Below, in pieces: positions 1 through 34,546 of a stretch of 34,546 nt of DNA; the first letter of the stretch is position 1, and each line of letters starts with the position of its first letter. The DNA is from a virus. The stretch lies in the IMG/VR virus record IMGVR_UViG_3300028746_000026, positions 1-34,546 of that record, one strand, 5' to 3'. Under the pieces are notes generated by a model. It searched no databases. It was not told the origin of the DNA and was given only the letters and a program-made list of their open reading frames with translations. The position numbers and the translations under genes are program-made.

Positions 1-795
1 TCGGCAAACTATGCGAGCATCGTAAGTCAATTACAGGCCGCAGGAATTACTGTTTACCACTTACTTCCGATCTACGAGACGGTAGTAAATCAGGCCCCGC
101 TGACGGCATTTATTCAGGCGACCTACCCCGCCGCGAACATCTTCGACGCGGGATTGCAGAATTACGCTGGGGTCCTTTCTCCAGACGGCATCCACCCTAC
201 CCCACTAGGCGAAGGCTATATCACAAACGCTGCATTGGCGTTCTTCAGCAATCTAGGCTTTAACTCAAGCTATTTCAATTACTCCGCTTCGCTTACTAAC
301 TGCTACTCCCAGACTATCGGTGTAGCCTCCTTTGGTTGCCCGCAGTATCGCTTCGGCATCAATCAAAGCCAGCTAACAACGACGGCCTATCAGCAGGTAG
401 GTACTCTGGCGCAGACCAACGACGCTGCAAACCCATTTAGCCTAAACGTATTCCTTACGGGCAACGCGACGGCTTCCCTGAGGCAATACACCCTGCAGAC
501 TCAGCAGATTGGATCGGGTAACTCTGGAGTTCTAGCCCTGCAGCCTTTAGGGGGAAACCTGTTTCTTGGTGGCAACCCTACCCTTATCGGAATCACCGGC
601 GTACAGCAGTGTCTGCAGGTCAATACCTTCGGCGTGATGAGTGGGATTGGTCAACCTTGCGGTGCCATCCCGTTCGCTACGCCCGCAACGTCTTCTGCGG
701 CCTGTACTGTTCCCCAATTCTCATATGACGCTGCCTACCTCTACACATGTGTTGCCACTAACACTTGGCGCAGAATAGCCTCCGTTTCTTTCTAA
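1..795 (+). CDS. SGNH/GDSL-hydrolase tail fibre or spike, C-terminal part (5' truncated)
   Basis: The reading frame is open from base 1, so the start lies outside the window; 264 residues remain. Residues 1-85 look like the end of an SGNH (GDSL) esterase domain. The motif SPDGIHPT at about residues 60-67 supplies the Asp (62) and His (65) of block V of that family, followed by the usual helix. The remainder is Gly/Thr/Asn-rich beta material ending in a Cys-containing Trp-Arg-Arg tail of the type I associate with phage fibre C-termini. By family knowledge such domains deacetylate surface polysaccharide during adsorption. The catalytic Ser block is not in the window. A fibre gene follows 20 bp downstream, in keeping with a tail-fibre module. 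It could also be a secreted host-like esterase, but the context favours phage. Confidence 0.72.
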   Translation, partial: SANYASIVSQLQAAGITVYHLLPIYETVVNQAPLTAFIQATYPAANIFDAGLQNYAGVLSPDGIHPTPLGEGYITNAALAFFSNLGFNSSYFNYSASLTNCYSQTIGVASFGCPQYRFGINQSQLTTTAYQQVGTLAQTNDAANPFSLNVFLTGNATASLRQYTLQTQQIGSGNSGVLALQPLGGNLFLGGNPTLIGITGVQQCLQVNTFGVMSGIGQPCGAIPFATPATSSAACTVPQFSYDAAYLYTCVATNTWRRIASVSF

Positions 796-815
796 ACCAA
801 CCTTAAGGAGCATCA

Positions 816-3800
816 ATGAAACGCATTCTCATCGCGGTCGCGGCTCTGTGCCTAAATTCGGCGTTATACGCGCAGACTGGCGTGAGATATGACGGGCGTG
901 TCACTGTTGCAGGCACCAACGCACCCGTAAATGCTAATGTGCCCTTGATGGCTGTGCCCAATGCCACGGTTACGATTTGCTCAGACGGTGCCTGCCAAGA
1001 TCCAACCATCGTCTATAGCAACCAGGCTTTGACGGTTTCGATTGGTTCTTCCCTTAAAACTGATGGGCAGGGAAAGTTTGGTTTCTATGCCTCATCGGGC
1101 TCCTACTTCTATCAAGTGCAGCTCCCCTCGGGCACCATTCAAGGCATCTTTCCGATCACTTTGGGCGGTTCTGGTGCTTCGATCACTCCCTCAATTCCAG
1201 TGCTCGCCAGTAATTCAAGCGGTGCTGGTGTAGCGGCTTCCGCTTCGGGCGTGGCGGGCTTGTTTGGCTGCACATCTACCCAGATTCTCAATGGGGCTGG
1301 CGGCTGCTCCACGAATGGCGGTTCGGTTCTAGGGCAGCAGTACCGCATCTCTGGATTTACTGGCTCTGGCTCGGGATCAAGCACAGCCCTTGGGCAGACG
1401 AACTCCTTTACGGATGCAACCGGAAACCCCCTCACGGTACCCGGTGCGCTTGGGGCCTACACGACAAACGGTATGGGCAACACAGATCTGACTGGAGGGA
1501 TTGCAGCAAATCTTTCCTCGCCCACCGCTTCAGCCTTGATGGTTCCCCCGAACAGCTCTGACACCTACTCCCTTGGTGGGCTCCCCGTTACACCTGGATT
1601 CGCGCCCATCAACTTTTATGACTACCGCCTCAACTCGACTTGGGAGTACCACGTCAATCCAGGCACGGCATCGCCGGGAAACAGCACGAACGTGGGCCAC
1701 GGCATCAACTGTCAGTTTGGCGCACTGCTCACCGCCGGATACGGCTTCTATCAATGCGCCCCTAGCGTGATGGTTAAGCAGGGCGGCGGAGTCAACCTTG
1801 AGGACTCTTGGACGAATGTTCAGCAGTTCTCCCTGGTTGGCACTTTCCAGACTCGTGGTCAGAAGTACATGCAAACCACAATTAGCCACTTCTTCGGCGG
1901 AGGCGATCAAATTCGTTCCGAGAATGAAGGGACCTTTAGGGCAGCTTGCACTGATTCGAGCGGCGAATGCATCAAGGAAGAAAGTAGCCATATGGTTGAG
2001 GTTTTGGGACCGTCTGGCACGGTGACGAGTTACAACTCTTCAACTCTTCGGATCGCCCCGAACTGGACGAGCCTTGGCGCTAATGTGGGCGATGGCGAGT
2101 TTGTGGTCAACACCACTGCGCCGACCTACACAGGCGGAAACATCAGTTTGAATACCGCTGGTGGAACTGTTGTTCCATCACTCTATAACTCGACTGTCAC
2201 TCTAACCCCGTCCCCTTGGCAAGCGACAGTAAGTTCCGGATGCGGAGCGATTACGCAGTCGGATGAGCCGGCCTCCGCTGCCTGCACCGTGAGCGTGACT
2301 GTAAACACGACCGCGCCCACTGCTGGCAGTGTCGTGTGCTTTGCAGATCCCTCCAGGTTTGAACAGGCTGCAGTTGTAAGTCTTAGCGGATCGACCTTGA
2401 CGGTAAAAGTACGCTACACCCACTCGGCGGGAACTCCTGTAATGTATGGCGGGACTTGCGGCCTTGCGGCGATTCTGTTGCAGGGTGAAACGGCCTATAC
2501 CGGACTCGCAGACCCTATTCCCTATATGGGTGGTGGTTCTCCTTCTGCAAGCACGACCTATGTCGTGATGAACGTGCTGGGGAACCAGTTGAACAACGAG
2601 GAGTTGCCGATACCTTCTAACAATGCGGGATCGCTGTCTGGCTGCACACTGAATCGATCGGGTTCGACCGTGAGCACATCCTGCCAAATTCCTCCAATCT
2701 ACAACGGCTTTAGTCAAGTGTCTTCTGCATCCCCCATCACCGTCACCGGGAATAGCTGCAGTGATCTTAACGGCACGATCACCGGGGCTATCACCACGAA
2801 TCGCAATGGCTCGAGTTGGACCATGGCTGGCACTTGCACCACCGGTACAGGTGGCTCTCTTCAGATGACGAACATGAACAACTTCGCCATGTATCCCGCA
2901 GCGGAAACGACCGCTGTCAACCCCGACGGAACGGTGACTGTAGAGGCAAACAACGCTGGGTTTGCTGCAGGCCAGGCTATCTACCAAATGAATCATTATG
3001 CGACTCAGGTCAACTCGAAGGGCGAAGAGGTCAACGTTTTGACGCAGAGTCCAACTGGTGGGAACGTGATCCACGAGTCGGAACTGGGGGGATTCGGACT
3101 CTATAACGCCAGCTACATTGAGCTTGATAACGAGAACTTTGGAGAGGAGCTTATTGGCTCAGGAGGAACCAATAACGGACTGTTCAGCTTTGCTGAGGTC
3201 AGGGTTCCCTATCAAAGCATGTTTAGTGCGACCTACGCGCCGCTGAACGGCGGAACTTATGGCTCGATCGGTTGCCCTTACACAGTGGGCGGAAATGCGG
3301 TCTGCACAGCAAACTCTCCAGCCTATAGCTTCTACAGTTTTGCAGGCTATAACAGCTATCTCCAGACTCAATATGATCCCGTTACGAATACGTTTTCTTT
3401 CTTCGGTGGAGGAACGAATGCCACTCTTTACACGCAGAACTTTACTTCGAGCGGAACTGTAAACATCGGCGGAACTGTAAACCTTTCGGGCACGGTGACG
3501 CTCCCAAGTTATTTCGCTCGAACGGATACAGCCAACACGTTTGGACAGATTCAGACCATTTCTACTAACGCCTTCTCGGGCCTCAATGTAATATCTTCAG
3601 GGTTTTATGGTGCGGCCCTCAACATCCAGAGCACAGAGCAGACTACATCAGCCCTACAGGGATGGGACCTGTGGCAGACAGGAAATTTTGGGGGACCCAC
3701 CGGCGTAGCAGCGGGCTCTTTTGTAATAGCAGACCAACAGACCAACATTAGCGTTTTTGCAGCAACAGATACCGGAGACTCCACTCTCGGCCTGCCGATG

Positions 3801-5072
3801 GCAATGGGCACGGGCAGCACAGTAAACAACACCTCGGGTGTTCCCGAGTTAATCTGTCTTGCGGATGGGACTAACTGCACGACGAGTTCAGTTGTTCCAT
3901 CCCCGCAATTCCAATTGCCCTACTACTCTGCGGGCGGGTCAGGAAGCGCGTTGACAGGAGATTCCCAAATCACCACAGATGGAGCGGGAACTCTTTCTGC
4001 ATACCACATGCAACTCAGCGACACAGTGAACAATGCAGCGGACGAATATTTCACAGGCAGCGGTGGGGATTCAACCTGTGTCGTCACTACGACAACAGGA
4101 ACATTCAATAACTGCATCAAGGGTGGCGTGCCAGTCGTCTCTGTGGCTTCGGTGAACTCAGGCGCGTTCTCGCCTTATCTTACTGCCGCGAATGTGATTG
4201 CTGGGGCGAATATCACGCTCACGCCTTCCTCGACGGGTCTGACAATCGCAGCTACGGGCGGCGGTAGCGGTTCGGGCACGGTCAACTCAGGAACTGCCTT
4301 CTCTCCAACTTATTATCCTGCGACCGGAACGGCCGTCTCTGGAACTACGCCATTTACCGGGTTCGGCTATTTCAGCACTTCAGCAGCCCCGACAGCAGCT
4401 ACGGCCACACAAGCTGCAACGCTCATCTCCGGCCTTACTGGTTGCACCACTGCTGGATACGTCTTCACGCCGCAGGGGAACGATTGCGTAGCGAATTCGG
4501 CTACTGTGGCTGGATTCACCTTCACGCCGAACACGACTGGCTTCTCAATTGCCGCGGGGACGACCTCAAAGACACTCACGATAAACAATACGATGACGCT
4601 GGCCGGAACAGACAGCCTTACCTACACCTTCCCAACTACTTCAGGAAGCCTATGTGTTATCTCGGGAAGCTGTTCTATCACTGGAGGGTGGTCTTTCGCC
4701 GGGAATTCATTGAAGGTCAACAGCGTTCCTATTTATGCGCAGGAGAGCAATGTACCTGCTTGCACCGGTGCTGAAACCGTAACGGCAGGATTCTCCATGT
4801 GGAGCTGCCAGATTACCGGCAATGTGACGGGAACAACTCTGGCCGCGCCTGGAACCGGAGCGGGGATGACAGTAACTCTCGTCTATTCGCAGACCGGATC
4901 AAACACATTCACTGCAGTTCTTCCAAGCAACATCATCTCGCCTAGCAGCCTCGCATCCAGCACGATCACTGTTACCGCTGGCAAGAGAAGTATCTACACG
5001 CTAGAGTACACCGCGAATACCAGCAATGGCGGGCCTGGCTGGATTCAGCTTTCCAGCGAGATCAACCAATGA
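816..5072 (+). CDS. Giant tail-fibre-like protein with N-terminal signal peptide
   Basis: This 1418-residue protein starts at an ATG with AAGGAG five bases upstream. Residues 1-19 form a Sec signal peptide (Lys-Arg, hydrophobic core, LYA before Gln20). Residues 20-110 resemble the small beta domain at the base of many tail fibres (NATVTICS, a TDGQGKFGFYA-like strand). The rest is a very long Ser/Thr/Gly-rich beta region with Cys pairs and local periodicity, for example three GTV-type hexads near residues 885-900. The C-terminus ends in a strand-rich cap (GWIQLSSEINQ). No enzyme motif is visible, so attachment or adhesion is the inferred role. The stop overlaps the next gene's ATG (ATGA). A signal peptide on a virion fibre is unusual, so a secreted or surface-displayed adhesin is the alternative. 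Confidence 0.75.
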   Translation: MKRILIAVAALCLNSALYAQTGVRYDGRVTVAGTNAPVNANVPLMAVPNATVTICSDGACQDPTIVYSNQALTVSIGSSLKTDGQGKFGFYASSGSYFYQVQLPSGTIQGIFPITLGGSGASITPSIPVLASNSSGAGVAASASGVAGLFGCTSTQILNGAGGCSTNGGSVLGQQYRISGFTGSGSGSSTALGQTNSFTDATGNPLTVPGALGAYTTNGMGNTDLTGGIAANLSSPTASALMVPPNSSDTYSLGGLPVTPGFAPINFYDYRLNSTWEYHVNPGTASPGNSTNVGHGINCQFGALLTAGYGFYQCAPSVMVKQGGGVNLEDSWTNVQQFSLVGTFQTRGQKYMQTTISHFFGGGDQIRSENEGTFRAACTDSSGECIKEESSHMVEVLGPSGTVTSYNSSTLRIAPNWTSLGANVGDGEFVVNTTAPTYTGGNISLNTAGGTVVPSLYNSTVTLTPSPWQATVSSGCGAITQSDEPASAACTVSVTVNTTAPTAGSVVCFADPSRFEQAAVVSLSGSTLTVKVRYTHSAGTPVMYGGTCGLAAILLQGETAYTGLADPIPYMGGGSPSASTTYVVMNVLGNQLNNEELPIPSNNAGSLSGCTLNRSGSTVSTSCQIPPIYNGFSQVSSASPITVTGNSCSDLNGTITGAITTNRNGSSWTMAGTCTTGTGGSLQMTNMNNFAMYPAAETTAVNPDGTVTVEANNAGFAAGQAIYQMNHYATQVNSKGEEVNVLTQSPTGGNVIHESELGGFGLYNASYIELDNENFGEELIGSGGTNNGLFSFAEVRVPYQSMFSATYAPLNGGTYGSIGCPYTVGGNAVCTANSPAYSFYSFAGYNSYLQTQYDPVTNTFSFFGGGTNATLYTQNFTSSGTVNIGGTVNLSGTVTLPSYFARTDTANTFGQIQTISTNAFSGLNVISSGFYGAALNIQSTEQTTSALQGWDLWQTGNFGGPTGVAAGSFVIADQQTNISVFAATDTGDSTLGLPMAMGTGSTVNNTSGVPELICLADGTNCTTSSVVPSPQFQLPYYSAGGSGSALTGDSQITTDGAGTLSAYHMQLSDTVNNAADEYFTGSGGDSTCVVTTTTGTFNNCIKGGVPVVSVASVNSGAFSPYLTAANVIAGANITLTPSSTGLTIAATGGGSGSGTVNSGTAFSPTYYPATGTAVSGTTPFTGFGYFSTSAAPTAATATQAATLISGLTGCTTAGYVFTPQGNDCVANSATVAGFTFTPNTTGFSIAAGTTSKTLTINNTMTLAGTDSLTYTFPTTSGSLCVISGSCSITGGWSFAGNSLKVNSVPIYAQESNVPACTGAETVTAGFSMWSCQITGNVTGTTLAAPGTGAGMTVTLVYSQTGSNTFTAVLPSNIISPSSLASSTITVTAGKRSIYTLEYTANTSNGGPGWIQLSSEINQ

Positions 5073-7684
5073 AGAGACTACTTCTTCTCCTCTTGCTTTT
5101 ACCGCTGCGCATGTTTGGCGCAACCTATACCGTCACGGCTACGCATTTAACCATGCATGCCGGTGATCAGGTGCCACCGCTGATCTTCACCGTTTCCACG
5201 TATAGCGGAACCTACGCCAGCGTGTTCAACGGCCAGCCTACGCTAAGCACCACGGCAACGTCTTCCTCGGTAGCCGGGACCTACCCAATCACAGTCACAG
5301 CGGGTTCGATGAGCCCGGTGAGCGGAGGGGACTCTCTGACCTTCGTTGCGGGCTCAATGGTGGTTCTGGCTCCGGATGGAACTGGCGCGAACATAACGAC
5401 CTCAACCTACCCGTCCGGATTTACTACTGGCCCAGCCTTCCCTGCATTCAATGTCACTTCTAACGCAATCGCGAATCTGGTAGGCGATGGGACGACAGAT
5501 AACGCCGTGAATATGCTTCGGCTACTGGATTTCGGACGCGGCACTCCTTTCGAGACGGTTACGGTGACAGGCGGGACAACCGTAACAACCTCTGGAGCAT
5601 GGCCCTTTACAGGAATCGCTAATGGCTCCATCGTGGCTCTCGGCGGAATTCCGAACACGATTGCTTCAGTGACGAGTGCCACGGTCCTTACGCTGGGTAC
5701 TTCCGTCACCAACGGCACCTACACCATGTTTCTTCCGTGGTGGAAGGTAAGCCTATCGGGTAATGTCGTGACCTTGGTGAGTGGAGTTCCATTCACTTCG
5801 ATACCGTCAAGCTATTTATATACAAGCTCGGGTTCACCGGGAGCCGGGTTTATCGTCGCGGGCGTGGCCACTTACATCACAGTCACCGATGCCTCTCATC
5901 TGGCTCTGGTGAATCCCGCGCCGCAGTTGAATGGAGCGACACTGACGGGCGTGGACGGCTTCCTTGGAGCCTCCGGATCAGCCAACTACGGACCACAGGA
6001 AGTCTCGATGTACTGGCCTGCTGGAGTCTATGCGACAAGTCAAAACGTGAGGATGCCGGGTGCTTTCTGGGCCATGTGGGGTACGAATCCGCAGACCTCC
6101 TACATCAAGCTTCTTCCTAACTCGATCATTGGGAATGTAACGCAAGTCCTTCCGCAGACGAACGAATTCTGGGAACCAAGTAGCGAAGGCGGTAACGACA
6201 ACTTCCACGAGTTCTTCAACAGTCTTGGCATTGATGTTGGCGTGGGTAATCCGCTGGCCATTCCCTACACCACCGTTCAAAACAACATCGGTTCGGTAAG
6301 GAACGCCGTCTTCTGGGCAGAAGATTCGCGGTGTCAATTCGGGGTGGACTGGCAGAGAGCTTATCCCGGCCCAATGCTGTTTAAGAATGTTTCCGTCTAT
6401 GGCTGCGTGAATGCGATCAGTTCTGTGATGGGCGAATACAACCTCGTCTGGGAGAGTGGCACAGAAGAGGGCCAGACCGGGACAGTAGTCAACGATGCGC
6501 AGTACATGAAGATCCAGTGGCGTCACATGCTCAGTGACAACGCAGGACAGTTTCTTCACTGCTACGGATCGGGCGAGTGCAGCGCGGTTCTCTTAGACTC
6601 GACCTTGCTGAATGGCAATGGCAGCACGGCAGCAATCCTCACTGCGACCAACAGCACCATCTACGCTAAGAACGTCACGGTGACAGGCTACAGCCCCTCG
6701 ATCTCGGATGGCTATACGGGAACCGTCGTCAACACTTCGGGGAACATCGCCCAATACTGGAGTGGAACAGCTCATAGCCTCTTCAACTCCGGCAGCACCC
6801 CTGATTCGCTTCATCTTACCGTTCAGGAGACGCCTGCGATTCCATCCATTGTTGGAGGAACGCAACTCAGTGCTGTCGCAACCAACTGGCCATCGCAGAT
6901 CGCATCCTGTACGGGGGCGGCTTACGCAGCCCCTGGCCAGTATGTTTTGTCTTCAGGAACAGTTGTGAATATTACCGTTCCAGACACCTGCAATGTCTTG
7001 CAGTTCTATCAGAGCGGCAGAAGCTCTGTGTCCTACACGATCAACATTACCGTTGCGGGATCATCCTCAACTCCCTTGACCATCACTGGTTGCATTTATG
7101 AATCCTGCAACCTCATTCACAGTGGATCACGGACAGTGTCTCTCGTTGATGAAGGGGTAAACATATACACGTCTTCTCCAGGGACTGGTAATCTCTTCAT
7201 CGAAGACGGTGGATTTGGCTATCCATCTATTACGACACCAGTCTTTCAAGCAGGACAAAGTGTCTGGGCACGACAACTCAACAACGAACAGAATGGTGCT
7301 AACAAGTTTGATTGCATCGGCTGCACACTATGGATTTTGGGCTACAAGACCGAGCAGCAGCACACTTATAGCGTTGTTCTTACCAGCCAAGCGAAGGCTG
7401 AAATCTTCGGCTATTGGTACTACTTCAACCAGACGCCGACAAGCCCGATCTCTGCCCCAATGACCATTACCGATTCAAGCCTGTTTGCCGTTGGTTGGTC
7501 GAAAGTAGACTCTTCGGCAAACGGGCTTCCAGACTTCATCACCGAGACGCAGTCGGGAACGACGCTAAACCTGACGAATCCGACCTCGGGATCTTCAAGC
7601 CAGTTGCCCATGTACTACTCCTTCGGCGCGTCCGCCACGAATCCCTTTGGCCGAAAGTTGTCGGGCCACCACAAACGACTCTGA
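5069..7684 (+). CDS. Pectate-lyase-like beta-helix tail spike with MBG-type domain and signal peptide
   Basis: This 871-residue protein has a strong signal peptide (MKR, then eight Leu, ending near FGA18). Residues 19-95 match the MBG-type bacterial Ig-like repeat (YTVTATHLTMHAGDQ, then a GTYPITV strand). GDGTTDN at 139-145 is the typical entry of pectate-lyase-superfamily beta-helix spikes, and residues about 300-640 show the repeating Asn/Val/Ser strands of a right-handed helix. By family knowledge such proteins bind or cut polysaccharide. No catalytic residue can be assigned by eye. It is coupled by ATGA to the upstream fibre and followed after 10 bp by another signal-peptide gene. A depolymerase spike is the best guess; a secreted adhesin is possible. 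Confidence 0.75.
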   Translation: MKRLLLLLLLLPLRMFGATYTVTATHLTMHAGDQVPPLIFTVSTYSGTYASVFNGQPTLSTTATSSSVAGTYPITVTAGSMSPVSGGDSLTFVAGSMVVLAPDGTGANITTSTYPSGFTTGPAFPAFNVTSNAIANLVGDGTTDNAVNMLRLLDFGRGTPFETVTVTGGTTVTTSGAWPFTGIANGSIVALGGIPNTIASVTSATVLTLGTSVTNGTYTMFLPWWKVSLSGNVVTLVSGVPFTSIPSSYLYTSSGSPGAGFIVAGVATYITVTDASHLALVNPAPQLNGATLTGVDGFLGASGSANYGPQEVSMYWPAGVYATSQNVRMPGAFWAMWGTNPQTSYIKLLPNSIIGNVTQVLPQTNEFWEPSSEGGNDNFHEFFNSLGIDVGVGNPLAIPYTTVQNNIGSVRNAVFWAEDSRCQFGVDWQRAYPGPMLFKNVSVYGCVNAISSVMGEYNLVWESGTEEGQTGTVVNDAQYMKIQWRHMLSDNAGQFLHCYGSGECSAVLLDSTLLNGNGSTAAILTATNSTIYAKNVTVTGYSPSISDGYTGTVVNTSGNIAQYWSGTAHSLFNSGSTPDSLHLTVQETPAIPSIVGGTQLSAVATNWPSQIASCTGAAYAAPGQYVLSSGTVVNITVPDTCNVLQFYQSGRSSVSYTINITVAGSSSTPLTITGCIYESCNLIHSGSRTVSLVDEGVNIYTSSPGTGNLFIEDGGFGYPSITTPVFQAGQSVWARQLNNEQNGANKFDCIGCTLWILGYKTEQQHTYSVVLTSQAKAEIFGYWYYFNQTPTSPISAPMTITDSSLFAVGWSKVDSSANGLPDFITETQSGTTLNLTNPTSGSSSQLPMYYSFGASATNPFGRKLSGHHKRL

Positions 7685-7694
7685 GGTAACCCCA

Positions 7695-8096
7695 ATGAAA
7701 TTTATTATCATGCTGCTTCTCGCAGCCTCGCCGCTCTATGCCCAATGGACGAAGGTAGCTACTACCGGACAGGCGATTACTTCCATCCCCATCGGAACCA
7801 TCGTTCGCTATGGCACGGGAACTACATGGGTGATGAAGGACTACACCTCGACCAAGAGTTTCATTGTCGGGCCCGGAGAATATCCCGGCTTGGCCATTCC
7901 AGCGGCGCCCTACGAGCTTGATGTATGGCAGACACCGCTGGTGCAGACGATCACTGTTGCGGGCATTCCTGTGACTGTGCCCGTGGCAGCGACCGCACCA
8001 GTAAACCCCGGCGTCCCAATCGGCACCGTCAACTGTGTGCTTGAGATCAATTCAGCGAACGCCTTGAGCGTTGGAAGTTGCACGGTGTCGCAATGA
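7695..8096 (+). CDS. Small secreted protein of the spike cluster, unknown function
   Basis: The protein has 133 residues. The chosen ATG is preceded by a GAGG-type ribosome site nine bases away; a longer in-frame extension would overlap the preceding gene and lacks a ribosome site. Residues 1-16 are a signal peptide (MKF, hydrophobic, LYA before Gln17). The mature part is beta-rich and Pro/Val/Thr-rich, with a run of PVTVPV/PVNPG type near residues 95-115 and two Cys near the end. I do not recognise a family. Its position between two beta-helix spikes, with an ATGA overlap to the next, suggests a chaperone, adaptor or tip protein for those spikes. That is inference only. Confidence 0.7.
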   Translation: MKFIIMLLLAASPLYAQWTKVATTGQAITSIPIGTIVRYGTGTTWVMKDYTSTKSFIVGPGEYPGLAIPAAPYELDVWQTPLVQTITVAGIPVTVPVAATAPVNPGVPIGTVNCVLEINSANALSVGSCTVSQ

Positions 8097-10444
8097 AGAA
8101 GCTACTCTTTGCACTCCTCCTATTAGTTCCTTCGCTGCATGCCGCCACATGGTATATCCGTCCCGACGGTGGGACCAACACGCAATGTACAGGAAAAACG
8201 AATGCGGCTTACCCGGGCACTGGGTCAGCCCAGGCCTGCGCCTTCAACCATCCTTTCCAGATGCTCAGTTATTCGGGCGCATGGACAGCCCTTGCAGGTG
8301 GCGACACGATTCAATTCGTGAACACCTCAGGAACTTCTGACACCTACTTCCTGGGCGAGCAGAACAGCGGTGTGGGAACCGACTGGCACACGCAACTTGG
8401 CGGAATTTGCCCCGCTGCCAACTCGGGTTACCCCGGGGGAGCCTCCTGTATTCTTCCCGCGCTGCCTTCAGGAACCTCCGGAAACCCGACGCAGGTCATT
8501 GGCCAGAACGCGGGCTCGTGTCATGACGCAACGCACCAGCATCTCGTCAATCCGACCATCCTCTCCGGCATTGGCGGCGCATTCTCTGTGATGGACACCA
8601 GGGCGACGAATTACGTAACGATCAGTTGTATCGCGATCACTCAGCCTGATACCTGCACCAACTCCACAGGGGGTAGCGGCCAGTGCAGTTCAACCAATAA
8701 CTACGTAAAAGTTGGTGGGTTGATTCAAGCATATAGCGGATCTGCAGGAGCTACCAACCTAACCTTGACCGACTTCGGAGTCTTCGGTATTTCCGGGGAT
8801 GGTATCGAAGGATCAACCGATAACTCTCTCTCTTCCAGTGGTGTTAAGACATTCAACGATGTTCACCTGGCTGGGAATGGTGGGGATGGGTACAACTCCG
8901 ATTCGGGCGGCTGCGACACGTCATGCGAAGGGCAAGGCACCTTCAACGTGCACTACTCAACCTTCGACTGGTCGGGATGTGTTGCCGTGAAACCTTATAA
9001 CTTCAACGCATCCTCTTCAGCGAACACCTACAACTACTGCCACGACGATGACTCGGGTGGCGATGGAGACAACTTCGTCCTAATAGCCACCGGCAACGAG
9101 ACGGTCAATGTTGACCACTCCTTTTTCAGGTGGGGCGCACAGGATGGCTTCGACTCACTCCATCTGGGGGATGACTTATCTACGAATCCAAACGTCACCG
9201 TGACGGATTCATGGGCTGAAGGGAACATGGGGCAGACCTTCAAGGAAGGAGCCGGAGCGACGAACACCGCGATCAATAACGTCTCCATCAGCAACTGCCG
9301 CGTGATGGCAACAGCCTCCAATTTCCCCTCGAATCCCACTGGATGGAACGCGGAACTAAGCGACTTCTGCCGCGCATCTGGAGGAGCGTGGGTGTTTGCG
9401 ATGAAGGCTGGGACGGTGGTAACGGTACTCAACAACACCTCTATCGGCTACTCGACCACGATGTGGAACTGGGGCTGCTCTGAGAGTTCGCCCTCTACCT
9501 GCGTCTCAACCGGCGGCGCTTATGCCATCTTCAAAAACAACATGAGCTACAACTATCCTGACCCGGGCAATGCTGGCGTCTACTCCTCGGACTTGTTCTT
9601 TGGCAACGGCAATCCCTTTACGAATCCAGGTGGTTCAGCCAGCAATAACGGTTACTACCTGAATAAACAGGGATGCCCGGACAGCCAGTATCCGAGTGAG
9701 ACTGGGACGGTCTGCACCAATCCTCTGATCACCAGCACTGCCATCAACGCCATCAACCCGAACCTTCAATCAGGCTCACCGATGATCGGAGCGGGAGTAG
9801 CGATCTCTGGAGTTACGAACGACTATAACGGCAACTCACGGCCTTCCAGTCCTTCTATAGGTGCATTTGAACTGGTCGGCGGCACACCCACTGTTGCAAC
9901 ACCAACATCCACCCCACCAGCAGGATCATTTACGGGATCGGTGAGCGTAACTCTTGCGACGACTACACCAGGCGCGACCATTTGTTACACAACTGATGGA
10001 ACGACGCCAACAGCAACCACGGCCGGAACCTGCAGCCATGGAACACCGTACTCTTCAGCGATAAGCCTCTCCTCCACGACCACCCTCAACGCGATCGGAA
10101 CACTATCGGGCGACACAAATTCTTCGCTATTCACCGGCACCTTTACTGTGATTCCCCTCGTTGCCACTCCGTCGTGCACCCCAACCGCCGGAACCTATAC
10201 CTCTGCGCAAACTGTTACGTGTTCCAGCACGACATCAGGCTCTACAACTTACTGCACTATCAATGGCGCGGCACCGACTACAAGCAGCCCTGTCTGCACC
10301 TCGATAGCTATTGCATCCACGGTGACCTTGAAGGCAATCTCTGCGGCCTCTGGCGCCACCAATAGCGCGATTATCTCTCAGCCCTACACCATCAATCCGA
10401 CACGTCAGTACGGCCTGAAGATGGTCTTCTACCAAACACAATAA
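8093..10444 (+). CDS. Right-handed beta-helix spike with two chitobiase-C-terminal-like domains and signal peptide
   Basis: This 783-residue protein starts at an ATG overlapping the previous stop. Residues 1-17 are a signal peptide (MKK, Leu-rich, SLHA). The mature N-terminus (TWYIRPDGG) is typical of secreted parallel beta-helix proteins. Residues 40-595 carry short Asn/Ser/Cys-rich turns. Two consecutive domains at about 600-690 and 690-770 match the chitobiase/beta-hexosaminidase C-terminal type (ATP...AGSF, PGATICYTTDGTTPT), which is common in Acidobacteriota secreted proteins. The final segment YGLKMVFYQTQ is short and aromatic. Polysaccharide binding or degradation is inferred from the fold. 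The domain mixture suggests exchange with host secreted-protein genes. Confidence 0.75.
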   Translation: MKKLLFALLLLVPSLHAATWYIRPDGGTNTQCTGKTNAAYPGTGSAQACAFNHPFQMLSYSGAWTALAGGDTIQFVNTSGTSDTYFLGEQNSGVGTDWHTQLGGICPAANSGYPGGASCILPALPSGTSGNPTQVIGQNAGSCHDATHQHLVNPTILSGIGGAFSVMDTRATNYVTISCIAITQPDTCTNSTGGSGQCSSTNNYVKVGGLIQAYSGSAGATNLTLTDFGVFGISGDGIEGSTDNSLSSSGVKTFNDVHLAGNGGDGYNSDSGGCDTSCEGQGTFNVHYSTFDWSGCVAVKPYNFNASSSANTYNYCHDDDSGGDGDNFVLIATGNETVNVDHSFFRWGAQDGFDSLHLGDDLSTNPNVTVTDSWAEGNMGQTFKEGAGATNTAINNVSISNCRVMATASNFPSNPTGWNAELSDFCRASGGAWVFAMKAGTVVTVLNNTSIGYSTTMWNWGCSESSPSTCVSTGGAYAIFKNNMSYNYPDPGNAGVYSSDLFFGNGNPFTNPGGSASNNGYYLNKQGCPDSQYPSETGTVCTNPLITSTAINAINPNLQSGSPMIGAGVAISGVTNDYNGNSRPSSPSIGAFELVGGTPTVATPTSTPPAGSFTGSVSVTLATTTPGATICYTTDGTTPTATTAGTCSHGTPYSSAISLSSTTTLNAIGTLSGDTNSSLFTGTFTVIPLVATPSCTPTAGTYTSAQTVTCSSTTSGSTTYCTINGAAPTTSSPVCTSIAIASTVTLKAISAASGATNSAIISQPYTINPTRQYGLKMVFYQTQ

Positions 10445-10453
10445 GGAGTAATC

Positions 10454-10798
10454 ATGACTTTTCTAGAAGCCATCGGCAGGATGGAAGGCGTCAATGCGTC
10501 TGGCAGCAGGCCACAGCGGAATAATAATCCGGGAGATATCGAATATGGGAAGTTCGCGGCGGCGCACGGTGCGACTGGTAGTGATGGGCGTTTTGCTATT
10601 TTTCCCACACTTGCTGCGGGCTATTCTGCTATGCGCGCTCTGTTCGAAGCTCCGTCATATAAGGGCCTCACGGTTGCCGCGGCCCTGAATCGTTGGGCAC
10701 CCCCTGTTGAGAACAACACAAATCACTACATATCTTCAGTTTGTGGCTGGGTAGGCTGCAAGCCAACCGACATCATCGACAACCTAGTCCAGGAGTAG
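10454..10798 (+). CDS. Lysozyme-like peptidoglycan hydrolase or virion-associated lysin
   Basis: The protein has 114 residues and starts at an ATG preceded by TAAGGAG overlapping the previous stop. RNNNPGDI at about residues 22-29, then a conserved His-Gly-Ala, DGRFAIFP and a Tyr-Lys-Gly-Leu-Thr segment, are hallmarks of a small phage family annotated as structural/lysozyme-like. Glu11 (RMEG) is the plausible general acid. There is no signal peptide, so release would need a holin, or the enzyme is carried in the virion to open the wall at entry. It sits directly downstream of the spikes. The nearest small membrane proteins are far away, between 27845 and 28754, so a classical lysis cassette is not assembled here. 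Confidence 0.65.
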   Translation: MTFLEAIGRMEGVNASGSRPQRNNNPGDIEYGKFAAAHGATGSDGRFAIFPTLAAGYSAMRALFEAPSYKGLTVAAALNRWAPPVENNTNHYISSVCGWVGCKPTDIIDNLVQE

Positions 10799-10799
10799 C

Positions 10800-11771
10800 A
10801 TGGTCCTCTTCATTATCAAACGGTTCTACAGCTATAACGGCTATGAGCAGATCAGCAACGGCCTCAGAACCTCTGCCACGTTCGTTGTTGACATGCTGAA
10901 GATGGAAGGGCATCGGGCCAAGCTAGTAGAAGCAATAGACGGTAATTGTATTGATAGGTTAGTTACGGAGTTTAGGCCGCGCATCTGCATCCTTGAAGCG
11001 CTATGGGTAACGCCTTTGAAGCTGAAAGAGCTGCGCCGACTGCATCCCTCGGTGGAGTTCGTTGTCCGCATCCATTCTGAGATGCCCTTCCTTGCGAACG
11101 AAGGCATCAGCATGGAGTGGCTATCCGAGTATCTAAAAAGTGGCGTTAAAGTTGCGTTTAACTCTCGTCAGGCTAAACAAGACTTTGAGGCGATCGGTGA
11201 AAGCCTCTATCTCCCCAATTCCTACCCGCTGCGGAAGATGCGCTATGAGCACAAGCGCGGCAATAGCCTGCATGTCGGGTGCTTTGGTGCAGTCAGGCCG
11301 CTGAAGAATCAGCTCGAGCAGGCGCTTGGCGCAATCCTCTACGCACGTTCGACCGGCAAGACTCTCCACTTCCACATGAACGGCACCCGCAAAGAGCAGG
11401 GCGGCGACAACAACCTCAAGTCAATCAAGGCCGCAGTCGAGGCCACAGGAAACAAACTCATCCTGCATGGATGGCTGGACCACGAGGCCTTCCTTGAAGT
11501 CATCAAGGAGATGGATTTCTGCCTACAGGTAAGCCTGTCAGAGAGCTTCAACATCGTTGCGGCTGATGCCGTGAGCCTCGGCGTGCCCCTGATTGGCTCT
11601 GCGGCAATACGATGGCTTCCAAAGCGTTCGCGTGCAGTCACTGACTCCGCACAAGCGATTGCCCAAAAGATGCACCTTGCCGACCACACGACGGCTTTGA
11701 TGAACCACGAAGCCTTGGAGTCTTACGTTGAAAACTCCATTGAAGTCTGGAACAGTTTCGCCACCCTGTAG
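10800..11771 (+). CDS. GT-B fold glycosyltransferase (GT1/GT4-like)
   Basis: The protein has 323 residues and its ATG follows the preceding stop with no real gap. The C-terminal half carries GT4-like signatures. These are VGCFGAVRPLKNQ at 159-171 (donor-domain entry), HGWLDHE near 223-229, and SESFNIVAADAVSLGVPLIGS at 247-267, where Glu248 and Asp256 occupy the places of the E-x7-E nucleotide-sugar motif. The N-terminal half would be the acceptor domain. By family knowledge it transfers a sugar from an activated donor. The substrate is unknown. Possible roles are glycosylating the virion or spikes, or altering the host surface to block superinfection. There is no signal peptide or membrane segment, so it should act in the cytoplasm. 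Confidence 0.8.
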   Translation: MVLFIIKRFYSYNGYEQISNGLRTSATFVVDMLKMEGHRAKLVEAIDGNCIDRLVTEFRPRICILEALWVTPLKLKELRRLHPSVEFVVRIHSEMPFLANEGISMEWLSEYLKSGVKVAFNSRQAKQDFEAIGESLYLPNSYPLRKMRYEHKRGNSLHVGCFGAVRPLKNQLEQALGAILYARSTGKTLHFHMNGTRKEQGGDNNLKSIKAAVEATGNKLILHGWLDHEAFLEVIKEMDFCLQVSLSESFNIVAADAVSLGVPLIGSAAIRWLPKRSRAVTDSAQAIAQKMHLADHTTALMNHEALESYVENSIEVWNSFATL

Positions 11772-11788
11772 CACTAGGAGATCCCCCT

Positions 11789-12934
11789 TTGTTCTCACCC
11801 CCCCTGACCCTGGAACAGATTCAGCAAGTAGAAGCATTTCTTGAAATAGGGATGCCGCACGAAAAGATCGCTGCAAAAGTTGGGTGCGGATCTACGACGG
11901 TAGGTAGGATTGCTCGAGGAACTTTCATGGGTAAGCCTAAGACGGCTTCAGAGTTCATGGAGCCTGCTGCTGAACCACTTACCCACCAGGATATCCGCAA
12001 GTTGCTCAAGAAAGGACCGCTGAGCGAGGAAGAGCTTGCCGACGCCCTTGACTGCGCCCCTAAGCGCGTCAAGGCCACCATCCTAGAGATGAAGGCCAAA
12101 GGCGTAATGCTGCTCGAGCTGAACGGCAAGTACGACCTGAAAGACAGCATCCATATCGAGCCGGGCCAATCCGTCATTAAGTCAACCAACGGAACGCGAC
12201 GATTCGGAGTTACCGGAGACAACCATCTCTGCAATAAACACTCCCGGCTCGATGTCCTCAACGCGGCCTATGACCACTTCGAGCGCGAGGGCATCACTGA
12301 AGTCTTCAATACGGGAAACTGGATCGACGGCGAGGCGAGGTTCAACAAGACAGAATTGGTTACGGCGCCGGGCCTCGATTCGCAGATCAACTACATGATC
12401 GACAAGTTCCCGCAGCGCAAAGGAATCACAACCCACTACATCGCAGGAGATGACCATGAAGGTTGGTACCAGCAACGGGAAGGTATTGAAGTCGGAAAGT
12501 ACCTCCAGATGCAGGCGGAAGCTCAAGGCAGAAATGATCTTAAGTATCTTGGCTATGGAGAATGCGATGTCAAACTCGAGCATGGATCGGGTTCAGCGTG
12601 TATGCGTGTGGTGCATCCTGGTGGCGGCTCGAGTTATGCGATTTCATACACAGACCAGAAGCGCGTAGAGAGCTACCAGGGAGGCGAGAAGCCGCAAGTA
12701 GAGCTTGCTGGCCACTACCACAAGTTCAATTACGGCTATCCCCGCGAAGTACACACCGTTCAAACAGGCTGCACCTGTGACCAGACGATGTTTATGCGCA
12801 AGAAGAAACTACAGGCGCACGTGGGCTTCCTTGTAATCAATATCAATCAGGCCGATAACGGCACTATCACGCGGTTTAGCCCTGAATGGTTCCCCTTCTA
12901 CGATCTCGCCTATTACCAAAAACGGTTCGCATGA
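11789..12934 (+). CDS. Double helix-turn-helix / calcineurin-like metallophosphoesterase fusion
   Basis: The protein has 381 residues. The start is a TTG with TAGGAG eight bases upstream. Residues 7-45 form a resolvase-type HTH (LTLEQIQQVEAFLEIG, then TTVGRIARG). Residues 64-118 resemble a winged HTH (LSEEELADALDCAPKRVKATI). From residue 138 a metallophosphoesterase follows: GDNH (143-146, the D-x-H block), NTGNWIDG (174-181), GDDHE (220-224, in place of GNHE), His276 and GHYH (308-311). The metal-ligand set looks complete, with GN and GDD variants. A phosphodiesterase or nuclease directed to DNA by its HTH modules is inferred. The stop overlaps the SprT-like gene (ATGA). Confidence 0.78.
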   Translation: MFSPPLTLEQIQQVEAFLEIGMPHEKIAAKVGCGSTTVGRIARGTFMGKPKTASEFMEPAAEPLTHQDIRKLLKKGPLSEEELADALDCAPKRVKATILEMKAKGVMLLELNGKYDLKDSIHIEPGQSVIKSTNGTRRFGVTGDNHLCNKHSRLDVLNAAYDHFEREGITEVFNTGNWIDGEARFNKTELVTAPGLDSQINYMIDKFPQRKGITTHYIAGDDHEGWYQQREGIEVGKYLQMQAEAQGRNDLKYLGYGECDVKLEHGSGSACMRVVHPGGGSSYAISYTDQKRVESYQGGEKPQVELAGHYHKFNYGYPREVHTVQTGCTCDQTMFMRKKKLQAHVGFLVININQADNGTITRFSPEWFPFYDLAYYQKRFA

Positions 12935-13272
12935 ATGCGGACGATCGACGCCTGCGACGCTGGTACACCCACTTCAACCGCAAGGGCTGGAATGGAAGAC
13001 TCCCAGGACTTGATGAAGTAGACGTCTATTTCGGTGCCTGCGAAGAGGACCACGGACTCTACGGATTCTGCGAAGACTATGAAGACGAAAAGGTCGAAGG
13101 CCTGGAGATCTGCATTGACCACAGATGGGTGCACGACGACCGCATAGCAAAGTTCTGGCTCATTCATGAAATGGGGCATATAGCAGTCAAGCCCTACAAC
13201 GGACACGGCCCAATCTTCGATAACGAACTGAAGAGGATTGCAGCTCTCGGAATCTACAAAGGAATCTGGTGA
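12931..13272 (+). CDS. SprT-like zinc metalloprotease domain protein
   Basis: The protein has 113 residues. The ATG at the ATGA overlap is preferred over an in-frame GTG 45 bases upstream, because it gives a compact family-like N-terminus (DDRRLRRWYTHFN). HEMGH at 79-83 provides the zinc-binding His79, catalytic Glu80 and His83, and NGHGPIF with His92 supplies the third ligand, as in SprT/Spartan-type minigluzincins. The family is associated with cleaving proteins on or near DNA. No C-terminal zinc ribbon is present, so this is the minimal catalytic core. It is coupled to the HTH-phosphoesterase gene, which hints at a DNA-related task. Cleavage of host DNA-bound proteins is speculation. Confidence 0.75.
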   Translation: MNADDRRLRRWYTHFNRKGWNGRLPGLDEVDVYFGACEEDHGLYGFCEDYEDEKVEGLEICIDHRWVHDDRIAKFWLIHEMGHIAVKPYNGHGPIFDNELKRIAALGIYKGIW

Positions 13273-13529
13273 TGGTTTTGGAAGAGCTGGATATTTGGGG
13301 CAAGCCTGTAACGCAAACCCATGCGTTCAAGTGGGCCTTGGACACACTAAAGGCTGGCGGAAAAGTCAGGCGGAAGGGATGGACGGACGGTTGCTATATC
13401 CGAGTGAACGAACACAACATCCTCGTTTTTGCCCACAGTGGAGGCTTGTCTCCTCTCCGCAGGCAGATGGAAACGGTACACCTTTGCGACTGGTTAGATC
13501 TTTCTGCAAGAGACTGGATGACCCTATGA
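13272..13529 (+). CDS. DUF2829 / Tad2-like protein, candidate anti-Thoeris sponge
   Basis: The protein has 85 residues. The ATG overlaps the previous stop (TGATG) with AAAGGA about eight bases upstream; a GTG one codon earlier is possible. The segment FKWALDTLKAGGKVRRKGW (19-37) and the terminal LDLSARDWMTL (75-85) are the two conserved ends of the DUF2829 family. By family knowledge several phage members (Tad2) bind the Thoeris signalling nucleotide and so block that defence. The central part (38-74) is shorter and more divergent than members I remember, so ligand binding is not assured. It lies among accessory genes at the end of the late operon, where anti-defence genes are plausible but early expression would be more usual. 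Confidence 0.68.
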   Translation: MVLEELDIWGKPVTQTHAFKWALDTLKAGGKVRRKGWTDGCYIRVNEHNILVFAHSGGLSPLRRQMETVHLCDWLDLSARDWMTL

Positions 13530-13720
13530 CCGCTATCGAGATCGCCTGCAGGCAGTGCGCCTCTCAGCCCTACGAGGTTTGCATTTTGGAAACTGGAAAG
13601 CCGGCGCCCTTCACTCATGCCCAGAGAATCGAGGATGCAGCGGCGATGAGTTCCCCGACTACGAATGATCCCAAGGTAGTGAAAGAGGGGATTGACGCCG
13701 CAGCGGACGAATTGATTTAG
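13526..13720 (+). CDS. Phage zinc-knuckle small protein
   Basis: The protein has 64 residues and starts at an ATGA overlap with the Tad2-like gene. Residues 7-35 carry C-x2-C-x7-C followed by a Gly-Lys-Pro and FTHAQRIEDA. This is the layout of a short zinc-binding module frequent in phage genomes (Cys-x2-Cys, Cys, then His-x2-Arg). A very similar module occurs at about 25199-25290 in the large zinc mosaic. The remainder (40-64) is an acidic, Ala-rich tail. The partner is unknown; nucleic-acid or protein binding is inferred. It is the last gene of the left rightward operon before the non-coding switch region. Confidence 0.6.
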   Translation: MTAIEIACRQCASQPYEVCILETGKPAPFTHAQRIEDAAAMSSPTTNDPKVVKEGIDAAADELI

Positions 13721-13870
13721 GTATCAAAACGAAAAAGTCTGTCTTTCGAGCGCTTCATCAGCACATTCTGAATTGCAAAAACGCTTCCCCTGCTGCACCC
13801 TCTTAAAACAATACTCACAGCGGGGACACAAGAAGAAATCTCGCCAAATTCGATAGAACTTGATAATCAC
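13721..13870. other. Non-coding gap between the late operon and the RHH gene
   Basis: About 150 bases carry no convincing ORF on either strand. The DNA is somewhat A+T-richer than its neighbours. I see no clear promoter. It separates a rightward operon from a leftward gene, so it is a convergent intergenic space. Confidence 0.5.
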
Positions 13871-14062
13871 TTACCGCCCCCTGCCTTTGGTTGGGGGCTT
13901 TACTTCGTTAAGGTGGATTCCCATCTTCTCCCCCTTTTCCAGCATTGCACCACGTAACACTGCCGACACCGCTTGCCCGGTCCTCCGCGCGATCTCTTCC
14001 AGAACATCATTCTCTGCGACGTTCACGCGCACCGGGATTATCTTGTCCCTCGCCTTAGCCAT
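13871..14062 (-). CDS. Ribbon-helix-helix (CopG/Arc-like) regulator candidate
   Basis: The protein has 63 residues, and apart from shadow frames this is the only minus-strand gene. The start is the ATG at 14062; a TTG five codons upstream is possible but lies inside a perfect palindrome. Residues 8-45 (IIPVRVNVAENDVLEEIARRTGQAVSAVLRG) show a short basic beta strand followed by two helices, as in RHH DNA-binding proteins, and the tail is Lys/Arg-rich. It is divergent from the integrase and faces a region with three dyads, including 14066-14078 just upstream of its own start. Autoregulation and control of the integrase are inferred. It is the best lysogeny-switch candidate here, since no CI/Cro-type gene is visible. 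Confidence 0.55.
   Translation of the reverse strand: MAKARDKIIPVRVNVAENDVLEEIARRTGQAVSAVLRGAMLEKGEKMGIHLNEVKPPTKGRGR
13876..13901 (+). terminator. Possible terminator of the late operon
   Basis: GCCCCC (13876-13881) pairs with GGGGGC (13893-13898) across an 11-base loop that has an internal CC/GG pair, and TTTACTT follows. This is a GC-rich stem with a short T-rich tail for rightward transcription. It sits inside the 3' end of the minus-strand RHH gene, so it may simply be coding sequence. Confidence 0.33.
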
Positions 14063-14065
14063 GTT

Positions 14066-14078
14066 GTTGATTATCAAC
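14066..14078. promoter_or_regulatory. 13-bp palindrome upstream of RHH gene, possible operator
   Basis: GTTGAT-T-ATCAAC is a perfect inverted repeat. It ends four bases upstream of the ATG of the minus-strand RHH gene, where an autoregulatory operator would be expected. No binding data are implied. Confidence 0.4.
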
Positions 14079-14093
14079 GCTTACGGAGACAAT

Positions 14094-14130
14094 GGCATAT
14101 TTAATTACTATTGTATTATTAAAGTATGCC
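14094..14130. promoter_or_regulatory. Imperfect long inverted repeat in the RHH/integrase control region
   Basis: GGCATATTTAAT (14094-14105) is mirrored by ATTAAAGTATGCC (14118-14130), giving 12 paired positions with a single bulged G. The 12-base centre is A+T-rich. It could be an operator, an integrase or excisionase arm site, or a structured leader. Confidence 0.4.
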
Positions 14131-14165
14131 AAAGGTACTACGTTTGTGCTACGGTGCTATTGAGT

Positions 14166-14192
14166 AAGGAGGAGTACTTTTTGACCATGTGA
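14166..14192 (+). promoter_or_regulatory. Orphan strong ribosome-binding site with a 3-codon leader ORF
   Basis: AAGGAGGAG at 14166-14174 is close to a perfect Shine-Dalgarno sequence, but the only start at suitable spacing is the TTG at 14181, which reads three codons (TTG ACC ATG) before TGA. No gene follows in that frame. TTGACC here could instead be a -35 element for the integrase. It is either a relic of a lost gene or a translated leader. Confidence 0.3.
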
Positions 14193-14216
14193 AAATCAAG
14201 TAATTCGTACCTATTT

Positions 14217-14247
14217 CGTATAGCAATATGACCACATTATGTATACG
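14217..14247. promoter_or_regulatory. Inverted repeat upstream of the integrase
   Basis: CGTATA (14217-14222) and TATACG (14242-14247) are inverted copies flanking an A+T-rich centre that contains a looser ATATG/CATTAT symmetry. The dyad ends 45 bases before the integrase start and may bind the RHH protein or contain the integrase promoter. Confidence 0.33.
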
Positions 14248-14291
14248 GTATTGATATCAAGGCCACTTGTCTCCAGCAAGGACCAATATCG

Positions 14292-15374
14292 ATGACCACT
14301 GCTGAACTACTCCCAGACCCTGAGTTGCGAGGGGAAACCAATGCGGTTTCTATTCCACAACTCCAGCACACGTTTGGCCACATAAATTGCCCAGCGTGTA
14401 TATCTTCAAGAATCGATGTCATGGGCCACGATCCAGATTCACTGTCACACCTGCTATTTCCTACTGCCGCGGTTATATGGTTAGAGACGTGCAAGCCCTT
14501 TCTGAAAGAAACCACATTCCTCCAGAAGGCGCAGTGCGTCAAGCAATTGGGGCGTTTTTACTCTGAGCTAACCCCCGCAGAGATCCACATAGGGCATCTA
14601 CGCAGATACCAACGGGAGCGGACAACCAACGAGACGGGATTGTGGAGTGGTCCCGTTCAGGCTTCTATCATCAATCATGAAGGCTCCGTAATGCAGCAGA
14701 TCCTAAAGCGCTGCGGCAGATGGGGAGACTTTCGTGAACACTACAGACCATTGCCGTTGCCACCATCCCAAAAGCCCAAGGTAATGTCCCAGAAAGAGGA
14801 GTACCGCCTCTTCAAAGTGGCTGAAACCAATGCTGATTTTGAGCTTGCTTATCTAGTGGCGAGTCTTTCAGTCAACACTACGGCCTGCGGATCGGAGCTG
14901 AGGCACCTGCGGTTAGAGCATGTATCGCTAGATTCTGGCCGCTTCACCGTGAACCCCGAACAGACTAAAAACCAGTATCGGGCGCGGACGATTCCGCTGA
15001 ATACTACAGCTCTGGATGCAATGCAGCGCTGCTTCAAACGTGCAAAGACTCTTGGCTCCTTTATGCCCGAACACTACATCTTCCCAAAGCGCCTTACCCG
15101 TAACCGATGGGACCCCTACCAGCCTGCTTCTACCTCATGGCTGCGGTGCTCATTCAATGCCCTGCGGGACGCTGCAGACCTGCCCTGGCTCACTCCGCAC
15201 TGTCTTAGGCACCAATCCATCACGAAGATGCTGGAGAACGGCACTGCGCCCGAAGTAGTGAAGGCAATCTCTGGCCACGTCTCCGACCAGATGATGCGGC
15301 ACTACTGCAGTACTCGATTCTCTGCTTCCCTTGACGCATTGAATAAAATAGACTCGTTCAGAAGGCGGGCGTAG
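14292..15374 (+). CDS. int: Tyrosine-recombinase integrase whose stop codon lies in a tRNA gene
   Basis: The protein has 360 residues and starts at an ATG with AAGGA nine bases upstream. An N-terminal Cys pair (33/36) precedes a SAM-like core-binding region (about 55-150) and the catalytic domain (165-350). Lys226 (EQTKNQ), HCLR (His303/Arg306), GH (328-329) and Tyr338 (RHYCS) fit the catalytic set. The first catalytic Arg, usually three residues before the Glu-Leu of the SEL motif, appears to be Cys199; Arg204 and Arg207 are close by. The last codons read CGG GCG TAG, where GCG (15369-15371) ends the tRNA-Arg acceptor strand and TAG is its conserved position 8-10. This strongly suggests site-specific integration at that tRNA. 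Confidence 0.9.
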   Translation: MTTAELLPDPELRGETNAVSIPQLQHTFGHINCPACISSRIDVMGHDPDSLSHLLFPTAAVIWLETCKPFLKETTFLQKAQCVKQLGRFYSELTPAEIHIGHLRRYQRERTTNETGLWSGPVQASIINHEGSVMQQILKRCGRWGDFREHYRPLPLPPSQKPKVMSQKEEYRLFKVAETNADFELAYLVASLSVNTTACGSELRHLRLEHVSLDSGRFTVNPEQTKNQYRARTIPLNTTALDAMQRCFKRAKTLGSFMPEHYIFPKRLTRNRWDPYQPASTSWLRCSFNALRDAADLPWLTPHCLRHQSITKMLENGTAPEVVKAISGHVSDQMMRHYCSTRFSASLDALNKIDSFRRRA

Positions 15375-15441
15375 CTCAGTCGGATAGAGCATCTGCCTTC
15401 TAAGCAGAGGGTCGCAGGTTCGATTCCTGCCGCTCGCACCA
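15365..15441 (+). tRNA. tRNA-Arg (anticodon TCT)
   Basis: The cloverleaf folds fully by eye. The acceptor GCGGGCG (15365-15371) pairs with CGCTCGC (15431-15437), with one G-U pair. The D stem is GCTC/GAGC (15374-15377, 15387-15390), the anticodon stem TCTGC/GCAGA (15392-15396, 15404-15408) has TCT at 15399-15401, a five-base variable loop follows, and the T stem is GCAGG/CCTGC around TTCGATT. Discriminator A and an encoded CCA end it at 15441. It overlaps the last 10 bases of the integrase gene. The tRNA is complete rather than a 3' fragment, so as part of attP it would leave intact tRNA genes at both prophage ends. Confidence 0.95.
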
Positions 15442-15445
15442 CCTT

Positions 15446-15476
15446 AGACTCCCAGAAATGGGAGTCTTTTCTTTTT
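15446..15476 (+). terminator. Rho-independent terminator after integrase/tRNA-Arg
   Basis: AGACTCCCA (15446-15454), loop GAAA and TGGGAGTCT (15459-15467) form a perfect 9-bp stem with a tetraloop, followed by TTTCTTTTT. It ends the integrase/tRNA transcript and may have been captured together with the tRNA from a host. Confidence 0.9.
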
Positions 15477-15796
15477 GGTTGCCCCGAAATAAAATATTTT
15501 TAGGAAATCATCCGATTTCGCTTGACGCGTTTCGGCTTATGGCTCATATTTGTTCTGTACTTATTTCAGCGGTCACCCCCGAAGCAAAGTATCGGAATAC
15601 AGATTAGATCATCAGCCTGTATTTATAGAGCACGAGCCTTCTAATCTCATGGCTCATTGTTCCGAATAAGCCGATAGTTGAGCCGATGGTTTGACCCCCA
15701 ACTATGGGGTTACATCGATGTTCGGACACTACCTGAAGTATCCAGCCGCTGGCAGCATTCAGCATAGCAACATCCCACCGACAACTAGAGGGCTAT
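15477..15796. other. Non-coding region with inverted repeats; attP arm or early control region candidate
   Basis: About 320 bases have no convincing gene. Three spaced inverted repeats are visible: AGATTAG/CTAATCT (15601-15607, 15641-15647), TCGGCTTAT/ATAAGCCGA (15532-15540, 15666-15674) and ATAGTTG/CAACTAT (15674-15680, 15699-15705). ATGGCTCAT occurs twice (15539-15547, 15649-15657). The A+T-rich start (15489-15502) could be a bend or host-factor site. The position beside the tRNA and integrase suggests arm-type recombinase sites or repressor operators. Confidence 0.45.
15522..15550 (+). promoter_or_regulatory. Candidate early rightward promoter
   Basis: TTGACG (15522-15527) and CATATT (15545-15550) are separated by exactly 17 bases, which fits a sigma-70-type promoter with a good -35 and a fair -10. 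It lies downstream of the terminator and upstream of the cold-shock gene. The 5' leader would be about 240 bases, which is long, so a second promoter nearer the gene is possible. Confidence 0.4.
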
Positions 15797-15994
15797 ATGA
15801 CCGGAACTGTGGATCGAATCCGCGGGAAGGGGGCTTTTTGCTTTCTGAAGACTCCTTCCCAAATTCAATATTTTGCCCACAAGAAGAGCTTCAGGGAACC
15901 CGAAGCAATGACACCTGGGCAGAGGGTGACTTTCGAGCCGATCGAGACGCCACAGGGCTGGGCGGCAATGAATGTGACCAAAGCAGCGACCTAG
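15797..15994 (+). CDS. Cold-shock domain protein (Csp-like)
   Basis: The protein has 65 residues and starts at an ATG about five bases after an AGAGGG site. MTGTVDRIRGKGAFCFL (1-17) matches the first strands of a cold-shock OB fold, with RNP1 altered to KGAFCF, and IQYFAHKK (23-30) is the RNP2 counterpart of VFVH. PGQRVTFEPIETPQGWAAMNV completes strands 4-5. Single-stranded nucleic-acid binding is expected. It is the first gene after the early control region, so an RNA-chaperone or transcript-antitermination role early in infection is plausible but inferred. The altered RNP1 lacks the usual aromatic pattern, so affinity may differ. Confidence 0.82.
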   Translation: MTGTVDRIRGKGAFCFLKTPSQIQYFAHKKSFREPEAMTPGQRVTFEPIETPQGWAAMNVTKAAT

Positions 15995-16026
15995 AAACCG
16001 ATCCGCGTCCCACATTCGGATGGCGC

Positions 16027-16134
16027 GTGCACACTGCGATCATCGGAGCCCTCATTGTAGCTACAGCCGCCTGGTACGCCCTGGGCTACCTTACTGTGCG
16101 GGTATTTCACTTCATCGTGGCGGTGACGCGATGA
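16027..16134 (+). CDS. Putative 35-residue single-pass membrane micro-protein
   Basis: The frame ends at 16134 in an ATGA overlap with the next gene, which supports translation. The only nearby start is a GTG at 16027, with a weak ribosome site. The product is almost entirely one hydrophobic segment (IIGALIVATAAWYALGYLTV) with an Arg at the end. The same frame stays open back to 15691 across the cold-shock gene, but that part is out of frame with a clear domain and is rejected. No family is recognised. A small inner-membrane phage peptide is inferred. Confidence 0.42.
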   Translation: MHTAIIGALIVATAAWYALGYLTVRVFHFIVAVTR

Positions 16135-16310
16135 CCCACCTGATAGCCAGCTCAAAGGAGCTTCACTCCCTGTATATGGGCATGGAGTACGCCTTCGACT
16201 TCATGTGCGACGACATCCTTCGCAGAAACGCAAATAGTGCTGCGGTTCAGGCTGTTGTATTAGCGCAATGCGCCTTTCGTGCTCACCCAGAACTTCGGGA
16301 GGTCGCATGA
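16131..16310 (+). CDS. Small early protein, unknown function
   Basis: The protein has 59 residues. The ATG in the ATGA overlap is chosen over an upstream ATG at 16020, which would overlap the membrane micro-protein. The product is helical and mixed-charge with Met and Cys (SLYMGMEYAFDFMCDDI), then an Ala/Val-rich helix. It ends in an ATGA overlap with the next gene. I recognise no domain. Confidence 0.6.
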   Translation: MTHLIASSKELHSLYMGMEYAFDFMCDDILRRNANSAAVQAVVLAQCAFRAHPELREVA

Positions 16311-16519
16311 CGCAGCATATTCAGGAGACATGCCGAGGCCTTCGGGTAACAGTAGACCCCAAAATGCCAACCGAGCTTGAACTGGAAGTCATTGTGAAGC
16401 TGGTTGACTCGTTGATTGATGAGCGCATCCCGCATGAGGGCGCAACGATATCAGACTTCACCGCCCATCTGATGAGTGCAAGAAGTCACCTGCTACGCGC
16501 CATGCGGGAGGTTGCATGA
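16307..16519 (+). CDS. Small early protein, unknown function
   Basis: The protein has 70 residues, and its start is set by the ATGA overlap with the gene before it. A beta strand (RGLRVTVDPK) is followed by a long acidic helix (ELELEVIVKLVDSLIDE) and a second helix that ends in RAMREVA, close to the REVA end of the preceding protein. The two neighbours therefore share a C-terminal motif and may be distant duplicates. No function is assigned. Confidence 0.6.
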   Translation: MTQHIQETCRGLRVTVDPKMPTELELEVIVKLVDSLIDERIPHEGATISDFTAHLMSARSHLLRAMREVA

Positions 16520-16629
16520 ATAACCTTCCTCCCGGCTGCACAGATGACGACTACGACCCAATAGAGCCAACTTGGGGACAACCAGACAACGAAGACGATT
16601 CCGATGGAGGCCTGTATGACGACGAATAA
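16516..16629 (+). CDS. Acidic 37-residue micro-protein
   Basis: An ATGA overlap fixes the start. The product begins MNNLPPGCTDDDYDP and continues highly acidic to DDE, with 10 Asp and 4 Glu among 37 residues. Short LPPG-C-x-D-x-D peptides of this kind recur in phage early operons. It has no fold signature. DNA mimicry is conceivable from the charge but unsupported. Confidence 0.55.
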   Translation: MNNLPPGCTDDDYDPIEPTWGQPDNEDDSDGGLYDDE

Positions 16630-16717
16630 GCAAGAATCTCATCTCTCCGCACTCCTTGGATTCTCTCTGGCTTGGGCGGTGGCCCTCCTTACTGTGGCCA
16701 TACTGGTGATCGCATGA
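16616..16717 (+). CDS. 33-residue single-pass membrane micro-protein
   Basis: The ATG has GGAGG five bases upstream, inside the 3' end of the acidic micro-protein gene. A short polar N-terminus (MTTNKQESH) is followed by one membrane segment (SALLGFSLAWAVALLTVAIL). The stop overlaps the next start (ATGA). The strong ribosome site and double overlap argue that it is translated. Its role is unknown. Confidence 0.55.
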   Translation: MTTNKQESHLSALLGFSLAWAVALLTVAILVIA

Positions 16718-17031
16718 GCCTATATACGCAAGCACCTTGGAGATCTGTTTACCGTCCCGGCAGCAGGCAGCGGTGCGCTGCAGTAGAGAGCGCTTCCGAG
16801 GGCGTCTACATATTCCTAAACGTTGCGAAGCATGACGATATGGCGGCAACAATTCAGCGCTGGAAGTACGATGCGGAACTAATAGCCGCAGCCCCTGAAC
16901 TCCTAGAAGCACTCAAGGAAATACTTTCTCTGGCTAAAGAGTGGGGAAAGAATCCCGAATATTACACGCAAGCAGAAAGAAATCTCATTGGGTTCGCTGA
17001 CGCTGCAATTGCAAAGGCGGAAGGCAAATGA
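16714..17031 (+). CDS. Conserved phage protein with AAPELLEAL helix
   Basis: The protein has 105 residues, with its start at an ATGA overlap. Residues 60-75 (AELIAAAPELLEALKE) match a helix seen in many phage hypothetical proteins of recombination modules, where Asn/Asp-x2-Leu-Ile-Ala-Ala-Ala-Pro is common. The N-terminal half contains YRPGSRQRCAAVESASEG and short strands. It overlaps ERF by four bases, suggesting it acts with or is regulated like the recombination genes. The molecular function is unknown. Confidence 0.68.
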   Translation: MSLYTQAPWRSVYRPGSRQRCAAVESASEGVYIFLNVAKHDDMAATIQRWKYDAELIAAAPELLEALKEILSLAKEWGKNPEYYTQAERNLIGFADAAIAKAEGK

Positions 17032-17807
17032 GCACACTTACGAAGCAACTGGAAGGATCGGTAGCCCTCGAGCGCGTGAAGTCGGGCGAGTTGGAAGCGC
17101 CCACCCCGAACGCGATGCAGCTCATCCAGTCTGCCATCGCGCAGGGTTCATCAATCGACACTATTGAACGGCTGGCGGCGTTGCAGCGCGAGATGGTTGA
17201 GTACCAAGCAAAGGTCGAGTTCAACGAAGCCATGCAGCGCGTGCAACACAAGATGCGCCGGATATCTGCGGATGCGCACAACCCTCAAACCAAGAGCCGC
17301 TATGCCAGTTATGCCAAGTTGGACAGTGTGCTACGCCCGATATACGCAGAAGAGGGTTTCTCGCTGTCGTTCAATACTGGCGATTCCCCTGTGGCTGAAT
17401 GCGTACGGGTTCTCTGCGATGTTTCACGCGGTGGCTACACAAAGCACTATCAGATCGACATGCCAGCGGATGGCAAGGGCGCTAAGGGTGGCGACGTCAT
17501 GACCAAGACGCACGCCACTGGTGCAGCAACCCAGTACGGCATGCGCTACCTGGTGAAGATGATATTCAACGTTGCAGTGGGTGAAGACGACAACGACGGC
17601 AACGGTGCTGAATCGGTCACCCCTGCCGGGCAGATGGACACGGATGAGTTTGATTACCATCTTCAGCGGATTGAGACAGCGAAGGAGATAACCAACCTTT
17701 TCACGATCTTCAAGGCGGCCTACGTTGCAGCGCAAAAGATCAATGACCAGAGCGCATCCAGGCAGTTTGGCGAGGCCAAAGAGAAGCGCAAGAAGGAGCT
17801 GGCATGA
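17028..17807 (+). CDS. erf: ERF-superfamily single-strand annealing protein
   Basis: The protein has 259 residues and starts at an ATGA overlap. Residues 60-190 contain the ERF core: a helix with EFNEAMQRVQ, then SRYASYAKLD, VLRPIYAEEGFSLSF, and the signature THATGAATQYGMRYLVKMIFN followed by an acidic DDNDGN loop. By family knowledge ERF proteins form rings that anneal complementary strands during phage recombination or circularisation. The next gene is a YqaJ exonuclease, which gives the usual exonuclease/annealase pair. The C-terminal 60 residues are helical and basic (EAKEKRKKELA) and may bind DNA or a host SSB. Confidence 0.9.
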   Translation: MSTLTKQLEGSVALERVKSGELEAPTPNAMQLIQSAIAQGSSIDTIERLAALQREMVEYQAKVEFNEAMQRVQHKMRRISADAHNPQTKSRYASYAKLDSVLRPIYAEEGFSLSFNTGDSPVAECVRVLCDVSRGGYTKHYQIDMPADGKGAKGGDVMTKTHATGAATQYGMRYLVKMIFNVAVGEDDNDGNGAESVTPAGQMDTDEFDYHLQRIETAKEITNLFTIFKAAYVAAQKINDQSASRQFGEAKEKRKKELA

Positions 17808-18532
17808 GAGTAATTCACTGTGAGCAAAACACGGCGGAATGGCTGGAGATTCGCCGGGGGAAGATAACCGCATCCCGCATCTGCGATGTGATGGCCGTAC
17901 TAACCAGGAAGAGCAAGAATGGTGCACCAGGTGAGGCCGCCGCTGGACGTATCACTTACCGCCGTGAGCTTGTCGCAGAACGCACCACTGGCAGAGTCCC
18001 AGACCACTTCGTTAGCCCTGCAATGGCTTGGGGCCACGAGTACGAAGGTCGAGCGCGTGACGCCTATGAGATTGCTGCTGGCGTGATGGTAGAGAAGGTT
18101 GGATTCATACTTCACCCATTTCTAGACTGTGCCGGCGCATCGCCCGATTCTCTCGTTGGCAAGGATGGAGGGCTGGAGATCAAATGCCCCCTATCTACCA
18201 CGCATATCAAGTGGATGGAAGACGATGTTGTACCCGAAGAGCACCGCGACCAGATGTACATGAACATGCTTTGCGGTGAACGCGCCTGGTGGGACTTTAT
18301 GAGTTTCGATCCCCGCCAGATCGAACGAAAGATATTCATCAAGCGCCTAGAGCGTGACGACCAGCGCATTGCGGAGATAGAGGAGCAGGTTGCTTCTCTG
18401 GACTCAGAAGTGGCCGCAGTTATCGAAAGACTCGGACTCCGCGTATACAACCCGCCTGCACGAGTGGTAGACACTCGTTCCGCAGAGGAGCAGTGCGAGG
18501 CCCTTGCTGACCTAATGGAGATTGTTCCCTAA
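17804..18532 (+). CDS. YqaJ-type lambda-exonuclease-like recombination nuclease
   Basis: The protein has 242 residues and is coupled to ERF by ATGA. WLEIRRGKITAS (13-24), WGHEYEGRARDAYE (76-89), ASPDSLVG with Asp115, and GLEIKCP with Glu125 and Lys127 form the D...ExK nuclease core; Gln150 (HRDQMYMNM) follows. By family knowledge it degrades 5' strands to give 3' tails for the annealase. The C-terminal 55 residues are a charged coiled coil (IAEIEEQVASLDSEVAAVIERL) beyond the core. It forms a Red-like system with ERF. Confidence 0.9.
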   Translation: MRVIHCEQNTAEWLEIRRGKITASRICDVMAVLTRKSKNGAPGEAAAGRITYRRELVAERTTGRVPDHFVSPAMAWGHEYEGRARDAYEIAAGVMVEKVGFILHPFLDCAGASPDSLVGKDGGLEIKCPLSTTHIKWMEDDVVPEEHRDQMYMNMLCGERAWWDFMSFDPRQIERKIFIKRLERDDQRIAEIEEQVASLDSEVAAVIERLGLRVYNPPARVVDTRSAEEQCEALADLMEIVP

Positions 18533-18555
18533 CCGATTTGCAAAGGAGAAGTGAC

Positions 18556-19263
18556 ATGGTTTTAGATCTGGAAAAACTTGAACTCAAGAAGGGCTCACAC
18601 GAGCAGAACGAAACTCAGATGTGCGTGATGGAAGCTGTTTCATTCATCGCTGGCGAGCCTTGGTCAGATTCACCACGGTGCGCCTCGCCCGTAATCGCGG
18701 CATTCCTCCGCACATACAACGATTCGGTAAACGATGAAGTTCGTCAGTCATTGAAGCAGTACATTCCCCGCCTTATCGGAACGCGTGGAAGTGATGCGCT
18801 AGAAGAGCGTAGGTCGCTGATTGCTGCTGATTGGCTGGTTCGTACTCATACCCCAGCTTGGCTTCGTCTTGCAGGATTGAAGGTCCAGGCTGAGGCGCTG
18901 GAGTCTCTGCCGGAGATTGCTTCTATGAAGCAGGTTCCTTCAATCAAGGGTCCAATTAAGGCCGCGCGAGAAGCAGCGGCCGCTGCTGGGGCCGCTGCTT
19001 GGGCCGCTGCTTGGGCCGCTCCTTGGGCCGCTGCTGGGGACGCTGCTTGGGCCGCTGCTTGGGCCGCTCATGGGGCCGCTGCTTGGGCCGCTGCTTGGGC
19101 CGCTACTGGGGACGCTGCTTGGGCCGCTGCTTGGGCCGCTGCTGGGGCCGCTACTGGGGACGCTGCTAGGGCCGCTGCTGGGGCAAAACTCAAGCCCACC
19201 GTTGATGCACTGCAAGCGACTATTCCAGCCCTTATTGAACGCATGTTGTCCGCAGAGGAGTAG
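18556..19263 (+). CDS. Ala/Trp tetrapeptide-repeat protein
   Basis: The protein has 235 residues. The ATG has AAAGGAG seven bases upstream, preferred over a TTG six codons earlier. Residues 1-130 form an ordinary mixed domain (QMCVMEAVSFIAGEPWSD, RSLIAADWLVRTHTPAWL). The fragment EAVSFIAGEPWSDSP resembles a phage family whose members also carry AAW repeats. Residues 142-209 are 17 tetrapeptides, mostly AAAW, AAAG or DAAW, which should form a long helix with Trp every fourth residue. A short helical tail follows. It sits between the recombination nuclease and an HNH gene. Its function is unknown; the repeat could be a membrane-contacting or self-assembling helix. Confidence 0.75.
   Translation: MVLDLEKLELKKGSHEQNETQMCVMEAVSFIAGEPWSDSPRCASPVIAAFLRTYNDSVNDEVRQSLKQYIPRLIGTRGSDALEERRSLIAADWLVRTHTPAWLRLAGLKVQAEALESLPEIASMKQVPSIKGPIKAAREAAAAAGAAAWAAAWAAPWAAAGDAAWAAAWAAHGAAAWAAAWAATGDAAWAAAWAAAGAATGDAARAAAGAKLKPTVDALQATIPALIERMLSAEE
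18979..19182 (+). repeat. 17 tandem 12-bp repeats inside a coding region
   Basis: The unit is GCCGCTGCTTGG with frequent GGG for TGG and GAC for GCC variants, repeated 17 times without interruption. It encodes a four-residue period. Because the unit is a multiple of three, copy-number change keeps frame. The opposite strand and another frame are also open, giving Gly-Pro-Ser-Ser and Leu-Leu-Gly-Pro shadows. Confidence 0.93.
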
Positions 19264-19266
19264 ACC

Positions 19267-19662
19267 TTGCTTGCCTGCTACAAGAAGCGCCGTAAGCCTG
19301 CACCACCTGTAACGATTTACCGCGATGGACGTGAAGTCTGTGCACCAACTAAGGCCGGCCAAAAAGAATATCACCGCCGCAGAGAGGCGATGGAGCTTAG
19401 GCAGAGATTCAAATGTGCTATTTGCAACGGGGTTTTTCTGGTAATGCAGTTCGACCACGAAGCTGGGAGGGGAAGCAATGCTAAACACCGTGACGATAGA
19501 TTGCTGCATGAAGACGGAACTTGGCGTAACGCGGCGCTGTGCCCAACTTGCAATACCTTCAAGGCCAGCAAGCGATTTGCTTGGATCAACGGAGAATACC
19601 AACCTATTTTTTTGTCGCAAAACAGAAGTGATCAATTAAGCACACATTTCGAGGGAACCTGA
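19267..19662 (+). CDS. HNH-type endonuclease
   Basis: The protein has 131 residues. The start is a TTG with GAGGAG six bases upstream, lying in the tail of the previous gene. FKCAICNG (49-56), FDHEAGRG with His72, and a second zinc pair in ALCPTCNTFKASK follow the HNH layout with two Cys-x2-Cys knuckles; the late Asn is in CNTF. By family knowledge it nicks or cuts DNA. It is not next to the terminase, so a packaging role is less likely than recombination support, host DNA degradation or homing. The C-terminal 20 residues are A+T-rich in codons. Confidence 0.78.
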   Translation: MLACYKKRRKPAPPVTIYRDGREVCAPTKAGQKEYHRRREAMELRQRFKCAICNGVFLVMQFDHEAGRGSNAKHRDDRLLHEDGTWRNAALCPTCNTFKASKRFAWINGEYQPIFLSQNRSDQLSTHFEGT

Positions 19663-19841
19663 TGATTGCAGCCATAAGACGCTTCTTTGACGACATCCAC
19701 CGCATAAGCATCGCCCTAGATTCCTTGCAGAGGGTAGTAGCAGCTAACCGTCCGCAGGACGTAACTGTTCACCCAAGTGCAGAACTAATCGATTTGCTGT
19801 CTAACTGGCGGCGCAGGCAGGCGAAGAAGGTAAGCACCTAG
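19662..19841 (+). CDS. 59-residue helical protein, unknown
   Basis: The ATG overlaps the HNH stop (TGATG). The product has an amphipathic N-terminal helix (IRRFFDDIHRISIALDSLQRV) and a basic C-terminus (NWRRRQAKKVST). The charge suggests nucleic-acid contact. No family is recognised. The compact start/stop overlaps on both sides support it. Confidence 0.6.
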   Translation: MIAAIRRFFDDIHRISIALDSLQRVVAANRPQDVTVHPSAELIDLLSNWRRRQAKKVST

Positions 19842-19954
19842 TGGGTTACATAGACAACACCCGCAAGACAGGAAAGCCCAGGCCCTCCCCGCCCTCAGCT
19901 CTGAATAACAAACCGATTGCAACCGTAGTAGTAGTGAACAAGCCCAAGGGGTAG
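19841..19954 (+). CDS. 37-residue Pro/Lys-rich micro-protein (tentative)
   Basis: A GTG overlaps the previous TAG and the frame runs to 19954, immediately before the replication gene. The product is basic and proline-rich (KPRPSPPSA) with a short beta strand of four Val. The start is weak and no ribosome site is obvious. It may be translated only by coupling, or may be spacer. Confidence 0.35.
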   Translation: MGYIDNTRKTGKPRPSPPSALNNKPIATVVVVNKPKG

Positions 19955-19957
19955 AAA

Positions 19958-20884
19958 TTGAAGCGAACGGCGATGCAGCACACGAAACTGAAGAGATTGG
20001 TTAGGGCCTTGAAGGTTCCACAGTACGCCGCTGTGGGCATTCTTGAATCACTTTGGCACCTCACCGCACGAGAGGCCCCTGAAGGCAACATAGGCAAGCT
20101 ATCGAACGAAGACATAGCGGCCTGGATTGATTGGGAGTGCGATTCAGACGACTTGATTGCAGCATTGGTAACTGCAGGATGGATAGACCACGACACAGAT
20201 AACAGGCTGGTTATTCATGACTGGCACGAGCATGCAGATGACGCTACAAAACTCGCCATGAAGAGAAAAGCTGCTACAAGGTCGGAATGTGTGGGACAAG
20301 TTCCGACAGAAAACAACAAAACACCACTGCCAGAGCCTTTGCCAGAGCCAGTGCCAGAGAAGAAACAAGCAACTACTTCCACCATCGCTCCGCTCGGTGC
20401 GGTCGCAACCGTTCATCCGGATTTGGAGATTTACAACGCCTACCCCCGCAAAGAAGGAAAGGGAGCGGCGATGACGGAGATCAACAGGGCCGTTGCAAGG
20501 CTGGCGAAGGGTGAGGCACCACATGCCGCCATGACTAAGTTGGAGGCGCAGAGATACCTCATGCGAAGAGTTCTCGAGTATGCGCGGAGTCCGGTTGGGA
20601 GCCAATCGGACAAGACTAAGATCCCGCACCCTGCAACATGGTTTCACCAGAAGCGTTACGACGACGATCAAGCAAATTGGCACCGAACGGAGATGACAAG
20701 TGGAAGACAGCATAGCAAAACAGGCGGAAACCTCGATGCAGGTGCGCAGGCCATCGCTTATTTTGAACAAGCAGAAAGAAATAGTGAACCTATTGCTGAA
20801 GTGCAGCATGAGGAAGGGATCGGCGGTGACAGCGGAGACCTTCGCCATCTACGCACAGGATCTATCGACCTACGAGCTGGGTGA
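19958..20884 (+). CDS. Phage replication protein (winged-helix, O/DnaD-like)
   Basis: The protein has 308 residues. The TTG start has AAGGGG six bases upstream; the ATG at 19973 is an alternative. Residues 10-100 form a winged-helix replication-initiator-like domain (KLKRLVRALKVPQYAAVGILE, IGKLSNEDIAAWI, LVIHDWHEHADD). A Pro/Glu/Thr linker (115-145) leads to a C-terminal domain with YPRKEGKGAA and PHPATWFHQKRYDDD, which is typical of phage replication proteins. Origin binding or helicase loading is inferred. The last 62 codons are read in a second frame by the next gene. No separate helicase or loader gene is evident in this window. Confidence 0.72.
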   Translation: MKRTAMQHTKLKRLVRALKVPQYAAVGILESLWHLTAREAPEGNIGKLSNEDIAAWIDWECDSDDLIAALVTAGWIDHDTDNRLVIHDWHEHADDATKLAMKRKAATRSECVGQVPTENNKTPLPEPLPEPVPEKKQATTSTIAPLGAVATVHPDLEIYNAYPRKEGKGAAMTEINRAVARLAKGEAPHAAMTKLEAQRYLMRRVLEYARSPVGSQSDKTKIPHPATWFHQKRYDDDQANWHRTEMTSGRQHSKTGGNLDAGAQAIAYFEQAERNSEPIAEVQHEEGIGGDSGDLRHLRTGSIDLRAG

Positions 20885-21125
20885 CATCGAGGCAGTCCTT
20901 GATGAAATAGGCAAGGAAGCCCCGCAAGACTTCAAGCAGCTCTGGCCTGCAGTAGGCACGATCATCCAGGCCATTGAGATCAAGATCCGCGCACGTAAGG
21001 CGGCTTCAAATGATCCCGGCAGGCGGTGGCTGGAATACCTCGAAAAGTTCAAGGCTGAGGGTGGTCAAGTTACAGATGTGGGGCAACTGCTCTGTGAAGT
21101 TATTGCAAAGGTGGGAGTGGAGTAA
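20700..21125 (+). CDS. Replication-module protein overlapping the initiator gene
   Basis: The protein has 141 residues. The GTG start has GGAG seven bases upstream and lies 185 bases inside the previous gene in another frame; an ATG at 20736 is an alternative. LNKQKEIVNLLL, then AVTAETFAIYAQDLSTYELGDIEAVLDEIG and LWPAVGTIIQAIE, match a small phage family found in replication modules (helical, Asp-Leu-x4-Leu-x-Asp-[IV]-x-Ala-Val-Leu, then a Pro-x-[LV]-Gly helix). A helicase-loader partner role is inferred from position. It ends in a TAATG overlap with the zinc gene. Confidence 0.7.
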   Translation: MEDSIAKQAETSMQVRRPSLILNKQKEIVNLLLKCSMRKGSAVTAETFAIYAQDLSTYELGDIEAVLDEIGKEAPQDFKQLWPAVGTIIQAIEIKIRARKAASNDPGRRWLEYLEKFKAEGGQVTDVGQLLCEVIAKVGVE

Positions 21126-21388
21126 TGGCGTGGACTGAGCAAGATTTGGCTAACCAGCGCAGGCGACGGGAAAGGCGAAGGCTGAAGGGTTTATGTGAGC
21201 AATGTGGAAGGCAACCCTCAAGGGAAGGCAAGACGCAATGCTCGATATGTGTTTCTAAGAATGGAGGGCCCTTGATTAGTCGGTACAAAATATTCAAGAA
21301 GCGTGGGCCGAAGCGTAAACCTACGACACCAGAAGATTTGATGGAAATAGCAGATCGTCTTTATCGCCTTAGAAGGATGGTTGCATGA
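21125..21388 (+). CDS. Basic small zinc-ribbon protein
   Basis: The protein has 87 residues, with its start at a TAATG overlap. An Arg-rich helix (NQRRRRERRRLKG) precedes CEQCG (24-28) and CSIC (39-42), a four-Cys zinc site, followed by KKRGPKRKP and a helix. The layout (Arg helix, G-x-C-x2-CG, K-T-x-C-x2-C) recurs in small phage proteins. DNA or RNA binding is inferred from charge. The stop overlaps the methyltransferase start (ATGA). Confidence 0.65.
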   Translation: MAWTEQDLANQRRRRERRRLKGLCEQCGRQPSREGKTQCSICVSKNGGPLISRYKIFKKRGPKRKPTTPEDLMEIADRLYRLRRMVA

Positions 21389-22119
21389 GCTACACAATGG
21401 GTTCTCTCTTTGCGGGGATAGGCGGCTTTGATTTGGGCTTCACGAGGGCGGGTTTCGACGTTACTTGGGAAGTAGAAATAGACCCTTATTGCCAGAAAGT
21501 GTTGGCAAAGAACTTTCCGGAGGCAGAACGTTTTGGAGACATCAGAGAGTGCGGCAGTCACAACCTCAAGCCCGTTGACGTTATCTGCGGAGGATTCCCC
21601 TGTCAGGACATCAGCAACGCCGGCCGAAAAGCTGGAATCGATGGTAAGCGCTCCGGACTATGGGCAGAAATGCTTCGAATCGTTTGCGAGTTACGACCCA
21701 AGCTTGTGCTTATTGAGAACGTCTCAGCTCTCGTTGCATTCGGACTGGAACGAGTGCTTTGTGACCTTGCCGCCAACGGGTTTGATGCGGAGTGGGAGGT
21801 TATATCCGCGGCGGCGGTGGGGGCCGGTCACCTCCGGGAGAGGATCTGGATTCTTGCCTACCCCATGTGCGAGGGACAGCAAGGACATATCCCGTGGGAA
21901 GGTGTTCTTGAGTCAAATAAATCGCCATTCGCCAAGCATAGCAACGCAGGTTTTGACCACTGGAAGGGACTGGAAGACTTTGCTGCCGGCCTACCTGAAA
22001 TCGATGGGCTATCCGTTGGACTGGTTCGAAGGTGTGTCCAAGGACTAGGCAATGCAGTAGTTCCTCAGATCCCCGAGATGATAGCAACGCGCATAAAGCA
22101 AGCACTGGAGGCCGCATGA
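21385..22119 (+). CDS. dcm: C5 DNA cytosine methyltransferase, compact
   Basis: The protein has 244 residues and starts at an ATGA overlap. Motifs in order are SLFAGIGGFDLGF (I, SAM), Glu-Ile-Asp (II), GDIRE (III), GGFPCQDISNAGRK (IV, catalytic Cys), ENVSAL (VI), GAGHLRERIWILAYP (VIII) and GLGNAVVPQIPEMIA (IX-X). The gap between VIII and IX-X is only about 55 residues, so the target-recognition domain is very short. By family knowledge it makes 5-methylcytosine, probably to shield phage DNA from host restriction. No cognate nuclease is adjacent. A 172-codon open frame overlaps 21533-22048 in another register. Confidence 0.92.
   Translation: MSYTMGSLFAGIGGFDLGFTRAGFDVTWEVEIDPYCQKVLAKNFPEAERFGDIRECGSHNLKPVDVICGGFPCQDISNAGRKAGIDGKRSGLWAEMLRIVCELRPKLVLIENVSALVAFGLERVLCDLAANGFDAEWEVISAAAVGAGHLRERIWILAYPMCEGQQGHIPWEGVLESNKSPFAKHSNAGFDHWKGLEDFAAGLPEIDGLSVGLVRRCVQGLGNAVVPQIPEMIATRIKQALEAA
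21533..22048 (+). CDS. Second-frame ORF inside the C5 methyltransferase gene
   Basis: This frame is open for 172 codons (TTG 21533; a TTG at 21575 is an alternative) entirely within the methyltransferase gene, shifted by +1. The product reads SAEDSPVRTSATPAEK, SLCLLRTSQLSL, TGLMRSGRLYPRR, GSGFLPTPCARD and finally SMGYPLDWFEGVSKD. These blocks resemble, from memory, a family of phage proteins with W-R-T-S-Q, P-R-S-G-x-M-R-N-G, L-P-T-P-x-A-x-D and an MGFP-x-GWTD end, which occur with or within C5 methyltransferase genes. Motif VIII of the enzyme and the L-P-T-P block are the same DNA. No ribosome site is obvious. It may be real dual coding or a by-product of conserved motifs. Confidence 0.42.
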   Translation: METSESAAVTTSSPLTLSAEDSPVRTSATPAEKLESMVSAPDYGQKCFESFASYDPSLCLLRTSQLSLHSDWNECFVTLPPTGLMRSGRLYPRRRWGPVTSGRGSGFLPTPCARDSKDISRGKVFLSQINRHSPSIATQVLTTGRDWKTLLPAYLKSMGYPLDWFEGVSKD

Positions 22120-22415
22120 GCAAGTACCACGCTAAGCGATCGGGTGCCTTCGCCTCCAAGCGCGAAGCAAATAGAGCTGGCGATCTGGAGCTGCAGCAGA
22201 AGCTAGGACTTATATCCGATTTGGAGTACCAGGTGAAATTCGAGTTGGTACCCAAGCAAGACGGTGAGCGTGCAGTGACCTACACGGCGGACTTCCGCTA
22301 CAAGGAAAACGGCCAGACAGTAGTTGAGGATTCGAAGGGCATGAAGACCCAGCAGTATGTGATTCGCAGGAAATTGATGCTTTACATTCACGGCATAAAA
22401 GTGAGGGAAACCTAA
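22116..22415 (+). CDS. DUF1064-type phage protein
   Basis: The protein has 99 residues, with its start at an ATGA overlap with the methyltransferase. KYHAKRSGAFASKREANRAGDLELQQKLGLISDLEYQ and TADFRYKENGQTVVEDSKGMKTQQYVIRRKL follow the DUF1064 pattern; Asp-Phe-x-Tyr...Val-Glu-Asp-x-Lys-Gly carries acidic residues and a Lys like a PD-(D/E)xK nuclease core. A nuclease role is therefore plausible by family knowledge but not shown. It lies in the replication/modification module, where Holliday-junction or restriction-like activities would fit. Confidence 0.82.
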   Translation: MSKYHAKRSGAFASKREANRAGDLELQQKLGLISDLEYQVKFELVPKQDGERAVTYTADFRYKENGQTVVEDSKGMKTQQYVIRRKLMLYIHGIKVRET

Positions 22416-22756
22416 TGCACACAGACAGAGAATTGCAAATGTTCATCCGCGGAGAGATACGAGAGCAGGGCTGGAAGTCGCCCTGGAGGGTAGATCAGGA
22501 AAGGCGCAGAGCGGAAGAAAGAAGCAGTCTAATAACCTACCAGCCAGAGATGACAAGGGTTCCACCAAATAGGCCCTATCTGGTATGCAGGCAATGTCCC
22601 GCGAAGATAAGCCGCATGTCGAAATCGGGGTGCTGCCGCAAGTGCGGAGCTAAGAGAGTGGCTAAGAAAAAGTGCATCTTCTGCAATCAAGAACTGCGGA
22701 AGGTAAACACAACTGGGCGATGCATGAAGCACAGAGCTATGAAGGAGGCTGCATGA
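22415..22756 (+). CDS. Zinc-finger-like early protein
   Basis: The protein has 113 residues and starts at a TAATG overlap. The first half is charged and helical (RGEIREQGWKSPWRVDQERRR). The second half has CRQC (58-61), CCRKC (72-76) and CIFC (87-90) plus Cys102 and a His, enough for two zinc sites on a strongly basic chain. Nucleic-acid binding is inferred. GAAGGAGG at its 3' end is the ribosome site for the next gene. Confidence 0.6.
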   Translation: MHTDRELQMFIRGEIREQGWKSPWRVDQERRRAEERSSLITYQPEMTRVPPNRPYLVCRQCPAKISRMSKSGCCRKCGAKRVAKKKCIFCNQELRKVNTTGRCMKHRAMKEAA

Positions 22757-22959
22757 CCCTACAATCTATGCCAGAGACAGAAGCTAAGCCCTGGATGAAT
22801 GACCAGCTCGACCATGCGTGCAGGTCAGAATCTAACCGCCTGCATTACAAAAGGCCGGCACTCTCTGCAATAGAAAATCGCGAACTCGACCAAACCTCAG
22901 CTGATTTGGAAACCCTCTACAACAGATCTGGAGCCTATATGGGCAAGGAGACGATGTGA
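22753..22959 (+). CDS. 68-residue early protein, unknown
   Basis: The ATG has GAAGGAGG five bases upstream and overlaps the previous stop (ATGA). The product is soluble, polar and helical (HACRSESNRLHYKRPALSAIENRELDQTSADLETLYNRSG). I recognise no family. The strong ribosome site supports translation. Confidence 0.6.
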   Translation: MTLQSMPETEAKPWMNDQLDHACRSESNRLHYKRPALSAIENRELDQTSADLETLYNRSGAYMGKETM

Positions 22960-23342
22960 CCGAGACAATTCTAAACATCAAGGATTTGGATTCAGGGCGA
23001 TCCGCAGGCTACGAAGTTGTAACTAACCTGCAATCTATCAAACTGCACATCGACAATCATCAAGATTGCTGCGAGTCGTGGGGATGGTTTTGGTGCAACG
23101 ACAAGCCCGAGGACTTCATTGGTGCCCAACTAATGGCTGTATCGCTCACCGACGAAGCACTAAACACCAAGATCATCGCAGACCATGAAGCCGATTCCCG
23201 CGATGAGGGTGGAATTATGTTCGTCAATTTAGAAACCGATCGCGGCAAGTTACAGTTCGTTGCCTATAACTCCCACAACGGCTATTACGGGCATACGGCG
23301 ACAGTCGAGTGCACCCAAATGAATCACGAAGAAACGCTTTAG
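22956..23342 (+). CDS. Conserved phage protein (DUF7448-like, tentative)
   Basis: The protein has 128 residues and starts at a GTG overlapping the previous stop. LQSIKLHIDNHQDCCESWGWFWCND (25-49) and KLQFVAYNSHNGYYGHTATVEC match a small single-domain family seen in phages and bacteria, with its Cys-Cys-Glu-x-Trp-Gly and Tyr-Asn-x-His-Asn-Gly-Tyr-Tyr-Gly signatures; from memory this is DUF7448. Its biochemical role is not known to me. A 32-base gap follows, the first clear break in this gene run. Confidence 0.7.
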   Translation: MTETILNIKDLDSGRSAGYEVVTNLQSIKLHIDNHQDCCESWGWFWCNDKPEDFIGAQLMAVSLTDEALNTKIIADHEADSRDEGGIMFVNLETDRGKLQFVAYNSHNGYYGHTATVECTQMNHEETL

Positions 23343-23374
23343 CTCACTACCAATGATGGGAAAGGGGAACGGAA

Positions 23375-23560
23375 ATGGTAATAAAAATAGAATTCAATCT
23401 TAGGGATAAAGACAATTGGGACTTCTTCAATGACGTTCTTCTATCAGCAAAGGCCCGAGGGTTTCATTGCAACGGAACCGATGTGCTGCACAAGAAGGCC
23501 GAAGATCCACCTGAACCATCCCCTCTATCCACCGAGACAGCCACGAAAGGGAAGTCGTGA
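23375..23560 (+). CDS. 61-residue accessory protein, unknown
   Basis: The ATG follows a purine-rich GGGGAACGGAA stretch. The product starts with a strand (VIKIEFNLRD), then a helix (NWDFFNDVLLSAKARGF), then a Pro/Thr-rich tail that overlaps the next gene (GTGA). It is the first member of a run of accessory genes whose starts and Pro-rich linkers resemble each other. No function is assigned. Confidence 0.55.
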   Translation: MVIKIEFNLRDKDNWDFFNDVLLSAKARGFHCNGTDVLHKKAEDPPEPSPLSTETATKGKS

Positions 23561-23970
23561 GCGACGAAGTAAAGCCTTTTGCACCCGTTGCCGAGACTAG
23601 CGTCTCTAGCCCTGAACGCGAGCTGGAATTCCCCCATTCAACCTGTGTTGAGTGTGGCAAGAAGATACCGTCCGGAGATATGCAGAAGTGTGAATTTGGA
23701 AGCTACTGCTCATGGCGAGTGCCTAAAGCTGTACGCGACTTCATCTCGTATCGCAGCCGCCTATCTAGGGAAGAGAGTGCCACCCAGCCAACAGAGAGTG
23801 CCGCAGCCATAGTGAAAGCTTTGCGCAAGGCGGTGAAGGCGATAGAGGAACTCTACTCGACTGAGCGCGGAGTCTATCAACACAGCGAGGAATGTCGCGC
23901 CGTACATGCTTTCCTCAGTGAAGCTAGAAGCGCCCTTGCACCCTACTCGGCTCCCAAGGGAGGCAACTAG
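23557..23970 (+). CDS. Zinc-knuckle accessory protein
   Basis: The protein has 137 residues and starts at a GTG in a GTGA overlap. CVECGKKIPSGDMQKCEFGSYC (30-51) gives four Cys for one zinc site. A helix with a LYSTERGVYQHSEECRAVHAFLSEARSAL segment follows, giving further Cys and His. The C-terminus is Pro/Gly-rich. Its role is unknown; it is one of several zinc-knuckle proteins in this stretch. Confidence 0.55.
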   Translation: MSDEVKPFAPVAETSVSSPERELEFPHSTCVECGKKIPSGDMQKCEFGSYCSWRVPKAVRDFISYRSRLSREESATQPTESAAAIVKALRKAVKAIEELYSTERGVYQHSEECRAVHAFLSEARSALAPYSAPKGGN

Positions 23971-24290
23971 TGACCGATCCTATCCCCTCAGTATCCCCAG
24001 CCAGCGAACTGTCAGATTTGCAATTGGAAGTTTTGCGGGATCTGGAATCTGCCGTGCGCAACAATCAGGGCCGCAGGATAGCTCCGATTGATTTAGGTGG
24101 GCAAGACGGATCTCACCACTCCGCAACGCTGGCTCAGTTATGCAAGAAGGGCTTGGCTACCCGCCGCAAGCATGTGTTCTTCGGCGACTGCAGCTGCAAG
24201 GTTGGACCTGAAGCTATGTTCGGTCACCGCTGCCGAGGAAGCTTCTCGTATGGAATTACCGCAGCAGGAATCGAGGCTGTCCATGACTAA
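23970..24290 (+). CDS. Winged-helix-like accessory protein
   Basis: The protein has 106 residues and its GTG overlaps the previous TAG. After a Pro/Ser-rich start containing SVSPASEL, residues 14-106 look like a helical DNA-binding fold: LQLEVLRDLESAVRN, HHSATLAQLCKKGLATRRKH, then a Cys-containing loop and RGSFSYGITAAGIEAV, a typical beta-wing and final helix. A transcriptional or DNA-binding role is inferred only from shape. Confidence 0.52.
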   Translation: MTDPIPSVSPASELSDLQLEVLRDLESAVRNNQGRRIAPIDLGGQDGSHHSATLAQLCKKGLATRRKHVFFGDCSCKVGPEAMFGHRCRGSFSYGITAAGIEAVHD

Positions 24291-24326
24291 ACCCCTATCC
24301 CCAGCACACCCAAAAAGGAGAAATAT

Positions 24327-24494
24327 ATGCAACTGATATATGAGCTTTACGGACTTATCGAAGAGGATGGACCAAACGAGGGAGAGTTTGTTTGCGAACT
24401 CTCTAAAGAAGAATGCGAGTCCGCAACCGCTTTGGGCAACAGGACTATAAGCATGCAGGTTTACCAGTATGGGAAGCAGGCATCCCATGAATAA
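24327..24494 (+). CDS. 55-residue accessory protein, unknown
   Basis: The ATG has AAAAGGAG six bases upstream, a strong ribosome site after a 36-base gap. The product is acidic (LIEEDGPNEGEFVCELSKEEC) with two Cys and a Tyr-rich C-terminal strand (ISMQVYQYGK). It overlaps the following membrane micro-protein by eight bases. No family is recognised. Confidence 0.55.
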   Translation: MQLIYELYGLIEEDGPNEGEFVCELSKEECESATALGNRTISMQVYQYGKQASHE

Positions 24495-24621
24495 ACCAGT
24501 TCCAGTATCCCTAGCACAAATAAGTGATGAGACTATAAGTTTCTTGTGCTTGTGCACGCTGTTCGGCGGATTCGTAGTTGGATTCTTCGTAGCCGCACTA
24601 ATTTTTGGAGGTATTCGATGA
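24487..24621 (+). CDS. 44-residue membrane micro-protein
   Basis: The ATG lies in the previous gene's end. The first 17 residues contain PVPVSLAQISDE, encoded by a DNA segment repeated 380 bases downstream, and the rest is one membrane segment (LFGGFVVGFFVAALIFGG). The stop overlaps the zinc-mosaic start (ATGA). The ribosome site is weak. The N-terminus and membrane segment look like an exon-shuffled join of two modules. Confidence 0.5.
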   Translation: MNKPVPVSLAQISDETISFLCLCTLFGGFVVGFFVAALIFGGIR

Positions 24622-24911
24622 AATGCTCAGCGTCAGTGAACGTATCTCACAAGGTTTCTGGACAAGGATTCGGCTACGGCACACAAGAATGCGATCTTGA
24701 GGAGGGGCATGCTGGATTCCACCGTTTAGGTCAAGTTAGCTGGGCCGACGCACGCTCCCGACTAGAACCAGTTCCAGCCTCCCCAGCACGGCCCACCGAC
24801 AGAAATATGTCCAATAAAGACAAAATAAGAAAGTGGATGGCTAATAACGGAGAAGATGAACCGTTTGACGAGCTATTATCGCAGCCCTCCCCAGCACAAA
24901 TAAGTGATGAG
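24513..24911 (+). repeat. Dispersed 19-bp direct repeat (two copies) and related Pro-linker motifs
   Basis: AGCACAAATAAGTGATGAG occurs at 24513-24531 and 24893-24911, and both copies are translated as AQISDE. The preceding bases (CCAGTATCCCT and GCAGCCCTCCCC) are related, and TCCCCAGC-type sequence also appears at about 23994-24003, 24299-24305 and 24780-24787, encoding SPA-type linkers. The series suggests recombination between short linker sequences has shuffled modules. Confidence 0.75.
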
Positions 24912-25796
24912 CAAGCCGAGTATCACACTGAATGCCGCTATCCCGATTGCCAGTGCAAGCGCGTGGCTGATCCAAAGGCAGACTTCGGGTTCAAGCTCAT
25001 ATGCGAAGCTCCTCCGCTTCCACCGGGGCGTGATCCAGTCCATCCACTACTAACGGGAGATGTGACGTGCTCTGAATGCAGCCACAACATCCATCAATCT
25101 GTAGATGGGACATGGGTGGCTGTTGACGGCTTCTCTTGCGGCACCGCAGATGATGGCAAGCATGTTCCCAAATACCGCGCCGGACAGCCTAAAGGTGGCC
25201 ATTGGACTAATCCATGCGGTTATTGTGGCTCGCCTGCGGGTAGTCCATGCGTGAATCACGCTGGCACCAAGCCGATAAAGCATGTGCACCTAAAAAGGTT
25301 GGAACCAGTTGAAGCGGTAAGCACTGCGCCAAAGGTTACGCACGCATTTGTTGATTCGGGTATAACCGCAGGCAATACTGGAATCCCGTTGTGCGATGAA
25401 TGTGGAGGAAGCGAACGCCTATATGTGCACAAGCAGAGCACTCCTCTACCGCAACAGGGATGTGAGCACGACTTAGATCCCACGTTCTGCGGATATTGCA
25501 TAGACGATCGTACTGCATCGCCTAGGGATGGGATAGATCTTATTAAAGAGGAGAGGCTTCGGCAAATCGAGTCTGAACATTGGACGCCCGCACATGACGA
25601 TAAGCACACCACATTCGAACTCACCCGCGCAGCAGTAAGCTACGCATTCTCAGTGGTCAACATTTACAGCGTGGCCAACTGGTGGCCTTGGGATTGGAGT
25701 TGGTACAAACCCTCAGACGATCCTATCCGCAACCTTGTCAAAGCCGGGGCACTAATTGCAGCAGAAATCGACCGTATTCAAAGGAGCCAGAAATGA
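24618..25796 (+). CDS. Multi-module zinc-knuckle mosaic protein
   Basis: The protein has 392 residues, with its start at an ATGA overlap. It reads as a string of small phage modules joined by Pro-rich linkers: C-x-L-x2-GHAGFH (25-35), a helix with SNKDKIRKWMANNG (65-78), CRYPDCQC (106-113), CSEC...DGTWVAVDGFSC (151-174), CGYCGSPAGSPC...HVHLKRLE (200-229), CDECGG (259-264), CEHDLDPTFCGYC (282-294), and a C-terminal domain (303-392) with KEERLRQIESEHWTPAHDDKH and WPWDWSWYKP...KAGALIAAEIDRI, a widely seen phage domain of unknown role. The parts can each be matched to phage families; the assembly is unusual. It probably binds several zinc ions. Confidence 0.7.
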   Translation: MKCSASVNVSHKVSGQGFGYGTQECDLEEGHAGFHRLGQVSWADARSRLEPVPASPARPTDRNMSNKDKIRKWMANNGEDEPFDELLSQPSPAQISDEQAEYHTECRYPDCQCKRVADPKADFGFKLICEAPPLPPGRDPVHPLLTGDVTCSECSHNIHQSVDGTWVAVDGFSCGTADDGKHVPKYRAGQPKGGHWTNPCGYCGSPAGSPCVNHAGTKPIKHVHLKRLEPVEAVSTAPKVTHAFVDSGITAGNTGIPLCDECGGSERLYVHKQSTPLPQQGCEHDLDPTFCGYCIDDRTASPRDGIDLIKEERLRQIESEHWTPAHDDKHTTFELTRAAVSYAFSVVNIYSVANWWPWDWSWYKPSDDPIRNLVKAGALIAAEIDRIQRSQK

Positions 25797-26323
25797 ATCC
25801 AAAACCACCCGCTCTACCGCAACAGGAGGAGACAGCCATAAAAAGCAGATTCGAATCCACCTGCCGTCATTGTTCTAAGCCGATCAAATGCAGGGTCATA
25901 CCCGGCGAGTGGTGGCATATCGACACTAGCAACGCTTTCTGTGTAAATGGAACTTACGGATTCGTGGCTGAACCCATTTCCACTCCTCTACTGGGGCAAG
26001 ATGAGCCAGCAGTTCCATTAATTCGCTATGACGCGGTGGTCAAAATAGACCCTGAAACTTATGTGGCAGGAGCTGTCTACCATCCCAGCGAAGACGGAGC
26101 GGTAGTTTGGTACGCACGATATGAAGAAATATCGGCCGAGCTAACCCAAGCTGTAACCTCCTTAGCTGCCGCAAACCGGAGAATGTCCACTTTATTCAAG
26201 GTGATAGAGAGCAGAACGAACGCAATGAATGCCTCAGAGAAGCGAGCCGAACTTGCTGAATCCAAGCTATCTGAAGCGCAACAGACTATAGCGAAGTTGG
26301 AATCAGAAAAGGCGGCGAAATGA
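25793..26323 (+). CDS. Zinc site plus coiled-coil accessory protein
   Basis: The protein has 176 residues. The ATG has AAAGGAG six bases upstream and overlaps the previous stop (ATGA). It opens with ALPQQEE, encoded by a 15-base segment (25812-25826) also present at 25444-25458. TCRHCSKPIKC and WWHIDTSNAFC (23-49) form a likely zinc site. Residues 110-176 are a continuous coiled coil (NRRMSTLFKVIESRTNAMN, KLSEAQQTIAKLESEKAAK). An oligomeric scaffold role is possible; no function is known. Confidence 0.6.
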   Translation: MNPKPPALPQQEETAIKSRFESTCRHCSKPIKCRVIPGEWWHIDTSNAFCVNGTYGFVAEPISTPLLGQDEPAVPLIRYDAVVKIDPETYVAGAVYHPSEDGAVVWYARYEEISAELTQAVTSLAAANRRMSTLFKVIESRTNAMNASEKRAELAESKLSEAQQTIAKLESEKAAK

Positions 26324-26532
26324 GCGACAATCCGCACGTTAGATATTTACTATTCGGCTGGCTTGGTGTCATGTACGGAATGGTGATGGGTTACGCGCTG
26401 TCGGGTTTAGCTCCTCACACTGGAATCTACATGCTGTTCGGGGCAATGATTGTCGGGCCTCTAGTGACTTCAATTTGCCAAAGCCATTATATAAAGAAAC
26501 ACAAGAAACCGGAGGCACCCATTGACTTATAA
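26320..26532 (+). CDS. Two-pass small membrane protein
   Basis: The protein has 70 residues and starts at an ATGA overlap. Two hydrophobic segments (LLFGWLGVMYGMVMGYAL and GIYMLFGAMIVGPLVTSI) are joined by a short loop, with a basic C-terminus (YIKKHKKPE). It overlaps the lipoprotein gene by 11 bases. A holin-like topology is possible, but the location in the accessory region and pairing with a lipoprotein suggest a membrane exclusion factor instead. Both are inference. Confidence 0.55.
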   Translation: MSDNPHVRYLLFGWLGVMYGMVMGYALSGLAPHTGIYMLFGAMIVGPLVTSICQSHYIKKHKKPEAPIDL

Positions 26533-26791
26533 GCCCACCCTTTTAGCTCTACTTCTGTTGGTAGGGTGCGCATCTCCTCTCTGCTATGTGGATATTGACC
26601 ACGGCAACGACCATACAAATTACTTCCGCGTAGACAGTGGGATGCTTTGCGGAAGCTATTATCGAAATCACATAGGAAATACATATTGGACGGCACAAAC
26701 AGACACTCATTGGGGCGGTCGAACTTTTGCCACGGAAGAAACCGCTAAAGCATTCGTTGAAAATGACTGTCACGTCGGAGGAATCAAGTAG
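26522..26791 (+). CDS. Predicted phage lipoprotein, superinfection-exclusion candidate
   Basis: The protein has 89 residues. The TTG start has GGAGG about eight bases upstream within the previous gene. TYKPTLLALLLLVGC (2-16) is a signal with lipobox LVGC, so Cys16 would be lipidated. The mature part (about 73 residues) has CYVDIDHGNDHTNY, aromatic strands and Cys at both ends. By analogy, phage lipoproteins of this size can block receptors (Llp/Cor type) or act in lysis (Rz1 type). There is no Rz partner, so exclusion is preferred. It could also be a lipoprotein with another envelope role. Confidence 0.55.
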   Translation: MTYKPTLLALLLLVGCASPLCYVDIDHGNDHTNYFRVDSGMLCGSYYRNHIGNTYWTAQTDTHWGGRTFATEETAKAFVENDCHVGGIK

Positions 26792-26998
26792 ATGCGAAGC
26801 AGCAAGAAGCGCAAGTTGGTGGGCATAGAGACTAAGCCTGTGAATGTTCTAGTTTCGAAGGATGCACGTGACAAGCTGGACAAGATGGCGGGTCCGATTG
26901 GCCTGGGCGAGATGGTAGAAACGCTGATAGAGCGAGAGTATTCTAGACGTGAACGCAGACAGCAATCACTACAAGTTGCAAATTCTTCTTGTAGTTGA
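26792..26998 (+). CDS. Small RHH-like DNA-binding protein
   Basis: The protein has 68 residues, and its ATG directly follows the previous stop. A basic N-terminus (SSKKRKLV) leads to a beta strand (KPVNVLVSKDA) and two helices (RDKLDKMAG, LGEMVETLIEREYSRRE), the ribbon-helix-helix order. The C-terminus is polar. As the last gene before a 95-base gap it could regulate the late transcript that starts near there. This is an inference from order alone. Confidence 0.52.
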   Translation: MRSSKKRKLVGIETKPVNVLVSKDARDKLDKMAGPIGLGEMVETLIEREYSRRERRQQSLQVANSSCS

Positions 26999-27037
26999 GC
27001 AACCGAACCCTTAATCTTGCTTCAGCCCTCCCCGGCG

Positions 27038-27057
27038 AAACTGTTTAGCGTCAGTTT
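27038..27057. promoter_or_regulatory. Inverted repeat in the 26999-27093 intergenic gap
   Basis: AAACTG and CAGTTT flank an eight-base centre. The gap (26999-27093) holds no gene and begins the route to the structural genes, so an operator or weak hairpin is possible. No convincing -35/-10 pair is visible. Confidence 0.28.
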
Positions 27058-27093
27058 AAAAACGCGAGTCCCAACCCCAATTGAGGATCATCC

Positions 27094-27384
27094 ATGCCCA
27101 CAATCCTGAAAATGATTGCGGTTCACCACGCCAATAAGTCTGGGCGCGGGCAAGCTGCGTGCTTCGTAAGTGTTGATTCTGCGCGAGAGATGGTAGAGGC
27201 GGGCCTTGCGGTATGGAACAAGAAGGCGACCTTCATCAACCTCACTAAGACTGAAGCGGGCATAACTCCCGCAGCGCGTTCGCTGAAGCCCGGATTATCC
27301 GTGATGGATGGATATGTGATGGGCGAGCCAAGAGACGTTGCAATTATTGAAGCCTATAGGCCCCGATTTGCGTGGGCAGCCTAA
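27094..27384 (+). CDS. Conserved-looking phage protein, unknown
   Basis: The protein has 96 residues. The ATG follows a GAGG-type site. The product is mixed alpha/beta and basic (MIAVHHANKSGRGQAACFVSVDSAREMVEAGLAVWNKKATFINLTKTE). The second half is Pro/Gly-rich and ends AYRPRFAWAA. The helix SAREMVEAGLAVW resembles a small phage module that I cannot name. It precedes the packaging region. Confidence 0.6.
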   Translation: MPTILKMIAVHHANKSGRGQAACFVSVDSAREMVEAGLAVWNKKATFINLTKTEAGITPAARSLKPGLSVMDGYVMGEPRDVAIIEAYRPRFAWAA

Positions 27385-27455
27385 TTTACTGGGCCGCTAT
27401 TGCTGCAATCATAGGCTTCCTGCTCTTTGCTAGATGGTATGAGAACGATAGATAG
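27372..27455 (+). CDS. 27-residue membrane micro-protein (tentative)
   Basis: A GTG inside the 3' end of the preceding gene opens a frame to TAG at 27453-27455. The product is one membrane segment (LIYWAAIAAIIGFLLFARW) with a charged tail (YENDR). There is no clear ribosome site, so translation would need coupling. Very small membrane peptides recur in this genome, which is the main support. Confidence 0.35.
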   Translation: MGSLIYWAAIAAIIGFLLFARWYENDR

Positions 27456-27596
27456 GGTGGGGGTGATTCAACTTCTACGCGGTAAACGACATTCATTTGG
27501 GGCAGCACTAGCGGTGTAGCCCCGACAACCGAGGGACGCATTCGGGCATGGTAGTCACAAAGACCCATGCAAACCCACGCACCCATTGGAGACACC
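27456..27596. other. Intergenic region before the structural module, with a stable hairpin
   Basis: About 140 bases carry no supported gene. The main element is the hairpin at 27499-27523. An ATG at 27567 is in frame with the next gene, but the ATG at 27597 has the better ribosome site. No confident promoter is seen. Confidence 0.45.
27499..27523 (+). promoter_or_regulatory. RNA hairpin in the leader of the structural module
   Basis: GGGGC (27499-27503) pairs with GCCCC (27519-27523). Inside an A-A mismatch, GCAC (27505-27508) pairs with GTGT (27514-27517) around a five-base loop. No T-run follows, so it is not a standard terminator. It may be a processing site, protein-binding element or part of a small RNA. 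Confidence 0.4.
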
Positions 27597-27848
27597 ATGG
27601 CAGACTCGCAGACCTTCCAAGGCATCGACGCGGATAAATGGCTGAGGATTAAAGAAGCTGTGCTCAACAAGGCCGGCATAGGCATTAACTCGCTCATCGG
27701 TTCTGGCTCTGCAAAGGGAATAACGCTCTCATGGTCCTATTCGCCCGATACGCAAGTGCTGATTACGACGCTGGTCAAGAGAAGCTTCTACGACCCTTCT
27801 GCGGAAGTGATTGATTCAGACATTGCTGCAATGGTGGCGGCGGCATGA
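27597..27848 (+). CDS. 83-residue phage protein, unknown
   Basis: The ATG has TTGGAG about eight bases upstream, preferred over the ATG at 27567. It reads as one alpha/beta domain: a helix (DKWLRIKEAVLNKAG), then two strands (KGITLSWSYSPDTQVLITTLVKRSFY) and a final helix (IDSDIAAMVAAA). It ends in an ATGA overlap. No family is recognised. Confidence 0.6.
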   Translation: MADSQTFQGIDADKWLRIKEAVLNKAGIGINSLIGSGSAKGITLSWSYSPDTQVLITTLVKRSFYDPSAEVIDSDIAAMVAAA

Positions 27849-28060
27849 GCTGGGCCTACCTATATGCAAACAGGCTACCGATTATCTCTGCACTGAGTTT
27901 GATTGTAGGCGCTGCGGTAAAGACTGCTCCCCCACCTGGTACCAAGTTCGATCTCTATACGTGGGCATATGACTTCTCCCACCAATTTCTAAACATCACG
28001 AATACCCGACTCACGGCTGCACCCGTGGTGACCCCACCGGTAAGCCCAAAAGATTCATAA
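27845..28060 (+). CDS. 71-residue membrane-anchored protein
   Basis: The start is an ATGA overlap. One hydrophobic segment (LPIISALSLIVGAAV) is followed by a soluble tail (PPPGTKFDLYTWAYDFSHQFLNITNTR) that is conserved-looking and aromatic. It is one of several single-pass proteins just upstream of the terminase genes. A holin or envelope role is possible but cannot be shown. Confidence 0.55.
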   Translation: MSWAYLYANRLPIISALSLIVGAAVKTAPPPGTKFDLYTWAYDFSHQFLNITNTRLTAAPVVTPPVSPKDS

Positions 28061-28071
28061 AGGAGCAGCAT

Positions 28072-28434
28072 ATGAGCGTGAAAACAATTCTTTCCGATGT
28101 CGTCAAGGGATTTGAGAAGGTGTTCTCTAAGACAGAAGCGGTTGCGGCCGCAGAAGAGCCGTTGGTTGATACCCTTTTCCCTGGCATTGCATTGATTTAT
28201 AACTCGATCGTCAGTGAAGCTGGTGTAGTTGAAGCGGCATCTGCTGCGGCCAATGCACAGGGCGGCACCGGTGCACAGAAGCTTGCTACAGTTGTGGCAA
28301 ACGTTACACCCTCCGTGGTTGCGACCGCTGTTGCGAATGGACTTGCCGCACCAACCACCCAAGACATTACGACTGCAGCATCTGCACTCGTCACCTTCCT
28401 GAATGTATTCAAGCCTGCGGCTCCGGCAGCGTAA
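28072..28434 (+). CDS. Ala-rich helical protein, unknown
   Basis: The protein has 120 residues and its ATG follows AAAGGAG. The product is almost wholly helical and Ala/Val-rich (EAASAAANAQGGTGAQKLATVVANVTPSVVATAVANGLAA) with a charged start (ILSDVVKGFEKVFSKTEAV). Hydrophobic stretches are short and interrupted, so it is probably soluble or peripheral. It lies between two membrane proteins. The composition resembles small tail- or virion-associated helical proteins, but no family is identified. Confidence 0.6.
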   Translation: MSVKTILSDVVKGFEKVFSKTEAVAAAEEPLVDTLFPGIALIYNSIVSEAGVVEAASAAANAQGGTGAQKLATVVANVTPSVVATAVANGLAAPTTQDITTAASALVTFLNVFKPAAPAA

Positions 28435-28626
28435 GTGGGACTCTCAGCATGGGCCCCAGCACTCGTAGCCTTAGCTAGCAGCCTCGTTGGCTTAGGGATG
28501 CTTTACGCCAAAGTAGGAGATCACGGCAAGCGCCTGGATGATGTAGAGCCCCGCATCGGAAAGCTCGAGATTGAATCTGCACGCAATGAAGGATTCAGGC
28601 AGGGCGTGATGAGCAATACGAAATGA
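28435..28626 (+). CDS. Small membrane protein with coiled coil (holin/XhlA-like topology)
   Basis: The protein has 63 residues. A GTG directly follows the previous stop. One membrane segment (APALVALASSLVGLGMLY) is followed by a charged coiled coil (VGDHGKRLDDVEPRIGKLEIESARNEGF). XhlA-type hemolysin/holin helpers and similar phage proteins share this layout. It overlaps the next membrane gene (ATGA). Together with 27845-28060 and 28623-28754 it may be the holin set that would release the lysozyme-like enzyme. Confidence 0.55.
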   Translation: MGLSAWAPALVALASSLVGLGMLYAKVGDHGKRLDDVEPRIGKLEIESARNEGFRQGVMSNTK

Positions 28627-28754
28627 GAACCCAAGAGAGAGACGGCATGAGAGGACTGAAGAGTTACGAACAGGCAATCCTTGTGTTTGTGATCTTCTTT
28701 CTCTTTGGCTTTGCCTGCAGCGACAAAATTGGACATGCGTTGGGATGGTGGTAA
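28623..28754 (+). CDS. 43-residue single-pass membrane protein
   Basis: The ATG is in an ATGA overlap; an internal ATG eight codons later is possible. A basic N-terminus (RTQERDGMRGLKSYEQ) precedes a membrane segment of ILVFVIFFLFGFAC type and a short GHALGWW tail. The strongly hydrophobic Phe-rich core suits a holin or antiholin. It is followed immediately by the terminase small subunit. Confidence 0.55.
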   Translation: MRTQERDGMRGLKSYEQAILVFVIFFLFGFACSDKIGHALGWW

Positions 28755-29192
28755 GTGGGGAGACCATCTGAATACTCACTAGAGATTGGCGAAGAGATTT
28801 GTCTAGAAGTAGCAACCACCGATAAGGGCATGGAAGCCATTTGCGAGGAAGAGCGATTTCCTTCTGCTAGAACGGTTTATTCATGGCTAATCAAGCATGA
28901 GGACTTTCTTCAGAGATACGCGCGCGCGAAAGAGTTGCAAACGCAATTGCTTGCGGACCAGATCATACCGATTGCCGATACCGTGAAAATTGGCACAAAG
29001 ACCGTCGATAAGCCAACCGGAACTGAGACGACAACCGGCGACATGATTGAGCACCGCAGGCTTCAGATTGAGGCGCGAAAATGGTTGCTTGGCAAGTTGG
29101 CTCCTAAAAAGTACGGAGACAAACTGGAACATACGGGGGCGGATGGTGGACCTATCCAGTTCGTTGTAACGCGTGCAGGCGCAAAGCAGTAA
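28755..29192 (+). CDS. terS: Terminase small subunit
   Basis: The protein has 145 residues. A GTG follows the previous stop, and a GGTGG lies close upstream. GRPSEYSLEIGEEICLEVATT and AICEEERFPSARTVYSWLIKHEDFLQRYARAKELQTQLLADQIIPIADT form the HTH and helical core of the terminase small-subunit-like family (resolvase-type HTH with Tyr-Ser-Trp-Leu). It recognises the phage packaging site and presents DNA to the large subunit. The C-terminal segment (KKYGDKLEHTGADGG) is typical of this family. It overlaps the large-subunit start by 20 bases. Confidence 0.82.
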   Translation: MGRPSEYSLEIGEEICLEVATTDKGMEAICEEERFPSARTVYSWLIKHEDFLQRYARAKELQTQLLADQIIPIADTVKIGTKTVDKPTGTETTTGDMIEHRRLQIEARKWLLGKLAPKKYGDKLEHTGADGGPIQFVVTRAGAKQ

Positions 29193-30813
29193 TATCCACG
29201 ACATTCATCTTCAGCCCAAGCAGGGGCAGCTTCTAGATCTAATCGAGCGCTCTGCGGCCACGGTTATAGGGGTCGGCGGCGGTCGAGGGGCCGCAAAGTC
29301 CGGTGGCGCAGACAGAATCGCACTAATCTTGGCTATCGACCAGCCAGGTGTTCAAATATGCATCGTAATGCGGAACTCAGACCAGATCCGCAAGTTTCAT
29401 TACGAGCAAATAAAGCGCGACTTTCCGGTGTTGGAGAATTATTCAAACATCTCCAATATGGTCTACAAGATTCCCGCCGGCTCCGCAAAATCTGAGATTA
29501 GTTGCAGTTATGCAGAGAACCTTGAAGACGTAAAGCGTAGATTTCGTTCAGGAAACTTTAGATATATCTTCCTCGACCAGGCTGAGCAGTGGACATGGGA
29601 AGAGATATCAGAGCTAAATCTGGCGATCCGATCGAAAGGCAATTGGGTCGCGAAGCTTGTTCTCCTATTCAATATGGGCGGAATCGGCATATTGGATTTG
29701 CGTAACAGGTTTGGGCCGGTAAAGAAGTTCAATGATAATGAAGATCCCAACCAGTACACATTTCTGCATGTATTCCCGCAGGACAATGTGGAATGGTCTA
29801 GGGGAGAACTTGAGCGCGACGGCCTAACTGAAGAAGACTACTATTCTTGGACTGATAAGCAGCGCTTCGACTACTTCACCACCCGCGCTCCCTATGGCAA
29901 GAAGCTGAATGCCTTGGATGACGCAACTAGGGCGCGCGACCTGCTTGGATCTTGGGAATCACTCGAAGGCGCTTACTTCGGCAGGGTCTTCGATTACAAG
30001 GCAACAATGAAGCCGGCTGAGGTCGCTGAAGGCATCCTCAAGTCGTGGGATGCCAGATGGCTGTCAACTGACTGGGGCAAGACGCACTACTGTTCTACGC
30101 ATTGGCATGGCAAGACGCTGATGAGCCCCAAAGAAATAGAGCACTGGTTCGGCTGGATAGTTCCCAGACCGCTGACGGTGGTTACTACTTACCGTCGCAT
30201 GATCGTGAACGAGCAAACCTCGATTCAGGTGGCGCGTGGGATTGTTGAGGCTACGCCAAAGATAGAGCGAGAGCGAATCAAGAGATACCCCTTCAGCCCT
30301 GAGCAATTCGGGGAGCGCGATTCAGAAGATACGGTGCCGATAATCATCGGTCGAGAGCTTAGTAAGTATGGAATGCCCCAACCGGAGCATGCGGATAACA
30401 GCCGCAAACCTGGCTGGGAGCTGATGTATACGCTTCTCAATAACACGAGGATATGGGCTACGCCAGTTGACCAGCGAACTGCAGAGATGGAAGCAGACGC
30501 GGGCGACACAGTGTGGATTATGTCTTCTGAATGTCCAGAGGCGCTTGAAACGATACCGATTCTCATGCGAAATCCAAAGGATTTGGATGACGTAGTGAAG
30601 ACGGATATGAGTCAGGCTGTACTTGCGATGGACGTGGCTGATGATCTGCGTTATGGATTGCAGTCCGAGTTGGGTTCAAGAACTCACCGCAAACCATTCG
30701 AAGTATCGCTATCTGAGGCTATCGCTTCTGCACCAAACATTAACGTCGCTCACATGCGGCACATGAAGATGCTCTCTGAGCGGAAAGGTAAGGCCAGATG
30801 GACGGGACGATAG
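29173..30813 (+). CDS. terL: Terminase large subunit
   Basis: The protein has 546 residues. The GTG at 29173 lies in the end of terS; no later start precedes the ATPase motifs. VGGGRGAAKSGGA (34-46) is the Walker A loop, and YIFLDQAEQ (131-139) is the Walker B, with Gln after the Asp where Glu is common and Glu138 two residues further. LLFNMGG near 164-170 is the coupling-motif position. STDWGKTH (298-305) starts the RNase-H-like nuclease with Asp300. By family knowledge it powers DNA packaging and cuts concatemers. The domain order and length are normal. Confidence 0.88.
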   Translation: MQAQSSNIHDIHLQPKQGQLLDLIERSAATVIGVGGGRGAAKSGGADRIALILAIDQPGVQICIVMRNSDQIRKFHYEQIKRDFPVLENYSNISNMVYKIPAGSAKSEISCSYAENLEDVKRRFRSGNFRYIFLDQAEQWTWEEISELNLAIRSKGNWVAKLVLLFNMGGIGILDLRNRFGPVKKFNDNEDPNQYTFLHVFPQDNVEWSRGELERDGLTEEDYYSWTDKQRFDYFTTRAPYGKKLNALDDATRARDLLGSWESLEGAYFGRVFDYKATMKPAEVAEGILKSWDARWLSTDWGKTHYCSTHWHGKTLMSPKEIEHWFGWIVPRPLTVVTTYRRMIVNEQTSIQVARGIVEATPKIERERIKRYPFSPEQFGERDSEDTVPIIIGRELSKYGMPQPEHADNSRKPGWELMYTLLNNTRIWATPVDQRTAEMEADAGDTVWIMSSECPEALETIPILMRNPKDLDDVVKTDMSQAVLAMDVADDLRYGLQSELGSRTHRKPFEVSLSEAIASAPNINVAHMRHMKMLSERKGKARWTGR

Positions 30814-31040
30814 CTGTATTGGTTGGAATGCTGATTGTCGTCACTGCGGGCCTTATCTGGTTTGTGCGCCAAAAGTACCCGGTGATTATCGAAGCACTTG
30901 TGGCTGTCGAAAAGCGTGTTGAAGTGCTTGAGAAGCGCAAGGCATTGCTGACTGAGGCTGCTGTGAGCGCAGACAAGCCCGCAGGCGTAGGCAAGCGCAC
31001 ACTTCGCACGTGGAATGAGAATGTCGGGCAGGCTGAGTGA
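30798..31040 (+). CDS. Small membrane/coiled-coil protein between terminase and portal
   Basis: The protein has 80 residues, and its ATG overlaps the terL end. One membrane segment (IAVLVGMLIVVTAGLIWFV) is followed by YPVIIEALVAVEKRVEVLEKRKALL, a coiled coil, and a polar tail. The topology is like the 28435 protein. A membrane protein between terL and the portal is unusual but seen in some phages; a lysis helper or exclusion role is possible. The stop overlaps the portal start (GTGA). Confidence 0.55.
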   Translation: MDGTIAVLVGMLIVVTAGLIWFVRQKYPVIIEALVAVEKRVEVLEKRKALLTEAAVSADKPAGVGKRTLRTWNENVGQAE

Positions 31041-33310
31041 GTATTACCCCGGCAATGCCTGATGTCCAGCAGCAACAGCTTTCAGACGACACGCGCACAG
31101 CTATTGCCACGCTGATTACTGGAGTCTTGCAGGAAGAGAAGTCAGCTAGGCGTGCAGAAGTCCGCAAGGCGGGGCAGCAACGTAACTTCCGCAATGGAAA
31201 TCAGTATTTGTGGTGGGATAACGCTTCGAACTGCTATATGCAGCCTGAGGCTAGCGGCAATGAACTCCCGCGGTTCATGGATGTCTACAACATCTACACA
31301 CCGCACTGGCGCTCTCTGGTCTCGATTCTTAGCCAGAACCCAACGGGTGTGAACTTTGTTCCTGAAGACTTGCAGGTATCGCTGGATGTAATGGGCGCTG
31401 CGAGTGCAGAGAAGATGCGGCACAGGTTTGACCGTCTAGTCCACATGAAAGACCGACAGGCCGAAGCGGCAGGACACTTCTGCACCGATGGCAGAACGGT
31501 CACGCACACGTACATCGATAGCAAAGGCAAGCTACGGTGCACGGTTCACGGTGTTCTTGAATCAAAAGTACCGATTTTCGCACGCAAGATGGAGCGCTGG
31601 GGTTATTGCGTACTCAGTGAAGAAGTAGATTTATGGGAAGCAAAAGAGAATTACCCGGACTTTGCCGATGACATTAAGGCTGATGCGGACAATAGCGAGA
31701 TGTCTTACGAGCGGTATGCGCGGCTTGGCATCCTTGCTAACAAGAAGGGTGCCGCGGGCAACGCCGAAGCGCTCAAGAATCTAACCACCGAGCACGTTGC
31801 GTGGATCCGCCCTAGCCGCTATGCGAAGGCCTCGGATGATGCTAAAGCAGAGCTAAAAGCGCTCTATCCCGAAGGCTTCAGGGCCACGATGATCAGCAAT
31901 AAAGTCGTGGACTGCATTCCTGAAGTGATGGAAGACGCGCTGATGGTGGAATGGCCTGCGCCGGGTCAGGGATCTGCAAGGCCTTCGTTGCTGCACGATC
32001 TAGTTCCTATCCAGCAGGCATTCAATGACAACCTTAACATGCTGCGGGAGCACATTGACTTCTCAATTCCTGCTCGTTGGATTACGGATACGGTGGATTC
32101 AGAGGCGATCGCAGAGCAAAGAGCTGCACCAGGCGTGATTCACCAGATTACGGTGCCCAATGGGGCTTCAATCAACGACTTGGTGATGCAGGAAGAGGTT
32201 GCGCAGCTTCCGCCCGAGTTAGTTGCAAACATCGACAGGCTTTTGAGCCTTGCACAGTTCACGACAGGCGACCTACCGGCCCTATTTGGTGACGGAACTC
32301 CAGACCAAGAGACTGCAAGCGGGCAGAAGATGCTTTCTGATCAGGCTAAGGGGCAGCTATCACCAGCTTGGGGTGGTTTGCAATGGCTGTTTGCAATCAC
32401 CTACCAGATCGGCGTGATGCGTGCCGCCGAGATGGTTGCCGACAAGCCTTTGATTGCGGTACCGGGCGCAAACGGGCAGCAGAGATTCAACCCTGCATCG
32501 ATTCTCGATGGCAATTGGGGCTGCTACCCAGATACAGACTCGAGCTTCCCTGAAACGATGGCGGATAAGCGAGCCAGCCTTCAGGCCGTGCTGAGTCAGT
32601 TGGGCGAAGGCGAGCAGGGGCAGGCAATAGTGTTTCACCCTGACAACCTGAAGCTCATCAAGCAATACTCAGGTTTGGAAGACTTAATAATTCCTGGCGC
32701 CGAGGCGAGAGACAAGCAGCTCCGTGAGATTGAGCAGATGTTGCAGGAACCACCCGTGCCAGATCAAACGAAGATCCCGCAGTGGCAGCAGGCATCGCAG
32801 CAAGCACAGCTTCAGGGCCAGCCACCGCCCGAGATTCCGCTTACGACCTCAGTTCCGGTTGGCAAATACGACTACAACCAAGCCGAACTCGATAAGTGCA
32901 TTGAGTGGCTCAGTTCGACGGCTTGCTATGAAGAGATGCAAAAGGGCAATCAGCAGGGCGTGCAGAATGTAACGCTTCATGCCGATGCACATGCTGCAGC
33001 GATTCAGGCACAGGCACCACCGCCAGCGATCAAGCCGCCAAACGTAACTCTCACTGCACAGATCACCGACCCAGTTGCAATCTCAGAACTTTTGGGCATT
33101 GCAGGCGCACAGACGACACCAGAGAACATTGAAGCCTCGAATGTACCCGAGGAGCAGAACCAGGCGGCGGATACGCAATTGAAGGCAGCAGGAGCCCAGC
33201 ACAAGGCAGTACTTGCAGCCAAGGAAGCGATTACCCCGATTCAGAAGCCAATGACACCCGAACAGCAGCTTGAGGCGAAGAAATCTAACGCCAAGGACAA
33301 AGCCAAATGA
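31037..33310 (+). CDS. Portal protein
   Basis: The protein has 757 residues and starts at a GTG in a GTGA overlap. The N-terminal helix and NGNQYLWWD, YNIYTPHWRSLVSILSQNPTGVNFVPED (82-110) and later FTTGDLPALFGDGTPDQETASGQKMLSDQAKGQLS (around 415-450) match large P22-like/podoviral-style portals, in which an ALFG...ETASG segment contacts the channel. The C-terminal 150 residues are Gln/Pro/Ala-rich and helical, as in portal barrels. It forms the ring through which DNA passes and sits next to TerL. A short gene and a scaffold-like gene follow, as expected for a head module. Confidence 0.82.
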   Translation: MSITPAMPDVQQQQLSDDTRTAIATLITGVLQEEKSARRAEVRKAGQQRNFRNGNQYLWWDNASNCYMQPEASGNELPRFMDVYNIYTPHWRSLVSILSQNPTGVNFVPEDLQVSLDVMGAASAEKMRHRFDRLVHMKDRQAEAAGHFCTDGRTVTHTYIDSKGKLRCTVHGVLESKVPIFARKMERWGYCVLSEEVDLWEAKENYPDFADDIKADADNSEMSYERYARLGILANKKGAAGNAEALKNLTTEHVAWIRPSRYAKASDDAKAELKALYPEGFRATMISNKVVDCIPEVMEDALMVEWPAPGQGSARPSLLHDLVPIQQAFNDNLNMLREHIDFSIPARWITDTVDSEAIAEQRAAPGVIHQITVPNGASINDLVMQEEVAQLPPELVANIDRLLSLAQFTTGDLPALFGDGTPDQETASGQKMLSDQAKGQLSPAWGGLQWLFAITYQIGVMRAAEMVADKPLIAVPGANGQQRFNPASILDGNWGCYPDTDSSFPETMADKRASLQAVLSQLGEGEQGQAIVFHPDNLKLIKQYSGLEDLIIPGAEARDKQLREIEQMLQEPPVPDQTKIPQWQQASQQAQLQGQPPPEIPLTTSVPVGKYDYNQAELDKCIEWLSSTACYEEMQKGNQQGVQNVTLHADAHAAAIQAQAPPPAIKPPNVTLTAQITDPVAISELLGIAGAQTTPENIEASNVPEEQNQAADTQLKAAGAQHKAVLAAKEAITPIQKPMTPEQQLEAKKSNAKDKAK

Positions 33311-33450
33311 GAATGATCGGATTCGATGGATACGACATCGGCCCCAAGGTTGAGGGGCAGGAATACAAAGAAGTTCCCGAAAAGGCCAAGGAATATTGGC
33401 GCAAGAAACTTGGATTGCAGAAAATTGAAGAGGTAAAAGATGCCCGATGA
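33307..33450 (+). CDS. 47-residue head-module protein
   Basis: The start is in an ATGA overlap with the portal. The product is polar and basic in the middle (KVEGQEYKEVPEKAKEYWRKKLGLQKIEEV) and lacks a signal or membrane segment. It overlaps the next start by 11 bases. A head-assembly accessory role is inferred from position only. Confidence 0.55.
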   Translation: MRMIGFDGYDIGPKVEGQEYKEVPEKAKEYWRKKLGLQKIEEVKDAR

Positions 33451-34546
33451 TCTCGGAGCAGTAATTGATACTCCCGAAGTAGATGTAGAGATAGGCAATC
33501 AGGGCCAGGATGTAGATATACAGATAGACCCTGCCGCTGATCCTGCCCCTGCGCAGACCGAGACGACCGAAGTAAAAGACATCACCGACTGGCGCAAGGT
33601 CCCTGCTGAGCTGAAGGAGTTCTTCAAAACTCCCGCAGGCAAGGGCGCAAAGGATGCATGGTTTGAGCGCAATGCTTACAAGGAGCTGCTTCCTGAAGGT
33701 GTAAAGCAGGCTAAAGAGATTCTAGGCTTCCTCGAGGAGCATGGCGGCAAGGATGGCTTGACGACGGCTCTGACTGACCTGCAATCCAAGGCTTCCGAAT
33801 ATGAGGCGCTGTCGCAGAAGATCGAGGCTGGGGACGCCTCACTTGTTACCGACCTGCCACCTGAAACCATCTCTAAGCTTGCCCCAGTAATGGTTGAGCA
33901 GTGGAAGCAAGCCGACCCTGAAGGTTGGTCTGCTGCAATGTCGGGCGTGATGGCCGCGACATTGCAGAGCAATAGGATTCCTCTATTCCTCGAGCGGCTT
34001 GCTCTGAATTTGGAATATGGAAAGCTGGATGAAGTAAAAACTCAAGTCCAGCAATTGAAAGAATGGGAGGGTTCATTTGCTGCCAAGGCGCAGGTCCAGG
34101 GAAAGGCTGGCACCGCTCAACCAAACGCTAAGTTCACGGAGCGTGAACAGGCTCTCAATCAGCGCGAGGAGCAGGCATTCCGATCTGATATGGAGCGCAG
34201 TGTCGATTCGTTTCGTGAACCGCTGATTAGCAAGGAGCTTGACACCTTCTTTAAGCGCAGGCCCAACGACACTGAGGCCAAAGACCTTGCAGTATCGAAT
34301 GTGAAGTCCGAAGTTATCAAGCGTCTCAGCGCGGACCAGGGCTATCAGAAATCTCTCAACGCACTCTGGGCCCGCAAAGACAAAGAAGGCGCTCTCAGGC
34401 TTATAAGGTCCCGCGAGACCGCGGCAATTACTGAAGTCGCGCCTAAGATTGGCAGGCTGATATTCGGCAACCCGGGCCCTGTTTCGAAGCAGACCGATGC
34501 CGCGAAGCCTGCAACCAAAGTTGATGCTGGATTCGGCTTAGTCGAT
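33440..34546 (+). CDS. Scaffold-like head-assembly protein (3' truncated)
   Basis: The ATG has GAAGAGG six bases upstream. The frame is open to the window edge, giving 369 residues so far. The N-terminus is very acidic (33 residues rich in Asp/Glu/Pro), followed by DITDWRKVPAELKEFFKT, a helical middle (AKEILGFLEEHGG, SKASEYEALSQKIE), a long coiled coil (KLDEVKTQVQQLKEWEG and REQALNQREEQAFRSDMERS) and an unfinished C-terminus. Acidic, helical, Gln-rich proteins between portal and capsid are usually scaffolds. A minor head protein is the alternative. The major capsid gene should lie just beyond the window. Confidence 0.65.
   Translation, partial: MPDDLGAVIDTPEVDVEIGNQGQDVDIQIDPAADPAPAQTETTEVKDITDWRKVPAELKEFFKTPAGKGAKDAWFERNAYKELLPEGVKQAKEILGFLEEHGGKDGLTTALTDLQSKASEYEALSQKIEAGDASLVTDLPPETISKLAPVMVEQWKQADPEGWSAAMSGVMAATLQSNRIPLFLERLALNLEYGKLDEVKTQVQQLKEWEGSFAAKAQVQGKAGTAQPNAKFTEREQALNQREEQAFRSDMERSVDSFREPLISKELDTFFKRRPNDTEAKDLAVSNVKSEVIKRLSADQGYQKSLNALWARKDKEGALRLIRSRETAAITEVAPKIGRLIFGNPGPVSKQTDAAKPATKVDAGFGLVD

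Follow-up and report, generated by a model that had tools for sequence, protein, structure and literature searches.

The C5 cytosine methyltransferase locus of this 34.5-kb virus record raises the question of what is encoded by a long second reading frame lying inside the enzyme gene. In the window, by which the whole analysed stretch of 34,546 nucleotides is meant, the methyltransferase ORF (alpha) occupies positions 21385–22119 of the plus strand, where all features described below also lie unless stated otherwise, and encodes 244 aa. Within it, an ORF in the +1 register (beta) runs from a TTG at 21533 to a stop ending at 22048, giving 171 aa plus stop, exactly as a previous sequence-only reading had claimed, and the frame measures 188 codons from stop to stop. 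It passes through motifs IV, VI and VIII and the recognition region of the methyltransferase. The next gene, a member of the DUF1064/Holliday junction resolvase family (22116–22415; PF06356, 1.8e-15; phrog_190, 2.5e-30), overlaps the alpha stop through an ATGA, and recombination and terminase genes are found near the locus; this gene order and these neighbours fit a phage orphan methyltransferase. An antisense ORF is also present at 21800–22255, and elsewhere in the window three very long ORFs (816–5072, 5069–7684 and 8078–10444, encoding 1418, 871 and 788 aa) had no PHROG match at 0.001.

The membership of alpha in the C5 cytosine DNA methyltransferases was established by the presence of motif I (FAGIGGF, 21409–21429; invariant or near-invariant columns in two alignments), motif IV (GGFPCQ, including PCQ, 21589–21606, with the catalytic Cys codon at 21601–21603; invariant columns), motif VI (ENV, 21715–21723; E111 and N112 invariant), motif VIII (HLRER, containing RxR, 21829–21843; R151 and R153 invariant) and motif X (GLGNAVVPQIPEMI, 22042–22083; near-invariant columns). 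The match to PF00145 (2.6e-47) covers residues 4–159 only, and none of the 94 loci examined has motif IX in frame 0, while most carry a motif IX-like segment in the +1 frame. In addition, the alpha profile maps to residues 14–190 and, weakly, 299–319 of M.HhaI, leaving the HhaI small domain uncovered. The AF2 model of alpha (pTM 0.76) is confident for residues 1–160 and about 231–243, the latter being a C-terminal helix, and Foldseek placed this model against HhaI at 3e-17 over about 163 residues. Residues 178–213 (21916–22023), which take the position of the recognition domain and motif IX of canonical enzymes, had pLDDT below 50. On the strength of the model, alpha can confidently be described as a predicted catalytic large domain plus the motif X helix, with a linker replacing the small domain.

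When the beta family profile was compared with canonical enzymes by hhalign, its best match was motif IX (LTPrECxRLqGFPd, E 0.0044; next best 0.45), a short and modest resemblance that points to the segment LPAYLKSMGYPLDW at 21983–22024, for which the family consensus is LNPxWVEWLMGFPxGW. On the DNA, this segment sits between motifs VIII and X, as in the canonical order. The proposal that the MGYP..W end of beta and the GLGNAVVPQ motif of the enzyme come from the same neighbourhood held in so far as the two adjoin (22004–22024 and 22042–22068), but they share no bases. In the window copy, LPAYLKS-MGYPLDW, the near-invariant Glu is replaced by Lys and one residue is missing, so that this particular beta could be diverged or impaired; the conclusion for the family is independent of this somewhat degenerate segment, and the activity of this enzyme might depend on it. 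The AF2 prediction for beta alone was poor (pTM 0.26), with the motif IX region predicted best, a pattern that a fragment needing a partner in order to fold would show.

The phage family to which the sequence-only reading had linked the frame does exist, since the beta product belongs to PHROG_1008 (3.5e-16), which PHROGs label just 'DNA methyltransferase', with overlap and role unstated. Searches of Pfam, NCBIfam and PDB sequences with beta gave no match, and no relative was retrieved when viral contigs were scanned with just the beta of the window. By tblastn, 59 phage records, representing a wide range of hosts, contained relatives of the +1 product, all below 60% identity, and in 14 phage loci that were inspected the +1 match lay over the methyltransferase ORF in the same register; among these, Mycobacterium phage Llama has a frameshift that disrupts both frames. 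There (positions 2305–3064 of that locus, genes 74/75), the frameshift splits the methyltransferase into two overlapping ORFs, and the annotations of several related phages show the same split. In a sample selected with beta and comprising 80 viral and 80 cellular loci, beta overlapped alpha in the +1 register in 80/80 viral and 78/80 cellular cases, and no stand-alone beta gene was found among these 160 loci. The two exceptions, L382 (Paenibacillus macquariensis) and L321, are frameshifted copies, where a single ORF continues from the alpha frame into the motif IX segment of beta, either by natural fusion or by assembly error. A separate beta gene is unannotated in most of the phage records examined.

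Taken together, the locus very probably encodes a heterodimeric C5 methyltransferase of the M.EcoHK31I kind, whose two subunits would be specified by overlapping frames of one mRNA, and an M.EcoHK31I-like mechanism is likely for the pair. Frame 0 would yield alpha, with the AdoMet-binding catalytic large domain (motifs I–VIII and X) and an unstructured linker where the small domain would otherwise be. Internal initiation within alpha, at the TTG 21533 behind a GGAGG, would yield beta by +1 reading to 22048. The C-terminal end of beta, bearing the motif IX-like segment, would also probably carry a target-recognition surface. The N-terminal half of beta, which shares its DNA with motifs IV–VIII, probably binds alpha, and is the less understood part of the protein. 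The two chains may then assemble into one active methyltransferase, which most likely would protect the phage genome from host restriction. The partner protein that had been suggested for this frame can be specified further, as a beta subunit from which the enzyme probably obtains motif IX and its small domain.

Beta could alternatively be a real protein that is not a small-domain subunit, for instance one that regulates or inhibits the methyltransferase, or one that acts separately in counter-defence. In agreement with such a role, beta modelled alone shows no confident methyltransferase small-domain fold, no Pfam model ties it to C5 methyltransferases, and a streptococcal class of enzymes, discussed below, retains motif IX in frame 0 and yet has a beta-like ORF. 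Against it, the position of the motif IX-like segment between VIII and X follows the canonical order, and IX is missing from alpha in all loci; moreover, beta hardly ever occurs apart from alpha, and M.EcoHK31I is a known enzyme built in two such parts, which makes this alternative unlikely.

The subunit reading presupposes that the +1 frame is a gene, and a passive ORF, arising as a by-product of the conserved motifs and codon usage of alpha, was also considered. Several blocks of beta are in fact partly dictated by alpha motifs, with RTS opposite ENV and G-M-M-R-S-G opposite GFDAEW, and the near-constant overlap of beta homologues with alpha would be expected of such a by-product. Nevertheless, when the alpha gene was recoded synonymously 2000 times with the encoded protein and the codon usage preserved, the mean length of the longest +1 frame was 71 codons and the maximum 144, so that 0/2000 recodings were as long as the real frame and chance is ruled out as its origin. 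Relatives were also fetched with alpha alone, so that the +1 frame played no part in their choice: in all 80 viral loci obtained (74 distinct proteins) the +1 frame was open, for at least 133 codons. Among 94 relatives, the median open frame was 214 codons for +1 vs 53 for +2, and the synonymous-shuffle p for the +1 frame was at most 0.05 in 89 of them.

The same conclusion was reached from conservation. Every gene was shuffled synonymously and its +1 translation compared with the result across 32 relatives below 60% alpha identity, a range in which synonymous sites are mostly saturated. Across alpha codons 50–221, the +1 translation was conserved in excess, with z of 6.2, 9.1, 22.1, 26.3, 10.1 and 41.3, vs 1.6 and –0.2 in the flanks; these z values ignore phylogeny, and the argument is carried by the controls and the boundaries. 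The value of 41 corresponds to alpha codons 206–221, opposite the motif IX-like segment of beta, and the GFLPTP block of beta (21848–21865) reached a per-column z of up to 16. This pattern was unchanged when only alpha-selected loci were used, whereas in canonical methyltransferases, used as a control set, |z| in +1 was at most 1.4. The +2 frame of the family showed a weaker excess, as expected from its fewer free synonymous sites. In the reciprocal test, with beta held fixed, conservation of alpha exceeded expectation in all parts compared (z 7.6 to 56). Additionally, in pairs of 60–98.5% identity, the share of substitutions falling on third codon positions was 67% in the alpha-only 5′ part vs 43% in the overlap, and that of first positions, which are the third positions of beta, was 19% vs 33%. 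The excess within the ORF limits, the codon-position shift and the flat control show that selection acts on both frames, and dual coding of this stretch, as far as sequence comparison can carry it, is well supported; the sequence-only reading had suggested it, and the substitution evidence, which the methyltransferase frame does not explain by itself, is independent of that suggestion. The lack of homologues outside the overlap, which had been named as grounds for doubt, was indeed observed, but it does not count as a refutation, since the +1 conservation exceeds the constraint imposed by alpha and the excess is confined to the ORF limits. The passive ORF was rejected on the synonymous shuffles and the canonical control set, and, as it leaves unexplained both the codon-position shift and the enrichment of ribosome-binding sites described next, it is very improbable.

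For beta to be a separate subunit, it would need its own start. A Shine–Dalgarno GGAGG is seen at 21519–21523, 9 nt before the TTG, and a TTG with GGAGG is common to the close relatives; that the start is a TTG counts against the two-subunit reading. In many other relatives, an ATG is found at or beside the aligned start, following GGAGGTG-like sites. Of 95 loci, 33 have a Shine–Dalgarno match of at least 5 nt at suitable spacing near the aligned start, compared with 6.7 ± 2.2 in synonymous shuffles, an enrichment of about fivefold. Programmed ribosomal frameshifting from alpha into a fused alpha–beta chain, for which one might cite the natural or assembly frameshifts that join the two frames or break both in L321, L382 and Llama, can be set aside as highly unlikely, because Shine–Dalgarno sequences and start codons are enriched at that single aligned place, +1 conservation starts soon after it rather than after motif VIII, and a +1 shift would lose motif X, which remains in frame 0.

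A C5 methyltransferase totally overlapped by a second product, encoded in a different frame, has been described in Streptococcus thermophilus 5093-group phages, phage MM1 and Tn5252 (PMC5601072). The alpha of the window differs from that class in the absence of motif IX from frame 0. In a streptococcal set composed of P0093, IPP20, ARI0746 and 80 viral relatives (L180, L181, L184, L227–L306), every one of these canonical-type enzymes had a +1 ORF of at least 120 codons and kept motif IX in frame 0. This ORF was conserved beyond shuffles (z 5 to 19 over residues 31–180), its N-terminal region was related to the window beta beyond the constraint of alpha (z 3.7 to 13), and its product has at its end SLSDILEExVxxKYFLS, which matches an element that canonical enzymes have after motif VIII (E 4.4e-5). 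In P0093, the ORF is annotated as gene 47, and a +1 ORF of the streptococcal type is present in Arthrobacter phage Pitbull (L182) too. Two members of the canonical control scan, L217 and L219, have +1 ORFs that match the beta profile with values near 1e-10. Their presence probably accounts for the slight z values left in the cross-class test, and, judging from these two, the overlap extends beyond the two described classes. These comparisons suggest a single overlapping gene of old origin, with the small domain divided in one way in the window class and in another in the streptococcal class. Whether the +1 ORF is an ancient overprinted gene in at least two C5 methyltransferase classes, with a different piece of the small domain moved in each (motif IX in one, the post-VIII SLSDILEExVxxKYFLS in the other), is evenly balanced. 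If so, two-frame, two-subunit methyltransferases would be a major phage architecture, and recognition would evolve in alpha and beta only together.

Long same-strand overlaps in which each product is a conserved part of an enzyme are rare, and such cases are difficult to demonstrate. In the present family, the divergence is deep enough to reveal two-frame selection and its limits, and the arrangement is kept across very divergent phages. Since the two-subunit overlapping kind is already known, what is new is its breadth in phages. The alpha/beta pair is split or misnamed by gene callers. Should activity require beta, many of the phage C5 methyltransferases now recorded as one short gene would be half-enzymes, and neither predicting their specificity nor cloning them from frame 0 alone would succeed. 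The pair would also represent a natural split methyltransferase, of the type used in targeted methylation, available in many sequence variants.

The closest known system is M.EcoHK31I, with which M.EaeI is grouped, and in which the beta gene lies inside the alpha gene in a different frame. The layout is shared by the window, where a small-subunit gene under selection would lie within the large-subunit gene in another frame. M.EcoHK31I is a YGGCCR C5 methyltransferase of a bacterial restriction-modification system, whereas here the gene belongs to a phage, with no restriction gene seen beside it. Furthermore, the present alpha is short (244 aa) and predicted to be without a folded recognition domain, unlike that of M.EcoHK31I; a relative of the latter sought with the window DNA against E. 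coli genomes gave no DNA match. In M.EcoHK31I, the large subunit contains motifs I–VIII and X and the small subunit motif IX (PMC3404938), and the likeness, matched by description, consists of an alpha with I–VIII and X but no IX and a motif IX-like segment in the beta family profile. The predicted recognition domain of M.EcoHK31I was placed in the large subunit (PMC3404938), which counts against firmly placing recognition in beta. M.AquI (CYCGRG) is likewise a natural two-subunit C5 methyltransferase, and its small subunit carries motifs IX and X (PMC3404938). That type of split is not the one met in the window, where motif X (GLGNAVVPQ) stays in alpha. It is resembled, however, by the locus of Streptomyces phage Euratis (genes 33/34, positions 2266–3364 of L006), in which alpha ends after VIII and the +1 ORF holds both the motif IX-like segment and X; this M.AquI-like split derives from the same family as the alpha/beta pair of the window.
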